From Bacteroidales bacterium (GTDB lineage: Bacteria; Bacteroidota; Bacteroidia; Bacteroidales; F082): a stretch of 64,000 nt of DNA. The notes beneath the pieces were generated by a model. It saw only the letters and a program-made list of their open reading frames with translations, had not been told where the DNA came from and made no database searches. Shown one piece after another: positions 1-64,000 of this stretch. The stretch's first letter is position 1, and each line of letters starts with the position of its first letter. A program made the position numbers and the translations under genes. The stretch lies in assembly GCA_016936505.1 (NCBI GenBank), contig JAFGXS010000056.1:1-64000 (forward strand), given 5' to 3'.

Positions 1-61
1 AATTTCAAAGATTAATACAAATCCGATTTCATTTTTGTAGCATTTTGAAACAACATCCATT

Positions 62-841
62 ATGACAAAAGAAAACAAATCCCAGGTAGAAGGTGATGTA
101 AGCGTTGAACAAAAACTCATTGCACTCTATAACCTGCAACAAATTGATTCACAAATTGACCGAATTAAGATCATCCGTGGCGAACTACCGCTTGAAGTTG
201 AAGACCTGGAAGACGAAATAGCCGGACTGGAAACACGTATTTCCAACCTACAGGAAGAAAAAGAAAAATTTGAGCAATTTATTTCAGAAAAAGAAAACGG
301 AATAAAGGAAAGTAAAACGCTCATCAAAAGATACGAAGAGCAACAATCCAATGTTCGTAATAACCGTGAATACGATTCACTAACCAAAGAAATAGAATTC
401 CAGAATCTTGAGATCCAACTTGCTGAAAAGAAAATCAAAGAGTCAAAATTCAGAATTGAGAATATTGACAACGATATTAATGACATTCAGGAACGAACAA
501 CAATCCGCCAGCAGGATCTGGAAGCAAAAAAAGCTGAACTGAACAGTATTATTGCTGAAACAGAAAAAGAAGAAAGTGATCTGGTTACCCGTTCAAATCA
601 TAACGAAGAATTTATTGAAGATCGTTTGCTAGGAGCTTACAAAAAGATCAGAAAAAATTTCCGTAACGGATTAGCAGTAGTTCAAATTGAACGTGATGCC
701 TGTGGTGGTTGTTTTAACAAAATTCCACCACAACACCAACTTGATATTAAACTGCATAAAAAAATTATTGTTTGTGAATATTGTGGAAGAATCCTGGTTG
801 ACGATGAAATTGTAAACCATTCCATCGGAATCGAAAATTAA
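62..841 (+). CDS. CdsZ-like C4 zinc-ribbon coiled-coil protein
   Basis: A 259-aa cytoplasmic protein. Residues about 15-195 are a long, highly charged coiled coil. The C-terminus carries a zinc ribbon with two CxxC pairs (C214/C217 in DACGGC and C238/C241 in VCEYC). This is the zf-RING_7 / DUF164 family (CdsZ in Chlamydia), thought to bind nucleic acid or act in protein complexes; its exact role in Bacteroidota is not settled. In this phylum the gene commonly follows a Nif3-like gene, which would lie just outside the window. The length is typical for the family. A perfect bidirectional terminator follows the stop. Family assignment is firm, function is not. Confidence 0.85.
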   Translation: MTKENKSQVEGDVSVEQKLIALYNLQQIDSQIDRIKIIRGELPLEVEDLEDEIAGLETRISNLQEEKEKFEQFISEKENGIKESKTLIKRYEEQQSNVRNNREYDSLTKEIEFQNLEIQLAEKKIKESKFRIENIDNDINDIQERTTIRQQDLEAKKAELNSIIAETEKEESDLVTRSNHNEEFIEDRLLGAYKKIRKNFRNGLAVVQIERDACGGCFNKIPPQHQLDIKLHKKIIVCEYCGRILVDDEIVNHSIGIEN

Positions 842-860
842 TTTTTTTTTTGACATGTAT

Positions 861-893
861 AAAAAAGAGCAATCCAATGGATTGCTCTTTTTT
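861..893. terminator. Bidirectional terminator between convergent genes
   Basis: A perfect 15-bp stem (861-875 with 879-893) closes on a 3-nt loop, with an A-run on the left arm and a T-run on the right arm, so it can work on both strands. It serves the zinc-ribbon gene (+) and the NTPase gene (-); the right arm overlaps the NTPase stop codon. Confidence 0.85.
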
Positions 894-1410
894 ATTTCAG
901 CATTTCCTGAATTTTAGTGGAGATATCATCAACAGGTTCACTAACATGAAAAATAAAATAGCTATGAAGCGAAAAATGCTGAACAACGTTATCAACCAAC
1001 CTATCTCTTACTGATATTAATATGTTTTTATTCTTTCGCAAAAGAAGTTTAAAGGCATGGTTCCATACTTTGCCTTCTAGTTCAAACTTTCCAATCTCGT
1101 CTATAACATACAATTGTGAAGCCTTATTAAAAGCGGGATCCAGAAATAGTTCACCCCATTCTATTATAATCGGATCAAAAAAGAAACGCCCATATTTCAA
1201 CCAGAAATCCCTGTTTTCAGAGACACACAAAACCTTTGTATCATTACTTCTAAAATCCGTAATCGTAAACTGATCTCTCACATCGTTTAACCAGCTACCT
1301 TCAGCATAAAATCCTGAAACTAAAATACCGTTTAATATTAATTGCGATACAACATTTCTAATTAATGTTGTTTTCCCCTCCCCTTGCTTACCAGTTACAA
1401 TAAATACCAT
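892..1410 (-). CDS. THEP1-like nucleoside-triphosphatase (NTPase_1 family)
   Basis: A 172-aa P-loop NTPase. Walker A is at residues 7-15 (GKQGEGKTT), and the Walker B-like YVIDEIGKFE at about 99-108 is characteristic of the PF03266 (THEP1/MJ1559) family. Known members hydrolyse NTPs in vitro and their physiological role is unresolved. Some Bacteroidota members sit beside cofactor genes, but here the neighbours are the zinc-ribbon gene and prmC. The gene is single, convergent with the upstream gene and divergent from prmC, with 85 bp between the two starts. Length fits the family. Confidence 0.75.
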   Translation of the reverse strand: MVFIVTGKQGEGKTTLIRNVVSQLILNGILVSGFYAEGSWLNDVRDQFTITDFRSNDTKVLCVSENRDFWLKYGRFFFDPIIIEWGELFLDPAFNKASQLYVIDEIGKFELEGKVWNHAFKLLLRKNKNILISVRDRLVDNVVQHFSLHSYFIFHVSEPVDDISTKIQEMLK

Positions 1411-1495
1411 ATCATTCCTTTTTATCTAACAGACAAAGGTAAAAAGTCAACAGAAATAAAACCAAACACACGAAAAAAACCGCTTATTTTGCAGC

Positions 1496-2362
1496 ATGCA
1501 ATATCGTTCGAACCTTTTAAAAGAAATTAAGGCTGAGTTTTTAGCTCAGCTGACTACCCTTTACGAGCAGAATGAAGCCAACACCCTAATCAATATGCTT
1601 ATTGAGCACCATCTTGGTTTGAGCCAAACTGGTATGGCTTTAAATCCTGATTTAAGAATCTCTGAATCGGAAATTCTGAAACTACACTTTGCCTTCAAAA
1701 GGTTAATGAATGAAGAACCCATCCAATATGTTTTAGGGGAGGCTACATTTTTTGGATTAACTTTTCATGTGAACCCAGCTGTTCTTATTCCGCGTCAGGA
1801 AACAGAAAGTCTAATTTTATTAATTTTAGAACATGTAGAAAACAAGGGAAATGTTCTCGATATTGGAACAGGAAGTGGTTGTATTGCTATATCTCTAAAA
1901 TCACAACTCGCAAATGTTAATGTTATGGCCATCGACATTTCTGAAGAAGCAATAAAAGTTGCGCAAATAAACTCTAAAAATCTAAATCTGGATGTAACCT
2001 TTGTTCAGGATGATATCTTTAAACCATCTTTTATTGATGGAAAGTATGACATTATTGTCAGCAATCCGCCCTACGTTACAAATTCAGAAAAACAGTTAAT
2101 GAACAACAATGTTTTGTTGTGGGAACCCCAACTGGCTCTTTATGTTTCAGATGATTCACCTTTAATTTATTATAACAGAATCGCCGTATTTTCTCAGGAA
2201 CACCTCAATCAAAATGGATTATTATTTTTTGAGATTAATGAAAAGTTTGGAGATCTGACAAAACAATTACTCGAAGAAACAGGTTTTGATGAAGTATCAA
2301 TTCATAAGGATTTGAATGGAAAAGACAGGTTTATTAAAGCCAGAGTAAGAACTAAAAACTAG
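1496..2362 (+). CDS. prmC: Release factor glutamine N5-methyltransferase PrmC
   Basis: A 288-aa AdoMet-dependent methyltransferase that modifies the glutamine of the GGQ motif in peptide-chain release factors RF1/RF2. The sequence has the PrmC-type helical N-terminal domain (about 1-90). The Rossmann catalytic domain follows, with the AdoMet motif DIGTGSGCIAI near residue 120 and the substrate-glutamine motif NPPYV near residue 190. Length is normal. The ATG starts right after an AT-rich spacer shared with the divergent NTPase gene. It ends 2 bp from the convergent MoCo-carrier-like gene, so the two transcripts probably overlap. Confidence 0.93.
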   Translation: MQYRSNLLKEIKAEFLAQLTTLYEQNEANTLINMLIEHHLGLSQTGMALNPDLRISESEILKLHFAFKRLMNEEPIQYVLGEATFFGLTFHVNPAVLIPRQETESLILLILEHVENKGNVLDIGTGSGCIAISLKSQLANVNVMAIDISEEAIKVAQINSKNLNLDVTFVQDDIFKPSFIDGKYDIIVSNPPYVTNSEKQLMNNNVLLWEPQLALYVSDDSPLIYYNRIAVFSQEHLNQNGLLFFEINEKFGDLTKQLLEETGFDEVSIHKDLNGKDRFIKARVRTKN

Positions 2363-2364
2363 AA

Positions 2365-2844
2365 CTACTTCTTTTCTGAATATTTCCAAAACATTTCATT
2401 CAAAAAAAATCTTGTTTTGTGATAAATTCCTGGACTATTCGATTCTCTAGGACCTACAATATTTATATTGTGAACATTATGTTCTCTCACAAAATGATCA
2501 AATCCCTCTTCCTGATCGGCAAGGTTCATCTGTAAATATACAATAAACAAGGGCTTTCCTGACGATTCAGCATAATCAATTGCTACAATTGTACCTTCAT
2601 CAAGCTTATCATCTACAAAAACCAGTACGGCGTCACTATCTTCTACATTCTTCTGCGTTCTGTAATATGGTTCAGAAGAATTAGTCTCTTCAACCGGGTA
2701 CTTATTATCGATAACTCCATCTTCTGCCAATCGTCCATTCGGACACCATCCGCCACAAGGAATATTATATTCTAATGCGAAATCTAATGCTGCTCTATCA
2801 ACACCTGTCTGGCCGCCTGAATTAATCTTCAGCCAATCTATCAT
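2365..2844 (-). CDS. Putative molybdenum carrier / SLOG-family protein
   Basis: A 159-aa protein that starts with the signature NSGGQTGVDRAALDFA (residues 8-23), followed by a CGGWCPNGRLAEDG segment. This is the putative molybdenum-carrier family (PF12694), a branch of the SLOG/Rossmann nucleotide-binding superfamily. Binding of molybdenum cofactor is known for a distant algal carrier; a role here is inference, since no molybdopterin genes are nearby. It overlaps the end of the upstream phosphate permease gene by 4 bp (ATGA type), so the pair is co-transcribed. Confidence 0.75.
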   Translation of the reverse strand: MIDWLKINSGGQTGVDRAALDFALEYNIPCGGWCPNGRLAEDGVIDNKYPVEETNSSEPYYRTQKNVEDSDAVLVFVDDKLDEGTIVAIDYAESSGKPLFIVYLQMNLADQEEGFDHFVREHNVHNINIVGPRESNSPGIYHKTRFFLNEMFWKYSEKK

Positions 2845-5144
2845 ACTTTATTCTTTAATTTTATAAAATCTCGCTGTGATTTATACAAATTCACCATTTG
2901 CAGAAGCAAATTCTTGCTTTCAGTGAGCAAATTTAAATAAAGAACGCTATTTCTAGTACCAACTGTACCATTTTTAATACGTTTTATCTGACTTCTCCTG
3001 TTTTTATCAAGTATTGACAATGCTTCCTTTTGAGTATCAAGAACTTCGGTCTGATTAGCAAAATTAGCCCTTAAAATACTATACATTACAAGCTTTGTTA
3101 GTTTTTCTACACGTGATGCTACTTCTTTAAGTTCTTTAATCTGACCCGGCAACAATGGTTTGTGATTATTATCCACATGTTCAAGCGATGGATTTGCAAA
3201 GAATGATATACTATGAACCATTTCACGCATATAATCCAAAACTTCCACAAGATAATAAGACGAATCAACAGAATCTTCTCTTAACCGATCGATAATTACA
3301 TTCACATGATTCTTAAGGTATTTCGTTCTGGAAGCCATTTCGTCAATGGTCTTAACTGATTTTCTCAACATTCTGATATCCTCTGTCTCCAAAGCATGAA
3401 CCACATGATTATACTCACGGACAATTTTTTTAAGATTAGCAACTAGTGTTGAATTTGAACGTTCTACCAGATTTTCTTCAGTAATTCCATATACAACTTC
3501 AGACTCAACTACTCTTTCGTCTTCTCTTTTTTTATGGAACCTGTGTGAGCGATACATCAACAAAACAATAAGAATCAAGAATACTGCAATGGTAATCATT
3601 CCACCGTAGTAATAGGCATAAATAATGATAAATGAAATAGTAAAGGCTGTGAAAGCAGTAAGAAACCAGCCCCCAATTACGGAGAACACTCCGGAAATGC
3701 GGTATACCGCACTTTCTCTATCCCAGGCTTTATCTGATAATGAACTCCCCATAGCAACCATAAATGTTACATATGTTGTTGAAAGGGGCAATGTTAATGA
3801 GGTTCCCAAAGCAATCAAAACACTGGAAAGAACCAGGTTTACTGAAGCTCTGATTAAATCAAAAGCAGGCACATCTGGATCATTTTTTTCGGTTTCATTT
3901 TCGAGCATCTCGAACTGCCTGTTAATGGCAGCAGCTATTCGGGAAGGAACCATTTTACTAATTCCTTTTGACATATTAATAGAGGATCTTACCAGAACCT
4001 TAGAAAGGGTACTAGCCTTAAATCTTTCGTCGCCAGAATCCTGACGGCTTAAATCTACAGATGTCTTGATAACAGATCTTGCCTTGCGTGAGAAAGCCAG
4101 AGTAAGAACCATAACCAACCCTGCTAAAAGCAGGAACAAGGTTGGAGTTGCAACCTTTCCTCCCATCGCTATCATTGACAATGTGTTGGGGTCTGCATTT
4201 GGGGTTTTGATGAAAATCTCAAATGCATTATATCCAGCAATTGGCACACCGATAAAGTTCACGAGGTCGTTTCCTGCAAAAGCCATAGCAAGAGAAAAGG
4301 TTCCCACCAAAACAATAGCCTTAAGGATATTTATTTTAAAAACCCAGTTCAACAATTGCAGAAACAAAGTCCAGAAAACAAAACTATACACCATCAGCAA
4401 AAAGGTGTGTGTTTCTATCCAGGTTTTAACATCATCAGGAATAACGCTGGCACCTTTAACACCTTTAATGATCATGAAATATGTTATTGCCGTAAAAGCA
4501 ATACCTCCCCACAAACCACCAAACCATTTCATTCTTTTCTTATAATTGAATGAAAAGATGATTCTGGCTATATACTGAACAAATGCACCAACAATAAAAG
4601 CTACTGCAACTGAAAACAAAATACCTGAAATAATAGCAAGGGCTTTACCAGTATTAATAAAATCACCTAAAGTGAGCGTTTCGTTAATATTTTGAATAAT
4701 ATGGTGTTCAAATAAAAATTCTTTGAATGCAGCCATACTTTCAGGTGAAGCCATAAGCTTAATACTGGCCATCCCAACTGCTGCACCAAGAAGTTCAAAA
4801 ACAATGGAAACCGTTGTTGATGTTGGCAGTCCGAAAGTATTAAACGTATCCAGCATAATGATATCTGTAGTCATTACAGCTAAGAAAATGAGCATAATCT
4901 CAGAGAAGTAAAACATTTCAGGATGAAATATACCCTTTCTAGCCACTTCCATCATGCCACTTGAAAAAACAGCACCTACCAGAACACCCAAAGCTGCAAC
5001 CAAGATTATAATCTTGAACGAGGCAACTTTAGAACCTATAGCTGAATTAAGAAAATTAACTGCATCGTTACTAACACCGACTACTAAATCTGAAATAGCC
5101 AGGATGAACAATACACCAACAATGACCAAATATAAATTTTCCAT
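2841..5144 (-). CDS. PiT-family inorganic phosphate permease with PhoU-like tail
   Basis: A 767-aa inner-membrane protein. Two PHO4 (PF01384) halves of hydrophobic helices are recognisable, with the first-half motif SNDAVNFLNSAIGS near residue 25 and the second-half signature AMAFAGNDLVNFIGVPIAGY near residue 290. After the last membrane segments (about residue 530) a cytoplasmic region of about 230 residues rich in charged helices resembles DUF47/PhoU. PiT proteins move phosphate with H+ or Na+. Most are near 400-500 aa with a separate DUF47 partner; here the accessory domain appears to be fused. A TATTTTTG -7 box lies at 5159-5166, close to the ATG. The MoCo-carrier-like gene is translationally coupled downstream. 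Confidence 0.88.
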   Translation of the reverse strand: MENLYLVIVGVLFILAISDLVVGVSNDAVNFLNSAIGSKVASFKIIILVAALGVLVGAVFSSGMMEVARKGIFHPEMFYFSEIMLIFLAVMTTDIIMLDTFNTFGLPTSTTVSIVFELLGAAVGMASIKLMASPESMAAFKEFLFEHHIIQNINETLTLGDFINTGKALAIISGILFSVAVAFIVGAFVQYIARIIFSFNYKKRMKWFGGLWGGIAFTAITYFMIIKGVKGASVIPDDVKTWIETHTFLLMVYSFVFWTLFLQLLNWVFKINILKAIVLVGTFSLAMAFAGNDLVNFIGVPIAGYNAFEIFIKTPNADPNTLSMIAMGGKVATPTLFLLLAGLVMVLTLAFSRKARSVIKTSVDLSRQDSGDERFKASTLSKVLVRSSINMSKGISKMVPSRIAAAINRQFEMLENETEKNDPDVPAFDLIRASVNLVLSSVLIALGTSLTLPLSTTYVTFMVAMGSSLSDKAWDRESAVYRISGVFSVIGGWFLTAFTAFTISFIIIYAYYYGGMITIAVFLILIVLLMYRSHRFHKKREDERVVESEVVYGITEENLVERSNSTLVANLKKIVREYNHVVHALETEDIRMLRKSVKTIDEMASRTKYLKNHVNVIIDRLREDSVDSSYYLVEVLDYMREMVHSISFFANPSLEHVDNNHKPLLPGQIKELKEVASRVEKLTKLVMYSILRANFANQTEVLDTQKEALSILDKNRRSQIKRIKNGTVGTRNSVLYLNLLTESKNLLLQMVNLYKSQRDFIKLKNKV

Positions 5145-5269
5145 GTTTGAACTTTGCGCAAAAATAAAAAGAAAGATATCAGTCTTTTAGCTCTCTAATG
5201 TTAATTAAATATTAAGTATCTGCCAATCTGATTCTGAACAATAATCTCTATATAACCGCTTAATATTCA

Positions 5270-7405
5270 TTATTTAAAATCAGGATGCATTCCAAGATTA
5301 TACATAATAAATGAATAAATATCTGTGGACTCATCAATCTGCTTTGCTGTAGGCTTTCCAGCACCGTGCCCTGCTTTCGTCTCAATCCTGACTAAAGCCG
5401 GATTCTCTTTGGATGCGTTTGCTTGCAGAGTAGCCATGAATTTAAAAGTATGAGCAGGAACCACACGATCGTCATGATCTGCAGTTAATGCCAAAGTTGC
5501 GGGGTACACAACACCTTTCTTAATGTTATGAAGAGGAGAGTAATGATATAAGTATTCAAACATGGTTTCACTATCATCACTTCTGCCATAATCTGAAGCC
5601 CAGGCCCAGCCAATAGTAAATTTTTGATATCTAAGCATATCCATAACCCCTACCATAGGTATCGCAACCTTAAACAGTTGTGGTTGCTGCGTCATAGCTG
5701 CACCTATTAACAATCCACCATTTGATCCACCCATAATAGCCAGCTTGCTACTGGTTGTGTATTTTTCAGCAATTAAATATTGAGCAGCAGCAATAAAGTC
5801 ATCAAAAACATTTTGCTTTTTCATCTTAGTTCCTGCTTCATGCCATTCTTCTCCATATTCTCCACCACCACGAAGATTGGCCATAGCGTAAATTCCACCC
5901 TGTTCAAGAAATGCCATTCTACTGATACTGAAACTCGGTGTCAGACTTATGTTGAAACCACCATATCCATAAAGTAACGTAGGATTACTTCCATCACGTT
6001 TCATTCCCTTTTTATAAGTAATAAACATAGGTACTTTTGTCCCATCCTTACTTTTATAGAAAACCTGCTCTGTCACATAGTTATCCGGATCAAAATCAAC
6101 ATCCGACTTTTCCATCAGCTTAGCTTCACCTGTTATAAGATTTAACTCGTAAATTGAATTGGGCACAGTAAATGAAGTAAAGCCATAAAAAGCCTCATTG
6201 TCTCCTTTTTGTCCGCTAAAACCGCTAATAGTTCCAATACCAGGAAGCTGTAATTCACGAATCAGATCTCCATTTAAACCATAGAAATATCCTCTGCTGC
6301 TGGCATCTTTCAAATACTGAGCATACAACTCATTACCTACCATACCAACGGATTGCAATACTTCTTTTTCGCTGCTCTTCTCAGGTATTATATCCTTTTG
6401 TTTAGATGGATCTTTAAAATCAATTCCTATCAACTTATAGAATGGTGCATTTTCATTGGTTAACACCAGCAATTCATCACCGATATGACCTTCAACATTA
6501 TAATCGTAATTAAAACCGTCGGCCAGTTTAACAAAATGCAGATTCTTTAAATTACTTAGTTTGGCCGCATACAAAGCATTACCGCTCGTTGATTCAGACT
6601 CGCTAATTATAAGAAAAGACTCATCTCTTGTAGTGTAAGAATAATAATTACGCAGTGGCTTCTCTTTGTTCTGGAAAACAACACGATCATCTTTTTGTGA
6701 AGTTCCCAGATCATGATAATAGACCTTATGAAACTTATTTTGCTGCGAAAGTTCTTCTCCTTTTTTAGGTTCACCATAAGCAGAATAAAAGAACCCGCTA
6801 CCTTTCCATGAGATGCCTGAAAATTTTACCCAGTTGATATGATCCTCCAACATTTTATGATCCGAAATTTTCATAACATAAATTTCATTCCAGTCTGAAC
6901 CACCACGAGCAACACTATAGGCAAGATATTTTCCATCTTTAGAGACAGAAAGCGAAGAAAGTGCAACTGTACCATCAGATGAAAGTTTGTTTGGATCCAA
7001 TAGAACTTCGGGGTTAGAAGAAAGTGTTTTTTGAACATATAAAACACTTTGATTTTGCATGCCATCATTTTTGAAAAAGAAATACAATCCACCTCGTTTA
7101 AAGGGAACTCCATATTTAGGATAGTTCCAGATTTTTTCCAATCTTTTTTTTAGAGCTTCTTTAAAAGGGATTTTTGAAAGGTATGACTCTGTGAGAGCAT
7201 TTTCCTCTTTCACCCAATTTTTTGTTTCCTCTGAGTTTTCATTCTCTAACCACCTGTAAGGATCAGGAACTTTATGTCCAAAATATGTATCTACAGTATC
7301 CACTTTTTTTGCTTTAGGATAATTTAATGCTGTTTGTTTTTTATTTGATGTACAACCAAACAAAAAGAACACAGCAAAAGTCATAAAAAACAGTGTATTT
7401 TTCAT
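5270..7405 (-). CDS. Prolyl oligopeptidase family (S9A) lipoprotein peptidase
   Basis: A 711-aa secreted serine peptidase. The N-terminus is a lipoprotein signal with lipobox LFGC (Cys 18), so the protein should be anchored in the periplasm or outer membrane. Residues about 30-430 form the beta-propeller and the C-terminal 260 residues the alpha/beta hydrolase. The triad is visible: Ser in MGGSNGG, Asp in TADHDDRVVP and His in TKAGHGAG. The YGYGGFNISLTPSFS segment is typical of S9A. It should cleave proline-containing oligopeptides. Monocistronic, with no obvious functional partner nearby. Confidence 0.9.
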   Translation of the reverse strand: MKNTLFFMTFAVFFLFGCTSNKKQTALNYPKAKKVDTVDTYFGHKVPDPYRWLENENSEETKNWVKEENALTESYLSKIPFKEALKKRLEKIWNYPKYGVPFKRGGLYFFFKNDGMQNQSVLYVQKTLSSNPEVLLDPNKLSSDGTVALSSLSVSKDGKYLAYSVARGGSDWNEIYVMKISDHKMLEDHINWVKFSGISWKGSGFFYSAYGEPKKGEELSQQNKFHKVYYHDLGTSQKDDRVVFQNKEKPLRNYYSYTTRDESFLIISESESTSGNALYAAKLSNLKNLHFVKLADGFNYDYNVEGHIGDELLVLTNENAPFYKLIGIDFKDPSKQKDIIPEKSSEKEVLQSVGMVGNELYAQYLKDASSRGYFYGLNGDLIRELQLPGIGTISGFSGQKGDNEAFYGFTSFTVPNSIYELNLITGEAKLMEKSDVDFDPDNYVTEQVFYKSKDGTKVPMFITYKKGMKRDGSNPTLLYGYGGFNISLTPSFSISRMAFLEQGGIYAMANLRGGGEYGEEWHEAGTKMKKQNVFDDFIAAAQYLIAEKYTTSSKLAIMGGSNGGLLIGAAMTQQPQLFKVAIPMVGVMDMLRYQKFTIGWAWASDYGRSDDSETMFEYLYHYSPLHNIKKGVVYPATLALTADHDDRVVPAHTFKFMATLQANASKENPALVRIETKAGHGAGKPTAKQIDESTDIYSFIMYNLGMHPDFK

Positions 7406-7479
7406 TTCATTCCTTGGATTTTGATTATTTTCTAAAGGTAATAAATTTCAATATTTAAATTCTAGTTTATAGCAACTTG

Positions 7480-8706
7480 TCAAACAGAGGTATTAATTTG
7501 CTCTCTTACATCCAGAGCATCCCGTAACCCATTCCCTAAAGTCATAAATGCCAAAACAAGAACAACGATAGCAATTCCGGGAATAATAGCCAGATATGCT
7601 GAATTTAACACAATAAATCCATAATACTCTTTAATCATATTTCCCCATGATGGCATTGGTGGCTGTACTCCAATACCCAAAAAGCTAAGCCCCGCTTCAA
7701 TTAATATTGCAGCTGCAAAATTTGCTGCCGAAATTACTATTACCGGACTTAAAATATTGGGAAGAATGTGTTTCATTATGATCCGGTATTTTGAAAAGCC
7801 CAAAGCAACAGCAGCTTCTACATACTGATACTCCCTGGCCCGCATAGTTTCTCCCCTGACGATTCGAGCTACTTCAACCCACATTGTAAGTCCAACAGCA
7901 ATAAAAATCTGCCAAAACCCTTTACCTAATGCAAAGGTTATAGCAATAACCAGAAGCAGTGTCGGAATCGACCAAACAACGTTAATAAGCCAACTGATTA
8001 AATCATCAAGTCTGCCTCCAAAATAACCGGCAATTGATCCTAAAAGAATACCAACTAATAGCGAGATTGCCACAGAAATAAATCCAACCGACAAGCTAAC
8101 CCTGCTTCCAAGCACTAGTCGGCTTAATAGATCCCTGCCAAACTGATCGGTTCCCAACCAATAAGTTTTCCTCACTAGATTTTCAGCTTCAACTTCATTG
8201 CGGAGTTTTAAAACAGAAACCGTCATCGTTTCACCTCCAATAAGGCGAAAATAAACTTTTCCATCCTTTACTATTTGTTTTCCGGATATCGGGTAAAGTA
8301 CATCAGCCAGGCCAAAACTTTGAGTCAACCCCTGATGGTCAGCATCAAAAAGTTTAACTAAAACTTCACCTTTCTGAAAAGAAATTGAATCAAACGGAAT
8401 ATAATTATATTTTGCACGGTGTCCTAAAAACATTCTTTCTAGATACGATTGATTTTGATAAACATCATTTTTCCTGACCTTAAGTAACAAAACTGAGAAC
8501 CCAGGTTTTTGAGTTGTCAGTTCAAGGATCTGCCGGTTTGCATTTATAGTAGAGTCGGGTATAAAAAAATAGGCGAATATCCCCAAGAATAATGTAAGCG
8601 TAATCACATATAAAGCGAACATGGAAAGAAAATTATTCTTAAATTTTCTCTTAGCCAGATACCAAAGTGATCCTGATTTGTGCAACTTATTCTTCCGGAA
8701 TGACAT
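7480..8706 (-). CDS. OppC/DppC-type ABC transporter permease
   Basis: Inner-membrane permease of the peptide/nickel (BPD_transp_1) family. It has an N-terminal helix, a long periplasmic insert (about residues 50-195), then five helices with the EAA loop ATPase-docking motif EAAVALGFSKYRIIMKHILP in the C-terminal half. The preferred start is the ATG at 8706 (MSFRKNKLHKS, typical of OppC N-termini); an in-frame ATG at 8730 would add 8 residues. Partner permease, ATPases and binding protein are not in the window, as is common in Bacteroidota where Opp genes are dispersed. The long periplasmic insert is larger than in enterobacterial OppC. Confidence 0.87.
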   Translation of the reverse strand: MSFRKNKLHKSGSLWYLAKRKFKNNFLSMFALYVITLTLFLGIFAYFFIPDSTINANRQILELTTQKPGFSVLLLKVRKNDVYQNQSYLERMFLGHRAKYNYIPFDSISFQKGEVLVKLFDADHQGLTQSFGLADVLYPISGKQIVKDGKVYFRLIGGETMTVSVLKLRNEVEAENLVRKTYWLGTDQFGRDLLSRLVLGSRVSLSVGFISVAISLLVGILLGSIAGYFGGRLDDLISWLINVVWSIPTLLLVIAITFALGKGFWQIFIAVGLTMWVEVARIVRGETMRAREYQYVEAAVALGFSKYRIIMKHILPNILSPVIVISAANFAAAILIEAGLSFLGIGVQPPMPSWGNMIKEYYGFIVLNSAYLAIIPGIAIVVLVLAFMTLGNGLRDALDVREQINTSV

Positions 8707-8808
8707 TAAATCAAAAATAGAAAAAAACATGAAGGTTCAAGAAAAAAAAACTCAGAATAAGCCAAATTCTCCTTTGAAAAAAATAGTCAGAAAGATTTTG
8801 AATTTTTC

Positions 8809-8837
8809 TTTGACGAAAAAAAAATGTTGTATATTTG
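8809..8837 (+). promoter_or_regulatory. Bacteroidota-type promoter of tRNA-His
   Basis: TTTG at 8809-8812 and TATATTTG at 8830-8837 are separated by 17 bp, matching the TTTG / TAnnTTTG sigma-ABfr consensus. The implied start of transcription is a few bases upstream of the tRNA. Confidence 0.75.
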
Positions 8838-8851
8838 CCGACCTTAAAACG

Positions 8852-8925
8852 GTGGATGTAGCTCAGTTGGTTAGAGCACTGGATTGTGGTTCCAGGGGTC
8901 GTGGGTTCAAGTCCCATCTTCCACC
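8852..8925 (+). tRNA. tRNA-His (anticodon GTG)
   Basis: A cloverleaf folds cleanly: acceptor 8852-8858 with 8918-8924, D-arm GCTC/GAGC, anticodon arm 8879-8895 with loop TTGTGGT (GTG), variable GGGTC, and T-arm GTGGG/CCCAT around TTCAAGT. An extra G at 8851 opposite C at 8925 is the G-1:C73 identity pair of histidine tRNAs. One T-T mismatch sits in the acceptor stem. CCA is not encoded. It has its own promoter upstream and a terminator just downstream, so it is a single-gene unit. Confidence 0.95.
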
Positions 8926-8930
8926 CTTCT

Positions 8931-8958
8931 CAAGCCGCTTTTTTCAAGCGGCTTTTTT
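8931..8958 (+). terminator. Rho-independent terminator of tRNA-His
   Basis: Inverted repeat AAGCCGCTT (8932-8940) and AAGCGGCTT (8946-8954) followed by a T-run, directly after the tRNA. Confidence 0.85.
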
Positions 8959-9111
8959 ATTTGTTTTTTCTTTAACAAGTGTTGCGTATATAAAAATATT
9001 TTACATATCTTTATAGCAATCAGTCTTTTATTAATTTATCCTTGCTAATCAATAAACGGTTCCTTAACTGAAACCACAAATAAAACTAATTAATAACCAA
9101 AAATTATCGCT

Positions 9112-9522
9112 ATGAAAAACGTTAAAGAAAAAAAGATTGAATTTGAAGAGGATCTTCAATTTATGAGCCTAATCGAACAGATTCATCAAGAGTCAAACAA
9201 AAACGGAATTAATCTTTTCCAAAAGCTTGAGAAAGATGAATCGGAACTTGAAATCACATTCAATGAAGACGGAACCATAAATCGGATTAGACTTGATGAC
9301 AATCCTCTCGAATTAAGCGGAGAAAGCCGCAACTTATCTTTAGACCTCAGATTAGAACCCGTAACTACCTGGGTTCTTGTTTCCACAACTACGGTAGTTG
9401 TTTGCTATCTGGGATACCAATGCTATAAAGTGATTAAAAAGTACATTGATAAAAAAACAAACAAGATCAAGGAGATTGAAAAAATCACTAAAAAGACAGA
9501 CAAGAAATGTGGAAATCATTAA
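9112..9522 (+). CDS. Small single-pass membrane protein, unknown function
   Basis: A 136-aa protein I do not recognise. Residues 1-80 are acidic and soluble-looking. A hydrophobic segment at about 84-103 (TTWVLVSTTTVVVCYLGYQC) is followed by a strongly lysine-rich tail. There is no signal peptide, so a single internal membrane helix with the acidic part on one side and the basic tail on the other is likely. It sits alone between tRNA-His and the convergent gyrB, with its own terminator, and its start is preceded by an AT-rich leader of about 150 bp. Possibly lineage-specific. Confidence 0.7.
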   Translation: MKNVKEKKIEFEEDLQFMSLIEQIHQESNKNGINLFQKLEKDESELEITFNEDGTINRIRLDDNPLELSGESRNLSLDLRLEPVTTWVLVSTTTVVVCYLGYQCYKVIKKYIDKKTNKIKEIEKITKKTDKKCGNH

Positions 9523-9524
9523 AT

Positions 9525-9555
9525 AAAAAATCCGGCTTAATGGCCGGATTTTTTA
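9525..9555. terminator. Terminator between the small membrane protein gene and gyrB
   Basis: The stem AAAAAATCCGGC / GCCGGATTTTTT with a short loop lies between convergent genes; its A- and T-flanks allow bidirectional function. Confidence 0.8.
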
Positions 9556-9577
9556 TGTTTAATATCGATAGCTAATA

Positions 9578-11545
<1,968 letters not shown>

Positions 11546-11711
11546 TTATTCTTGATCTCAAGTCTTTTTGTCTGAATCGACAAAGGTACAAAAAAATGAA
11601 TTTTAATCCGCAATTTCAAGATATGGAAGCATGAACTTTTCAACAAATCTTTGGGAATAAAACCAGCTGAAAACAAACGTTATAAAAAAGGAACGTTACC
11701 GGTGAGGACAT

Positions 11712-11746
11712 AAAAAAGGAACCGCTTAATTTCTAAGCAGCTCCTT
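11712..11746 (-). terminator. Terminator of the decayed sugar-acid operon
   Basis: Read on the minus strand, AAGGAGCTGCTTA pairs (two mismatches) with TAAGCGGTTCCTT and is followed by TTTTTT. It lies about 55 bp after the last remnant frame (stop at 11801) and probably ended the original operon. Confidence 0.6.
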
Positions 11747-11800
11747 CAATCTAATAAAGTTCCATTAAAAAAGCATTTATTTATCCACGTCAATTCTTTT

Positions 11801-11980
11801 TTATTTATTCAGACGCACAGCGTTTTGATTTGCCCCGTTAACATATTCAATCTGTGAATCCTTAATATTGGTTCCACTGAATTCAATGTTGGCATTCACA
11901 TTGCCATTGATAACAACAACAGGTCCCTTTGGTTGAATGAAATTACAATTATTAAAAAGCCAATTTCTGGTTTGAGTTGC
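11801..11980 (-). pseudogene. 3' remnant of a beta-helix-type protein gene
   Basis: An open frame of about 58-63 codons ending at 11801 has no ribosome site of its own and lies in a different frame from the SDR remnant that it abuts. Its residues (NWLFNNCNF, then VVVINGNVNANIEFSGTN, ending NGANQNAVRLNK) look like the last coils of a right-handed beta-helix protein, such as the GH28 polygalacturonase-like enzymes common in uronate utilisation loci. That family call is weak. I read it as the tail of a gene whose front was deleted, joined to the front of the SDR gene near 11965-11985. Confidence 0.45.
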
Positions 11981-12275
11981 CTCCTGCCCCATTAATCAAT
12001 AAAGTAACGATTCCAAGATCTTCATTGATTCTTTTCTTTGCGTTTTGCAAAGATTCCTCATCCAAAACATTGGCTTTATATCCCACAACAATTCCTCCGG
12101 TCAATTGCTTAAGTTCTGAAGCAACTTCTACTACTTTTTCTTCATTAATATCCAGTATAGCTACTTTTACTCCTGCTTGCGCGAGACCCTTTGCTAAACC
12201 ATAACCAATAACACCGGCACCTCCGGTAATTACGCATACCTGGCCTTTTAAATCATCAAAACTCAGATTACTCAT
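11952..12275 (-). pseudogene. Truncated SDR oxidoreductase (UxuB-like) fragment
   Basis: The start is MSNLSFDDLKGQ at 12275, overlapping the LacI stop by 8 bp. About 100 residues of a short-chain dehydrogenase are present: the nucleotide motif TGGAGVIGYGLAKGLA near residue 17, an acidic NAD(P)-specificity residue in AILDIN, and LINGAGGN near residue 95. The frame then runs out after a few unrelated residues, before the catalytic Tyr-x-x-x-Lys. The LxNGAGGN form and the LacI neighbour suggest a fructuronate/mannonate-type oxidoreductase. The protein cannot be active as written. Confidence 0.7.
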
Positions 12276-13344
12276 TTTTAAAATCTTTATAAAACTCAAT
12301 GTTTTCTTCTGTAATAATATCTATCGAACTGTAATTCAATTTTTTAACTTCCTTATGGAGAACAATGTGTTCAAAGAGAGTTTTTATCGCCTTATAGGCC
12401 TGTTCTTCCGGCCTTTGTCCAATTAAAAAAGTTATTGATCCTGACTCCATATACTTTATATTACCAGGAAGCATATCATAACCAATAATCAGTGGTTTAT
12501 GAATCTTCTGCTTTTCAATAAACTCTGCAATCCTATAGGTCTTGGAATTGGGAACATAAATTCCGTCCATCTTATTTTTGTCAAAAAAGTCAGTCAGGGT
12601 TTTATAAGGTTCATCCTTCTGTTTCAGATCAATTTCCACATCATGAATTTGGTATTTATCAGATATATTATTATCTCTCATGTATTTGCAGAACCCATCC
12701 TGACGGTCGCTTACATGCTTTGAGATCGGAAGGTTATTAACCAGCTTTAATACTAATATTGAACCACTTTTCAAACCAAAACTCATCAGCTTTCCCGCAG
12801 TATATCCACTTCTAAAAGCATCCTGACCAAAATACGCAACGTTAGAACAGTCTTCCAGGTTTGCATCAATAAAAGCATAAGGAATTTCAAAATTTTCAAG
12901 TCTATGAATAAAGCTGGAAGAAGAATCAAAAAAAACCGGACTAAAGATTACCCCATCAGGTTTTTCTTTTAAAATCCGGTTTGTCATTTGAGTGAATGAA
13001 TCTTTATCAAAATCGTCAAAAGTGTAGATATCAACCACTGTCCTGAAACTTGACAATTCGTCAATAGCCTGCTGAACACCCGATAGCGGCTGCGACCAGT
13101 ATGAGTTAATATCCTTAGCTGCAGGTATTAAAATCACCAGTCTTGTATCCCTTTTTGAAGCCAGAGTTTTGGCCATAAGATTAGGACTGTAATCTATATT
13201 CTCAAGGATTTTTAATATTTGTGCTTTTGTTTCCGGTTTCACACCAGGTCTGTTATGCAAAACACGATCAACTGTACCAGTTGAAACATTTGCTATTTCA
13301 GCAATATCCCTAATTCTTAGTTGTCCGTCTTTTAATTGAGTCAT
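12268..13344 (-). CDS. LacI-family transcriptional regulator
   Basis: A 358-aa repressor or activator. The N-terminal LacI helix-turn-helix spans residues about 8-60 (IADIANVSTGTVDRVLHNRP-like segment), followed by a periplasmic-binding-protein-like sugar-sensing domain. It resembles Bacteroidota regulators with a substrate-binding-protein-like (Peripla_BP_4) sensor. A perfect 14-bp palindrome 22 bp upstream of the ATG is a likely autoregulatory operator. Downstream and overlapping is a truncated UxuB-like SDR, so the original regulon was probably sugar-acid catabolism. The regulator itself looks intact although its operon is lost here. Confidence 0.88.
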   Translation of the reverse strand: MTQLKDGQLRIRDIAEIANVSTGTVDRVLHNRPGVKPETKAQILKILENIDYSPNLMAKTLASKRDTRLVILIPAAKDINSYWSQPLSGVQQAIDELSSFRTVVDIYTFDDFDKDSFTQMTNRILKEKPDGVIFSPVFFDSSSSFIHRLENFEIPYAFIDANLEDCSNVAYFGQDAFRSGYTAGKLMSFGLKSGSILVLKLVNNLPISKHVSDRQDGFCKYMRDNNISDKYQIHDVEIDLKQKDEPYKTLTDFFDKNKMDGIYVPNSKTYRIAEFIEKQKIHKPLIIGYDMLPGNIKYMESGSITFLIGQRPEEQAYKAIKTLFEHIVLHKEVKKLNYSSIDIITEENIEFYKDFKNE

Positions 13345-13366
13345 TTTTTATTTCATAAATTAATTT

Positions 13367-13380
13367 TGTGTGCGCACACA
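13367..13380. promoter_or_regulatory. Probable LacI-type operator
   Basis: TGTGTGCGCACACA is a perfect 14-bp palindrome with a central CG, the usual form of LacI-family sites, placed 22 bp before the regulator's start codon. Confidence 0.7.
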
Positions 13381-13592
13381 TTTTTTTTGAAAAAATTTTA
13401 TTTTATCAGAAATTTTCAGATGATTTTGCAAGAATTTTACCCGTGCCTAACTCAGTATTTACAGTGAGTATAGACCATTATTAAATAATTATTAAGAATA
13501 AAAATAAATTACAATAATGGAATTTACCAATATAATACAAAAAATTAAATCTATTGAGAATTAAAACCCGAATACAATCAATGGATGGCTTT

Positions 13593-15353
13593 CTAAAAAC
13601 GATAGCTTATACCGAGCATAACTTCGAGACCGGCAACAGGATACTCGTTAAACAGCCAATAATGCTGATTCAATAAATTGGAAAGCTTAACAAATCCCCC
13701 AAATTGATCATCAATTTTATAATTCATTTCAAGGTTCAAATCAATATAGTCGGGAAGTTTGTAATAGGGATTTGATATTACTGAACCACCCGCCAACACT
13801 CTGTAAGATGCCCACCTTTCTCCAACATAACGCGCATCTAACTGACCACTTATTTTTTTTGTGAACCGAATGGATGATCCCAGCTGAACCTGAATAGCAG
13901 GTTCATACAAAGGTTTTAAATTATTATTTAAACTAAACTCCCTATACATTGCAGTTAACCATATCTTAACTTGTTCAGAATTCTCATAAGTAAGTCCTCC
14001 AGAAATATAAAACTGATTACCATCTGCGTAGGAAACATAAAATGCGTTCTTAACATACTGCATCACAGAATCACTGGCAGGTATTTTATAGGTATTAGAC
14101 CAGACATAATCAAAAAATGATTTATTCTGAAAAAACTTAACCCCTGCTTCCATTTCAAAGCCCAAACGCCGGGCTATATTTCCTTTGAAGCCCGCATGAA
14201 TCTGAAACTTATTGTTTTCCCATTGGTATGAATTATCATAGGAATACAAATAAGGGTTTTTAGCTACAAGGTCGTAATAGCTATTTTTATGCAAGCCGCC
14301 ATCAACACCAGCAAAAATTGAAAAAGCATCAGGTATAATTTCCATTTGGGCAACAAGAAAAGGAAAAGCATATAATTTTTTCCCAGTAACCTGAAGCCAT
14401 TGAACCTGTAATCCCGCTTTAAAGGAAATGATCCCATATCGGGCATCAATGTAAGGCATTATCTTTATGAAGTTATCTGTTCTTTCCTGATAAGGATTGT
14501 CCTCCTTGTATAATTGATATTGTGATCTAATTCCAACCTGTTGATGATTGAAAATATTAGTTACTTCAAATGCTTTATGAACGTCAAGATTTGCATCAAT
14601 ATGAGACTCAACCATTCCATACCTGTCAGCAAAATAGTATCCTTTACCTGATACATTATAATGTAGCTTTTCAAAACTTCTATAGGTATCACTAAATGCA
14701 ATTTTAAAATCTGCAAGCTGATACCACTGTTTCAGTTCATTATTATTAGGATTATAATTTAAAGTGTCATTTGAAGTATTAAACCCATAATAGCGTAACG
14801 AATTGATCCGATATTTTGCACCAAAGCTCAGAATATGATAAGGAAAAAACCTTTTATATGAACTCTCAACAAGTGTATTAGTATAAGGTGATGGCAAATA
14901 GTTCTTAATTTTCAAAAACGAAGAATAATGAAATAAGTGCACATTCCATCTGTAAGAATCCTGCTTTCCCTGTGAATGGAAAAGTTCGGCATAAGGAGAC
15001 AAACGAGAGCCCAAACCACCTCTAAATATATTGTTCCAATTGGATTGAGGCACATAAGTTTCTATTGCTTCGGGCTTCAGCGTTTGAATATTAATTCTGG
15101 TGTTGAATTCAAATGGCACAAAAGGTAGAGCAGATTGATACAGATTATTTTTAATTGTAAATGATCCAGGTTGAGAGAACCGTTGATAGGCATTCTGAAT
15201 AACAGGATTTGAAGTTCCATAAACTGTTACATTCTCATTTTTTGAACTCTGAGTTGTATCTGATGGAGTTTGTCCAAAAGCGGAAGCAGAAACCAGAACC
15301 AAAAATAAAGTCAACAACTTTAATAATTCCTGCGTGCAGCACCATTGTCTCAT
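13593..15353 (-). CDS. Outer-membrane beta-barrel protein (TonB-receptor-like)
   Basis: About 586 aa. A signal peptide starts at MRQWCCTQELLKLL (ATG 15353, preceded by a GAGGGG) and ends near SASAFGQ; an in-frame ATG at 15386 overlaps the upstream stop and is also possible. The mature protein is rich in alternating aromatic beta-strands and ends in an aromatic strand (LGISYRF), as outer-membrane barrels do. A late segment (GGFVKLSNLLNQHYWLFNEY) resembles the last strands of TonB-dependent receptors, but I see no clear plug domain or TonB box. It follows the TPR gene with overlap or a short gap, so the pair is one operon. Cargo unknown. Confidence 0.8.
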   Translation of the reverse strand: MRQWCCTQELLKLLTLFLVLVSASAFGQTPSDTTQSSKNENVTVYGTSNPVIQNAYQRFSQPGSFTIKNNLYQSALPFVPFEFNTRINIQTLKPEAIETYVPQSNWNNIFRGGLGSRLSPYAELFHSQGKQDSYRWNVHLFHYSSFLKIKNYLPSPYTNTLVESSYKRFFPYHILSFGAKYRINSLRYYGFNTSNDTLNYNPNNNELKQWYQLADFKIAFSDTYRSFEKLHYNVSGKGYYFADRYGMVESHIDANLDVHKAFEVTNIFNHQQVGIRSQYQLYKEDNPYQERTDNFIKIMPYIDARYGIISFKAGLQVQWLQVTGKKLYAFPFLVAQMEIIPDAFSIFAGVDGGLHKNSYYDLVAKNPYLYSYDNSYQWENNKFQIHAGFKGNIARRLGFEMEAGVKFFQNKSFFDYVWSNTYKIPASDSVMQYVKNAFYVSYADGNQFYISGGLTYENSEQVKIWLTAMYREFSLNNNLKPLYEPAIQVQLGSSIRFTKKISGQLDARYVGERWASYRVLAGGSVISNPYYKLPDYIDLNLEMNYKIDDQFGGFVKLSNLLNQHYWLFNEYPVAGLEVMLGISYRF

Positions 15354-15372
15354 AATAAAGCCCCTCATTATT

Positions 15373-18300
15373 CTAGTTTTTTGCATTATTGTTTTCTTTA
15401 GGCAAAAGAGATAACTTTTCTCTGGCAATATTTTTCAAATCGTCACCCGGATAATTATTCAACACACTTTTCAAGGTTTCTCTGGCCTGGAAAACATTGC
15501 CTTCGGCAGAATAAACATCAGCGAGTAAAATAAAACCTTTGGCAACCCAATAAATCTGATCCGGATAGCGATCAGAAAGTGAGAATAGTATCTTCTCCGA
15601 TTCTTTATACTCTTTATTGTTATACTTTATTTGCGCCATATCAAACATCGATTCGGCTCCAACAATCCCCTTTGATAACCGGCTAGTAATCTCAAAATCA
15701 GTTAAAGCATCCTTTAAGTTTCCCTGAATTAACGCTGTTTTTGCAAGAACAAAATGAGCATAAATCAACTGATCTTCGGTTGTACCTTTTGTTTGTAATA
15801 AATTATGAGCAGCTTCTTTGGCTCCATCAATATTATTCGACAAAAAAGCAGCCCGCATACTACCATCCAGAGCCTCAAGCCTTAGCGACAGGTTATCGGT
15901 CAACAACAAAAGTTTATTGTAATCATTATACGCCTTAGTATAAGATTTTATAGCATATTCTATTCTGGCAGCTCTGATTATTGCAGAAATTGTGTAATTG
16001 TTCTGAGGAAAATTAATAATCTGATCATAATAATTCAGAGCCTGAGTTGTATCTCTGTTTTTCGCATAACATTCTGATAAATAATGAAATGCTTTTAATC
16101 GGTATCCGCCATCCGGAAATTGACTCAGATAATTTTTTAGCGAAGCTATGGTATTGGTACAATTTCCATTGAGGTACGCATTCTCTCCAACCGAGAATGT
16201 AAGCGAATCTTCTTCACTTTTTGAAACCTGAACAAAACTTAATGTTTTAGCATAAGCAAAATATTGATTCAGTTTTCCCTGATCCTGATATATGCTTTGT
16301 AAAGTTGAAAGCGCTACTCTGGCTTCTTCTGATGCCGGAAAATTTGAAATCACTTTCTTTAAAACTGTAATTGCCCTGTCATCCTGATTATTTTTATAAT
16401 ACAATAAACCCATCTTCACCAAAGCTTTTCTTGCGTATTCGCTATTGGGTTTTTCCTTTACCAATTGATCAAAATAAGTAATTGCTTTTCTTGGATCGTT
16501 AACTGCACTACTGTAGGTATCAGCAATATCGTACAAAGCATTAGTATAATAAACAGAACCAGGATAACTATGAATCAATGTCTGCAACGTGTTTACTTTG
16601 GCTTTAAAGTTCCCCTGTGCCCCATAACAAAATGCTTTTTGATAAAGAGCATAAGGAGTTTCGCTTCTCGCTGACCTGATCACCTTATTATATATTGAAA
16701 TCGCTGTCCCGTATTTTTGTAACATCACATAACTATCTGCAATTCTAAGTTCTGCATCATCAGTCAATTCTGCTGAATTCTTATCACGTTGAAGGAATCT
16801 GTTAAAAAACTCAATTGCATCCGAATATTTTTTCTGATTAAAATAAGCATAACCAAGCCCGTAATAAGCACTATTGTAGTATGAAGTTGATGTTGCCCCC
16901 CTACTGGTAATGAAAGTTTTATAGGTTTGAACAGACTTTCCATAATCGCGGAGCCAATATTCTGTCGTTGCCAGCCAATAAATTGATTCCAATCTTAGGT
17001 TCTTATCTGGAGTATATCGTAATGATTTCTCAAAATAAGTCAAAGCATCCCTAAAGTTCTTTCCCTGAAAATACAAAACTGCCTGTTGATAAGTCAGTTG
17101 CTGATATGCCTTTTGAAGAATACTTCCTGGCTTGGTATTCCTATCAATTGAAGCAATCGCCAGCTCTTTATTATTGAAACTCATATACAACTGAACCAAT
17201 AAACCTGAAGCTTTCTCTTTTTGTTGTTCCGTAGCTCCCTCAAACTTCAGAAAATCCTGAACCAGACTTACAGGATTTCTGTATGGATCGCCTTTTTCTT
17301 TAAGTGTAAGCTGAATATAAGAAAACAGAGCATCAGCAGTTAACTGGTTGTTTGCCTTAACCTGATATGCAGATACCCATGCATTTTGAGCGAACCTGAA
17401 CTGCTTAAGCTGGTAGTAAGAATTTCCCAGATAGTACCAGGCAGTTTGCCTTAGCACATTATTTGATGCAGACGTAATACGCTGAAAGTTTGAAGCCGCT
17501 TCCTGAAACATTCCTGTTTGAAATTCCGCATATGCTATTCTATAATATTGGTCATCAGAGATATTAGTCCGTGCAGTCGATACATAATTATTATAATATG
17601 GCAAAGCCGGCTTAAAATTCTTTAATTCAAATAAAGCATTAGCTATCAACCTATTTATTAACGGTTTGGTTTTATAATTTGCATTTGATAAAAATTTTTC
17701 TCCTAAATCAACAACTTTTGAATAATTACCTAATGTATAATAGGATTGCAATATGAGTACAGGAACCTGTTTACTATATTCAGGATCATCTTTTACAACC
17801 AAAAAGTCTGATAATGCTTCTTCATATTTTCCTTCCTGATAAAGTATAAAAGCATGATAATAGCGGGCAGGTTTGGAATATATAGTATTACTTTGAATAG
17901 CTGACTGGAAATTTCGCATAGCTTCAGGGACTTTCTTTAGCTTAAGCTGACAAAACCCCTTTTCATATTCATATTGTCCTTTTTGCTTTTTATTGAGATG
18001 TTCGGGATTTATTTTGTTAAAAAACTCCAAAGCAAGATAGTACCTTCCATTCTGAAAGTAAGAACTCCCGGTAAGCAAATTAATTACTGGCAACCAGGCA
18101 CTTTCAGGATATGTATCGGAAAAAGAAGTTAACCTGAATAAAGCATCAGTTTCGTTCAATTTAACAGAACAATCTGCTGCATAAAAAGCGGCATCCTCTT
18201 TGGTAACACTATAAATTTTAGGCGAAGATTGAATAAACTGGTCAAAAATGATAAGAGCAGCACCGAAATTACTTTGCTGATATAAATTTAAAGCAACCCC

Positions 18301-18408
18301 GTAAAGTTCATTTGGAGTTCTCTTAATAGTACTTGTTTTTTGCGCATAGGATTTGAAAGAAAAAACAAGCAAGAATATTAAAAGTACGAGTTTAGATTTT
18401 TTCAACAT
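15373..18408 (-). CDS. Large secreted TPR-repeat protein
   Basis: A 1011-aa protein with a signal peptide (MLKKSKLVLLIFLLVFSFKSYAQ). Tetratricopeptide repeats run through essentially all of the mature protein: many helix pairs with A/G-x(2)-Y/F spacing, for example YYLGNSYYQLKQF and YGLGYAYFNQKKYSDAIEFF. It is probably a periplasmic scaffold. In Bacteroidota this type of TPR protein is often found directly ahead of a TonB-receptor-like barrel gene, as here, suggesting that the two act together in envelope transport or assembly. The ligand is not deducible. Confidence 0.85.
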   Translation of the reverse strand: MLKKSKLVLLIFLLVFSFKSYAQKTSTIKRTPNELYGVALNLYQQSNFGAALIIFDQFIQSSPKIYSVTKEDAAFYAADCSVKLNETDALFRLTSFSDTYPESAWLPVINLLTGSSYFQNGRYYLALEFFNKINPEHLNKKQKGQYEYEKGFCQLKLKKVPEAMRNFQSAIQSNTIYSKPARYYHAFILYQEGKYEEALSDFLVVKDDPEYSKQVPVLILQSYYTLGNYSKVVDLGEKFLSNANYKTKPLINRLIANALFELKNFKPALPYYNNYVSTARTNISDDQYYRIAYAEFQTGMFQEAASNFQRITSASNNVLRQTAWYYLGNSYYQLKQFRFAQNAWVSAYQVKANNQLTADALFSYIQLTLKEKGDPYRNPVSLVQDFLKFEGATEQQKEKASGLLVQLYMSFNNKELAIASIDRNTKPGSILQKAYQQLTYQQAVLYFQGKNFRDALTYFEKSLRYTPDKNLRLESIYWLATTEYWLRDYGKSVQTYKTFITSRGATSTSYYNSAYYGLGYAYFNQKKYSDAIEFFNRFLQRDKNSAELTDDAELRIADSYVMLQKYGTAISIYNKVIRSARSETPYALYQKAFCYGAQGNFKAKVNTLQTLIHSYPGSVYYTNALYDIADTYSSAVNDPRKAITYFDQLVKEKPNSEYARKALVKMGLLYYKNNQDDRAITVLKKVISNFPASEEARVALSTLQSIYQDQGKLNQYFAYAKTLSFVQVSKSEEDSLTFSVGENAYLNGNCTNTIASLKNYLSQFPDGGYRLKAFHYLSECYAKNRDTTQALNYYDQIINFPQNNYTISAIIRAARIEYAIKSYTKAYNDYNKLLLLTDNLSLRLEALDGSMRAAFLSNNIDGAKEAAHNLLQTKGTTEDQLIYAHFVLAKTALIQGNLKDALTDFEITSRLSKGIVGAESMFDMAQIKYNNKEYKESEKILFSLSDRYPDQIYWVAKGFILLADVYSAEGNVFQARETLKSVLNNYPGDDLKNIAREKLSLLPKENNNAKN

Positions 18409-18555
18409 AAATTATGATTTGCATCAAGTATTATTTTGATGATCAGTTTACCAACAACAATAAACTGATTTACTATTCAAACGAACAAAATAAAGAATTG
18501 TTATTTAGTCGAGAAAATACGACACAAGAATTTTTTGAACAGAATTTTTAACCAC

Positions 18556-20280
18556 CTAAATATCTTTTTCTGTAGACGAAGGCAGAACAAAAGTCTGTAT
18601 TTTTTTCATCAAAAGATTAGCATTAATTGGTTTTGTAACATATTCATCAAAACCTGCATCCAGGCATTTTTTACGATCACCAATCATAGCCATAGCTGTC
18701 TGTGCAATAACTGGTATTGTATTATTTATTTTACGTAGCTCCTTCAAAATAGCAAAACCATCCATTCCGGGTAACTTAATATCCAATAGTACCAAGTTAA
18801 TTTCTGGGTGCTTTTTAAATATTTCCACTCCCTGTTCTCCATCAGTAGCCCTGTAAACAGTAACATCCTCATTTTTCAACATTCTATCCAAAAACATTGA
18901 GCTTACTTTATCGTCTTCAATAACTAAAAATATTGAGTCATTTAAAGTCCTTCTTTCTGCACCGGGAACTATTGGCATTTTTTCAGGAACAAATACTTTC
19001 ATATCATTGGCAGGAAGATCGAAATAAAACTGGGTACCTTGTCCATAAACTGAATGAACCTCAACATTACCCTCCATATATTCGATTAGTTTTTTAACTA
19101 AAAAAAGTCCAATCCCGGTTCCTCGATATAATTTTCTGGGATCATCCTCAACCTTGTAAAATCTGTCAAATAAATGGTCTAAATGTTTATCCTCAATACC
19201 AATCCCGGTATCTTTCACAAAGAAAGCTACTCTATTTTCTCTAACAGTAAAGCCAAGAATAACCTCACCTTCCTCAGTGAATTTAAATGCATTATCCAGC
19301 AAGTTGATCAGTATTTGCTGAAGCCTGCCACAATCAGCCTTTATATTAATTCTCTCAGTAGGTATATCTATCAGTAAATTAAATTTGGTAGTATCTTTTT
19401 CTTTCAATTTTGGATTGTAAATGACTGCCAGCTTTTCAATCATTTGATTCATATCACAAGGTTCCTCAACCAAATTAATCTGTCCAGACTCAATCAATGA
19501 AACATCCAGAATATCACCAACCAAGCGTAGAAGTGCCTGATTACCTTCATTTATAATTTCTCTGAAAGATTCTTTATCTTCCTGCGACATCTTACCATCG
19601 GCAAGTAAATTACTAAAACCCACAATTGCATTCAAAGGAGTTCTTATTTCATGAGACATATTGGTAAGAAACGAGGATTTTAGCTGATCTGATAACACTG
19701 CTTTACGATATTCCTCATAGTAATATCGTTTTACCAATGACATTAAAACAAATGTTATAGACAAGTATATGAGAATTGATAGGTAAGAATCCATGATCTG
19801 ATTCATTTCAGTTGGATAGCTACCTATTAAGGCATTAAAGTAATAATCAAAAGCAAATAGACCTCCAACATTGAAAGAAATTAATATAATAGCCCAAAAA
19901 AGATGCCAACCACTTAACATAAATATCAGGTAACTGTACAATAAAACAATCATATAAATCCAGGGGCCCTCTGATCCATAGTTAAAATACCAAATAAGAT
20001 TGACAAACACTATGATCAAAAAAATAAAAATCCATTTTATCACGCTAACATTTTCCGATTTTTTCGCAATAAAATAAATGCCTATAAATATTACAGATCC
20101 AACAACGGGTATTATAATCATATTTTCCTTGAAACCCATCAAAGCGTTACCTATAGCAGATAAAATGAAAACAACAACAATTGCTATAAGTAAGGGCAGA
20201 AGAAAACCTTTCTCAAGAACTATCGAATCTTTAGAACTTAACTTAAAATCAACAAATAATATTTTCTTTAAACTAATCAT
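18556..20280 (-). CDS. Hybrid sensor histidine kinase / response regulator A
   Basis: A 574-aa membrane sensor. About six hydrophobic helices fill residues 25-180 with no large periplasmic domain. A HisKA box with MSHEIRTPLNAIVGF follows (phospho-acceptor His near 209), then HATPase motifs NLLDNAFKFT, VKDTGIGIE and GTGIGLFLV. A C-terminal receiver has LLDIKLPGMDGF (Asp acceptor) and the switch Thr/Lys. No DNA-binding or HPt domain is present, so output must be by phosphotransfer or contact. It lies 10 bp downstream of a close paralogue in the same operon. Confidence 0.92.
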   Translation of the reverse strand: MISLKKILFVDFKLSSKDSIVLEKGFLLPLLIAIVVVFILSAIGNALMGFKENMIIIPVVGSVIFIGIYFIAKKSENVSVIKWIFIFLIIVFVNLIWYFNYGSEGPWIYMIVLLYSYLIFMLSGWHLFWAIILISFNVGGLFAFDYYFNALIGSYPTEMNQIMDSYLSILIYLSITFVLMSLVKRYYYEEYRKAVLSDQLKSSFLTNMSHEIRTPLNAIVGFSNLLADGKMSQEDKESFREIINEGNQALLRLVGDILDVSLIESGQINLVEEPCDMNQMIEKLAVIYNPKLKEKDTTKFNLLIDIPTERINIKADCGRLQQILINLLDNAFKFTEEGEVILGFTVRENRVAFFVKDTGIGIEDKHLDHLFDRFYKVEDDPRKLYRGTGIGLFLVKKLIEYMEGNVEVHSVYGQGTQFYFDLPANDMKVFVPEKMPIVPGAERRTLNDSIFLVIEDDKVSSMFLDRMLKNEDVTVYRATDGEQGVEIFKKHPEINLVLLDIKLPGMDGFAILKELRKINNTIPVIAQTAMAMIGDRKKCLDAGFDEYVTKPINANLLMKKIQTFVLPSSTEKDI

Positions 20281-20290
20281 TAAAGAGCCA

Positions 20291-22000
20291 TTATTTAGGT
20301 TTTCTGGTATTCTGATCCCTTAATTTTGAAATCTCTTCCAATAATATTTCTTTATTTAATGGTTTTGAAAAATAATTATCAAAACCTGCGGCAGTACATT
20401 CTTGACGATCAGTTGACATGGCATACGCTGTCAGAGCAAAAACTGTTACTGAATCGTCAATTAATTTTATTTCTTTTAACGCCTCAAAACCATTCATTAC
20501 AGGCATTTTTATATCCATGAGAACTAAATCAATATCTTGATTTTGTTTAAACTCTTCCACACCCTCCTTTCCATTCATGGCGTGAATTAATTTGAAAGGT
20601 TGATCTTTCAAAATAGCTTTGTAGTAGTCTTGATTTGATTGCTGATCTTCAACTATTAATATTTTTAATTTCGTTTTGTCTTTATCTGAGTAAGATGATT
20701 TAGATATTGGAATAACAATATCTGTTTTTTTTAATTCAACTCCAGCTTTTGGAATAGAGACATAAAACTGTGATCCTTTACCAAAATCAGATACCACCCA
20801 TATATTTCCATTTAATAAATCTACAATCTTCTTTGTCAAATATAATCCTATCCCAGTTCCTCTGTAGAGCTTCCTCTTATCGTCTTCTACTTTATAGAAC
20901 CGATCGAACAGAAACTCCATGTGTGACGATTTAATTCCAATACCAGTGTCCTTCACATAAAACAATAGATCTTTTTTCTCAATTTCATAACCAAACTCAA
21001 CTCTTCCCTTTTCTGTATATTTAACTGCATTATCAATTAAATTAATTAAAACCTGCCTAAGCCGTTCACAATCTACCTTAACAACATAATTCTCTACTGG
21101 TGAGCTATTTACAATCTGAATGGTTTGAATTCCGCCAGATCTTAACTTCATCTTATATGTATCTTCCAGCTCACGCATTATCTTCTTAAGTTCACAATCT
21201 TTAAATTCTATCTTTAACTGATCTGATTCAATCATTGAAACATCGAGTATGTCGTTCACTAGTCTGAGTAGCGATTCGTTACTACTATTTATAATCGAAA
21301 TATACTGACGTCTCTCTTCCTCCGATAATTGTTCTTCTGCCAATATATTACTAAAACCAACAATAGCATTCAAAGGAGTTCTTATTTCGTGAGACATGTT
21401 GGCCAAAAATGATGACTTAAGCTGATCTGCTCTTCGTGCCTTTAAAAATTCTGAGATATAATTACGTTTTGCTTGACTCATTAAAACATACATAATAAAA
21501 AGGTACAAGAAAACCCCAAGATAAACATCAATTATCCTGGCATAAATGGAAGGATATTTACCTACAATTGAAGGATTATTGTACTCTAAATAAAATAATA
21601 CAAGAACGTTTAATACCAAAATTACCAACACTAGAGAAAATTGCTTTCCATCCAACATAAAGATCGTGTAACTAAAAATCACGACAAAAAGATATAAAAT
21701 AGGACCATGGGTACCAAAGTTATAATACCATAGAAAATTTGCAATAGTCAATGAAATAATAACAATTGACCATTTGGCAAATTCTAGCCCCCTTCCAGAT
21801 CTTACAAGGAAATAAAGTGAGGAAAATACAGTGAGCGAAACATAAGGGATTATCCTAAGGACATTACCAAAATCCAATTCAATATTAATAAATATAGCCA
21901 CCAAAGAAAATAATGCCCCTCCAATAATCATTGGATTAACAAAACTTTTCTTAAACTCAATATTCTCCGCTATATCACTGTTTGAAACAAATAGTTTCAT
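20291..22000 (-). CDS. Hybrid sensor histidine kinase / response regulator B
   Basis: A 569-aa paralogue of the next gene downstream with the same architecture: a six-helix membrane sensor module (residues about 20-180), HisKA with MSHEIRTPLNAIVGF, HATPase (NLIDNAVKYT, VKDTGIGIK, GTGIGLYLT) and a receiver with LMDIKMPVMNGF. The two share near-identical phosphorylation motifs and a similar membrane module but diverge elsewhere, which indicates an old tandem duplication. The first gene of a two-gene operon. No output domain or cognate regulator is adjacent. Stimulus unknown. Confidence 0.92.
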   Translation of the reverse strand: MKLFVSNSDIAENIEFKKSFVNPMIIGGALFSLVAIFINIELDFGNVLRIIPYVSLTVFSSLYFLVRSGRGLEFAKWSIVIISLTIANFLWYYNFGTHGPILYLFVVIFSYTIFMLDGKQFSLVLVILVLNVLVLFYLEYNNPSIVGKYPSIYARIIDVYLGVFLYLFIMYVLMSQAKRNYISEFLKARRADQLKSSFLANMSHEIRTPLNAIVGFSNILAEEQLSEEERRQYISIINSSNESLLRLVNDILDVSMIESDQLKIEFKDCELKKIMRELEDTYKMKLRSGGIQTIQIVNSSPVENYVVKVDCERLRQVLINLIDNAVKYTEKGRVEFGYEIEKKDLLFYVKDTGIGIKSSHMEFLFDRFYKVEDDKRKLYRGTGIGLYLTKKIVDLLNGNIWVVSDFGKGSQFYVSIPKAGVELKKTDIVIPISKSSYSDKDKTKLKILIVEDQQSNQDYYKAILKDQPFKLIHAMNGKEGVEEFKQNQDIDLVLMDIKMPVMNGFEALKEIKLIDDSVTVFALTAYAMSTDRQECTAAGFDNYFSKPLNKEILLEEISKLRDQNTRKPK

Positions 22001-22148
22001 ATTCCACTTCGTTTATCAATAAAATATTTAAGTAAAAATATCAAAAAAAAAGATAAACTATGTTTTGTTAATAAACATTTTCCTAAAATTGGAATTTAAT
22101 CTCAATAATGAATATATTTGTTGGGTAAACCTTTTTAATAAAAAATTC

Positions 22149-23396
22149 ATGGAAAATAAATTTCTTGAGCAAGCATTCAGTGTAATTGATGCTTCAAAAA
22201 AAGCCAATGTAGGACATGTTGCAACACGTAAAATAATGACTCCCGGAGAAAGAAGACTTGAAATCAAAGGAGAAAAGTTTGTTACATTTTCATTAAGTGA
22301 TTATCTTATGTTGATGCAAGATGAACGGATTAAACAAGGTGCCATCGAATCAATTAAGAATAATGGTTTTAACCTCTCTATATCAAGAGAATATATGAGA
22401 CTTCACATCGTTGATGAAGCAGAAGAGATATTATCAAAAGTTTTTGGAAATCCAGTAGTTCTTTATCCAAAAACCACTTTAGCACATGTTGGGGCTCTTC
22501 CTTTACTTATTGACAGAAAAGATGCAATTATTATTGACCATCATGCTCATTCAACTATAGCAATGGCATCTGATATTTGCAAAGCACATGGAACGCATTT
22601 CGAAGTAATCAGACACAATAATGTAGAACTCCTTGAAAAAAGAATTATTGAACTAAGAAAAACACATCCTAAAATCTGGTATTTAGCTGATGGTGTATAC
22701 TCAATGCATGGAGATGTTGCCCCAGTAAAGGAATTAAACCTCCTTATGGATAAGTATGAAGAATTTTATACTTATATTGATGATGCACATGGAATCAGTT
22801 GGGCCGGACCTAACGGCAGCGGATATGTATTATCTCAGGGTAAGCAACACTCCAAAATGATATTAGCTGTATCATTTGGTAAAGGTTACGGTGCAGGTGG
22901 TGGGGCAATTATTTGTCCAAATGAAGAAATCAAGACTCAGTTACTATATCTTAGTGGACCATTAATGTTTACCGGCCCATTAGAATCATCAACTTTAGGA
23001 GGACTTATTGCAGCATCAGAAATTCATCTTAGTAAAGATATTATTGATTTACAAAATCAACTTAAGGAACTTATCGATTATTTTTATGACACAGTTCAGG
23101 AAATGGGTCTACCGCTTGCAGACTATACACGAACCCCAACTGCCTACTTTCCTGTTGGAAGACCTGATACTACATTAGAATTTGTAAAAGCAGCCTTTAA
23201 TAATAATTTAACCGTAACCGCTGGAATTTTTCCTGCTGTACCTTTTTATAATTCAGGAATCCGTATCCAGATAACTTTATACCAAAATAAAGCTGACATT
23301 GACCATCTGCTTAATGTAATGAAAAGTACATATGAGTATTACGAAACTAAAGATGACTTCTCCTTGGAAGAAGTTCTAAAAAAGTTCAAAAAATAA
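22149..23396 (+). CDS. PLP-dependent alpha-oxoamine-synthase-like enzyme
   Basis: About 415 aa, starting at the ATG at 22149 (MENKFLEQAF); a longer TTG-initiated frame upstream adds hydrophobic, unlikely residues. It is a fold-type I PLP enzyme of the BioF/Kbl/HemA class: the aspartate loop YIDDAHGISWAGPNG near residue 235 and the Schiff-base lysine in VSFGKGYGAGGG near 265. The usual SKALGG around the lysine is altered to GKGYGAGGG. The family condenses an amino acid with an acyl-CoA; the substrates here are not inferable. It stands alone, divergent from the kinase operon and convergent with rnpB, so it is unlikely to be a standard biotin or threonine enzyme. Confidence 0.75.
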   Translation: MENKFLEQAFSVIDASKKANVGHVATRKIMTPGERRLEIKGEKFVTFSLSDYLMLMQDERIKQGAIESIKNNGFNLSISREYMRLHIVDEAEEILSKVFGNPVVLYPKTTLAHVGALPLLIDRKDAIIIDHHAHSTIAMASDICKAHGTHFEVIRHNNVELLEKRIIELRKTHPKIWYLADGVYSMHGDVAPVKELNLLMDKYEEFYTYIDDAHGISWAGPNGSGYVLSQGKQHSKMILAVSFGKGYGAGGGAIICPNEEIKTQLLYLSGPLMFTGPLESSTLGGLIAASEIHLSKDIIDLQNQLKELIDYFYDTVQEMGLPLADYTRTPTAYFPVGRPDTTLEFVKAAFNNNLTVTAGIFPAVPFYNSGIRIQITLYQNKADIDHLLNVMKSTYEYYETKDDFSLEEVLKKFKK

Positions 23397-23400
23397 AAAA

Positions 23401-23773
23401 GCCGTCGGACCTGTAAGCGGGATTCTGTACCCCAAATTATTGGGCTTTCTATCATTTATCTTGACCCGGTGTCACCACCGGGCTCCAGCAGCCTACCCAC
23501 CGGTATCGGACGGGCAGCCCTTATTTCGCAATTGCGAAAGTACCGGTTTATTTGGCCTTGCAACCCATAAGGTTTACCCCACCACTATGTCACCATAATG
23601 GTGCGTGGGCTCTTACCCCACATTTTCACCCTTACCCCGAAAACGAGGCGGTTATTTTCTGTGGCACTTGCTGTTTTCACACTTAATGTGAAACCTTCCT
23701 GTTAGGAAGTATGGCGCCCTGTATTGTCCCGACTTTCCTCACCATTTCTGGAGCGATAGAACAGTCCGACGGC
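23401..23773 (-). ncRNA. rnpB: RNase P RNA (class A)
   Basis: The M1-like RNA that removes 5' leaders from pre-tRNAs. On the minus strand the gene opens with GCCGTCGGACTGTTC and closes with a complementary CCGACGGC, forming the terminal P1 helix. Hallmark conserved blocks are visible: GAGGAAAGTCGGGACA (CR I), the mid-gene GGTAAACC-type segment, and the 3' block ending ACAGAATCCCGCTTACAGG. Length of about 373 nt and position between convergent or unrelated CDSs fit. It fills the whole gap between the PLP-enzyme gene and tatA. Confidence 0.95.
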
Positions 23774-23888
23774 AATGCAAAAATAGTTTATTTACAGACT
23801 GAACATACATCTTATACAGATGAATTCTAAATCATCCATTTTCATCAAAAAAATGTTAATTAGTGAACAAAAACAGAATCCAGGGTCC

Positions 23889-23896
23889 TAACTTTG
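23889..23896 (+). promoter_or_regulatory. -7 box of tatA
   Basis: TAACTTTG matches the TAnnTTTG -7 consensus 15 bp before the ATG; no convincing TTTG at -33. Confidence 0.5.
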
Positions 23897-23910
23897 CAAA
23901 AAATTAAATC

Positions 23911-24144
23911 ATGTTACAAACTTGTGGAATCATTGGAACACCTGAATTGTTGTTAATTTTAGCAGCAATTATTTTACTCTTTGGTGGCAAAAAAATCCCC
24001 GAACTTGCCAAGGGTCTTGGCAAAGGAATGAAAGAGTTTAAAGAAGCTACAACCAACAGTGATCTTTCTGATGATATGAAAGACGTGGTTCAGGAAATAA
24101 ATGATTTAAAAAAAGACATAGATAAATTAAAACCTAAAAGATAA
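23911..24144 (+). CDS. tatA: Twin-arginine translocase subunit TatA/E
   Basis: A 77-aa protein with one N-terminal membrane helix (LLLILAAIILLFGG), the conserved FGGKKIPELAKGLGKGMKEF hinge and amphipathic helix, and an acidic/basic charged tail. TatA oligomers form the pore that exports folded twin-arginine substrates. tatC is not adjacent; tatA is often unlinked in this phylum. Convergent with the subtilase gene, 11 bp apart. Confidence 0.93.
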   Translation: MLQTCGIIGTPELLLILAAIILLFGGKKIPELAKGLGKGMKEFKEATTNSDLSDDMKDVVQEINDLKKDIDKLKPKR

Positions 24145-24155
24145 TTGGTTTTAAT

Positions 24156-25823
24156 TTATCTTACTTTCAATACTCTAGTATTAATAACGGTTCCATTAAC
24201 ATCAATGGCTACAATATAGTAGCCTGGATTGAGATCTGTCAGATCACTCACAGAATACTTTGTGGTTCCGGATTTCAGTATAAAGTTCTTTGAAACCAGA
24301 TTCTGCCCCAGCAAATTAAACAGCTTAACTGTCAGACTACCTGATTTATTATTATTTTCAATCCTGATCTCAAATTTTCTGTCGAAAGGATTAGGAAAAA
24401 TTTTCCAACTATAATCTTGGTTTTTTGTTTTTTGAACACTTGTTAAAACAGTCAATACAGAATCCGCTTTTGAATAATCAGGGATTCCCCATCCCATCAG
24501 ATTATTAGGATTATCATTCAATGATGCAGTTTCTTTAATTGCAGAAATAACCTGCATATTTGTTGCTTTAGGATGGGCCTGCCATAAACATGCACTCATT
24601 CCAGCAATGATTGGAGAAGAAAAAGAAGTTCCATTGCCAGAAAGAACACCCGAACTACCGTCAGCCACAGTGGTTTGATACCCCATTGCCATCACCGTTG
24701 GTTTTATCCTGCCATCAGAAGTTGGCCCTGTGGAACTGAAATAAGCTCTGTTTCCGGATGCATTAACAGCCCCAATTGTGAACACACTGTCTTCATCAGC
24801 AGGTGCTCCAACCCAAGGAAAAGAAGTTGAGCCACTGTTTCCGGCACTGTTCACCACCAAAATACCTTTACTGCAAGCAATCTCTGCTCCTATAGTCGAC
24901 ACAGCTGTTTTTCCATTTAAATCTGAATAGGAATAAGAGTCAGAAGTGTCATCAAAAGAAGTATAACCAAGAGAACTATTAATTATATCAGCGCCAACAC
25001 TATCAGCAAACTCTGCCCCTGAAACCCAGTTATATTCTTCCAGAACGCTTTCAGATGCTATGTCCTCAGTCCGTAATAACCAATAAGATGCCTTGGGAGC
25101 AGTTCCAATCATTAATCCAGGATCATCAGCGGCCATGCACGACAGTACCATACGTCCATGATCACTGGCTGTGTAAACAGTACCTCCGGGGTTAACAAAA
25201 TCTTTGGTTCCCAACAATCTGCCTTCATTATGGAGGCTGTCAAATACAATTTGTTGAGGTACATCCAGAAAACCTCCATCCAGGACTGCTATAACCATGT
25301 TCTGACCACGAAAATCCTCATCATGCAATTTTGTGCCATTAATTTGACTGATTTGAGTTAAAGCATAGCCATAATCATAAGAACCAGCCTTTAAACCTGA
25401 CTTCAAACCATTTTTTGATACAGACTCATTTTCAAAATAAGCCTTTTTAGTTCCGGAAACTAACTTAATCAATCTGACACTTTGAACATAATTCAACTGA
25501 AGTATATTATTAACAGCATTACTATCAGAGGTTTCAAACGTAACTCCATTAAGCCATTTAGTAGCATTTAAAAGAGTTACACCTGTTGCTGCTATTCCCT
25601 GAAGATACTGAGGTGTTACAGGTATATCCGTTTCGGTGACAGGTAGATTATAGTTAGCCCGCCTGTCTATTGCTCTTTGTGTTAAAAACTGCTCAGGATG
25701 ATTCAGTGAAAAAGGATTATTGTTTTTATCTTTAAAGTGTACAAAATAAAATCCAACATCTTGTCCCAAAGCAACACCGAAGACACAAAAAAATAAATAC
25801 ATTAACACCAATCTTTTGCTCAT
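24156..25823 (-). CDS. Secreted subtilisin-like (S8) protease with T9SS sorting domain
   Basis: About 555 aa. The likely start is MSKRLVLMYLFF (25823), giving a signal peptide that ends at ALGQ; upstream in-frame ATGs only add a non-signal stretch. An N-terminal propeptide-like region (to about residue 150) is followed by the S8 catalytic domain: Asp in AVLDGGF, His in SDHGRMV and Ser in GTSFSSPIIAG. The C-terminal 80 residues (KIFPNPFDRKFEI to the final VLKVR) are a type A Por/T9SS sorting signal, so the enzyme should be exported across the outer membrane by the type IX system. Monocistronic. Confidence 0.92.
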   Translation of the reverse strand: MSKRLVLMYLFFCVFGVALGQDVGFYFVHFKDKNNNPFSLNHPEQFLTQRAIDRRANYNLPVTETDIPVTPQYLQGIAATGVTLLNATKWLNGVTFETSDSNAVNNILQLNYVQSVRLIKLVSGTKKAYFENESVSKNGLKSGLKAGSYDYGYALTQISQINGTKLHDEDFRGQNMVIAVLDGGFLDVPQQIVFDSLHNEGRLLGTKDFVNPGGTVYTASDHGRMVLSCMAADDPGLMIGTAPKASYWLLRTEDIASESVLEEYNWVSGAEFADSVGADIINSSLGYTSFDDTSDSYSYSDLNGKTAVSTIGAEIACSKGILVVNSAGNSGSTSFPWVGAPADEDSVFTIGAVNASGNRAYFSSTGPTSDGRIKPTVMAMGYQTTVADGSSGVLSGNGTSFSSPIIAGMSACLWQAHPKATNMQVISAIKETASLNDNPNNLMGWGIPDYSKADSVLTVLTSVQKTKNQDYSWKIFPNPFDRKFEIRIENNNKSGSLTVKLFNLLGQNLVSKNFILKSGTTKYSVSDLTDLNPGYYIVAIDVNGTVINTRVLKVR

Positions 25824-26027
25824 GTGTTTCAACATTCCATTAATTATCATCAAAAATAGATACTTTCTTTATTATTAGCAATTACTTTCATAACTAACGT
25901 AAAATTAGGATTTACTTTGGGAACTTTAATCTTAATTTCTCAAAAAATCATCTGTTGATCCTTCGCTTAATTAAATTCATTTTAAATAAAAGGTTATATT
26001 TGTTGATCAAACCTTAAAATTTGTTTT

Positions 26028-26213
26028 ATGAAAAAGAACATTGGCTCTACAGACCAAATTTTCCGGTGGATTGTTGGAATTGTTATTGCCGGATTAGGTA
26101 TTTATTATCAAAGCTGGTGGGGATTAGTTGCTATTATCCCAATTGGAACTGCTTTATTGAGTTTCTGCCCGCTTTATACTCCATTCAACATCAGTACTCG
26201 AAAAAAAGGCTAA
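26028..26213 (+). CDS. DUF2892 (YgaP-like) small membrane protein
   Basis: A 61-aa protein with two hydrophobic segments. The pattern KNIGSTDQIFRWIVGI, then GTALLSFCPLYTPFNIST, is the DUF2892 signature, including the conserved Cys-Pro-x-Tyr. The family is an inner-membrane module sometimes fused to rhodanese domains; function uncertain. A TATATTTG -7 box lies at 25995-26002. Its own terminator follows. Confidence 0.85.
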   Translation: MKKNIGSTDQIFRWIVGIVIAGLGIYYQSWWGLVAIIPIGTALLSFCPLYTPFNISTRKKG

Positions 26214-26227
26214 TAAAATTTTAATCT

Positions 26228-26260
26228 TAACGCTGCCTCATTTCTTTGGCAGCGTTTTTT
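26228..26260 (+). terminator. Terminator after the DUF2892 gene
   Basis: ACGCTGCC (26230-26237) pairs with GGCAGCGT (26248-26255), followed by T6. A TATATTTG box for the next gene (26260-26267) starts at the end of the T-run. Confidence 0.85.
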
Positions 26261-26290
26261 ATATTTGTACAATAGATAATTCGCTACTCT

Positions 26291-27451
26291 ATGAAAAAAC
26301 TTTTACCCTTTGTTTTAATGACCATTTTCCTTGCCGGATGTAAGAGTTCAGAAAAATTATTACAACAGGGCGATTATGACCAGGCTATTAATAAATCATT
26401 TAAAAAGGTGGTTTCAAATCCAAGTGATAGCAAACAAATATCCATACTGAGAAAATCACTCAAACTGGCCAACCAACAAGATCTTGATGCAATAAAACAA
26501 TTGCAAAACGATGGGAATCCGGCATCTGAACCTATAATTTATAAACACTATCTCTCTTTGGATCAAAGACAAAATCTAATTCAAAGGCTACCTGATCAGG
26601 TTTTAAGACATATCGGGTTCAAACACACCGATTTTAACAGTGCTATCTCACATAGCAAAAAAGCTGCAGCTTTATACTATCATAATGAAGCTGTAAATTT
26701 GCTTGAAACCCATGATATTTACAACGCAAGAAAAGCATACTATTTGTTGCAAAGCGAAGCCAGCCTGACCCCAGGAGCTCCGGGCCTGAGCGAAATGATT
26801 AAAGAAGCAAGAGACGCAGGAACTATTCATGTGATTTTTGAAGTTCAAAACAGTAGTGGACAGGAAATACCTCCTGCAATTACTGAAAAACTGTATCAAA
26901 TGAATCCTAATGTTATCGACAGAAACTGGACTCTTTTTGATACATATCCTGTAAAAAACAGGAGCTACCAATATTTTGTCAAGCTTGACATCAATATGAT
27001 TCAGGTCTCTCCTCAGCAAATCAACAGAAATACATTTGAGGAGAAAAAGAAAATAGCTGACGGATGGCAATATGTTCTCGACCGCCGGGGTAACGTAAAA
27101 AAAGACTCTGCGGGTAATGACATTAAAATTCCAAAATACAAAATCATCAGATGTCAGGTAACCCAGGTTACTTTGGTTCAGGAATCTTCAGTTATAAGTA
27201 CAATTGGAATATATAACAACGCCACCGGCCGCCCTGTTAAGGTTCAAAATATGCAAAGCCATTTCGTATTTAATTATCGTTACGGAAAAGCAAGAGGAAA
27301 TTTGAAAGCATTAGATAAGCAATCACTGGAAATGGTTTCCAGGGGTCCCATGCCTTTTCCTGACTACCCACAACTTTTGATTGAAAATTTAAGAGTATTA
27401 AAAGAAAAAACAGAATATTTTTTGAGAACTAACAGAAATTTATTCCAATAA
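26291..27451 (+). CDS. Lipoprotein of unknown function
   Basis: A 386-aa protein with a lipoprotein signal (MKKLLPFVLMTIFLAGC, Cys 17). The first mature residues (SSEKLLQQGDYDQAINKSFKKV) look like a TPR-type helix pair, and the rest is a mixed alpha/beta region that I do not recognise. Many tyrosine/valine strands near residues 215-345 suggest a beta-rich C-terminal domain. It should be tethered in the periplasm or outer membrane. Monocistronic, just ahead of parE but separated from it by 110 bp and parE's own promoter. Confidence 0.75.
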   Translation: MKKLLPFVLMTIFLAGCKSSEKLLQQGDYDQAINKSFKKVVSNPSDSKQISILRKSLKLANQQDLDAIKQLQNDGNPASEPIIYKHYLSLDQRQNLIQRLPDQVLRHIGFKHTDFNSAISHSKKAAALYYHNEAVNLLETHDIYNARKAYYLLQSEASLTPGAPGLSEMIKEARDAGTIHVIFEVQNSSGQEIPPAITEKLYQMNPNVIDRNWTLFDTYPVKNRSYQYFVKLDINMIQVSPQQINRNTFEEKKKIADGWQYVLDRRGNVKKDSAGNDIKIPKYKIIRCQVTQVTLVQESSVISTIGIYNNATGRPVKVQNMQSHFVFNYRYGKARGNLKALDKQSLEMVSRGPMPFPDYPQLLIENLRVLKEKTEYFLRTNRNLFQ

Positions 27452-27515
27452 ACAGGATCAAAAAACAGCAGGTAGTTCTTAACAAACCCCGTTTAACAAC
27501 TATAATACTTAACCC

Positions 27516-27546
27516 TTTGTTTATTTATATCAAACCCCTATTTTTG
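27516..27546 (+). promoter_or_regulatory. Promoter of parE
   Basis: TTTG (27516-27519), 19 bp, TATTTTTG (27539-27546): a textbook Bacteroidota promoter, with the ATG 17 bp further on. Confidence 0.75.
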
Positions 27547-27562
27547 TAGCAAATTAGGTGAA

Positions 27563-29419
27563 ATGTCAGTAGAATATAACGATGAGAGTATCCGGTCACT
27601 TGACTGGAAAGAACACATTAGGTTGAGGCCCGGAATGTATATTGGTAAGCTTGGCGATGGAAATTCGCCAGATGATGGAATTTATGTGCTTCTGAAAGAG
27701 ATCATCGATAATTCTATTGATGAATTTGTGATGGGTCATGGAAAAACCATCGAAATCAAAATTGAAGAAGGCACTGTAACAGTTCGTGATTTTGGCCGTG
27801 GAATGCCATTGGGAAAAGTAAATGCTTGTGTAAGTCAGATTAATACCGGCGCCAAATATGATTCGAATGTTTTTAAAAAATCTGTTGGGTTAAACGGTGT
27901 TGGTTCAAAAGCGGTAAATGCATTATCCTATTACTTTAAGGCTCAATCTATTCGCGAAGGAAAAACAAAAATTGTTGAGTATGAGCGCGGTGAATTGACT
28001 AATGATGAAAAGATTATTACCAGCGATGAGAAACAAGGCACACTAATTACTTTCGCTCCTGATAAAGATGTTTTTGGAAATTACCACTACATTTCTGATT
28101 ATGTTGAAGAGATGCTGTGGAATTATGTATTCCTGAACAATGGTTTGACCATTGAATACAACGGACAAAAAATGCAAGCCAAAAATGGGCTGCTTGACCT
28201 GTTAGAACACAACATCGATGGAAACGGGCCACTGAATTATCCTATCATTCACATTAATGAAGATGATTTTGAATGTGCCTTTTCACACAGTTCACGCTCC
28301 TATTCTGAAGAATATTTTTCTTTTGTAAACGGTCAGCATACAACCCAGGGCGGGACCCATCAAAATTCATTCAGAGAAGCCATTGTTAAAACCATACGTG
28401 AATTTTACAAAAAGGATTTTGACACAAGCGATATCAGAACTTCATTATTTGCCGCTATTAGCATCAAGGTTCAGGAACCGGTTTTTGAATCTCAGACTAA
28501 AACAAAACTAGGTTCTCTGCATATGGAACCCGAAGGACAAAGTATCCGTAATTATATCGGCGATATCATTAAAAGAAACCTGGACAATTATTTACACATT
28601 CATACCGAAACAGCTGAAGCACTGTACAGAAAAATCCTTCAATCTGAAAAAGAGCGTAAGGATATGGCCGGTATCAAAAAACTGGCTCGTGAAAGTGTAA
28701 AGAAAGCCAGCTTACACAACAAAAAGCTTCGCGACTGCCGGGTTCATTTTGACAGTAATGATGAGAACGGTTCAGAAAGCACTCTGTTTATCACTGAAGG
28801 TGATTCTGCGAGTGGTTCTATAACTAAATCGAGGAATGTGCAGACCCAAGCAGTTTTTAGCCTTAGGGGAAAACCGCTAAACAGTTACGGATTAAGCAAA
28901 AAGATTGTCTACCAAAACGAGGAGTTCAATTTATTGCAGGCTGCGCTGAACATTGACGAAAGCATGGAAAATCTTCGTTACAATTATATTGTAATTGCTA
29001 CCGATGCTGACGTTGATGGAATGCACATCAGAATGTTGCTGCTTACATTCTTCCTTCAGTTTTATCCTGACTTGGTTAAAGGCGGGCATTTATACATTTT
29101 GCAAACACCGTTATTCAGGGTTCGAAATAAAAAGGAAACTATTTACTGTTATTCGGAAGCAGAAAGAATAGCAGCTATTAAAAAACTGGGAACCAACCCG
29201 GAAATAACCCGGTTTAAAGGCTTGGGTGAGATTTCTCCTGATGAATTCAAGCATTTCATTGGAAAAAATATGCGTTTGGATCCTGTCATTCTGAAAAGAG
29301 AATCCTCAGTACCTGAAACTCTTGAATTTTACATGGGCAAAAACACGCCAACACGTCAGGAGTTCATTATTGAGAATCTCCGTGTTGAAGAAGATGTTGC
29401 TGATGAGGTGAGCATTTAG
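27563..29419 (+). CDS. parE: DNA topoisomerase IV subunit B
   Basis: A 618-aa type IIA topoisomerase ATPase subunit. GHKL motifs: [18 protein letters not shown] near residue 45, [10 protein letters not shown] near 75 and [13 protein letters not shown] near 110. Transducer lysine in [14 protein letters not shown] motifs EGDSASGS and DADVDGMH; C-terminal [12 protein letters not shown]. It differs from gyrB at 9578-11539 by the ParE-type replacements ([14 protein letters not shown]). ParE with ParC decatenates replicated chromosomes. In many Bacteroidota the A subunit gene follows; here a TtcA-like gene does, so parC must be elsewhere. Confidence 0.93.
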
Positions 29420-29457
29420 CATCCATTTCATTTTACTAAGCATTATCTTTGCTCTTT

Positions 29458-30228
29458 ATGAAAAAAGAGAACCAATTTACATATTGGGAAAGCCGCCACA
29501 TTGAACATGTGAAAAACCACGTTGCCAAAGCCATTACGCAATTTGGACTTATCGACAACGGAGAAAAAGTTATGGTAGCCGTAAGCGGAGGAAAAGATTC
29601 TTTAGTACTGCTGAGTGCTTTGGCAGCTTTCCGCAAGTTCAATAAAATTGACTTTCACCTGGAAGCCATTCATATTGATGTAGAAGACGTTCCTTACGAA
29701 GCCGACAGAGATTTTCTCACCAATTTTTGCAATGAATTAAATGTTCCTTTTCACTTCAAAGAAATAGAAGCCGGCATTGAAAATCGGGGTAAAAAAGCTC
29801 CTTGTTTTGTATGTTCCTGGCACAGAAGAAAATTTTTATTTGAATTTACCAAGAAGCAAGGTTTTCAAAAATTGGCTCTGGGGCACCATATGGACGACGC
29901 TGTAGAAACTTTACTGATGAATATGTCATATCACGGACATATTTCATCCCTTCCTGCAAAACTGAAGATGTTCAATGGTGCCTTGCACCTAATCCGGCCA
30001 TTGATTTTGCTTACAGATAAAGATACCTGGAAATACGCTGAAATAATGCAATTTCCGGAACTTAATACAGAGTGTCCGTATGCTGACACAACCAAACGAA
30101 CTACAGCCAGAAAACTCATTGAAACTTTACAGGAAATCCATCCCAAAGCTCGTCAGAATATATTCAAATCTATGGCACAAATTGACAATGAATATTTGCC
30201 GGAAGGAGGTTCAACACATGGAGAATAA
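29458..30228 (+). CDS. TtcA-type tRNA thiolase (tRNA 2-thiocytidine biosynthesis)
   Basis: About 256 aa from the ATG at 29458 (a TTG 9 bp upstream is less likely). An N-type ATP pyrophosphatase: PP-loop SGGKDSLVLL near residue 43, the CFVC pair near 120 and a third cysteine in NTECPYADT near 208. These three cysteines match the 4Fe-4S ligands of TtcA, which thiolates cytidine 32 of tRNAs. GHHMDDAVETLLMN is the family's second signature. It overlaps the NUDIX gene by 11 bp, so the two are translationally coupled. A related TilS/TtcA-superfamily function on another base cannot be excluded. Confidence 0.82.
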   Translation: MKKENQFTYWESRHIEHVKNHVAKAITQFGLIDNGEKVMVAVSGGKDSLVLLSALAAFRKFNKIDFHLEAIHIDVEDVPYEADRDFLTNFCNELNVPFHFKEIEAGIENRGKKAPCFVCSWHRRKFLFEFTKKQGFQKLALGHHMDDAVETLLMNMSYHGHISSLPAKLKMFNGALHLIRPLILLTDKDTWKYAEIMQFPELNTECPYADTTKRTTARKLIETLQEIHPKARQNIFKSMAQIDNEYLPEGGSTHGE

Positions 30229-30862
30229 GCTGAAATCATTTATTAATCAATTTAGTAAAATCCTGTCTGAACCATTACCCGGACTGAATGCCCAGTCGTT
30301 GATGATTCCTCCAACCCGGAGAAAACAAATTGAAGCTTTTGAAAATGTAAACGATGCCAAATTAAGTGCTGTTTTAGTTCTATTTTATGAAACTGAAGAA
30401 GATATTCGCTTTGTTCTGATCAGACGGGCAAAATATGAAGGTGTTCATAGCGGTCAAATAGCATTGCCCGGTGGTCAATTTGAAGATTCAGACAACAACC
30501 TGACAGAAACAGCATTACGCGAAGCTGAAGAAGAAATTGGAATAGATGCAAAAAAAGTAAAGTTATTGGGAGCACTTAGTCCTTTATATATACCTCCAAG
30601 TCATTTTAAAGTTTTTCCATACGTAGGTTGTTATCCTGAAAAACCCGATTTTAAAGTGGATGGAACCGAAACAACAGAGATAATTGAGATCAGTCTGAGT
30701 GATTTTTACAATCCTGAATTCCAGACTGAAAAAGAAGTCAAGACCAGAAACGGAACAAAGGTTACTGTTCCTTGTTTTTATCTAAAAGAAAACATTGTTT
30801 GGGGCGCAACAGCCATGATTTTGGGGGAAATGTTTTATCTTCTAAAACAAATTAAAGATTAA
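30218..30862 (+). CDS. NUDIX hydrolase, CoA-pyrophosphatase-like
   Basis: About 214 aa from the ATG at 30218, preceded by a strong GGAAGGAGG ribosome site inside the TtcA-like gene. An in-frame ATG at 30080 would overlap too far to be real. The NUDIX box is read across GGQFEDSDNN, then TALREAEEEIGI (consensus GX5EX7REUXEEXGU). The upstream LPG and the later LSPLYIPPSHFKVFPYVG are typical of YeaB/CoA-diphosphatase-like members. Substrate assignment is by family resemblance only. The stop overlaps that of the convergent dCMP deaminase gene (TTAA). Confidence 0.85.
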   Translation: MENKLKSFINQFSKILSEPLPGLNAQSLMIPPTRRKQIEAFENVNDAKLSAVLVLFYETEEDIRFVLIRRAKYEGVHSGQIALPGGQFEDSDNNLTETALREAEEEIGIDAKKVKLLGALSPLYIPPSHFKVFPYVGCYPEKPDFKVDGTETTEIIEISLSDFYNPEFQTEKEVKTRNGTKVTVPCFYLKENIVWGATAMILGEMFYLLKQIKD

Positions 30863-31296
30863 GATTCCTTAGCATCAAAGGGTTGATGCTCTACTTGTAC
30901 TCCTGCCCTGCGCAACAGATCTATACCATCTTTAACCCTGTATTCTCTTGCATAAACCACACGCTTAATTCCAGACTGAATAATTAATTTGGAACACTCC
31001 ATGCAAGGTGAATCTGTCACATACAAAGTTGCTCCTTCACTACTGTTATTCGATTTAGCCACTTTGGTAATTGCATTAGCCTCAGCATGAAGCACATAAG
31101 GTTTGGTCAGATAATCTTCATCCTCACAAACATTCTCAAATCCTGATGGAGTACCATTGTACCCATCTGATATAATCATCCGGTCTTTAACAATTAAAGC
31201 CCCAACCTGTCTTCTTTTACAATAGGAGTTTTTAGCCCATACCAAAGCCATCTCAAGATAACTTCTATCAAACTTAAGGTTCTTATCTTCTTTCAT
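30859..31296 (-). CDS. dCMP deaminase (ComEB-like)
   Basis: A 145-aa cytidine/deoxycytidylate deaminase-fold protein. Zinc-site motifs are HAEANAI (His and catalytic Glu) and SPCMECSKLI (two Cys ligands). The segment RQVGALIVKDRMIISDGYNGTPSG is typical of dCMP deaminase, which makes dUMP for thymidylate synthesis. Length matches. Monocistronic and convergent with the NUDIX gene with a 4-bp overlap of stops. Confidence 0.92.
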   Translation of the reverse strand: MKEDKNLKFDRSYLEMALVWAKNSYCKRRQVGALIVKDRMIISDGYNGTPSGFENVCEDEDYLTKPYVLHAEANAITKVAKSNNSSEGATLYVTDSPCMECSKLIIQSGIKRVVYAREYRVKDGIDLLRRAGVQVEHQPFDAKES

Positions 31297-31358
31297 TTTT
31301 TCGATTTAATAAGGCTAATATATAAAATGCAGCATATTCAAAAAACGAAAACCCAGAA

Positions 31359-32789
31359 CTATTTATTTAAATATTGATCCATCAGCTCCATCAATTTCTT
31401 TTTATTGACTGGCTTAGCCAGATGTTCATTAAAACCAGAACTTAAAGCTTTTGAACGGTCCTTGGGTTGTGCATAAGCAGTCTGAGCAAAAATTATCACT
31501 TCTTCATTAAATTCCCGAATCTTTTTTGTTGCCTCGTAACCATCCATCACCGGCATTTTAATATCCATCAGAATTAAATCAATATCTTTCATTGTACGAC
31601 ACATCTCAACAGCCACTGCACCTGAATGGGCAAAGAATAATTGATTTCCGGAATATTTCAGAATTTCCTTCAAATAAGCCTCAGAAATTTCATCATCTTC
31701 AACAATTAATATTTTGTGGTTACCGATATTGCTTTCCTTTCCATTTTGCTTATTATCAACATATTCAGTGCTAAATTTACCTTCAAAAGGCAATTGAAAC
31801 CAAAACTTTGAACCTACAGTTTCATCAGTTTCTACTCCAACTTTTCCTCCTAATAATTCAGCATAAACTCTACTAATAAATAATCCAAGACCAATTCCAT
31901 TATTTGCATCCCCATTATTCAAATCGGTAGGTGAAATACCGTTAAACAAAGTCCTTTTCTTTTCTGTGCTTACACCTATACCGGTATCTTTTACAAAAAA
32001 CTGAATTATATAATCAGAAAATACACCTTCATCCTGTCGCCTAACTTCATATCCCAGAATTACTTTTCCCTGTGATGTAAATTTTATTGCATTACTTACA
32101 AAATGAGAAAGTATGGCATTTAACTTTACTCTGTCAGTATCAATTAATGCCTCATCATGAGAAATCGGTTTCTCAACATTAAAAACCAAAGCCTTCTTGT
32201 TAGCTTCAGAAAGAAATTTATCATAAACAAGATCAATTTGTTCATTTATGTTGACTTGCGCAATATGTTCTTTCTCATGACCCGACTCAATACGCAAAAG
32301 ATCCAGTAACTCACTAATGATGTGCAACATGCGTTCACCACTACTGTGTATCATATCGGCAGACATATATTGTTGTTCAGGCGCCAGATCATTACTTAAT
32401 AATAATTCCGAAAAGGTCAATATCCCACTCATGGCAGTCCTTACCTCATAGCTTAAAGCCTGAAGGTTTGGTAACCTTGAAATATCCATACTTTGTTTAT
32501 TATTCTTAATTCTGTTGAGATCCGCTTTTAACTTGATGTTTTCTTTTAAGATACTTTCTGTTTCACTTTTATAACCAAATATCATCATGCCAGACACAAT
32601 TCCAATAATTAGTATCATTAATCCAAAAAGTAAGTGTGAAGAAGAAAAATAAGGAATATCGGGATTGAAAAAAACATCAATAAGAGCATACGAATTACTG
32701 ATAATAACAATCAATAAGATAAAAAATATTAATCCGAATATATTCTTTCTACTAACAACAAGCTGGCTACCTGAAGGTTCAATTCCCAT
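31359..32789 (-). CDS. Hybrid histidine kinase with degenerate H-box (His to Tyr)
   Basis: A 476-aa membrane protein with two N-terminal helices (about 15-37 and 48-70), a short coiled linker, a HisKA-like dimerisation region, HATPase (VSNAIKFT, VKDTGIGVS, GIGLGLFIS) and a receiver (LILMDIKMPVMDGY, with switch and Lys residues intact). The phospho-acceptor motif reads LSYEVRTAMSG instead of SHEIRTPLNA: histidine is replaced by tyrosine (codon TAT) and the TPL by TAM. Autophosphorylation at the usual site is therefore not possible. The ATPase and receiver look sound, so it may act as a pseudokinase partner or phosphatase-like modulator, perhaps of kinases A and B (18.5-22 kb). Single gene. Confidence 0.88.
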   Translation of the reverse strand: MGIEPSGSQLVVSRKNIFGLIFFILLIVIISNSYALIDVFFNPDIPYFSSSHLLFGLMILIIGIVSGMMIFGYKSETESILKENIKLKADLNRIKNNKQSMDISRLPNLQALSYEVRTAMSGILTFSELLLSNDLAPEQQYMSADMIHSSGERMLHIISELLDLLRIESGHEKEHIAQVNINEQIDLVYDKFLSEANKKALVFNVEKPISHDEALIDTDRVKLNAILSHFVSNAIKFTSQGKVILGYEVRRQDEGVFSDYIIQFFVKDTGIGVSTEKKRTLFNGISPTDLNNGDANNGIGLGLFISRVYAELLGGKVGVETDETVGSKFWFQLPFEGKFSTEYVDNKQNGKESNIGNHKILIVEDDEISEAYLKEILKYSGNQLFFAHSGAVAVEMCRTMKDIDLILMDIKMPVMDGYEATKKIREFNEEVIIFAQTAYAQPKDRSKALSSGFNEHLAKPVNKKKLMELMDQYLNK

Positions 32790-32891
32790 CTCAAATCTTA
32801 TTTATTTATACTTTTAGCTTGTAAAAGTATTAAATTCTTTAAGGATTATAACATAAAAACTGTTACACATCTTACACTATCAAGATGTAAT

Positions 32892-33590
32892 TTACCAGGG
32901 AATAATATGTTTATCTTTAACAAAACTTCCTGTCAAATTCTGAGGGGCATCAACTGCAAGCCAAACAGGAGTTTCAGCACCTTTTTCAACCTTTATTGGA
33001 GCTTGAGTTCCTCCCATATCAGTCTGAACCCATCCCGGACAAACAGCGTTTACCGATATTTGTTCATTAGATAACTCATAAGCAAGTTGCCGTGTAATTC
33101 CATTAAGCATAGTTTTTGAAACACAATACGCCGGTGACCAGCCTCCAACGCTGTCTGTCATTGATCCCCCGGAACTGGAAATATTAATTACCCTGCCAGG
33201 TCTATTCATTAACTTTAAAAAAGACTTAATTGCCAGCAATGGGCCAAAACTATTGGTTTGAACAGTTTCTTCCAGAACCGAAAAAGAATCCTTCAGCAAG
33301 CTACTATCTTCTCGTAATAAAATACCTGCATTGTTGATTAAAACATCAAGTTTAATTTTAGAGTTAGCGAGTTGATTGACTGCCTTTTGAATACTTTCAA
33401 TGCTACTCACATTCATAAGTAAAGAAACAACATCACACCTTTTAGTTTTAAGTTGACTTAAAGCATTTTCCAAAGCTTCTTCTTTTCTTCCTGAAAGAAT
33501 CACCCGATGTCCTAAATCACCGAGCTGCCTTGCTATTTCAAATCCGATTCCTTTAGTTGAACCAGTAATCAAAATTGTTTTTTTCTTCAT
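32892..33590 (-). CDS. Short-chain dehydrogenase/reductase
   Basis: A 232-aa classical SDR. Cofactor motif TGSTKGIGFEIARQL near residue 8, with an arginine in LSGRKEE that favours NADPH. NNAG near 87, catalytic Ser in NISSSGG, and YCVSK (Tyr-x-x-x-Lys) near 154. C-terminus ends near PQNLTGSFVKDKHIIPW, slightly short but complete; the pattern resembles carbonyl reductase-type SDRs. Substrate unknown. It is followed in the same direction as a second SDR gene 61 bp upstream, so the two may be co-transcribed. Confidence 0.88.
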   Translation of the reverse strand: MKKKTILITGSTKGIGFEIARQLGDLGHRVILSGRKEEALENALSQLKTKRCDVVSLLMNVSSIESIQKAVNQLANSKIKLDVLINNAGILLREDSSLLKDSFSVLEETVQTNSFGPLLAIKSFLKLMNRPGRVINISSSGGSMTDSVGGWSPAYCVSKTMLNGITRQLAYELSNEQISVNAVCPGWVQTDMGGTQAPIKVEKGAETPVWLAVDAPQNLTGSFVKDKHIIPW

Positions 33591-33651
33591 TCATTTAGCT
33601 ATTTAACTCTTACCGATCAATTCGCAGATATTAATGGAAAAGTCATATAGA

Positions 33652-34473
33652 TTATGCCATTCTGGTAATAACAAAATCAAAAAAGGCGTCACCAAACCAT
33701 TTACGCATAAAAATTGCAGGTTTTGCCATATAGCCTTTTACGTATCTTCTCTTAGGTTTGTTTACAGAAACTGCCCTGTAAATAGTGTTGGCAATTACTT
33801 TAGGATCGGTTAACTGGCTCCCTCTATACAATTCGGCTGTTTTTTCTGCTGCTTTCACTGCAGTTCTTGAATAGGCTCCTTTCCCAGAAGTTTTTTTCAG
33901 GTTCTCAGCAGCTATGGGCCCCCATTCTGTCTTAATACCGCCCGGTTCAACAATAATAACATCAACACCAAACGGCTTTACTTCCAGTCTTAAACAGTCA
34001 GAAAATCCTTCGAGTGCATGTTTGGTAGCATGATACCAACTACCAAACGGAGTGTACATCTTTCCTCCCATGGAAGAGACATTTATAATCTTGCCGTAAT
34101 GTTGCTCACGCATATAGGGCAACACAAGCTGAGTTAAGCGTGCCAAACCAAAAATGTTAACTTCAAATTGTCGGCGTGCTTCATCAATAGGCACATCTTC
34201 TACAGCACCATAGAAACCATAGCCAGCATTATTGACTAGTATATCAATTCTCTTTTCTCGTTCAATAATTGTATCAACACAGTTTTGCATTGACTTTTCT
34301 TCTGTAACATCAAGCGATAAAACATGAACTCCTTTTTCTTCCAGATCCTTCATTTTATCAACTCTACGGGCTGCACCATACACAACATATCCCTTTTCAA
34401 TAAGTTTGATGGCAGTTTCTTTTCCAATTCCGGAACTGGCTCCTGTTATAAGTGCTATTTTCTTTATTTCCAT
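33652..34473 (-). CDS. Short-chain dehydrogenase/reductase (oxidoreductase type)
   Basis: A 273-aa SDR. Cofactor motif TGASSGIGKETAIKL near residue 10, R in GAARRVDK (NADP preference), NNAGYGFYG near 86, catalytic NVSSMGG and YHATKHALEGFSD. The tail (YMAKPAIFMRKWFGDAFFDFVI) is typical of the membrane-leaning 'oxidoreductase' SDRs annotated in Gram-negatives. Substrate unknown. The two neighbouring SDRs are not close paralogues. Confidence 0.88.
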   Translation of the reverse strand: MEIKKIALITGASSGIGKETAIKLIEKGYVVYGAARRVDKMKDLEEKGVHVLSLDVTEEKSMQNCVDTIIEREKRIDILVNNAGYGFYGAVEDVPIDEARRQFEVNIFGLARLTQLVLPYMREQHYGKIINVSSMGGKMYTPFGSWYHATKHALEGFSDCLRLEVKPFGVDVIIVEPGGIKTEWGPIAAENLKKTSGKGAYSRTAVKAAEKTAELYRGSQLTDPKVIANTIYRAVSVNKPKRRYVKGYMAKPAIFMRKWFGDAFFDFVITRMA

Positions 34474-34630
34474 TTGATTTTAAATTAATTTTTTTTAGTT
34501 CTAAATAAATTAGTCATTTTATAAGGTAACAAACTATACTTATATAAGATTGCACAATTTCAAATGATTTTTCTGCGTTTTCAGTTACAACAAACAACCG
34601 TATCGAACCAGCTACTTCTCATGCAGTGTA

Positions 34631-34755
34631 TCAGGGAAACATATTTTCCATAATTCCATCTTTTGTAAATACTTCAATCCCTGCTTCTTCAAGCATAGAC
34701 TGCACAGCGCCGTTTCCCATTGCGTTCCTGAGAAGACTTCTATTTGTGATGATTG
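34631..34755 (-). pseudogene. Possible remnant of a NifX/NifB-like or similar small gene
   Basis: A short open frame ends at 34631 and reads NRSLLRNAMGNGAVQSMLEE, then AGIEVFTKDGIMENMFP. The 'GNGA...L..AGIEV' pattern resembles the core of dinitrogenase-cofactor-binding (NifX/NifB C-terminal) domains, but only about 35 residues remain and an upstream in-frame stop removes the start. Low-confidence remnant in a 700-bp stretch without intact genes (34474-35189). Confidence 0.3.
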
Positions 34756-34775
34756 ATCATGATAACAAAATTATT

Positions 34776-35120
34776 TTAGATAAAAATACAAAGAAATAAA
34801 GAAATTAACGGTTCAGAATACTCTTTGTTTACCAGTTTATCTCTCATCTTTGCTTTATCATTGAATTTTCTTGAAATGTTTCTAATTACATCGCTAAAAT
34901 TATCATTACCATCTTCTTTTTTTTGATAAAATACTTTAACAGAAGCGCAACTGTCATGTTCAAAAATTGTATTGAGTAGTGTTCTATCTGAAATACCACA
35001 GGAGTACCCAAATATGAAAACCTGAATTTCATCACTATTGATAAACTCCGGTAACTTTTTATAATTGTTATATATGCTACTGTAAGCTACCCTATTTTTC
35101 GCACCTTTCCAAATTATCAC
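34776..35120 (-). pseudogene. C-terminal remnant of an AbiH-like abortive infection protein
   Basis: A frame of 114 residues with only a GTG start immediately after an in-frame TGA. VFIFGYSCGISDRTLL near residue 34 and the downstream NISRKFNDKAKMRDKLV match, from memory, the C-terminal 'FGHS...sD' region of AbiH-type phage-exclusion proteins, which are normally 250-400 residues. The N-terminal half is absent. No partner or mobile element is seen. It may be the last trace of a defence gene; the residual frame is unlikely to be functional. Confidence 0.5.
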
Positions 35121-35168
35121 TCATTAGGTTTTCAACAAACTACGGAGTAAAACCAACTAATCTTTTCT

Positions 35169-35176
35169 TAAATTTG
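35169..35176 (+). promoter_or_regulatory. -7 box of the hemerythrin/PAS gene
   Basis: TAAATTTG fits TAnnTTTG, 13 bp before the ATG at 35190. Confidence 0.45.
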
Positions 35177-35189
35177 CACTAAAATAAAT

Positions 35190-36440
35190 ATGTCCGAATA
35201 CATCAACAATGCCAGGTATAGAGCCGAAAACCTTTCCCTTTTTTTTCTGGAAATGACAGAACAAAAAAACAAAGGCATAGATATTGTCAACCGATATAAA
35301 ACTCACCTGGAAAATACTCATCCCTATGATGTTCTGATTGCAACCGATCGTTTGATGCAGCACAAATTTGATTTAAATGTGGTAAAATCCGGGGTAAATA
35401 AAAGCATTAATATGCTTTACAAATCTCTTAAAGATAGAGAAATCCCTGACTATTCCAGTTATCCCTTTTTCAGGGAACTGGCCATGGAAAATGTAGAACT
35501 TGATCTTAAACTGCAAAAACTAAAACCTCTTCTAAAAGCTTTAAATGATGAGCAACTTTCGAATAAAAAACGCATAGAAAACTTCCAAAAACTACTAACA
35601 GGAATCACAGAACTGGAAGCTTTCACTTCTCATTATGTCAAAAAGGAAAATATTCTTTTCCCCAGTATTGAGAACCATTTGAAAGAACACGGCTGCCAAC
35701 CTTTGATGTGGTCTTATCACGATGATGTGAGAAAAGGGGTCAAAGAGATTCTTTCATTTTCTTCTGAAACAATTCCAGATATGACTATATTCAACAGGCT
35801 TACCGGGGATTTATTTTTTAACCTGTATGCCATCCGCTTCCGTGAAGAATATATTTTGTTTCCTGTTGTTGTTCCCCTTTTTCCTAAAAAGGAATTAGTT
35901 GACATGATGTTGCAGGCCTACGAGATTGGATTTGTTTGGGTTGAGGAAGATGTGCCTGATATGCTCACATTCAAAAAACAACATTCCAACAAGAAAGAAA
36001 AAAATAATAGCTTACAGATTTCAGATCCTGACAATCCTTTTTATATAGACTTAGGAACCGGTTCATTAACCATTGAACAGGCCATTATGATGCTTAACAA
36101 TTTGCCAGTAGACATTTCGTATGTGGATGAACATGATACGGTGCAATATTTTTCGAACCCGGCAAACAGAATTTTTACGCGGTCTAAAGCAATTATAGGG
36201 AGAAAAGTTGAAAACTGTCATCCGCCTTCAAGTGTTCAGGCTGTTAAAGATTTAATTGATGCTTTTCGTTCCGGAAAAAAAGACAAAGAAAGTTTCTGGA
36301 TTCAGATGGGTGGTAAATTTTTATTGATCCAGTATTTTGCTTTACGTGATGAAAAGAAAAATTACCGTGGAACGCTTGAAGTAAGTCAGGACATTACAGA
36401 CATTAATAAACTTGATGGTGAGAAACGCTTAATGGAGTAA
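35190..36440 (+). CDS. DUF438 / hemerythrin / PAS domain protein
   Basis: A 416-aa cytoplasmic protein. The N-terminal helical part (about 1-80) is DUF438-like. A hemerythrin HHE domain follows (about 90-245), with the metal-ligand pattern TSHYVKKENILFPSIENHL, SYHDDVRKGV and FREEYILFP. The C-terminal PAS domain (about 295-410) contains NLPVDISYVDEHDTVQYFS and HPPSSVQAV. This architecture is seen in anaerobes and links di-iron O2/NO sensing with a PAS sensor of redox or small molecules; a direct role here is inference. Monocistronic; convergent with the coiled-coil gene, 2 bp apart. Confidence 0.85.
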   Translation: MSEYINNARYRAENLSLFFLEMTEQKNKGIDIVNRYKTHLENTHPYDVLIATDRLMQHKFDLNVVKSGVNKSINMLYKSLKDREIPDYSSYPFFRELAMENVELDLKLQKLKPLLKALNDEQLSNKKRIENFQKLLTGITELEAFTSHYVKKENILFPSIENHLKEHGCQPLMWSYHDDVRKGVKEILSFSSETIPDMTIFNRLTGDLFFNLYAIRFREEYILFPVVVPLFPKKELVDMMLQAYEIGFVWVEEDVPDMLTFKKQHSNKKEKNNSLQISDPDNPFYIDLGTGSLTIEQAIMMLNNLPVDISYVDEHDTVQYFSNPANRIFTRSKAIIGRKVENCHPPSSVQAVKDLIDAFRSGKKDKESFWIQMGGKFLLIQYFALRDEKKNYRGTLEVSQDITDINKLDGEKRLME

Positions 36441-36442
36441 CA

Positions 36443-36868
36443 CTACAGCTTTTCTACAAGCTTCAGCAACCGCTGAACATCAGCCTCATAACCTACTCTC
36501 AAATCTTCAGGAAAATAACCGTAAGCGTTCATACGTTTTACACTAGAATCGTGCAACAACTCCCAGATTTTGGTTATTCTGGAATTCACAAAATGGCTCT
36601 CAGATAATTGTTGTTTATTAAGGTTGTAACGCTCGTTTAACCGTTCTATTTCCGACTTAATTTCCTGAATTTCTTTTACTAAAGTTGCTTTTTTCTGATC
36701 ACTTATATCCTGCATAATCTCCACCATTTTTTCACTATTCGGAGCAAATAAATCTTCTATTTCGACCAGCATTTTCTCAATCAAATAGAGTGTAGATGAA
36801 AATGCCCGCCTGTGATTGGCGGGCATTTCAATTTTATTTTTGTCGTTATTTTGCATATTCAAATCCAT
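36443..36868 (-). CDS. Small coiled-coil protein, unknown function
   Basis: A 141-aa protein I do not recognise. Largely helical and charged, with a coiled-coil-like stretch at about 45-90. There are alternative ATGs at 36868, 36856 and 36826; the first two overlap the peptidase stop at 36846. A strong hairpin (36801-36827) includes the third ATG and could act as a terminator of the peptidase mRNA or as a start-masking structure, so the start is not certain. Last gene of the parAB operon by position. Confidence 0.6.
   Translation of the reverse strand: MDLNMQNNDKNKIEMPANHRRAFSSTLYLIEKMLVEIEDLFAPNSEKMVEIMQDISDQKKATLVKEIQEIKSEIERLNERYNLNKQQLSESHFVNSRITKIWELLHDSSVKRMNAYGYFPEDLRVGYEADVQRLLKLVEKL
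36801..36827 (-). promoter_or_regulatory. GC-rich hairpin at a gene start
   Basis: A perfect 10-bp stem AATGCCCGCC / GGCGGGCATT with a 7-nt loop, about 20 nt after the peptidase stop and inside the 5' part of the small downstream gene. It is followed on the minus strand by TTTTC only, so it is a weak terminator at best. Confidence 0.5.
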
Positions 36869-39680
36869 TATCTCTTCCTTTGTTTACTGCCGGTATTCCA
36901 TACTTCATCCAAACAGGTTCCGGAGCATCTTTCAGATAATAATCAAAGAACTGCTGCATTCTTTTTGACAAATCCTTTTCGTCCCCCCTGTGGTTCAGAT
37001 TATGAGGCTGTCCATTATACACCAGCATCCAGACCGGTTTTCCTAGTCTGCGCATAGCCGAAAAGAGTTCAATACCCTGATACCACGGCACAGCATTATC
37101 TTGGTCGTTGTGCATGATTAAAAGCGGAGTTTCAATTCTTGGCACCGCAAACAAGGGTGAATTTTCCATATACAGAGGTAGTTTATCCCACAACGTTCCT
37201 CCTATACGGCTTTGAGTGTGTTCATATTGAAATTCACGACTCATACCACTACCCCAACGGATCCCGCCATAAGCAGAAGTCATATTACTTACCGGGGCAC
37301 CGGCTTCAGCACACCTGAACATATTGGTTCGGGTAACCAAAAATGCAGACTGATAACCTCCCCAGCTTTGTCCCTGCATACCTAATCTATCGCGATTAAT
37401 AAAAGAATAACGGTCGCACATAGCCTGTGTTCCACTTACTACACAATTATAAGCGCTGGCTCCTGGATATCCGTCTTCATATTTAATATCGGGGATAAAA
37501 ACAACATAGCCGTTACTTGTGTAATAACTGAAATTAATAACCGAACGACTGGGTGAAGGGGTATAATATCTATGAATATCATCCGAATATCTTTCATAGA
37601 AATATACAATCATAGGATATTTTTTATTTGGATCAAAATCAGCTGGTTTATATAATAGCCCCTGCATTGTATCGCCGTCAAATGTTTTCCAGCTCACCAG
37701 ATCAACACTTCCCCACAAATAATTTTTCTGCTGAGGATTTGCATTTGAGATCCGGTTCACATCCTGAAAGTCCATATTACTTACATACAAATCAGGATAA
37801 ACACTGAAAGACATCTTCCGCCAGATAAGTTCGGGCGCTTTCCTGGCCTTCATCATACCAACAAATGAATAATTATCCATCACCAACTTTTGCAGTGTTC
37901 CATCTTTGTGCAGATTATAATATCCTCCTTGCTTATCAACCTGATTAAAAGCAGACAACATCAAACCTTCAGGCAAATATCTCTGATCTCTGTCTAAACG
38001 AACATTTCTAAAAACCAGATGATGATCTCTGCCGTATGATCCGGTTAAATTTACAGGCTGCTTCTTTCCTGACGGATCAAAAGCCCATAAATCATACTCA
38101 TCATAAACAACCAGGCGCCCGTCTTTCGTCCAGCCTGCCATTCCATAAGCCGGAGCTTCGTTAGGAACATCATTTAAAACGTAGTAAAATGGAACAGAAA
38201 CATCTTTAGTAAGATTTATATTTTGGGCTGAACCTACACGATAAACATTCCAGGTACTGTCAAAAATATTGTACCAGGCTACTGATTGCTGATCAGGTGA
38301 CAAAGATGCCCCTTCAGCTACTTTTTTTATGATCAACTTACGTTCACCGGTTTTTTTGTTGATTAAATAAACATCATTAAACCAGTGTCCAATCCATGAT
38401 GTCATCTTTTGATAAGGCGTATCATCATAACCTAAAGCATAAATACCTTTGGCCTTAGGATCAATACGAACTGAGTTTACTGCGGAATCGGCTAACTGAA
38501 CAACTTTATTGTTTTTTGGATAATATACAGCAATATAAGAACGATTCTTCTCTCGGTTAAGCATTACATTTTGCTGTGGCTGTAAAAATTTATCCTGCCA
38601 ATTCCAGATGTCAACACGTACGGTTTCCAATGGAGCTAAAGTATCTTTAAGAGGAGGCAAAGGCTTTGGAGCCGTCCCAAAATACAATTCTGTTCCAGCC
38701 TCATTAAAATAAATACTACCATTTGTACTCACCGACCAACCTTTTTTCAGGTTTTGAAAATCATTACCTGAAACATTAAAAGTTTTATTCTTTTTCAAAT
38801 CAGTATAATAAAGCTGATACGCCTTATTCTTAACTGTGTCGGTAGAAAATGTAAATGCCAGCTTTGATCCGGATTTATCTATACTGATATTTTTTGCAAA
38901 CCCCTCGTGTTCAAAAACAATTTGTTCCTTTTGTTTCTTTGGATCAAAAACAACAATACGAATTCTTTCAACCGTGTCTCTGGGAACCTGAACAAACGCC
39001 AGAGCATTTCCTTCTTTGGCTACCTCATACTGTATTACATTCTTAAATCCTAAAGTATCGCCTGTATTCATATTGTAAAATACAAGCAGATCGCCTTTAG
39101 AAGGCTTTAACTTAGGCTTTTTTTCTTTTTTATTTTCGCTTTTTCTTTCTTCAGATGCTTTGTTCTCTTTGCTTTCTTTAGCTTCTTTTTTGTCTTTCTT
39201 TTCAACCTTTTTGGGGTCTTCTTTTTTCATAAGAACAGCCAACCAATTTCCTTCATCAGCTGGCATCCTATAACTTTTTATCTGTCCAAACTTTTTTATG
39301 TTTCCGTCAGCCAGGTTAATTACAGCCAGTGAATCTGAAGGCATTTTACTTTTCTTGGTTTTTTTGCGCTCGAGTTTTCTTACCTCATTAAACTGAGGCT
39401 TGATATTAAATGCAGCAAACATAGACTGACCAGTAAATACGGCATTATTTCCTCTGGCAACAGAATCGAGTTTTTTATTTTTGACATCATAAAAAAACAC
39501 CCATCCGTCTCCTTCCTGAGGATTGATCACATAAGTAACAAAATTACCGTTGTTTGATATTGAAGCATCGCGGATGCCCTTCCAGTGATCATAATCTGAG
39601 TGAGATAAGGGTACCTGATGTTGTGCCTGTAAGTAAAAAGAAGACACAATCATAACCAATAAGAGTAGAGTTTTTTTCAT
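36846..39680 (-). CDS. Secreted S9-family prolyl oligopeptidase-like peptidase
   Basis: A 944-aa protein with a signal peptide (MKKTLLLLVMIVSSFYLQAQ). A long beta-propeller region contains a lysine/glutamate-rich insert (about 145-195, many KKEDPKKVEKK-type runs). The C-terminal hydrolase shows Ser in GQSWGGYQSAF, Asp in HNDQDNAVPW and His in NGQPHNLNHRG. The family is DPP-IV/acylaminoacyl-peptidase-like S9, periplasmic or surface in Bacteroidota. It lies 16 bp after DUF5683 in the parAB operon. The insert, low in complexity, is longer than in typical S9 enzymes. Confidence 0.88.
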   Translation of the reverse strand: MKKTLLLLVMIVSSFYLQAQHQVPLSHSDYDHWKGIRDASISNNGNFVTYVINPQEGDGWVFFYDVKNKKLDSVARGNNAVFTGQSMFAAFNIKPQFNEVRKLERKKTKKSKMPSDSLAVINLADGNIKKFGQIKSYRMPADEGNWLAVLMKKEDPKKVEKKDKKEAKESKENKASEERKSENKKEKKPKLKPSKGDLLVFYNMNTGDTLGFKNVIQYEVAKEGNALAFVQVPRDTVERIRIVVFDPKKQKEQIVFEHEGFAKNISIDKSGSKLAFTFSTDTVKNKAYQLYYTDLKKNKTFNVSGNDFQNLKKGWSVSTNGSIYFNEAGTELYFGTAPKPLPPLKDTLAPLETVRVDIWNWQDKFLQPQQNVMLNREKNRSYIAVYYPKNNKVVQLADSAVNSVRIDPKAKGIYALGYDDTPYQKMTSWIGHWFNDVYLINKKTGERKLIIKKVAEGASLSPDQQSVAWYNIFDSTWNVYRVGSAQNINLTKDVSVPFYYVLNDVPNEAPAYGMAGWTKDGRLVVYDEYDLWAFDPSGKKQPVNLTGSYGRDHHLVFRNVRLDRDQRYLPEGLMLSAFNQVDKQGGYYNLHKDGTLQKLVMDNYSFVGMMKARKAPELIWRKMSFSVYPDLYVSNMDFQDVNRISNANPQQKNYLWGSVDLVSWKTFDGDTMQGLLYKPADFDPNKKYPMIVYFYERYSDDIHRYYTPSPSRSVINFSYYTSNGYVVFIPDIKYEDGYPGASAYNCVVSGTQAMCDRYSFINRDRLGMQGQSWGGYQSAFLVTRTNMFRCAEAGAPVSNMTSAYGGIRWGSGMSREFQYEHTQSRIGGTLWDKLPLYMENSPLFAVPRIETPLLIMHNDQDNAVPWYQGIELFSAMRRLGKPVWMLVYNGQPHNLNHRGDEKDLSKRMQQFFDYYLKDAPEPVWMKYGIPAVNKGRDNGFEYAK

Positions 39681-39696
39681 GGTTAATTATATTATT

Positions 39697-40302
39697 TTAG
39701 AAACTAAATCGAAGTCCGATTCCATTATAAGCCTGTCTGTTGTGACCAACTGGCGTTTTTAGAACCGGGTATACATCCATACTGAGGTTGTCAGAAACAT
39801 TCCAATGAGTAAACTGTGCGTCTACATTTGCATCTATTATTTGTAAAAGATACCATGCACCCATAACAATGTAAGACAACTGCATATTTCTGCGGTAATA
39901 ATCACGGACAATTTTAATAGAACTGGCCGGATATTTAAGTGCAATGGGGTTAGTACAAGCAGAAGTATCTAAAACAGCACAGTTGTATGCATCTCTGTAC
40001 GTTCTGTATTCTCTTGTATTAAAAGCAGCGGTATAACCAATTACTGCAAAACCTGCATAAACAATGGGAACCTTCCAATATTTATGATTATAGATTTGTC
40101 CGCCTCCCGGAATAATAGCCCAAAGCATAGCTTTTTGAGGTGATCGCGGAATAACAACCTTAGAAGTCTTTTCCTTTTTTGTTTTTACTGATTTTTCAAT
40201 TGATTGAGCAGAGGCAATCTGAGGGGAGGATAAAATCAATATAAGAAACAGCACGACAACTACTGAAAAATGATATTTTAAATTCCAACAGATTCTATTC
40301 AT
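39697..40302 (-). CDS. DUF5683 outer-membrane-associated protein
   Basis: About 201 aa, starting at MNRICWNLKYHF (40302), 1 bp after the parB stop; a start at 40326 would overlap. A signal-anchor-like segment (VVVVLFLILILSSPQIASAQ) is followed by a region with SPQKAMLWAIIPGGGQIYNHKYWK near residue 60, which is diagnostic of DUF5683, and then hydrophobic helices. Members commonly sit directly downstream of parAB in Bacteroidota; the role is unknown but a link to envelope or lipid bilayer organisation has been suggested by context only. Confidence 0.82.
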   Translation of the reverse strand: MNRICWNLKYHFSVVVVLFLILILSSPQIASAQSIEKSVKTKKEKTSKVVIPRSPQKAMLWAIIPGGGQIYNHKYWKVPIVYAGFAVIGYTAAFNTREYRTYRDAYNCAVLDTSACTNPIALKYPASSIKIVRDYYRRNMQLSYIVMGAWYLLQIIDANVDAQFTHWNVSDNLSMDVYPVLKTPVGHNRQAYNGIGLRFSF

Positions 40303-40303
40303 C

Positions 40304-41200
40304 TTATTTCTTAAGAAAAGTAACAATCTTATCTAACTCTTTATTACTCTTAAAACGAATAACTATAGAACCTTCACCTTTATTGTTGCGCTTCATACTA
40401 ACTTTTGTTCCCAACGATTCGCTAAGGCGTGCAGGCAATTCTTTATATTCTTCAGGAAGTTTAACGGTTTCCGATTTTGGAGTTTCTTTTTCAGGTTGAT
40501 TAAGTTTTCTCACCAGCTCTTCAACCTGCCTTACACTTAATCCCTCAATAATAATCTTCTTCAGTACTTTAAGTTGATCACTTTCCTCCTCCACGCTAAT
40601 CAGAGCACGGGCATGCCCCATAGAAATAGAGGCATCGCGTAATGCAATCTGTATTTCAGGAGGCAATTTGAGCAATCGCATATAGTTTGTAATGGCAGAA
40701 CGACTTTTACCTAACCTCTCACTCAACTTTTCCTGTGTCAGTTCACATTCATCCATTAATCTCTTATAACTAATAGCTACTTCAATAGCGTTCAGATCCT
40801 GGCGGTGAATATTTTCAATGAGGGCCAGTTCAAGCATTTGCTCATCATTGGCAACACGAATAAAAGCCGGTATTTTTTCCATTCCGGCCATTTTAGATGC
40901 TTTTAGCCTTCGTTCCCCTGCAATTAGCTGATACTGATCTCTTCCCATCTTGCGAACCGTAATGGGCTGAATCACACCCTGAGCCTTAATAGATTCAGAA
41001 AGCTCATCCAACATTAGCTGATCAAAATCAGAACGAGGCTGAAAAGGATTGGCTTCAATCAGGTCAATTTCAAGTTCTGCTATCGCACCTGCAACATAGT
41101 TTCCAGAAATATCCTTAGAAGTTATATCAGTATCAGGACTACTCAAAATAGCATCCAACCCTCTTCCTAATACTCGTTTTGTAGATTTATTGCTCGTCAT
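40304..41200 (-). CDS. parB: Chromosome partitioning protein ParB
   Basis: A 298-aa CTPase/DNA-clamp protein. The ParB N-terminal domain carries [13 protein letters not shown] and [13 protein letters not shown] (CTP-binding GERRxxA motif), [12 protein letters not shown] follows, then a helix-turn-helix ([19 protein letters not shown]) and a C-terminal dimerisation domain. It loads at parS sites and slides to organise the origin region. Its start overlaps parA by 14 bp. No parS consensus was noticed by eye in this window. Confidence 0.95.
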
Positions 41201-42005
41201 CAGTCAAATTTATTTTTCTGTCTTCGTTTTTAATGTCTGTCATGTTGTTTTTCTGCAACAATTCACGAGCCAGGTTCAGATAATTAACAGCTCCTACACT
41301 TTGCGCATCATGCATGATAATGGATTGTCCAAAACTAGGGGCCTCACTTAATCTTGTATTTCTATTGATTATAGTATCAAAAACAAGCTGCTGGAAATGT
41401 GTTTTAACTTCTTCAACTACCTGTTTTGATAGTCTGAGCCTGACATCGAACATTGTCAGTAAAATACCTTCAATATCCAGATCAGGGTTCAAACCACTTT
41501 GCACAATCTTAATTGTATTCAACAATTTTCCCAAACCTTCCAAAGCAAAATATTCACACTGAACAGGAATAATTGCCGAATCAGCAGCAGTTAATGCATT
41601 AATTGTAATCAATCCTAAAGAGGGTGAACAGTCAATAATAACAAAGTCATACTGATCACGAACCTGATCCACAACACGTTTCATCATTCTCTCACGATTT
41701 GGCAGATTGATCATTTCAATTTCTGCACCTACCAAATCAATATGAGCCGGTAATAACGATAAATGCGGAGTATCAGTATTTAGAATCACCTTGTTGGGAT
41801 CCACATCATCAATAAGACATTCGTAAACACTGGTTTGAATATTTTTAGGATCAAAACCAATACCTGAAGTAGCATTTGCCTGAGGATCGGCATCAATCAA
41901 CAAAGTTTTAAATTCCAACACTGCCAATGCAGCAGCAAGACTGATCGCTGTTGTAGTCTTCCCTACACCACCTTTCTGATTGGTAATGGCAATGGTTTTT
42001 CCCAT
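41187..42005 (-). CDS. parA: Chromosome partitioning ATPase ParA/Soj
   Basis: A 272-aa ParA-type ATPase. Deviant Walker A is KGGVGKTT near residue 11, Walker A' [18 protein letters not shown] near 120 and Walker [13 protein letters not shown] near 36. ParA drives ParB-parS separation of sister origins. The first gene of a probable five-gene operon parA-parB-DUF5683-S9 peptidase-coiled-coil protein with overlaps or very short gaps. Confidence 0.95.
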
Positions 42006-42124
42006 AATTAATTTTTGCTTTAATAACTGTACAAAACTAGCTAATTTAGGTTTTTAGAATATCCTAAATCAAATCAAGTTTTCAACATTAAGCCAGAGGA
42101 AATATTGACAATAACTATAGTTTT

Positions 42125-42490
42125 TTATTCTGAATCCTTTTCTGAATCTGTTCTGTCAAGATCTTCAAAGTCAAAGTTTACATCCATGTGAACAGCATCT
42201 TCATCCGTATCAGCGGGTGCTTCCGGGTACTCTCCATTTTCAATAAAACGAATTGCACCATCCAGACCCTTAATAAACTTTTCAAAATCTTCACGATAAA
42301 GGAAGATTTTATGCTTTTCATAAATAAACTTTCCTTCATCATTCAGGAACCGACGTTTACTTTCAGTAATAGTCAAGTAATTTTGTCCATTTCGGGTTGT
42401 CTTAACGTCAAAAAAATAAGTCCTTTTTCCTGCACGAACCGGGGTCGAAAAAACATCCGGTCTTCGTTCCTGCATACCTTGTTCTTCCAT
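42125..42490 (-). CDS. PUR-alpha-like DNA/RNA-binding protein (DUF3276)
   Basis: A 121-aa protein with the PUR fold signature: VFSTPVRAGKRTYFFDVK near residue 14 and LTITESKRRFLNDEGKF near 39, then an acidic tail. The family is DUF3276, known as BpuR in Borrelia, a nucleic-acid-binding regulator. It has a highly acidic C-terminus (DTDEDAVHMDVNFDFEDLD). Monocistronic, divergent from the E2 gene with 255 bp between starts, so both promoters lie in that spacer. Confidence 0.9.
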   Translation of the reverse strand: MEEQGMQERRPDVFSTPVRAGKRTYFFDVKTTRNGQNYLTITESKRRFLNDEGKFIYEKHKIFLYREDFEKFIKGLDGAIRFIENGEYPEAPADTDEDAVHMDVNFDFEDLDRTDSEKDSE

Positions 42491-42684
42491 AAATTCCTAT
42501 ACATTTTATTATATCAACACAAAAATAAGAATTATCGCGAATAAACAAAACTATGAGCACGTTGATTTAGTTCATCTTTTTGGCTGAAAAATTCAGACAA
42601 ACCTTGTATCAGTAAAATGGATTAAACCAGTTGCAGAACAGCATCTTTTTAATTTAGAATTAATTCAAATTATTGATTTTTTCG

Positions 42685-42692
42685 TATTTTTG
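42685..42692 (+). promoter_or_regulatory. -7 box of the E2 gene
   Basis: TATTTTTG matches the -7 consensus, 53 bp before the ATG; no clear TTTG at the expected distance. Confidence 0.45.
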
Positions 42693-42745
42693 CACCCGAA
42701 ATAAACGACACAGATACAAAATCGAAGAATAAATTATTAGGAAAA

Positions 42746-44068
42746 ATGGCAAAATTTGAAATTGTAATGCCCAAGTTGGGTGAAAGCATCATTGAAGCAA
42801 CCATCACAAAATGGTTAAAAACAGAAGGTGATATGTTGGAAGAAGATGATGCCATTGTCGAAATTGCTACCGACAAGGTTGACTCAGAAATACCAAGCCC
42901 GGTTGAAGGAAAACTGGTAAAAGTACTTTTTAATGAAGGTGATGTTGTTCCTGTTGGTGAAGTAATTGCTTATGTTGAAACAGACGGAGAGGATAGTGAT
43001 TCGTCAGATGAATCAGAGCAACGTGCTGAAGCAGCCATTCCTGGTATTGAAAAATTAGAAGAAAAAGCACCTGTTGCTCCTGCAAAACTGGAAGCTCCAA
43101 AAACTGTATCAGAGCCACAAACATACGATGAGGCAACACGCTTTTACTCACCATTGGTAAAAAGCATTGCCAAAGAAGAAAATGTTTCAGTTGCAGAACT
43201 TGAAAGCATTGCAGGCAGTGGAAAAGATGGCCGGGTAACCAAAAGTGACATTCTGGCTTATGTTGACAGCAAAAAATCAGGTGCTAAACCTGCAACTGCT
43301 GTTACAGCCCCGGCAAAATCAGCACCAAAAATCACTCCTCCGGCAGTAAATACTGAATCGGGTGACCAGGTAGTTGAAATGGATCGCATGCGTAAGATGA
43401 TTGCCGACCACATGGTGATGTCAAAACAAGTTTCTCCTCACGTAACTTCATTTATTGATGTTGATGTAACCAACATCGTAAACTGGAGAAATAAAAATAA
43501 AGATGCATTCTTGAAACGTGAAGGCGAAAAACTGACCTTCACTCCTATTTTTATCCACGCTGCTGCCAAAGCATTGAAAGAATATCCTCAGGTTAATGCT
43601 TCTGTTGACGGATACAACATTATTTACCGCAAGAATATCAACATTGGTATGGCAACAGCCCTTCCCAACGGAAATCTTATTGTTCCAGTAATTAAAAATG
43701 TAGATGAAAAAAGTTTGTTGGGTGTAGTTAAATCAGTAAATAACCTGGCTAACAGAGCACGCACCAACAGTTTGTCTCCTGATGAAATCTCAGGAGGTAC
43801 TTTCACCATGACCAACTTTGGTACTTTCGACAGCTTAACCGGCACACCAATCATCAATCAACCCCAAGTAGCTATACTTGGCGTGGGAGGCATCAGAAAA
43901 CAACCCGTTGTTTTAGAAACTCCACAGGGTGATGTAATCGCTATCCGTCACATTATGATTCTTTCTCTGGCGTACGACCACCGTATTGTAGATGGAGCTC
44001 TTGGCGGAATGTACATTAAAAAAGTAAAAGAAATTCTGGAAGGCTGGGATACCAATAAAGAAATATAG
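42746..44068 (+). CDS. 2-oxo acid dehydrogenase E2 (dihydrolipoyl acyltransferase)
   Basis: A 440-aa E2 subunit. N-terminal lipoyl domain with ATDKVDSEIPSP (lipoyl-lysine near residue 43); flexible acidic and Ala/Pro/Lys linker; peripheral subunit-binding domain (FYSPLVKSIAKEENVS, about 132-170); and a catalytic domain ending with the DHRIVDGALGG active-site motif. The most likely complex is branched-chain 2-oxo acid dehydrogenase (or pyruvate-type in this phylum). E1 and E3 genes are absent on both sides, so the complex is genetically split. A strong terminator follows. Confidence 0.9.
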   Translation: MAKFEIVMPKLGESIIEATITKWLKTEGDMLEEDDAIVEIATDKVDSEIPSPVEGKLVKVLFNEGDVVPVGEVIAYVETDGEDSDSSDESEQRAEAAIPGIEKLEEKAPVAPAKLEAPKTVSEPQTYDEATRFYSPLVKSIAKEENVSVAELESIAGSGKDGRVTKSDILAYVDSKKSGAKPATAVTAPAKSAPKITPPAVNTESGDQVVEMDRMRKMIADHMVMSKQVSPHVTSFIDVDVTNIVNWRNKNKDAFLKREGEKLTFTPIFIHAAAKALKEYPQVNASVDGYNIIYRKNINIGMATALPNGNLIVPVIKNVDEKSLLGVVKSVNNLANRARTNSLSPDEISGGTFTMTNFGTFDSLTGTPIINQPQVAILGVGGIRKQPVVLETPQGDVIAIRHIMILSLAYDHRIVDGALGGMYIKKVKEILEGWDTNKEI

Positions 44069-44088
44069 TCATTTTCAGAAACCTACAC

Positions 44089-44120
44089 AAAAGCTGCTTT
44101 TTTTCGAAAGCAGCTTTTTT
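44089..44120 (+). terminator. Terminator of the E2 gene
   Basis: A perfect 12-bp stem (44089-44100 with 44107-44118) with a six-base loop TTTTCG, followed by T-rich sequence. Confidence 0.85.
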
Positions 44121-44208
44121 TATTTCAAATCTGACAGAAAACCTCAGAAATAAAAGCAAATCGGTTTTGCAGAAAAAATAATGTACATTTGTTTTTCATT
44201 TTTACCAC

Positions 44209-44871
44209 ATGATCCTTGCTGAAAACATCCATAAGTCCTATGGTAAAGTAGATATACTGAAAGGAATCAACTTTAAAGTTGACCAGGGCGAAATTGTATC
44301 TGTTACGGGAGCATCCGGAGCAGGAAAATCAACACTTTTACAGATTCTCGGAACCATTGAAAAAGCTGATCAGGGGAAAGTAACCCTGAATAGCATTGAT
44401 ACCAGTAAACTTAACGATAAGGCGCTTTCTGCTTTCAGAAACAAACACATGGGGTTTGTTTTTCAGTTTCATCATTTGCTTCCTGAATTTACTGCGCTTG
44501 AAAACATTTGTATTCCGGCTTTCATTGCTGGACAAGGCAAAAAAGAAGCAGAAAAAAGAGCATGGGAATTACTGGATTTCATTCATCTTAAAGAGCGGGC
44601 CACACACAAACCGTCAGAACTTTCCGGTGGAGAACAACAACGTATTGCCGTTGCCCGTGCACTCGTCAACAAGCCTTCAGTAATCTTTGCCGATGAACCT
44701 TCAGGCAATCTGGACTCTAATTCATCAAAATCCCTGCACCAACTTTTTCTTGACTTGAGAAATGAATTTGGACAAACATTTGTCATTGTTACGCACAGCA
44801 CAGAACTGGCTTCACTTACTGATCATCAACTCCATATCAAAGACGGGCTTATCGTCTCGGAAAATAATTGA
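44209..44871 (+). CDS. LolD-type ABC transporter ATP-binding protein
   Basis: A 220-aa ABC ATPase. Walker [10 protein letters not shown] near residue 36, Q-loop [15 protein letters not shown] near 85, signature [15 protein letters not shown] near 138, Walker [13 protein letters not shown] near 163 and the switch His in VTHSTELA. Phylogenetic features (NLD after Walker B, length, [10 protein letters not shown]) place it in the MacB/LolD/FtsE group, of which LolD (lipoprotein release) is the closest match. The cognate permease (LolC/E) is not adjacent. The TPR gene follows after 33 bp. Confidence 0.88.
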
Positions 44872-44904
44872 CGATAACTTGCGTTTATACAAATATTCAA
44901 TGAT

Positions 44905-47586
44905 ATGCACAGAACCTTTTACAAGTTTTTTCAGTATTTTCTTTTATCAACACTGATTTTCTTTTCAGTTGCCAGTATGATGGCACAAAGCGCTACATCG
45001 TACGAGGAGGCTATCACAAAAGGAAATACTGAAATGGCTAAGAAAAAGTTCATTGATGCTAAAGCTTATTTTCTTCTGGCTTTACAGATGGAACCCGGTG
45101 ATTCGCTTGCCAATGCAAAAATTAAAACTATTATTGATGAGCTGAAAAAAGAAGGCGCGAAGAAAGAAGTTTATTACCAGTGGATTGATCAAGGCGATTC
45201 ATATTTGAACAATAACGCTTTGGATGCTGCCCAACAAGCTTATGATAAGGCTCTGAAAATTATTCCTGGAGACCAGTATGCAGTCAATCAAATCAAGGAA
45301 ATAACAAACTTAAGAGAAGCTCAAAAAAACAAACTACAGGCTTATAATAACTTCATGCTCAAAGGAGATCAGCTTTTGAAAAGAAAACAATTTAATCCTG
45401 CACTTTTTGCTTTTAAAAAAGCAGACAGCCTATTTCCGAAAAGTAATCTTCCCAAAACTAAAATCCAACTTACGCTTAAGTTGCAGAAAGAATACGAAAA
45501 GAAGACCAAAATTGCAGAATCATATATTGAAAAGGCAAAACAATATCTTTTAATTAACGATTATATTTCTGCTTTAAAGAACCTTTATTCGGCGGATTCG
45601 TTGATTCCTGACAATGAAGCGCTCCAATACAGAATCACACAAATTGCCCCATTAGCAAGGAAACAGCAAAATTACAACCAATGGATTCAACAAGGTGACA
45701 AGCTTTACCTTACGAAAAACTTCATGGCTGCCCGGATGAAATACCAACAGGCAAAAAGAGTTTGGCCTGAACAAAGCTATCCTGAAGAAATGATTGGTAG
45801 AATTGATAACAGGATACAGGATCAAAGAGCGCATTTAGTCGCCAATTATAACAAAGCTATTCATCAGGCCGACAGTTTATTCCATGTTTCTGACTGGGAA
45901 AATTCCAGGGCAGAATACAATCTGGCGCTGAATCTTAAACCCGACGAAACCTATCCTAAGGAACAAATCAAGGCCATCGACAAAGCACTGTTAGCCCAAA
46001 GAGAACAAAACAAGGCTATATATGCCGGCATCATCAAAAGTGCTGACAGTCTTTTTAATTTGAAACAATTTAAAGGTTCACAGAAGCTGTATTTGATGGC
46101 AATTAAGTTACATCCTGAAGATCCATATCCTGCACAAAGAATTAATGAAATTGATGCCAAATTAGCTCGCTTAATGGCTGCGAAAAAACTGGAGCAACAA
46201 TACAGTTTAGCCATTGAAAAAGCCGATAGTTTATATCAGGAAAAGGAATGGAATTCTGCATTAATTCAATATAGTAATGCCTCAAATCTCAAACCGGAAG
46301 AAAGTTATCCTAAAGATCAAATCAAATTAATTAATGAAAAACTTCTGTCCTTGAAGCAGCAAAAAGCAAACGACGAAAAATATTCGCTTCAGATGGAAAA
46401 AGGAAAAGGGTTTTACAATAATAGCGAATGGAATAATGCTGTTTCTACTTTTAAAATTGCGTTGTCCTTCAAACCCTCTGAAGAAGAACCTGCGCTCTAC
46501 ATCAAAAGAATTGACAGTATTCTTCAACAAATTGCGTCACAACATAAGTTGGACAGCACATATCAGGTGCTTTTCGCTAATGGAATGCAACAGATGAACA
46601 GCAAAAAATATGAGTTGGCTTTGAAATCTTTTGAAGATGCACAGAATATAAAACCAACAGAACCTGCTCCCGGACAGAAAATCAATGTAATAAAAAATAT
46701 TCTGGATGAATTGGCCAAAACGGCTTCAATCAACAAAAAATATCAAGACATTATTGCTTCAGCTGATTCACTTTATAAACAAACACATTATGAGCAGGCT
46801 ATACAACAATATAAAACTGCTTTGAATGTAAAATCAGATGAATTATATCCAAAGAACAGGATTGTTCTGATAAATGACCTTTTGGCCAAACTAGAAAAAG
46901 AAAAAACCCAACGATTTAATTCTGCAGTTGCTGAAGGTGATCGATATTTCAATATTCAGAATTACCAAAAGGCTCTGACAGCCTACCAGTTGGCTCAAAG
47001 CATTAAACCTGATGCCTCCTACCCTGTCCGGCAAATCAACCAATGTGAGATTAAACTCAAATCCATTGCTGAACAGGTAATGAAGCAGTACAGACAAGTA
47101 ATGAGTGAAGCCAATCAATACTACAACGGAAAAATATTTGACCAGGCTATTGCTTCTTATAAGAAAGCACACGAAATTAAGCCTGATGAAACTTTACCGG
47201 AAGAAATGATCAAAAAGATAACAAAATATATTGAAGAACATGCTGTTGAGGACATCCTGAATAATGACATTACAATAAATGCAAACCAAAAGAGGACCTT
47301 TAAATTCAAGCCAGTAAACGTAACTGTGAGAAATAACAATTATGTTTTAATCAAAGCCAATAACATCAGTGGCAATGCTTTCAACATTCTGGTTACCTAT
47401 GGAAAAGACGGTGAACGAAACGGCGGCTTTGTAATACAGGTTCCCAAAGGAAAAGCCGAACACGACTTCATCATTAGAGTAGGAACACAGTATAAATGGT
47501 TCTCGGAAGACAATAACTGGCTATCGGTTTATCCTGAAAATAATGCTTTGGAGATATCTCTAATCAGGATTTCAAAAACAGATTAA
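44905..47586 (+). CDS. Secreted 13-repeat TPR-like protein
   Basis: An 893-aa protein with a signal peptide (MHRTFYKFFQYFLLSTLIFFSV... MMAQ, cleavage near residue 27). The mature part consists of about thirteen repeats of roughly 58 residues. Each ends in a motif like LKPDETYPKEQIKAI (clear copies end near residues 66, 122, 351, 467, 648, 766), and each has the helix pair of a TPR with 'A...AD/E.Y...W..A...Y..A'. The C-terminal 120 residues (NNDITINANQKRTFKFKPVN...) form a distinct beta-rich domain. Regular heptad-poor, soluble: a periplasmic scaffold is likely. It may share the LolD operon (33-bp gap). Function unknown. Confidence 0.8.
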   Translation: MHRTFYKFFQYFLLSTLIFFSVASMMAQSATSYEEAITKGNTEMAKKKFIDAKAYFLLALQMEPGDSLANAKIKTIIDELKKEGAKKEVYYQWIDQGDSYLNNNALDAAQQAYDKALKIIPGDQYAVNQIKEITNLREAQKNKLQAYNNFMLKGDQLLKRKQFNPALFAFKKADSLFPKSNLPKTKIQLTLKLQKEYEKKTKIAESYIEKAKQYLLINDYISALKNLYSADSLIPDNEALQYRITQIAPLARKQQNYNQWIQQGDKLYLTKNFMAARMKYQQAKRVWPEQSYPEEMIGRIDNRIQDQRAHLVANYNKAIHQADSLFHVSDWENSRAEYNLALNLKPDETYPKEQIKAIDKALLAQREQNKAIYAGIIKSADSLFNLKQFKGSQKLYLMAIKLHPEDPYPAQRINEIDAKLARLMAAKKLEQQYSLAIEKADSLYQEKEWNSALIQYSNASNLKPEESYPKDQIKLINEKLLSLKQQKANDEKYSLQMEKGKGFYNNSEWNNAVSTFKIALSFKPSEEEPALYIKRIDSILQQIASQHKLDSTYQVLFANGMQQMNSKKYELALKSFEDAQNIKPTEPAPGQKINVIKNILDELAKTASINKKYQDIIASADSLYKQTHYEQAIQQYKTALNVKSDELYPKNRIVLINDLLAKLEKEKTQRFNSAVAEGDRYFNIQNYQKALTAYQLAQSIKPDASYPVRQINQCEIKLKSIAEQVMKQYRQVMSEANQYYNGKIFDQAIASYKKAHEIKPDETLPEEMIKKITKYIEEHAVEDILNNDITINANQKRTFKFKPVNVTVRNNNYVLIKANNISGNAFNILVTYGKDGERNGGFVIQVPKGKAEHDFIIRVGTQYKWFSEDNNWLSVYPENNALEISLIRISKTD

Positions 47587-47588
47587 CA

Positions 47589-48278
47589 TTAAACACCAAC
47601 GTTGGGAAACAGCCATAAAAGCACAATAATAACCACCAAAGCCGGCAACATATTTATCACTTTGATTTTTTTGATGCCCAGGATATCTATTCCCAGTCCC
47701 AGTAAAAGAACACCGCCGGTTGCAGAAAGTTCGATGATCATCATATGCGGAAAGAAATTACCCAGCCACATGGCTAATAAGGTAATTCCACCCTGATAAA
47801 TCAATAATGGAATCGCGGAGAACATCACTCCAATTCCAAGTCCCGCAGCCAATGCAATAGAGGAAAAGCCATCCATTAGCGATTTAATCAACAAAAGATG
47901 GGCATCACCTGTCATACCTTCTTCAATACCACCAAGAATAGTCAGTGACCCCATGCAATACAGTAAAAAAGCTGTTAATAGTCCATCAGTGAAGCGCTCG
48001 TTTTTACTTTTAAATTTCTTTTTTATCCAGTTCGCAAATCGCTCCATGCCTCTTTCCAGATGTAGCAATTCTCCAATCAATGAGCCCAAAATCAGACTAA
48101 ACACAAGATGCAAAACATGTGTCGATTTTAAGGCCATACTCATACCAAGGTACAGGGTAAACAAACCGATTACCTGAAAGAATATCTTGATAAAACGTTC
48201 GGGGAGTCTGCTTTTAAACATAATACCCAAAAAGCTGCCAACCATAACAGCAGCCACATTCGCCAGTGTTCCAAACAT
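47589..48278 (-). CDS. DUF554 membrane protein
   Basis: A 229-aa multi-pass membrane protein. The start GTLANVAAVMVGSFLGIMFK and the mid-protein GSLTILGGIEEGMTGD are diagnostic of DUF554 (YdfK/YqgA-like, PF04474). The seven or so helices fill the whole length. Family function unknown. Last gene of a three-gene operon with YggS and the nucleotidyltransferase (15 and 3 bp gaps). It ends 2 bp from the TPR gene on the other strand. Confidence 0.92.
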   Translation of the reverse strand: MFGTLANVAAVMVGSFLGIMFKSRLPERFIKIFFQVIGLFTLYLGMSMALKSTHVLHLVFSLILGSLIGELLHLERGMERFANWIKKKFKSKNERFTDGLLTAFLLYCMGSLTILGGIEEGMTGDAHLLLIKSLMDGFSSIALAAGLGIGVMFSAIPLLIYQGGITLLAMWLGNFFPHMMIIELSATGGVLLLGLGIDILGIKKIKVINMLPALVVIIVLLWLFPNVGV

Positions 48279-48293
48279 AATTTTATTGATTTA

Positions 48294-48959
48294 TCAGTAA
48301 CGGGCACCAAAAATTCCGGAGCCAACTCTTACAAGGGTTGCGCCCTCATCAACAGCAATAGGATAATCACCTGACATTCCCATGCTTATTTCCTTGAACT
48401 CGCCTTTATCTGCAAAATACTTTTGCTTTAACTCATCAAAAATATTTTTCAACGACCTGAATTCTTTTCTGATTTGTTGTTCATCTTCAGTGTAAGTCGC
48501 CATTCCCATAACACCACAAACTCTTATGTTATTAAGCTTTGTAAACTGGTCCGATTTCAAAATAACCTCAGCATCTTTCATTAAGAGCCCAAATTTAGAA
48601 TCTTCATCTGCAATATGGAATTCCAACAAACAACTGATAATCCTGTCATTCTTTTGAGCCTGTTTATTAATTTCCGCAAGGAGCTTTAAACTATCAACTG
48701 CATGAATCAAAGAAACAAAAGGAGCAATATATTTGACTTTATTTGTTTGCAAATGACCTATAAAATGCCACTGAATATCATCTGGCAATTGAGGTTGTTT
48801 TGTGGCAAGTTCCTGAGCCTTATTCTCTCCAAAAAGCCTCTGTCCGGCATCATAAGCTTCCTGCAAAAACTCCACAGGTTTGGTTTTAGAAACCGCAACA
48901 AGCCGCACATTCTCAGGAAGTGCAGATAATACTTTCTCTATATTTTCTTTGATGTTCAT
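48294..48959 (-). CDS. YggS-family PLP homeostasis protein
   Basis: A 221-aa alanine-racemase-like TIM barrel with bound PLP. LVAVSKTKPVEFLQEAY places the PLP-lysine near residue 26; the motifs LFGENKAQEL and WHFIGHLQTNKVKYIAPF follow; and the end (SMGMSGDYPIAVDEGATLVRVGSGIFG) is diagnostic. YggS/PLPHP members regulate pyridoxal phosphate levels. Complete. It overlaps no neighbour and lies 3 bp after the nucleotidyltransferase stop. Confidence 0.93.
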   Translation of the reverse strand: MNIKENIEKVLSALPENVRLVAVSKTKPVEFLQEAYDAGQRLFGENKAQELATKQPQLPDDIQWHFIGHLQTNKVKYIAPFVSLIHAVDSLKLLAEINKQAQKNDRIISCLLEFHIADEDSKFGLLMKDAEVILKSDQFTKLNNIRVCGVMGMATYTEDEQQIRKEFRSLKNIFDELKQKYFADKGEFKEISMGMSGDYPIAVDEGATLVRVGSGIFGARY

Positions 48960-48962
48960 AAA

Positions 48963-49862
48963 CTATTTCCAAAGATTTTCAGGATAACTACCTTCCACTA
49001 TCATTTCCCTGACTTTTTGAATTGTTTCTTCTTTATCTTCACGATAAGTAACACCAAACCATTGGTCCCTGCTTTCCAAAACTTTTACTGTTGCTTTGTT
49101 TTCATTAATCAGCAGGTTGGTTACATAGGGAATATAAAATTCCGCTTTAATGTTCTGGGCATTTTCTCGAACAAAATCAGTAAAATATGCCTGTGATTGT
49201 TCAAAATACCGGGGAGTAAAGCCCCAGAAGTTCATCGATACCCATGAGTTTTCATTCAATTCTAATGGCATGGTTTCTGCTTCATCAAATACCTGATTTC
49301 CTTTACGGATAATTTTTGTTCTTTCAACAACATCAGTTAGCAAACCATTATTAACCTGACAAATACCTCTGGAAACACTTCCGTTTTCTGAAAGGGTATT
49401 CTTCAACTGAAAACCAACCATAGCATACTGAGTATCCTGAACCTTCAAGGCAGAGAGGTGCTTATACATCACTTCAAAAGCCTGACGACCATAAAAGTCA
49501 TCAGCATTCAATACAGCAAAAGGTTCTTCAACAATATCTCTCGCAGCCAAAATGGCATGTCCTGTTCCCCAGGGTTTCACTCTTTCGGGATTAAAGATTG
49601 CTCCTTTTGGCAAATCATGTAAATCCTGAATAACATAATCCGCAACAATTTTGCCTTTTAAGCGTTCATCATAAACTTCTTTAAACTCTTGCTCTATTTT
49701 TGCATTAATCACAAAAACAACGCGTCCAAAACCTGCACGAATAGCATCATAAACAGAATAATCAATAATATTCTCTCCAGATGGCCCTATCGGATCCATC
49801 TGCTTAACACCACCATATCGACTGCCCAGACCGGCTGCTAAAATTACCAAAGTTGGTTTCAT
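48963..49862 (-). CDS. Sugar-phosphate nucleotidyltransferase-like protein
   Basis: A 299-aa NTP-transferase fold enzyme. N-terminal LVILAAGLGSRYGGVKQM near residue 5 (nucleotide-binding G-rich loop) and the Asp metal site in AVLNADDFYGR near 118. Other residues resemble the glucose-1-phosphate thymidylyl/uridylyltransferase group, but the sugar and nucleotide cannot be chosen from sequence. First gene of an operon with YggS and DUF554. Confidence 0.85.
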   Translation of the reverse strand: MKPTLVILAAGLGSRYGGVKQMDPIGPSGENIIDYSVYDAIRAGFGRVVFVINAKIEQEFKEVYDERLKGKIVADYVIQDLHDLPKGAIFNPERVKPWGTGHAILAARDIVEEPFAVLNADDFYGRQAFEVMYKHLSALKVQDTQYAMVGFQLKNTLSENGSVSRGICQVNNGLLTDVVERTKIIRKGNQVFDEAETMPLELNENSWVSMNFWGFTPRYFEQSQAYFTDFVRENAQNIKAEFYIPYVTNLLINENKATVKVLESRDQWFGVTYREDKEETIQKVREMIVEGSYPENLWK

Positions 49863-49996
49863 AGTTTCTTAAATATTATTATTCAATTTGTTACAAAATA
49901 ATTCCGGTGAGTTAATAACTCATATTTAAGCCTGCAAGATAATGAAAATGAAAGAATTTATCAGGCAAATTAAGGTTCACAACATTAAGAAATATA

Positions 49997-50004
49997 TAAT
50001 TTTG
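49997..50004 (+). promoter_or_regulatory. -7 box of the small lipoprotein gene
   Basis: TAATTTTG fits TAnnTTTG, 4 bp before the ATG, implying a leader of almost no length. Confidence 0.4.
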
Positions 50005-50008
50005 CCTT

Positions 50009-50356
50009 ATGAAATTAAAACGTGTTGCATTCTTCATTATTCTGATCTTAACAGGAATTCTATTTAGTAGCTGTCAAAAAGTAATATCTGGCGCAGGCTA
50101 CGTCTATGATAGCAATACCCGTCAACCTATTGAGGGAGCATTAATTCGTGCCTATCTCGATCATCCTTCCCCTGATGCTTTTGTTATGAACACTCAAACT
50201 CAATCGGATGGAGGATATTACGTTTACACTCAACCTTATGCATGCAGCGGCACTTGCCCAAAGATTGTTGTAGAAATCATAAAAAACGGTTACGAATCTG
50301 CAATAGTTGAAAGCCCACATAATGACACAACCTATTTAGTCAGATCATCTAACTAA
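50009..50356 (+). CDS. Small CarboxypepD_reg-like lipoprotein
   Basis: A 115-aa lipoprotein (lipobox LFSSC, Cys 22). The mature part YVYDSNTRQPIEGALIRAYL, then QSDGGYYVYTQP, is the transthyretin-like fold of carboxypeptidase regulatory domains, a common small surface or periplasmic module in Bacteroidota. Cysteines in CSGTC suggest a disulfide. Convergent with the larger CarboxypepD_reg gene, with the stops 2 bp apart. Confidence 0.75.
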   Translation: MKLKRVAFFIILILTGILFSSCQKVISGAGYVYDSNTRQPIEGALIRAYLDHPSPDAFVMNTQTQSDGGYYVYTQPYACSGTCPKIVVEIIKNGYESAIVESPHNDTTYLVRSSN

Positions 50357-50358
50357 AC

Positions 50359-51642
50359 TTACTTACGCCAGCGTTTTAACTTTCTGCTGATTTTCTTAAT
50401 AGCACTTTCAATCGAAGCTTCCGGTTCAATAATATTATTATCGCCCCAGAATTTCGGATCTTCAAAAGCTGACACCTTATCTGTGAAAAAGTCTCTGGAT
50501 TTGACCCGCTCGCTATATTTTGGTTTCACGACGTTGCTTCTGTCAATATCAGTAACTGCAGCCTCAGAAACAACAGTATAATTTGAAGAAAATAATTTCT
50601 TCTGCCATTTAAATTTAAATTCACTTTCGGCTCTCACATAATTCAGAAACCATAGCTTATCTATTCTTCTGTACTTAATAAAATAATGCGCACCTATTAA
50701 TTGTGCTTTCAACCCGGCAGGCTTCTTCCTAATGAAATAGGGCAATGCATCTTCGAGCTTATTTTTAGCTACATCAAATTTTATACTTACAAAAGCCAGA
50801 CTCTTGGCATCCAAATAAATACTGCCATTGTAAAAAGCATATTTTGAAGTATCACTTTGTATAAAATTAACCTCATAAGTTTCTCTGCCATCCAGGTATA
50901 CTACTCCACCCATTGAATAATGAAAATCCATAAACATGTCAGGTGATAATATTTGTCCCGGATATTTAACTAAATCAAGAAATGACAACATTAAAGGACC
51001 TCCCTGCAGCTTTACGAGCAAAGTATCCATATTTTTTACTGCCTGGCTTTTTCGCCCCTTAAAAATTGTTGTTCTATCATTATCCATCAAATTTGTATAC
51101 GATGACTTGTATACATTAAGCACAGCCTCTCCTACTGAAACATAAGAATGATTCTTTTTGATTGATTCACGATAAAAAGTTGTCATTATCATGGGTTCCT
51201 TAGGATAATTTTCAGGTATTTTTGATAAGGCTGTTTTGATGAGGTTTAAAGGGTTCAGATGCCTCACTACAACCTCATTTAAAGGAATTACTGCAGGGGT
51301 TAGCTCTAATTTATTATTCTTAGCATTAAGCTGATTTACTGGAATATAAAGAGTCTTAAAACCCAGGCTGCTGATACCAATTTTGCCTGATTGATATTTA
51401 TTGGGAACCTTAAGAACAAAATCACCGTCAGAATTCGTTACAGTACCAATGGTTGTTCCTTCAATAAATACTGTAGCAAAAATTACCGGGCTTTTATCTT
51501 CAGCATTTTTTACAACTCCCTTATATGTCTCAAAGCTTTGTCTTGTTTTAGTTTCCTGAGCTACCAGGTTCGAAGAAAAAAATAATAAGAACAGTACTGC
51601 ACCAATACTGTAAGTTGTTGAGCGTGTAAATAATGTTTTCAT
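50359..51642 (-). CDS. CarboxypepD_reg-like outer-membrane/periplasmic protein
   Basis: A 427-aa protein with a signal peptide ending ALVAQ-like (SSNLVAQE). Residues about 38-120 are a carboxypeptidase-regulatory-like beta-sandwich (VVKNAEDKSPVIFATVFIEG, then GDFVLKVPNKYQSGKIGISSLGFKT) as found at the N-terminus of TonB receptors and DUF5686 proteins. The rest (about 120-427) is a beta-rich domain, typical of DUF5686-like proteins but shorter. A -7 box (TAACTTTG) lies at 51705-51712 on the minus strand. Function unknown. Confidence 0.78.
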   Translation of the reverse strand: MKTLFTRSTTYSIGAVLFLLFFSSNLVAQETKTRQSFETYKGVVKNAEDKSPVIFATVFIEGTTIGTVTNSDGDFVLKVPNKYQSGKIGISSLGFKTLYIPVNQLNAKNNKLELTPAVIPLNEVVVRHLNPLNLIKTALSKIPENYPKEPMIMTTFYRESIKKNHSYVSVGEAVLNVYKSSYTNLMDNDRTTIFKGRKSQAVKNMDTLLVKLQGGPLMLSFLDLVKYPGQILSPDMFMDFHYSMGGVVYLDGRETYEVNFIQSDTSKYAFYNGSIYLDAKSLAFVSIKFDVAKNKLEDALPYFIRKKPAGLKAQLIGAHYFIKYRRIDKLWFLNYVRAESEFKFKWQKKLFSSNYTVVSEAAVTDIDRSNVVKPKYSERVKSRDFFTDKVSAFEDPKFWGDNNIIEPEASIESAIKKISRKLKRWRK

Positions 51643-51785
51643 CGTTTTTCCATTTTATAAAAACTTCACAGCAAGATTATGCTAATCCTTATTGCGGATT
51701 GTTACAAAGTTAGCCTTTTTGTTTTCCAAAATCAATAGTCATCAATAATTTAAGAAACTAATTACGGCGATAGGTTCGACATAAA

Positions 51786-51826
51786 ATAGAAAAGCCGTGT
51801 CGAACATTGTCAAACACGGCTTTTAA
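51786..51826 (-). terminator. Terminator after the DHOD-like gene
   Basis: AAAAGCCGTGT (51790-51800) pairs with ACACGGCTTTT (51814-51824), and on the minus strand the stem runs into a T-run. It lies 18 bp after the gene's stop, ending the three-gene redox operon. Confidence 0.8.
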
Positions 51827-51843
51827 AGGTTAATATTTTCAGG

Positions 51844-52842
51844 TTATTTAATCTCGCTGAAATATTTCATAAACTGCATTCTTTCGTAAACGTCAGGATT
51901 TTCTGTAGAAGCCTGACTTAGCTTACCACGGAACTGATCTACGTAGTTAAACCCTTTACTTTCCATCCATTGATCAACAAAATTTACCATATCTAACACA
52001 TACGAAAGATCGTGTTTGTAGAATACAGAAGCAACCTGAACAACATCGGCTCCGGCCAAAAGTTGTTTAATAATAGCTTCTCCATCGTGAATACCAGTAG
52101 ATGCTGCTAAACTCATTTTTACTCTCTGATGCATAATCGCCATCCAGCGTAATACATTTCCCATATCTGAAGCGTGGCTCAACACATCAGTTGGAGCAAC
52201 TTTCATTGTATCAATATTGATATCAGGATTTGCAAAACGGTTGAATAGAACAACACCATCGGCCCCGTTAGCCTCAAGATTCTTAATTACTTTACCAAGA
52301 TTAGAAAAGTATGGACTGATCTTTACCGAGACAGGAATATTTACCTGAGCTTTTACCTTTTTAAGGATATCATAGTAAGCATTTTCATTATCAGCACATT
52401 CTTTATCTTGATTGAAAGGCATTACGAAAATATTCAGTTCCAAAGCATCAGCACCGGCTTCTTCAATATTACGGGCAAAAGAAGTCCACTCATGTCCGGT
52501 TACAGCATTGATGCTGGCAATAATCGGAACATCGGTTTTATCTTTTGCTGACTGAATCAGGTTCAAATAACCGGTCAGTTCTTTTTCTTTAATATGAACA
52601 TCGATATAATCCAGAGTTTCAGAATAATCGGCATAAGCCATTTCATCTTTCTGAGCCTGTTTAATTCTGTAATCGGCTTCCAGTAAAATCTGTTCTTCAA
52701 AAATAGATTTCAGAACAACTGCACCAACACCATTGCGATCAAGCTGAATAATATTTTCTAATGAATCGGTAAGACCGGAACTGGCGGCTACAATTGGATT
52801 TCTAAGATTGAGTCCCAGATATTTTGTATTAAGGTCTGCCAT
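51844..52842 (-). CDS. Dihydroorotate dehydrogenase-like protein
   Basis: A 332-aa FMN TIM-barrel protein: YLGLNLRNPIVAASSGLTD at the start, GADALELNIFVMPFN near 135 (family: NxFN-type loop), VKISPYFSNLG near 180 and ADVVQVASVFYKHDL near 285. The family is annotated as 'dihydroorotate dehydrogenase-like'; whether it uses dihydroorotate is doubtful because the catalytic-cysteine/serine signature of class 1/2 DHODs is not seen. It is the last gene of an operon with GltD-like and FNR-like genes, so it may use the electrons from the Nfn-type pair. Confidence 0.82.
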   Translation of the reverse strand: MADLNTKYLGLNLRNPIVAASSGLTDSLENIIQLDRNGVGAVVLKSIFEEQILLEADYRIKQAQKDEMAYADYSETLDYIDVHIKEKELTGYLNLIQSAKDKTDVPIIASINAVTGHEWTSFARNIEEAGADALELNIFVMPFNQDKECADNENAYYDILKKVKAQVNIPVSVKISPYFSNLGKVIKNLEANGADGVVLFNRFANPDINIDTMKVAPTDVLSHASDMGNVLRWMAIMHQRVKMSLAASTGIHDGEAIIKQLLAGADVVQVASVFYKHDLSYVLDMVNFVDQWMESKGFNYVDQFRGKLSQASTENPDVYERMQFMKYFSEIK

Positions 52843-52894
52843 GATATTTTTTTGTTTTAAATGTAATCAATTTATTTAGTTACAGGAACAAAGG

Positions 52895-54388
52895 CTAGTT
52901 AGCAGCCACTTTTTCCATCATATATTTATGAATACCGGCAGCAGCTTTTCTACCATCACCCATAGCAAGGATCACAGTAGCCCCCCCTCTTACGATATCA
53001 CCACCAGCAAACACATCTTCAATTGAACTCTGCATGGTTTCTTTATCAACTACAATAGTTCCCCAATCGGTCATCTTCAGTTGTTTCAAACTTTCCGGAA
53101 CAATCGGGTTTGGTGAAACACCAACAGCTACGATTACCAGGTCCACATCAATATCAAACTGAGCACCCTCTCCTTCCATAGGTACAGGTCTGCGACGACC
53201 AGAAGCATCTGGCTCAGCCAATTCCATTCTCTGAACTTTCATTTTGTTAACACGTCCTTTTTCGTCTGCAAAATATTCAATAGGATTATGAAGGTTCAAA
53301 AACTCAATTCCTTCATCCAATGCATGATGAACTTCCTCAGCTCGGGCAGGCATTTCTTCCATTGAACGACGGTAAATAATCATTGCTCTTTCAGCACCCA
53401 GGCGTTTGGCTGTACGAACCGAGTCCATAGCAGTGTTACCACCACCAATTACGGCTACGTTCTTACCCATCAAAACAGGAGTATCGTAATCTTCATGAGC
53501 AGCTTTCATAAGGTTCACACGGGTAAGATACTCGTTAGATGAGAAAATTCCGTTGAAGTTTTCACCCGGAATATTCATAAAACGGGGTAAACCGGCACCA
53601 CTTCCCACAAAGAAGGCTTCGAAACCATCTGCACGCAAATCTTCAAAAGAGGAGGTTTTACCTACAATGTAATCGGTTCTGAATTTAACTCCCATTTTGC
53701 GCATGTTTTCAATCTCAACATCAACAATATCGTTGGGCAAACGGAATTCAGGAATACCGTATTTCAATACACCGCCAATTTCATGCAAAGCTTCAAAAAC
53801 TGTAACATCATAACCTGCTTTGGCAAGATCGCCGGCAGCAGCAAGACCTGCAGGACCTGAACCAACAACAGCAATTTTATGTTTATTGGCTTTTGCAACA
53901 TCAGGAATTGACATTTTACCACTATTTCTTTCGTAGTCAGCAGTAAAGCGTTCCAGATTACCAATGGCAATAGCAGGCTTTTTCAGTTTTTGTGTGTAGA
54001 AACAGTTTAATTCACATTGTTTTTCCTGTGGACAAACACGACCACAAACAGCTGGCAAAGCATTAGTTTGTTTGATTACTGAAGCCGCGCCCAGAAAATC
54101 ACCTGTTTCAATTTTTTTGATAAATGCAGGAATGTTAATTCCAACAGGACAACCTGTAGTACAGGTAGGTTCCGGACAGTCAAGACAACGGTGTGCCTCA
54201 GCAATAGCCATTTCTTCTGTAATCCCTGTATTAACTTCAACAGAATTTTTATTTCGTACGTTAGGATCCTGCTCAGGCATAATTACCCTTACAATACTGG
54301 TACGCTCTTTAGCTTTCATCGACTTGCGCAACTCAACACGCCAGTCTTCGTTTCTTCCGTCTAAGATATATTGAGCAATATTTTCCAT
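52895..54388 (-). CDS. GltD-like FAD/Fe-S oxidoreductase (Nfn large subunit type)
   Basis: A 497-aa protein of the glutamate-synthase small-subunit/NfnB family. The N-terminal half has two 4Fe-4S cysteine sets (HRCLDCPEPTCTTGCPVG near 75 and VCGRVCPQEKQCELNC near 115). Two dinucleotide folds follow: FAD at VVGSGPAGLAAAGDLAK near 175 and NAD(P) at VIGGGNTAMDSVRTAKR near 310; the final GGDIVRGGATVILAMGDGRK is the FAD-binding C-terminal motif. Paired in the same operon with an FNR-like subunit (1-bp overlap), which is the arrangement of NfnAB / SudAB bifurcating transhydrogenase; GltD in a true GOGAT would need gltB, which is absent. Confidence 0.87.
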   Translation of the reverse strand: MENIAQYILDGRNEDWRVELRKSMKAKERTSIVRVIMPEQDPNVRNKNSVEVNTGITEEMAIAEAHRCLDCPEPTCTTGCPVGINIPAFIKKIETGDFLGAASVIKQTNALPAVCGRVCPQEKQCELNCFYTQKLKKPAIAIGNLERFTADYERNSGKMSIPDVAKANKHKIAVVGSGPAGLAAAGDLAKAGYDVTVFEALHEIGGVLKYGIPEFRLPNDIVDVEIENMRKMGVKFRTDYIVGKTSSFEDLRADGFEAFFVGSGAGLPRFMNIPGENFNGIFSSNEYLTRVNLMKAAHEDYDTPVLMGKNVAVIGGGNTAMDSVRTAKRLGAERAMIIYRRSMEEMPARAEEVHHALDEGIEFLNLHNPIEYFADEKGRVNKMKVQRMELAEPDASGRRRPVPMEGEGAQFDIDVDLVIVAVGVSPNPIVPESLKQLKMTDWGTIVVDKETMQSSIEDVFAGGDIVRGGATVILAMGDGRKAAAGIHKYMMEKVAAN

Positions 54389-55224
54389 TATTTTGAAATT
54401 TCTGCAGTTTGTAAATAATTTTCAAAAGCCTGATGTTCTTCAGTACGGTAGGCTCCCATACGCATCATCATTTCGTCCCAATCAACCAAAAAGGCGTCAA
54501 ATTCAGGGCCGTCCACACAAACAAATTTTGTTTTTCCACCAATGGAAACGCGACAGGCTCCACACATTCCTGTACCGTCAACCATAATGGTGTTCAAACT
54601 CACTTCGGTTGAGATATTATATTTTTTTGTGGTTAAGCTACCGAACTTCATCATAATGGCAGGTCCAATAACAACAGCTTTATCAACTTTTTCGCGTTGA
54701 ATAACCTCTTCCATTCCGGCAGTTACCAAACCTTTTTTACCGTATGAACCGTCATCTGTCATAACGATAACCTCATCAGAATAAGCAGCAACTTCATCTT
54801 CCAGAATAATCAATTCACGGGTACGACCAGCCAAAACTGAAATCACTTTGTTTCCTGCTTCTTTTAATGCTTTGATAATAGGCAACAATGGAGCAACTCC
54901 GACACCACCTCCTGCACACAAAACAGTACCGTAATTTTGAATATGTGTAGCATGCCCCAAAGGTCCGACCACGTCTAAAATCTCATCACCGGCATTCATA
55001 TCCAGCAAACGGGCTGAAGTAACACCAACTTTCTGAACAACCAACGTAATGGTACCTTTTTCAGGATCACCATCAGAAATAGTCAACGGAACCCGTTCTC
55101 CTTTTTCATCCAAACGGATAATCACAAAATGTCCTGCTTTTCTTGATCTGGCAATCTCAGGTGCTTCCAGAACAAACTTGGCTACATTTTCTGAAAAGAA
55201 TTCCTTTTCAATAATTTTATTCAT
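54388..55224 (-). CDS. Sulfide/dihydroorotate dehydrogenase-like FNR subunit (Nfn small subunit type)
   Basis: A 278-aa ferredoxin-NADP reductase-family protein. FAD site RKAGHFVIIRLDEKGERVPLT-type loop near 30; NAD site CAGGGVGVAPLLPIIKAL near 105; and a C-terminal 2Fe-2S cysteine cluster with MCGACRVSIGGKTKFVCVDGPEFDA near 230. This is the NfnA / SudA subunit: with the GltD-like partner it would couple NADH, NADPH and ferredoxin electrons. The partner gene follows with a 1-bp overlap (TAATG). Confidence 0.88.
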   Translation of the reverse strand: MNKIIEKEFFSENVAKFVLEAPEIARSRKAGHFVIIRLDEKGERVPLTISDGDPEKGTITLVVQKVGVTSARLLDMNAGDEILDVVGPLGHATHIQNYGTVLCAGGGVGVAPLLPIIKALKEAGNKVISVLAGRTRELIILEDEVAAYSDEVIVMTDDGSYGKKGLVTAGMEEVIQREKVDKAVVIGPAIMMKFGSLTTKKYNISTEVSLNTIMVDGTGMCGACRVSIGGKTKFVCVDGPEFDAFLVDWDEMMMRMGAYRTEEHQAFENYLQTAEISK

Positions 55225-55588
55225 ACTGTTTATTTTTTTACTTGCCCGAATTCCTTCAAAGCAAAAAATTCATGATACATTAAAAAATAAAATCTTTGTG
55301 CGATAAATTTCTTGTTTCATCAGACACAGGATTTTACCCAGAACTTATCTTTTGACAATCATCTTTTAATTTGTCGCCGCAAAATTAAAAAACTATACAC
55401 CGCAACACCATTATTTGCAAAAGTTAAAAAATACAAACATCTGTTTTACATATAGTTAAATACGAAATTTATATTCAATATAAATCAATATGAGCTATTT
55501 ATATATACTCTTTATAAATAACTTTTTATTAAAGAAATTTAATAGGCTGTTTATAAGTTAAAAGGCTGTTTACAAGTAAACAATAAGC
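55225..55588. other. AT-rich spacer with a short direct repeat
   Basis: A 364-bp intergenic stretch with no gene. It contains the promoter region of the Nfn operon (not resolved) and, near its right end, two tandem copies of an AGGCTGTTTA-x-AAGT motif (about 55543-55560 and 55563-55580) just after the PPDK-domain gene's stop. No convincing terminator or ORF otherwise. Confidence 0.5.
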
Positions 55589-58500
55589 TCAAGTCATTTG
55601 TATCAAATAATGCCCTTTTTTTCCATCCATCATTACTTTTAAGGGTGATTTAAACCTGATATGTTTAAAAAACTTTCCTTCATAAACTAATTTTTGCTTT
55701 TCAAGCTGCTCGTAACGAATATAGGCATCACCTATTTTTGACTGCACCGTAAAGTAACCAACATTCATACTCACCACATTGTGAAAAAAGTGAGAACCAG
55801 AAGAAGCATCAAGAGGGAAATTATGCAAATCGGTTTCAACAATAATTTTTGCCTTCGAAATTTGTGGCCATCTTACAGGGATTCCGATCCATTTATCTCG
55901 CGTTCCCCAACGGCCTGGACCAATCAGAATATAGTTTTTATCAGCTTTCATAAACTTTTGATTGATCATCTCAATTTCTAAAGCAATTTCTTCTGTTTGA
56001 CTTTTGTTAAACTTCGACGGATCAACATAAACCACATCTGTAATATTGCTTTCAATACCATTACCCATCCCTTTCTCTGTGTAAAGCAACAGCGAGCTTT
56101 CATCAATGGTCTTCATATCCACATCAGCTTCACTATCTTTAGAAATTAGTGGCTTAATTTGTAAAATATACAAGGTTGCCAAGCCTTCTGAATCGCGGTT
56201 CAGATCAACTGCATATTCAAGCTCAACAGCTGTTCCCATGGCTTCTTTACCCAACTCAAGCATCAATCTGAGTGATTGCGCCAAGGGTATATAGTTGTAT
56301 TTTAAAATATTCGCAAAATTTACGATTCGGGGCCCCTGTTTGCTTAGTCCAGGATAAATATTATCTGAATCGGGATTATAAACTGAGGCGCAATGCTTTA
56401 ATGTTCCCTGCTTTTCGGCAACATATATCTCCTGTACTGTAAGACCCGCATCTTCCCCTTCCATAAGATCCAGATCCTTTTTCCGTAAATCTACGGCATG
56501 AAACCGCACCTGCGAGTTCTTAAACTGATCTTTTGGCGCATTGATTTCAACACCCGGATACTTAGGCGAAAAACGATAAGCCATATTTCCTTCCACAACA
56601 TAGGTTCCCAAACCTACAGCTGCCATGGCATATCCTTCTTCAGCTTTCATGTAGGTGTAAGGATAGTAGTTGTACGATTGGGCGACACCGCTTAAATGAG
56701 GATAAAAAAAGTCGCCGAACTTGTTTCCGACCACTTCTTCAATAACCACGGCCATTCGTTCATCTTCCAGCTTATAATCAATGGCTTTAACATAACTTTT
56801 TGAAACACCCGAATACAGCGATGCAAAAACGAGTTTAATAGCAGAACAAAGCTGTTTAAAACGAACCACATCATCTTCATGATTATTAGGCAGAATATAG
56901 GTTTCAAAAATTCCGGCAAACGGACGTGTTAACGAATCTTCAAACAAACCGGATGATCGAACTGCCAACGGTTTTTTCAATTTATCCAGTAACGACCTCA
57001 ACTTATCCTGAAGAGCTTCCGACAAAGGCGTTTCAAGAAAAGCTTGTTTCACTTTTTCGTTATCTTCTTCAAATAAGGCAAGTGTATAAAGCTGATTTTT
57101 TGACACAAAATCCTCAAACTCCATACTGCCAATAATAAAAGTTACCGGAGTTTTAATCTTAATATCCGGCAGATCCCGGCTAAAATCATAGGCATGAATC
57201 AAAGCATTGATAAAAGCCAATCCTCTTCCCTTTCCTCCTAGTGAACCATCACTAAGAGTATAGAAATTATCGGCACCGATATTCATTCCCACTTCATAGG
57301 GAATAATGTTTCCGGATATTTTCTCATCGCGGTGTTCTCTGATCATGTGTACCAGCGACCTTCTCAATTCATTGAGCCCTGAAAAATCTGTTACTTTCTT
57401 TGGACTGATAAAATTAGCAGCCTTTATCTCCTGACGTGCCATCAGCCACATGGAAAAATGGTTATGGCTTGCGTGAAACAACAACGATTCGTCAGGAATA
57501 ATCTCCAAAGTATGTTCAAACTCTCTCAGGTTGGTTGCGCGTGCTATTTCGTCACCCGCAGCATTTTTAAAAATAAAATCACCAAACCCTAAATAGTAAC
57601 TGATAAACCTTTGCAATTCCTCATATAAAGTTTCAGAGTTTTTATCGATAAACAACGAATTATATTCTTTAGCCGTTTCAGCATACGAAGAGTCTGACGA
57701 CTGCATAATCACCGGAAGTTCTTTCAGTTCAATCCGGGCATAATCCAGCAGTTCTACACCGGCATTATCTTCTAAAACTCCGTGCCTCCTGTACTTAACA
57801 TCTGTAATCAGGCACAGTAAATTATCTTTGTACTTATCAATAACTTCAATGGCTTGTTCAAAAGTAGAAGCAAACAAAATCTTTGGGCGGGCACGCATAC
57901 GTAAAACCTTATACAGTTCATCAGTACTAACATCGTCAATAATGCGCTTAGTCTGCTCCATTAATACACGGTACAAAAACGACAAATATCTGGAAGCATA
58001 AATGGGTGAATCTTCTGCCAGCAGAATTACACGTACCTGTCCCACCCGCGTATCATTCTCCACATTCACCTGATCTTCCAGAAGTTTAATCATCGAAAAG
58101 AAAATATTGGCATCGCCGTTCCATGCAAAAATCCTGTCGATATAAGGCAGGTTAGTTTGTTCAACTTTAAAGTAACCCACATCGCTATTGTTATTCAACA
58201 AAAGAAAAATAGGGATATGAGGATACGACTCCTTAATTTGTTTACTGGCAGAAAGTGGAGTTTTCTTGTCCACCCCAACCATATAAATAATCAAATCAAA
58301 ATTCTTTTTAGCCAATAAACTTATGGCCTGTTGTACCGAAGCAACACCTGTAATTCTTGGAATCGATGTAAGATTAAGCTGACCATACTGTCCCAGCATA
58401 TGTTCCTGAAACCGGCCTTCTCGCTCAATCGAGTACGCATCATACAAACTGGAAATCAGTAAAACTTCTGTCACCTTAAAAGGCATCAGATCATGATAGA

Positions 58501-58981
58501 TATCTCTTGAATAGGTATTCTTATTCAAAAACCAATGCAAAAATTTGCCGCTAATAAACTCTTTCTCCTTATCGCCATTAGCCGTCACATTTTTATTTCC
58601 ATTGCCAACCAATGGGTTCAAAAAACTAGTCAGCATACGCAATAAAGTTGACAAAAAGTAATCCTGATCAGCCTTTACATCTTTATCATCACACCGATCG
58701 TCCGGCAAACAATACTGAATCGTCCCAATACTTCCGTCACTTGTATCAAACGAGCGTTCCAAACAAAATTTACTTCTTTCGTCACTTTCCGATGCATGAT
58801 AAACTGTACCGTCAAACGTAATCTGAAACCGCTCAAAATACGAAGGAATATACTCGTTACTGATGGTTTCCACTACTTTTTGCAGTGTGGCATGTACCCC
58901 TTTTTTTTGAGTTATTACCTGATTGATCCTATTGATCACAGATAACATATCCAGCTTTGGGCGCGATGTTTCTCCAGCCAT
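55589..58981 (-). CDS. Receiver + PEP/pyruvate-binding (PPDK-N) protein
   Basis: About 1130 aa from the ATG at 58981 (the TTG-initiated frame to 59005 is weaker). N-terminal helical part about 1-160, then a receiver-like module lacking acidic-pair motifs (about 175-310). A second receiver (about 325-480) keeps the key acidic residues (LLAEDSPIY, CLITDVKYRRHG, VIMQSSDSSY, LFIDKNS). A PPDK N-terminal ATP-grasp domain follows (about 590-970): GGKGRGLAF, AVRSSGLFEDSLTRPFAGIFETY and YILQIKPL. I see no phospho-histidine swivel domain or PEP TIM barrel, so it is not a normal PEP synthase. It may be an ATP/pyruvate-binding response protein. No kinase is adjacent. Confidence 0.8.
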   Translation of the reverse strand: MAGETSRPKLDMLSVINRINQVITQKKGVHATLQKVVETISNEYIPSYFERFQITFDGTVYHASESDERSKFCLERSFDTSDGSIGTIQYCLPDDRCDDKDVKADQDYFLSTLLRMLTSFLNPLVGNGNKNVTANGDKEKEFISGKFLHWFLNKNTYSRDIYHDLMPFKVTEVLLISSLYDAYSIEREGRFQEHMLGQYGQLNLTSIPRITGVASVQQAISLLAKKNFDLIIYMVGVDKKTPLSASKQIKESYPHIPIFLLLNNNSDVGYFKVEQTNLPYIDRIFAWNGDANIFFSMIKLLEDQVNVENDTRVGQVRVILLAEDSPIYASRYLSFLYRVLMEQTKRIIDDVSTDELYKVLRMRARPKILFASTFEQAIEVIDKYKDNLLCLITDVKYRRHGVLEDNAGVELLDYARIELKELPVIMQSSDSSYAETAKEYNSLFIDKNSETLYEELQRFISYYLGFGDFIFKNAAGDEIARATNLREFEHTLEIIPDESLLFHASHNHFSMWLMARQEIKAANFISPKKVTDFSGLNELRRSLVHMIREHRDEKISGNIIPYEVGMNIGADNFYTLSDGSLGGKGRGLAFINALIHAYDFSRDLPDIKIKTPVTFIIGSMEFEDFVSKNQLYTLALFEEDNEKVKQAFLETPLSEALQDKLRSLLDKLKKPLAVRSSGLFEDSLTRPFAGIFETYILPNNHEDDVVRFKQLCSAIKLVFASLYSGVSKSYVKAIDYKLEDERMAVVIEEVVGNKFGDFFYPHLSGVAQSYNYYPYTYMKAEEGYAMAAVGLGTYVVEGNMAYRFSPKYPGVEINAPKDQFKNSQVRFHAVDLRKKDLDLMEGEDAGLTVQEIYVAEKQGTLKHCASVYNPDSDNIYPGLSKQGPRIVNFANILKYNYIPLAQSLRLMLELGKEAMGTAVELEYAVDLNRDSEGLATLYILQIKPLISKDSEADVDMKTIDESSLLLYTEKGMGNGIESNITDVVYVDPSKFNKSQTEEIALEIEMINQKFMKADKNYILIGPGRWGTRDKWIGIPVRWPQISKAKIIVETDLHNFPLDASSGSHFFHNVVSMNVGYFTVQSKIGDAYIRYEQLEKQKLVYEGKFFKHIRFKSPLKVMMDGKKGHYLIQMT

Positions 58982-59082
58982 AAATTCCAAATTGTAAAAA
59001 GGCAAAGTTAACCAAAAGAAACCGGAGAATAAACAAGTAGTGCTTTGGAAAATTAGATTTTAATCAACACTCTAAGGGTAGC

Positions 59083-59225
59083 TTTACGGGCTGTCCGCTA
59101 TAGTCCTTTGCCAGGGTGTAGTGTCATTAAGGCTGCAAGGGGTTCATTCCACTCGCCCTTTCCTGCATAATTCCACAAAACAACCTGTCGTTAGGAGCTG
59201 CCCATTCCATCCCTGCTGCAAAATC
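59083..59225. repeat. GC-richer non-coding segment, possible repetitive element
   Basis: A block of about 140 bp of markedly higher G+C than its surroundings, lying in the 300-bp gap between the PPDK-N gene and the lipid kinase. No ORF on either strand. It contains GGGCTGTCCGCTATAGTCC and many short GC-rich inverted parts (CAAGGGG / CCCTTT-type pairs). Resembles, from memory, the short interspersed palindromic repeats seen in Bacteroidota genomes; not provable here. Confidence 0.4.
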
Positions 59226-59305
59226 AGATATTCAAACACTTCGCAAATTATCAGTATTTTAGTACATTTGCACCGCTAAAATTGATAACAGTATATACGA
59301 TAAGG

Positions 59306-60205
59306 GTGGAAAAACAAAAAACCAGCATTCTTTTTATTATCAACCCCATTTCGGGTACAAGAAGAAAAAATAATATCCGCCATGCTGTTAACCGATACAT
59401 CAATCGCGAAAAGTTTTCCTACACTTATAAATATACCGAATACGCCGGACACGCCGAGGAATTAAGCCGGGAAGCTATAAAAAACAAGATACAGATCATT
59501 GTTGCTGTCGGTGGCGATGGAACCATTAACGAAGTAGCATCACAAATGATCGGTAGCGAATCGGTTTTGGGAATTATTCCTTTAGGATCAGGCAATGGTT
59601 TAGCCCGTCATCTGGGAATTCCCCGCATCATCCCAAGAGCCATCCGACTGATAAATAAATTTAATTTCACTTCCATCGATACTGCTACATTAAACGGAAT
59701 TCCCTTTATAAGCATTGCAGGTGTGGGCTTCGATGCCAAAGTGGCCCGACTTTTCTCCAAAAGTCAGAAACGCGGATTTTTCACCTATGCGCATTTAATC
59801 ACTAACCATTTCATAAACTATAGACCCAAGAACTACGAACTTCATTTTGAGGATGGAAAAGTAATCAAAAGAAAAGCTTTGTTTATCAGCTTTGCCAATT
59901 CGAACCAGTTTGGATACAATACGGCCATTGCCCCTAATGCTATGCTTCGCGACGGAAAGCTTGATGTTTGTATTGTTCAGAAACCTAACTTCTTTGAGCT
60001 GCCAATCATTGCCAACTTACTTTTACTGCGGGCCATCGACAAATCACAATACGTTGAAACCATTAGGAGTTCAAAGTTTATTATCCGTCAAAAACGAAAC
60101 CGCTGGATCAATATCGATGGTGAAGCACGAAAAATCAACAAAAAAATTGAAGTTGAAGTTAAACCTCTGTCGCTAAAAGTTATTATTCCCCATGAAATCA
60201 AATAA
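59306..60205 (+). CDS. Diacylglycerol-kinase-family lipid kinase
   Basis: About 299 aa using the GTG at 59306 (preceded by ATAAGG); a TTG at 59282 is the alternative, and no ATG is available. The DAGK_cat domain starts with INPISGT and has VAVGGDGTINEVASQMIG near 80, LGIIPLGSGNGLARHLGIP near 105 and FISIAGVGFDAKVA near 150. Family members (YegS/BmrU/DgkB) phosphorylate diacylglycerol or related lipids at the inner membrane face. Overlaps the SUI1 gene by 14 bp. Confidence 0.88.
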   Translation: MEKQKTSILFIINPISGTRRKNNIRHAVNRYINREKFSYTYKYTEYAGHAEELSREAIKNKIQIIVAVGGDGTINEVASQMIGSESVLGIIPLGSGNGLARHLGIPRIIPRAIRLINKFNFTSIDTATLNGIPFISIAGVGFDAKVARLFSKSQKRGFFTYAHLITNHFINYRPKNYELHFEDGKVIKRKALFISFANSNQFGYNTAIAPNAMLRDGKLDVCIVQKPNFFELPIIANLLLLRAIDKSQYVETIRSSKFIIRQKRNRWINIDGEARKINKKIEVEVKPLSLKVIIPHEIK

Positions 60206-60530
60206 AAAAAATAACAGTATTGTTTATTCCACCAATCCCGACTTTGTTTTCGATGATAAACAGGAACATATTGAAACATTACCCCCTCAACAGCAGAAGC
60301 TGTATGTAATGCTTGACCGTAAACAGCGCAAAGGCAAAAGCGTAACCCTGGTAACCGGTTTTGTTGGCAGCGAAGAAGATCTGAAAGAACTGGCAAAAAC
60401 ACTCAAAACCAAATGCGGCGTAGGCGGATCGGCCAAAGACGGGGAAATTATTATTCAGGGAGATTTCAAACAAAAAGTAAAAGACCTGCTCGAAGCCGAC
60501 GGCTATAAAGTTAAGCTCTCAGGAGGCTGA
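60192..60530 (+). CDS. SUI1/YciH-family translation initiation factor
   Basis: A 112-aa protein. The SUI1 domain fills the C-terminal two-thirds: RKGKSVTLVTGFVGSEEDLK, then CGVGGSAKDGEIIIQGDFKQ and the final LLEADGYKVKLSGG. It is homologous to eukaryotic eIF1 and bacterial YciH, involved in start-codon fidelity or stress translation. Overlaps the lipid kinase by 14 bp, so it is translationally coupled. The acidic N-terminal 30 residues are a normal linker. Confidence 0.92.
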   Translation: MKSNKKNNSIVYSTNPDFVFDDKQEHIETLPPQQQKLYVMLDRKQRKGKSVTLVTGFVGSEEDLKELAKTLKTKCGVGGSAKDGEIIIQGDFKQKVKDLLEADGYKVKLSGG

Positions 60531-60597
60531 GCAGAATGTTGAATGTCGAACAAGGAATAACGATTTACGAAATTTGTTCACTTTCATTCTTCATTTT

Positions 60598-61467
60598 TCA
60601 TTTCGTTTGCGAATCAAGATATTTAAACACTACTGCTAAATCTTCCCTGCCCATACCTGCCTGTTTGGCTTTTGCAAAAATTTCTTTCGCAAGATTGGCC
60701 ATAAATAAGGGCTGTTCTTTTTCATAAGCTGAAATTGCTGCCAGATGTAAATCTTTAAGCATCCACTCCAAAGGAAACTGTAGTTCATACTCCCCCGTCG
60801 AAAAAGCATTAATTTTTCCTTTTATGTAGGGAGGAGTAACCACCAAATCGGGTAATGTCTGTAAAAGAAATTCGCGTGACAGTCCAAGCTTCTCGCCAAG
60901 CAAAACCGCTTCAGAAAATACCACCACCGACTGTGCCAGCATCATGTTGATAATCATCTTAAAAGCAGCACCCTGCCCTATTTTCCCCATGTAAAAGGTT
61001 TTCTTCCCCATCATCTGAAAATAAGGTTCCAAGAAGCTTCCATTTTGTTCATCGGTTCCCGCCAAAAACAACAACTCTGCTTTTTCTGCCTGAGGCTTTG
61101 AGCCTGAAACAGGAGCATCTAAGAACCTGATGCCTGCTTCATCAGCTTTGACTTTGGCTTCCATGCTAAATGAAGGATTTACCGTTGTGCTGTCCACCCA
61201 GCAAGCTCCCTTTTTCATAAACTGCAAGGCTTTTCCTTCTCCCCAAAACATATCAGATACCACTTCCGGAGTTGAAAGCATGCTAAAAACCAAATCAGCT
61301 TCTTTTACAGCTTCAGCAACTGAACCTACCACCTTTGCTCCTTTTTCTTTCAAAGGTAAACCTGCCTCGGGTGTACGGTTATAAACTGTAAGAGCTACAT
61401 TGTTCTCCAATAAATGGCCTGCCATCCGGCTCCCCATGATGCCCAAACCTATAAATGCTACTTTCAT
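60598..61467 (-). CDS. beta-Hydroxyacid dehydrogenase family NAD(P) oxidoreductase
   Basis: About 289 aa from the ATG at 61467 (MKVAFIGLGIMG); the in-frame ATG at 61488 adds seven residues of no family value. The Rossmann motif GLGIMGSRMAGHL near residue 7 is followed by FSMLSTPEVV, the substrate motif LDAPVSGSKPQAE near 117 and the catalytic Lys in GQGAAFKMIINMM near 165. Family of 3-hydroxyisobutyrate / glyoxylate-succinic-semialdehyde reductases. The substrate cannot be chosen. Confidence 0.9.
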   Translation of the reverse strand: MKVAFIGLGIMGSRMAGHLLENNVALTVYNRTPEAGLPLKEKGAKVVGSVAEAVKEADLVFSMLSTPEVVSDMFWGEGKALQFMKKGACWVDSTTVNPSFSMEAKVKADEAGIRFLDAPVSGSKPQAEKAELLFLAGTDEQNGSFLEPYFQMMGKKTFYMGKIGQGAAFKMIINMMLAQSVVVFSEAVLLGEKLGLSREFLLQTLPDLVVTPPYIKGKINAFSTGEYELQFPLEWMLKDLHLAAISAYEKEQPLFMANLAKEIFAKAKQAGMGREDLAVVFKYLDSQTK

Positions 61468-61580
61468 TGCTGTATTTTTTTTTTGCAAAGTTAAAATTCA
61501 TCCTGCGACACTTTCTTCAAAAAATCTTAAAATCTGCTATATCTTTCTTGCTTTCATTAATATCAAAGTTTGGATCGTAA

Positions 61581-61811
61581 AAAAGAAACTTTCTATTGCT
61601 AACTAAGGACTATTTATCTATTATTCGAATCTTTATATCTGTAATTCGAATCTATTAATCGACTATACGATACTATTTAATCATTATTAGAATCTATATG
61701 ACGGTTATAAGATACTTTCTATCGATAAATAGTCACAAAATGATGATAATTGATATCTTCATATTGCGAAATAGATACTTTATGTCGTGTAATCGAATTA
61801 AAGTAAAAGAA
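61581..61811. repeat. Array of ~11 degenerate direct repeats in 21-bp register
   Basis: Consecutive 21-bp units share a 10-bp core at fixed spacing, starting at 61581, 61602, 61623, 61644, 61665, 61686, 61707, 61728, 61749, 61770 and 61791. Clear cores are ATTCGAATCT (twice), ATACGATACT, ATTAGAATCT, ATAAGATACT and AATAGATACT, consensus AT[TA][CA]GA[TA][AT]CT; the outer units are decayed. The 11-bp spacers also share a weak TATC[GT] pattern. Two helical turns per unit put all cores on one face. All reading frames contain stops, so it is not coding. It ends 66 bp before the HTH gene start. Confidence 0.75.
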
Positions 61812-61877
61812 AGATACGCAGAGCGATGAACAACTTTTTGTGTAACTTTACGGAGATAATCCCAAAAACCTACACTT

Positions 61878-62242
61878 ATGTTAAAATACAATTTTGAACG
61901 TATTTTCCGTGCCCGTGTGCCATTGAAAAACCCTATAGATTCCTTGTGAAATCAGTCATTTACAGACAATTGGCTACCGCCATTCACAACAACAAGGCCG
62001 CCACCATGAAGCTCTCAAACCTTGAGCGCTTATGCACAATGCTGCACTGTACACCCAACGATGTAATGGAGTGGATACCCGACGACAAGGACAATCCAGC
62101 TGAGGATCACCCGCTGAATGAATTAAAAAGAAACAACAAGGTGTTCGATATTACGCGCACTTTAAATTCCATTCCCTTGAGCCAGCTCGACAGGATTGAA
62201 AAAGCGATTAATGACGAACTGGAAAACATGAAAAAAGAATGA
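61878..62242 (+). pseudogene. Frameshifted small HTH (XRE/Cro-like) regulator
   Basis: The ATG at 61878 starts MLKYNFERIFRARV and runs into a stop at 61947. In the -1 frame the natural continuation reads AIEKPYRFLVKSVIYRQLAT, then LSNLERLCTMLHCTPNDVMEW and DHPLNELKR. Together these give a typical small HTH_26/XRE-type regulator of about 121 aa, common in Bacteroidota (KPF/YxFLVKxG and LCxxLxCTPNDxxEW motifs). One missing base near 61917 explains it; adding a G after CGTG restores the frame. A GTG at 61946 gives a 98-residue remainder that lacks the first helix. Real mutation or sequencing error cannot be told apart. Confidence 0.7.
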
Positions 62243-62287
62243 CTGTGAAACAGAGGTGGGATGAGAAAAATAGGGAGATATTTCTAA

Positions 62288-62618
62288 CTATTTAGCACTC
62301 TTTTGAGTTTTCTTTAGAATATAGAAATTTTCAAAAATGCCTAAGACTTTATAGTGTTCGCTTTTTATAAAAGTTTCTTTTCCGTCTTCAAAAAAAAAAC
62401 ATGTTTATATTGATTTCGTAGATAGATAATATCAAATAATTATTTTGTCTTCCATAAGTGACAAATGGAGCTGTTTTTGCACTTTTAAAGAAAATATTTG
62501 GGGTTTAAGTAATTACCGCAAGACTTTTTTCAAATGTTTTTGGTGAAGGATTTGTTAAAATTAGAATTAAAACTATGCCTGCAAGGGTTATTAAAACATA
62601 CTTAATAATTATTTTCAT
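62288..62618 (-). pseudogene. Decayed small membrane protein gene, two frameshifts
   Basis: Starts with MKIIIKYVLITLAGIVLILI, then LTNPSPKTFEKSLAV, a signal-anchor plus 'TNPS..F' motif typical of a small unassigned (DUF4359-like) family. The frame is lost after about 37 codons. A second frame continues NIFFKSAKTAPFVTYGRQNN, then YLILSIYEININ, up to a run of ten T. Past that run a third frame reads EDGKETFIKSEHYKVLGIFE and NFYILKKTQKSAK. The parts add up to one protein of about 108 residues with two single-base lesions, one in the T10 run. Starts in an ATGA overlap with the upstream remnant. Confidence 0.6.
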
Positions 62619-62777
62619 GATTTATTGATTTTATGATAGATATCTATATGATTAGGCTCTTCTTCTCGCTTTTTATCAAACTCAAGAAAGCTAAATTTAT
62701 TCTATGTCATAGTTTTCGATAAAACGAGAGCCAACTAAAACTCTTCCATTAATAAATATAAAGAAATCCATAATCAT
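62615..62777 (-). pseudogene. Frameshifted remnant of a small gene
   Basis: One frame reads MIMDFFIFINGRVLVGSRFI and ENYDIE, then stops. The overlapping -1-type frame continues NKFSFLEFDKKREEEPNHID and IYHKINKS, ending in an ATGA overlap with the next gene start. The two pieces look like one small protein (about 50-55 residues) of unknown function, lacking a clear upstream part. No function inferred. Confidence 0.4.
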
Positions 62778-62790
62778 CAAGAAAGATAAG

Positions 62791-63309
62791 TTAGGTAAGA
62801 TCTCTTTCTAACTTTTTAAAGTCTAAATATTTGATGAACCGTGATTCGCAAGTATCATATTCATTAGTAAACCATTCAGTTAGCTTCCTATTTAATTCAA
62901 GAGTTTCTTTATATTTTTGTGAATTTACTCCTTCCTCAGGAGACTTTGCTATTCTATCTAAGTCGCGGGTTGAAGAACTAAAATTTATTGCTTTTTTGCG
63001 AAGTTCATTATAATATATTTCCATTTCGGTCCCGAATAGAAATTTATGTACGTTTGTTTTAGCAATAAATTCATTTAGCATTTTATTATCAATCTCTGCC
63101 TCCCTATTTATTTTATATAAAACATCTTTTGTCATTGTAAATATTTTATATCTCCGGTCGAATAATTCGAGATTAATTTTCTTAATATCAATTTTACGCT
63201 GATACTATGAATTTATTTTATTGATTTTGAATTGCTTCCATGCAATATAGGCAACTGCTACACCTATAGAAGGAGTTAATAGTGCTGATAAAAATTCTAT
63301 GAATTTCAT
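62791..63309 (-). pseudogene. Membrane-anchored unknown protein gene with in-frame amber stop
   Basis: From the ATG at 63309 the frame reads MKFIEFLSALLTPSIGVAVA then YIAWKQFKINKINS, then TAG at 63205-63207. It continues in the same frame without another stop: YQRKIDIKKINLELFDRRYK, IFTMTKDVLYKINREAEIDN ... KFLFGTEMEIYYNELRKKA ... LTEWFTNEYDTCESRFIKYL, ending at 62791. The combination (N-terminal helix, 'LxLFDRRYKIF', 'FLFGxEIxxYLxEI', 'WFxxxfxxxxxxFxkYLdf') is a recurring bacterial protein family of unknown function, about 170 residues. The TAG makes it a probable pseudogene; amber read-through is not excluded. Confidence 0.65.
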
Positions 63310-63657
63310 AATTCGACTTTATGGCTTACGTTTTCAATATTTTATTTGAAAAAACTTTTATTCTTTACAAAATGCTTACAATTAGCAAGTTAATAAAATT
63401 ACAAAAAAGAAAGACATATTATGAGCATAGGTTATTCACAAGAAATGTGCCTTTAGTTGCAGAAATAGTTCTCAAGTGCTGGAATAAATAAAGTAAAAAT
63501 GTTCTATTCGTCCCCCTGCTCGCCCCCCACAAAAAAAAAGCCTCATAAACTATATGTTTACAAGGCTTAAAAATAACTTCACCGGGATTGCTGCACGATA
63601 CCTTAGGGCTCCGAATTCCGAGAACAAGTTTTATATAGGATTTAATATTCGAGTATA
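63310..63657. other. Non-coding stretch with a terminator
   Basis: About 350 bp with no ORF of note. The promoter of the broken membrane-anchored gene should lie in the left part. A hairpin at about 63530-63568 is the terminator of the right-hand lipocalin-like gene. A G+C-rich patch at 63511-63529 has no obvious role. Confidence 0.5.
63530..63568 (-). terminator. Terminator downstream of the lipocalin-like gene
   Basis: On the minus strand a two-part stem, AAGCCT / AGGCTT (63538-63543 with 63563-63568) enclosing TAAAC / GTTTA, is followed by nine T. Strong rho-independent form, about 90 bp after the gene stop at 63658. Confidence 0.75.
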
Positions 63658-64000
63658 TCAGTCAAACACTTTGACAGACTTAGATTTAAATGTCTCAAAA
63701 TGATTTAAATTAATAATTAACAGGGAGTCCGTTAATTGCTCAATTATAACCGGTTTGTCAGGTGAGCACGGTGTACCGCTGAAATAGATATACTTTCCAG
63801 TTACTTTATAGCGGCTGACCTCGCAATCTGGATTCGTGCTACTATAGCTAATATGTGTCCCATCTCTTTTATACCAACTATCATAGGTTTCACCCGAATC
63901 ATATGGAGACCATGCAGGAACGCTTTCTCCATCGGTGGTACACAGCTCAATAACTTTCCACTTGCCAATCAGTTCGGGCGGAATATAACCGACATTATCT
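63658..64000 (-). CDS. Lipocalin-like domain protein, 3' part (runs off window)
   Basis: The C-terminal 113 residues only; the frame is open to the window edge. PPELIGKWKVIELCTTDGES opens a lipocalin-like fold (GxW near the start of strand A), followed by aromatic strands (YDSWYKRDGTHISY, KVTGKYIYFSG) and the end TFKSKSVKVFD. Cysteines in LCTT, DCEV and PCSP suggest disulfides in a secreted protein. The signal or lipobox would be outside the window. Its own terminator lies downstream. Family assignment moderate. Confidence 0.6.
   Translation of the reverse strand, partial: DNVGYIPPELIGKWKVIELCTTDGESVPAWSPYDSGETYDSWYKRDGTHISYSSTNPDCEVSRYKVTGKYIYFSGTPCSPDKPVIIEQLTDSLLIINLNHFETFKSKSVKVFD

Follow-up and report, generated by a model that had tools for sequence, protein, structure and literature searches.

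The window analysed here is a 64-kb stretch of the genome of a Bacteroidales bacterium (G000), and it carries a gene for a small helix-turn-helix (HTH) regulator of the HTH_26 type at 61878..62242 on the plus strand. The reading frame of this gene is broken: its first approximately 13 codons lie in a frame other than that of the in-frame remainder (61919..62242, plus strand), which shows 63% identity to the intact orthologue of a sister genome (G007) and aligns with that relative from residue 14 onward. A pseudogene and an assembly error would look alike, and the break near 61918 may be either; the array described below is well kept in this frame-broken copy. With 36.2 bits (cut-off 22), the 98-aa piece that starts at 61946 is a match to Pfam HTH_26 (PF13443); the G007 orthologue scores 41.3 bits, and all 44 of the 44 aligned family members match at E <= 0.01. 

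The fold model of the protein has a pLDDT of 91.7, and its top Foldseek matches are SaPI2 Stl, VanUg and CylR2, which have a Cro/C1-type HTH fold; only one Foldseek match reaches E <= 0.001, and by sequence Stl gives no significant match (E 0.32). The divergent neighbour (60598..61467, minus strand) is similar to 3-hydroxyisobutyrate dehydrogenase and is not a fixed partner, because other genes separate it from the HTH gene in G007. A search of 61001-62400 for known RNA gave a single miRNA-family match (E 0.21; 22.7 bits, where the gathering score is 76), and a search of nine proteins against NCBIfam and PHROGs gave one match far under the cut-off and one family of unknown function.

Upstream of the HTH gene lies an array whose strong part consists of nine contiguous 21-bp units in exact register (61610..61798, plus strand), with the consensus CTATATATCGATTATTAGAAT. 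Each unit agrees with this consensus at 12–18 of the 21 positions, and positions 1, 2, 6, 14 and 18 are conserved in eight or nine of the nine units. Four weaker units extend the array upstream without any change of register (61526..61609, plus strand; 10–11 matches of 21), and the next 21 bases downstream (61799-61819) are already background, with 4 matches of 21. The first-pass annotation had described about eleven units with a core at 61623-61790 that fades at both ends; its 21-bp register stands, but its limits have to be replaced by those given here. Its distance of 66 bp to the gene likewise holds only for an array that ends at 61811, since the last good unit ends at 61798 and leaves 79 bp to the start codon (ATG at 61878). 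The array is AT-rich and non-coding, as had been proposed, with 25% G+C and stops in all six frames (5, 1 and 8 in one set of three, 6, 10 and 3 in the other), and the -7-like box TAACTTTA is indeed present at 61843..61850 (plus strand), 35 bp before the ATG and inside a family-wide peak of TAnnTT at -40 to -31.

The periodicity itself had been claimed on the understanding that an equal signal in shuffled sequence would refute it, and autocorrelation and tandem-repeat search agree in its favour. When 61560-61830 is shifted by 21 against itself, identity is 0.492, whereas 2000 dinucleotide-preserving shuffles of the region average 0.303 (sd 0.028; z 6.7) and none of them gets so high. Identity is also high at shifts 42 (0.49) and 63 (0.52), and no shuffle equalled the maximum over shifts 3–59. 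In 210-base windows the array is the top signal at shifts 10–60 across the whole 64 kb, and Tandem Repeats Finder calls a repeat with a period of 21 at 61615-61699. Column maxima summed over the nine units come to 133 of 189, compared with 91.5 (sd 4.1) in shuffles (0 of 500).

With the intact G007 orthologue as query, we covered the genus (12 genomes), the order (295) and the phylum (395), with many draft assemblies among them, and added one named contig (L002) from an Ignavibacteriales MAG, a group which NCBI places in the Bacteroidota/Chlorobiota group. The yield was 89 non-redundant genes. Of these, 68, the window's included, are of the query's kind and encode proteins of about 120 aa in which HTH_26 is combined with a conserved CTPND block and a helix at the C-terminus; the other 21 belong to a shorter sister family and served as control. 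Two of the 68 (L054, L043) had too little upstream DNA, and the 66 testable loci come from about two dozen genomes. When significance is defined as a value that none of 200 shuffles reaches, a scan of periods 12–90 finds a significant upstream array in 61 of the 66, again including the window. The best periods are 21 (24 loci), 42 (20), 63 (4), 84 (8), 41 (3), 82 (1) and 24 (1), so that 60 of the 61 are a multiple of 21 (56) or of 41 (4), and periods of 21, 41 and 42 bp all lie near an integral number of helical turns. The same scan is significant downstream in 5 of 67 cases, one of them at 21, and upstream of the sister family in none of 21. A narrower scan of periods 15–30 gives 50 of 66 upstream, 49 at exactly 21, with five downstream (two at 21, L053 and L040) and 1 of 21 before the sister genes (L067, period 21). 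As a background, shift-21 arrays precede 7 of 233 other ORFs of at least 150 aa in genome G229, 7 of 244 in G315, 4 of 228 in G181 and 0 of 194 in G000.

The departures from this pattern are few. No significant array was found in the wider scan at L013, where the gene is truncated, or at L093; L059, L041 and L056 have 21 as best period and missed the threshold (4, 1 and 1 of 200 shuffles reached the value). The period of 24 at L106 rests on merely 303 bp of upstream DNA, and among five loci found later by profile four are at exactly 21 and one (L195) is best at 29. Some loci have a 42-bp unit (L085, L057, L091, L011) or a 41-bp unit (L042, L092, L081, L103, from two genomes of one genus) without visible 21-bp halves. 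The window's genome holds five copies of the gene, with significant arrays at the window and on contigs C19, C73 and C10 and none at the truncated copy on C58, and G007 holds four copies with four significant arrays; the other ten searched genomes of the genus have no family member at E <= 0.001. The C58 copy (L013:2835-3077) is truncated at its 5' end and has no detectable array, and in G007 the locus with a matching neighbourhood (L011, on C11) has an intact copy with a 42-bp array. Paralogs and sister species are not independent samples and the counts therefore overstate independence, though the loci come from many families. Viral homologs in IMG/VR have a significant period of 21 in only 1 of 56 cases, and the search for PADLOC defence genes gave two weak matches, each to one member of 44.

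The internal structure of the arrays was averaged over 49 of them. Excess identity is +0.284 at shift 21, +0.288 at 42 and +0.247 at 63, and at the remaining shifts from 2 to 62 it is zero or below, save +0.002 at shift 3 (error 0.007); no sub-period of 7, 10 or 11 is seen in the 49 arrays, the excess at shift 7 being -0.010. In the 20 arrays that are long enough, the in-phase excess is still +0.239 at ten units, whereas one to three bases off phase it is between -0.034 and +0.013, and no phase drift is visible out to ten units. The similarity between units is thus about the same whatever their distance, which is expected of sites under common selection more than of a recently grown satellite. 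A neutral satellite, extended by replication slippage or unequal exchange and bound by no protein, would account for the near-identical copies in some arrays (0.97 in L014, 0.95 in L201), for copy numbers that vary between orthologues, for the abundance of bystander 21- and 42-bp arrays in G229 and G315, and for an array near surE (L217) that was not seen at the orthologous place in G315 and G128 (periods 15–30). It would not explain why nearly all best periods are tied to 21 or 41, why similarity hardly declines with distance, or why arrays are rare downstream and before the sister HTH genes, and we consider it very unlikely. Seven codons also make 21 bp, and the arrays could in principle encode a heptad-repeat peptide. 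At least one of the six frames is open in 22 of the 49 arrays, and 35 frames are open against 22.4 expected; every frame is interrupted in the other 27, the window's included, and a 41-bp period does not preserve a reading frame. Taken over the whole family this idea is already contradicted, and we give it almost no credence.

The arrays have a median length of 11.3 units and end at a median of 83 bp before the ATG. TAnnTT is the core of the consensus -7 element of Bacteroidetes, and at the 49 loci it occurs 25 times at -40 to -31, 13 times at -50 to -41 and 0–8 times in the other 10-bp bins, although the full TAnnTTTG is found within 110 bp at only 13 of 49. From the peak at -40 to -31 we infer that the arrays abut the promoter. 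This position bears on the possibility that the arrays are titration sponges or chromosome-organising sites (centromere-like or nucleoid) bound by the HTH protein, with promoter effects secondary. The length and strict phasing of the arrays would suit such a role, as would the presence of arrays elsewhere in HTH-rich genomes, and omega/parS of plasmid pSM19035 is, in the part of the source available to us, centromere and operator at once (PMC9499535). Against it, the arrays stand directly upstream of the promoter and have no recurrent partner gene: among ORFs of at least 80 aa, mostly within 1.5 kb on each side, no gene cluster adjoins more than five of the 68 loci. Moreover, the paralogs compared in G229, G315 and G181 match each other's units only weakly if at all (in G229 the best of 78 pairs has z 3.3). 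We regard this alternative as rather unlikely.

Units differ between paralogs and are common to close relatives. The first-pass annotation had named absence of the register in close relatives that keep the HTH gene as a refutation, and the register is found before the G007 orthologue, whose 21-bp unit resembles that of the window (0.64 forward, 0.35 reverse); neither of its two conditions for refutation is thus fulfilled. For 14 pairs with at least 70% HTH identity, unit similarity is 0.69 forward and 0.39 for the reverse complement, and over 53 arrays unit and HTH similarity are correlated in a Mantel test (r 0.28, 0 of 5000). The signal stems from close relatives: Spearman correlation over all pairs is 0.00, and among pairs with less than 50% HTH identity no correlation can be seen. 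In a regression on four protein segments, the recognition region (residues 27–42) and the C-terminal part are predictive of unit similarity (0 of 2000 permutations each) and the two other segments are not. Because the C-terminal part is an equally good predictor, these data do not distinguish specificity from common descent. Four loci from four genera with a near-identical recognition region (L030, L031, L033, L035) have a CG core at a constant unit position. Palindromic units are found in 3 of the 53 HTH arrays, about chance; for a dimeric XRE repressor such a lack of symmetry is uncommon.

What is observed is the array with its phase and its place before the promoter, the near-constant link to one gene family and the co-divergence among close relatives. 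In our judgement the HTH_26 protein encoded downstream probably has the array as its private multimeric operator, binds it cooperatively and controls its own promoter; binding, cooperativity and regulatory sign are inferred. The first-pass annotation had allowed for a multimeric operator, an iteron-like element or bent DNA, and the comparative evidence (the G007 array, the arrays across the family and the tracking of unit and HTH) favours the operator. Each 21-bp unit would be one asymmetric binding site, and about 9 to 16 protein units would sit head to tail along a single face of the helix, since 21 bp are two turns of B-DNA; the C-terminal helix presumably assists their side-by-side assembly. 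The resulting nucleoprotein filament would abut the gene's own -7-type promoter and could make its expression a steep, self-referring switch, with repression as the simplest sign, which is not shown. Because the unit sequences of paralogs differ, several copies in one genome need not cross-talk. The whole looks like an undescribed module of self-regulation, and no description of this architecture was found in the open-licence literature. If true, this scattered family of bacterial regulators would have its operator attached and recognisable from sequence alone, and each protein would be paired, without experiment, with about ten examples of its own DNA site, which would be a naturally occurring resource for work on HTH recognition codes and on orthogonal cooperative switches.

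Several known systems come near to this arrangement. Iterons of plasmid origins are direct repeats of about 20 bp in helical phase beside the gene of their binding protein, and the HTH arrays are similar in repeat length, in helical phase and in adjoining the gene of a DNA-binding protein. They differ in that the HTH protein has only about 120 aa and is no Rep initiator. A plasmid iteron was rejected for the array: there is no match in 72,556 plasmids, no Rep protein, and 15 copies lie on a single 4.3-Mb contig (G229:C1); nor was any match found that would indicate a plasmid or phage origin. Bent DNA is disfavoured by locus-specific conserved positions in the units, many of them G or C, although curvature itself was not computed. 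XRE/HTH_26 repressors such as SaPI2 Stl have the Cro/C1-type fold in common with the protein, and our searches turned up no described member that has a long phased array of its own. Omega (ParB-pSM) of pSM19035 is the nearest well-studied analogue. As far as the accessible sections of the publication go, this small DNA-binding protein has 7–10 contiguous non-palindromic units over the promoter of its own gene, and high affinity requires two or more of them (PMC9499535). Omega is a ribbon-helix-helix protein with a 7-bp unit and is plasmid-borne together with ParA. The module described here departs from an omega/parS-type partition operator on each count: the protein is a Cro/C1-type HTH by Pfam and fold, the arrays have period 21 and none at 7, the plasmid collection gave no match, and no recurrent gene cluster that might supply ParA is present (no ParA model was run). 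Direct repeats of the heptamer TAACTGA are known from Beggiatoaceae, Cyanobacteria and five Bacteroidetes, where they are intergenic and often upstream of start codons, as tandem repeats are here (PMC4679880). They have one fixed 7-bp sequence, lie mostly within several nucleotides of the start codon in the main genome, and no linked regulator gene is named in the portion of that paper available (PMC4679880). The HTH arrays, on the other hand, have locus-specific 21-bp units without a 7-bp subperiod and lie upstream of the promoter.

Arrays also occur away from HTH genes. Counted before merging of overlapping hits, non-coding arrays at shifts 21 and 42 number 7 and 16 per 400 kb in G229 and 5 and 14 in G315, against a mean of 0.10–0.15 at other shifts. 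G181 has 4 and 3 per 400 kb, two of the 4 being 7-bp repeats; G000 has 0 and 1 in 304 kb; G718 has one at each shift, that at 42 being a TG run; and G005 and G199, in which no HTH family member was found, have none at shift 21 or 42. The sampled stretches contain no HTH family member by profile. Two hits (L234, L236) were left out, as they score 1.0 at every shift, are probably masked runs and vanish when N is scored neutrally. The two 7-bp cases in G181 (L294:9456 and L307:19066) have units of the AGTTATG and ATGGGTT types, which score at 21 too and recall the TAACTGA heptamers. Scattered arrays are seen at L203–L222 in G229 and at L249–L268 in G315, and L208 and L217 have a common unit. When 18 non-HTH 21-bp arrays are compared with 28 HTH arrays, most match no HTH unit; the exceptions are L212 with L079 and L084 (z 5.7 and 3.5) and L215 with L107 (z 5.2), which among so many comparisons can only be called suggestive.

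A second family is associated with such arrays. Nine proteins near arrays were picked by eye, and seven of them match DUF6261 (PF19775), a family of unknown function, above the cut-off, while two do not. Of the order's 295 genomes 32 contain DUF6261, and among the 16 genomes that have an array-type HTH gene 10 do (hypergeometric 2.8e-7); here the 295 genomes are assumed to be identical to those of the HTH survey, and the 16 were tallied by hand. Of 29 regions (from the loci L313–L342) whose frames were confirmed by the DUF6261 profile (L335 was included, and L337, with 246 bp of upstream DNA, was left out), 22 have a significant upstream array, with periods of 41 (12), 42 (5), 43 (1), 82 (1) and 83 (3), and two are significant downstream, at unrelated periods. 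The units are palindromic (p < 0.05) in 19 of the 22, unlike those of the HTH arrays. The AlphaFold model of DUF6261 is an all-helical bundle (pLDDT 88.3) with no PDB match at E <= 0.001. The notion that DUF6261 arrays are targets of the HTH proteins was rejected, as the best match of six such arrays to HTH units (z 3.8) is unconvincing.

These observations raise the question whether the arrays are bound by one or more other factors with effects on several gene families, in which case the HTH protein would merely be one of the regulated products. An unrelated family also has upstream arrays, and 34 of 40 merged bystander arrays in G229, G315 and other genomes are near neither family, that is, 17 of 23 with period 42 and 17 of 17 with period 21, the other six of period 42 lying near a DUF6261 frame. 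For this reason we have slightly lowered the weight of the own-operator reading and slightly raised that of the rival. A single common factor would nevertheless impose a common unit, whereas the unit tracks the HTH sequence among close relatives, and the DUF6261 arrays differ from the HTH arrays in both period (41–43) and symmetry, with no clear match to an HTH unit in the six compared. Control by other factors thus remains unlikely in our view, and the private operator remains the probable reading. More tentatively, and with less than even confidence, one can imagine an undescribed class of modules that each consist of a gene plus a private phased array, with at least two unrelated families (HTH_26 and DUF6261), many mutually orthogonal copies per genome and, in some genera, similar intergenic arrays across the chromosome for which no protein partner is known so far. 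Together they would form a regulatory or chromosome-organising system addressed by helical phase, and DUF6261 would represent a novel type of array-binding protein in it; if true, the arrays would be a strong genomic clue for this family. In the window's own genome, the 42-bp array of two DUF6261 genes (L344 on C91 and L345 on C21) follows the gene on the 3' side, and there is no upstream array.
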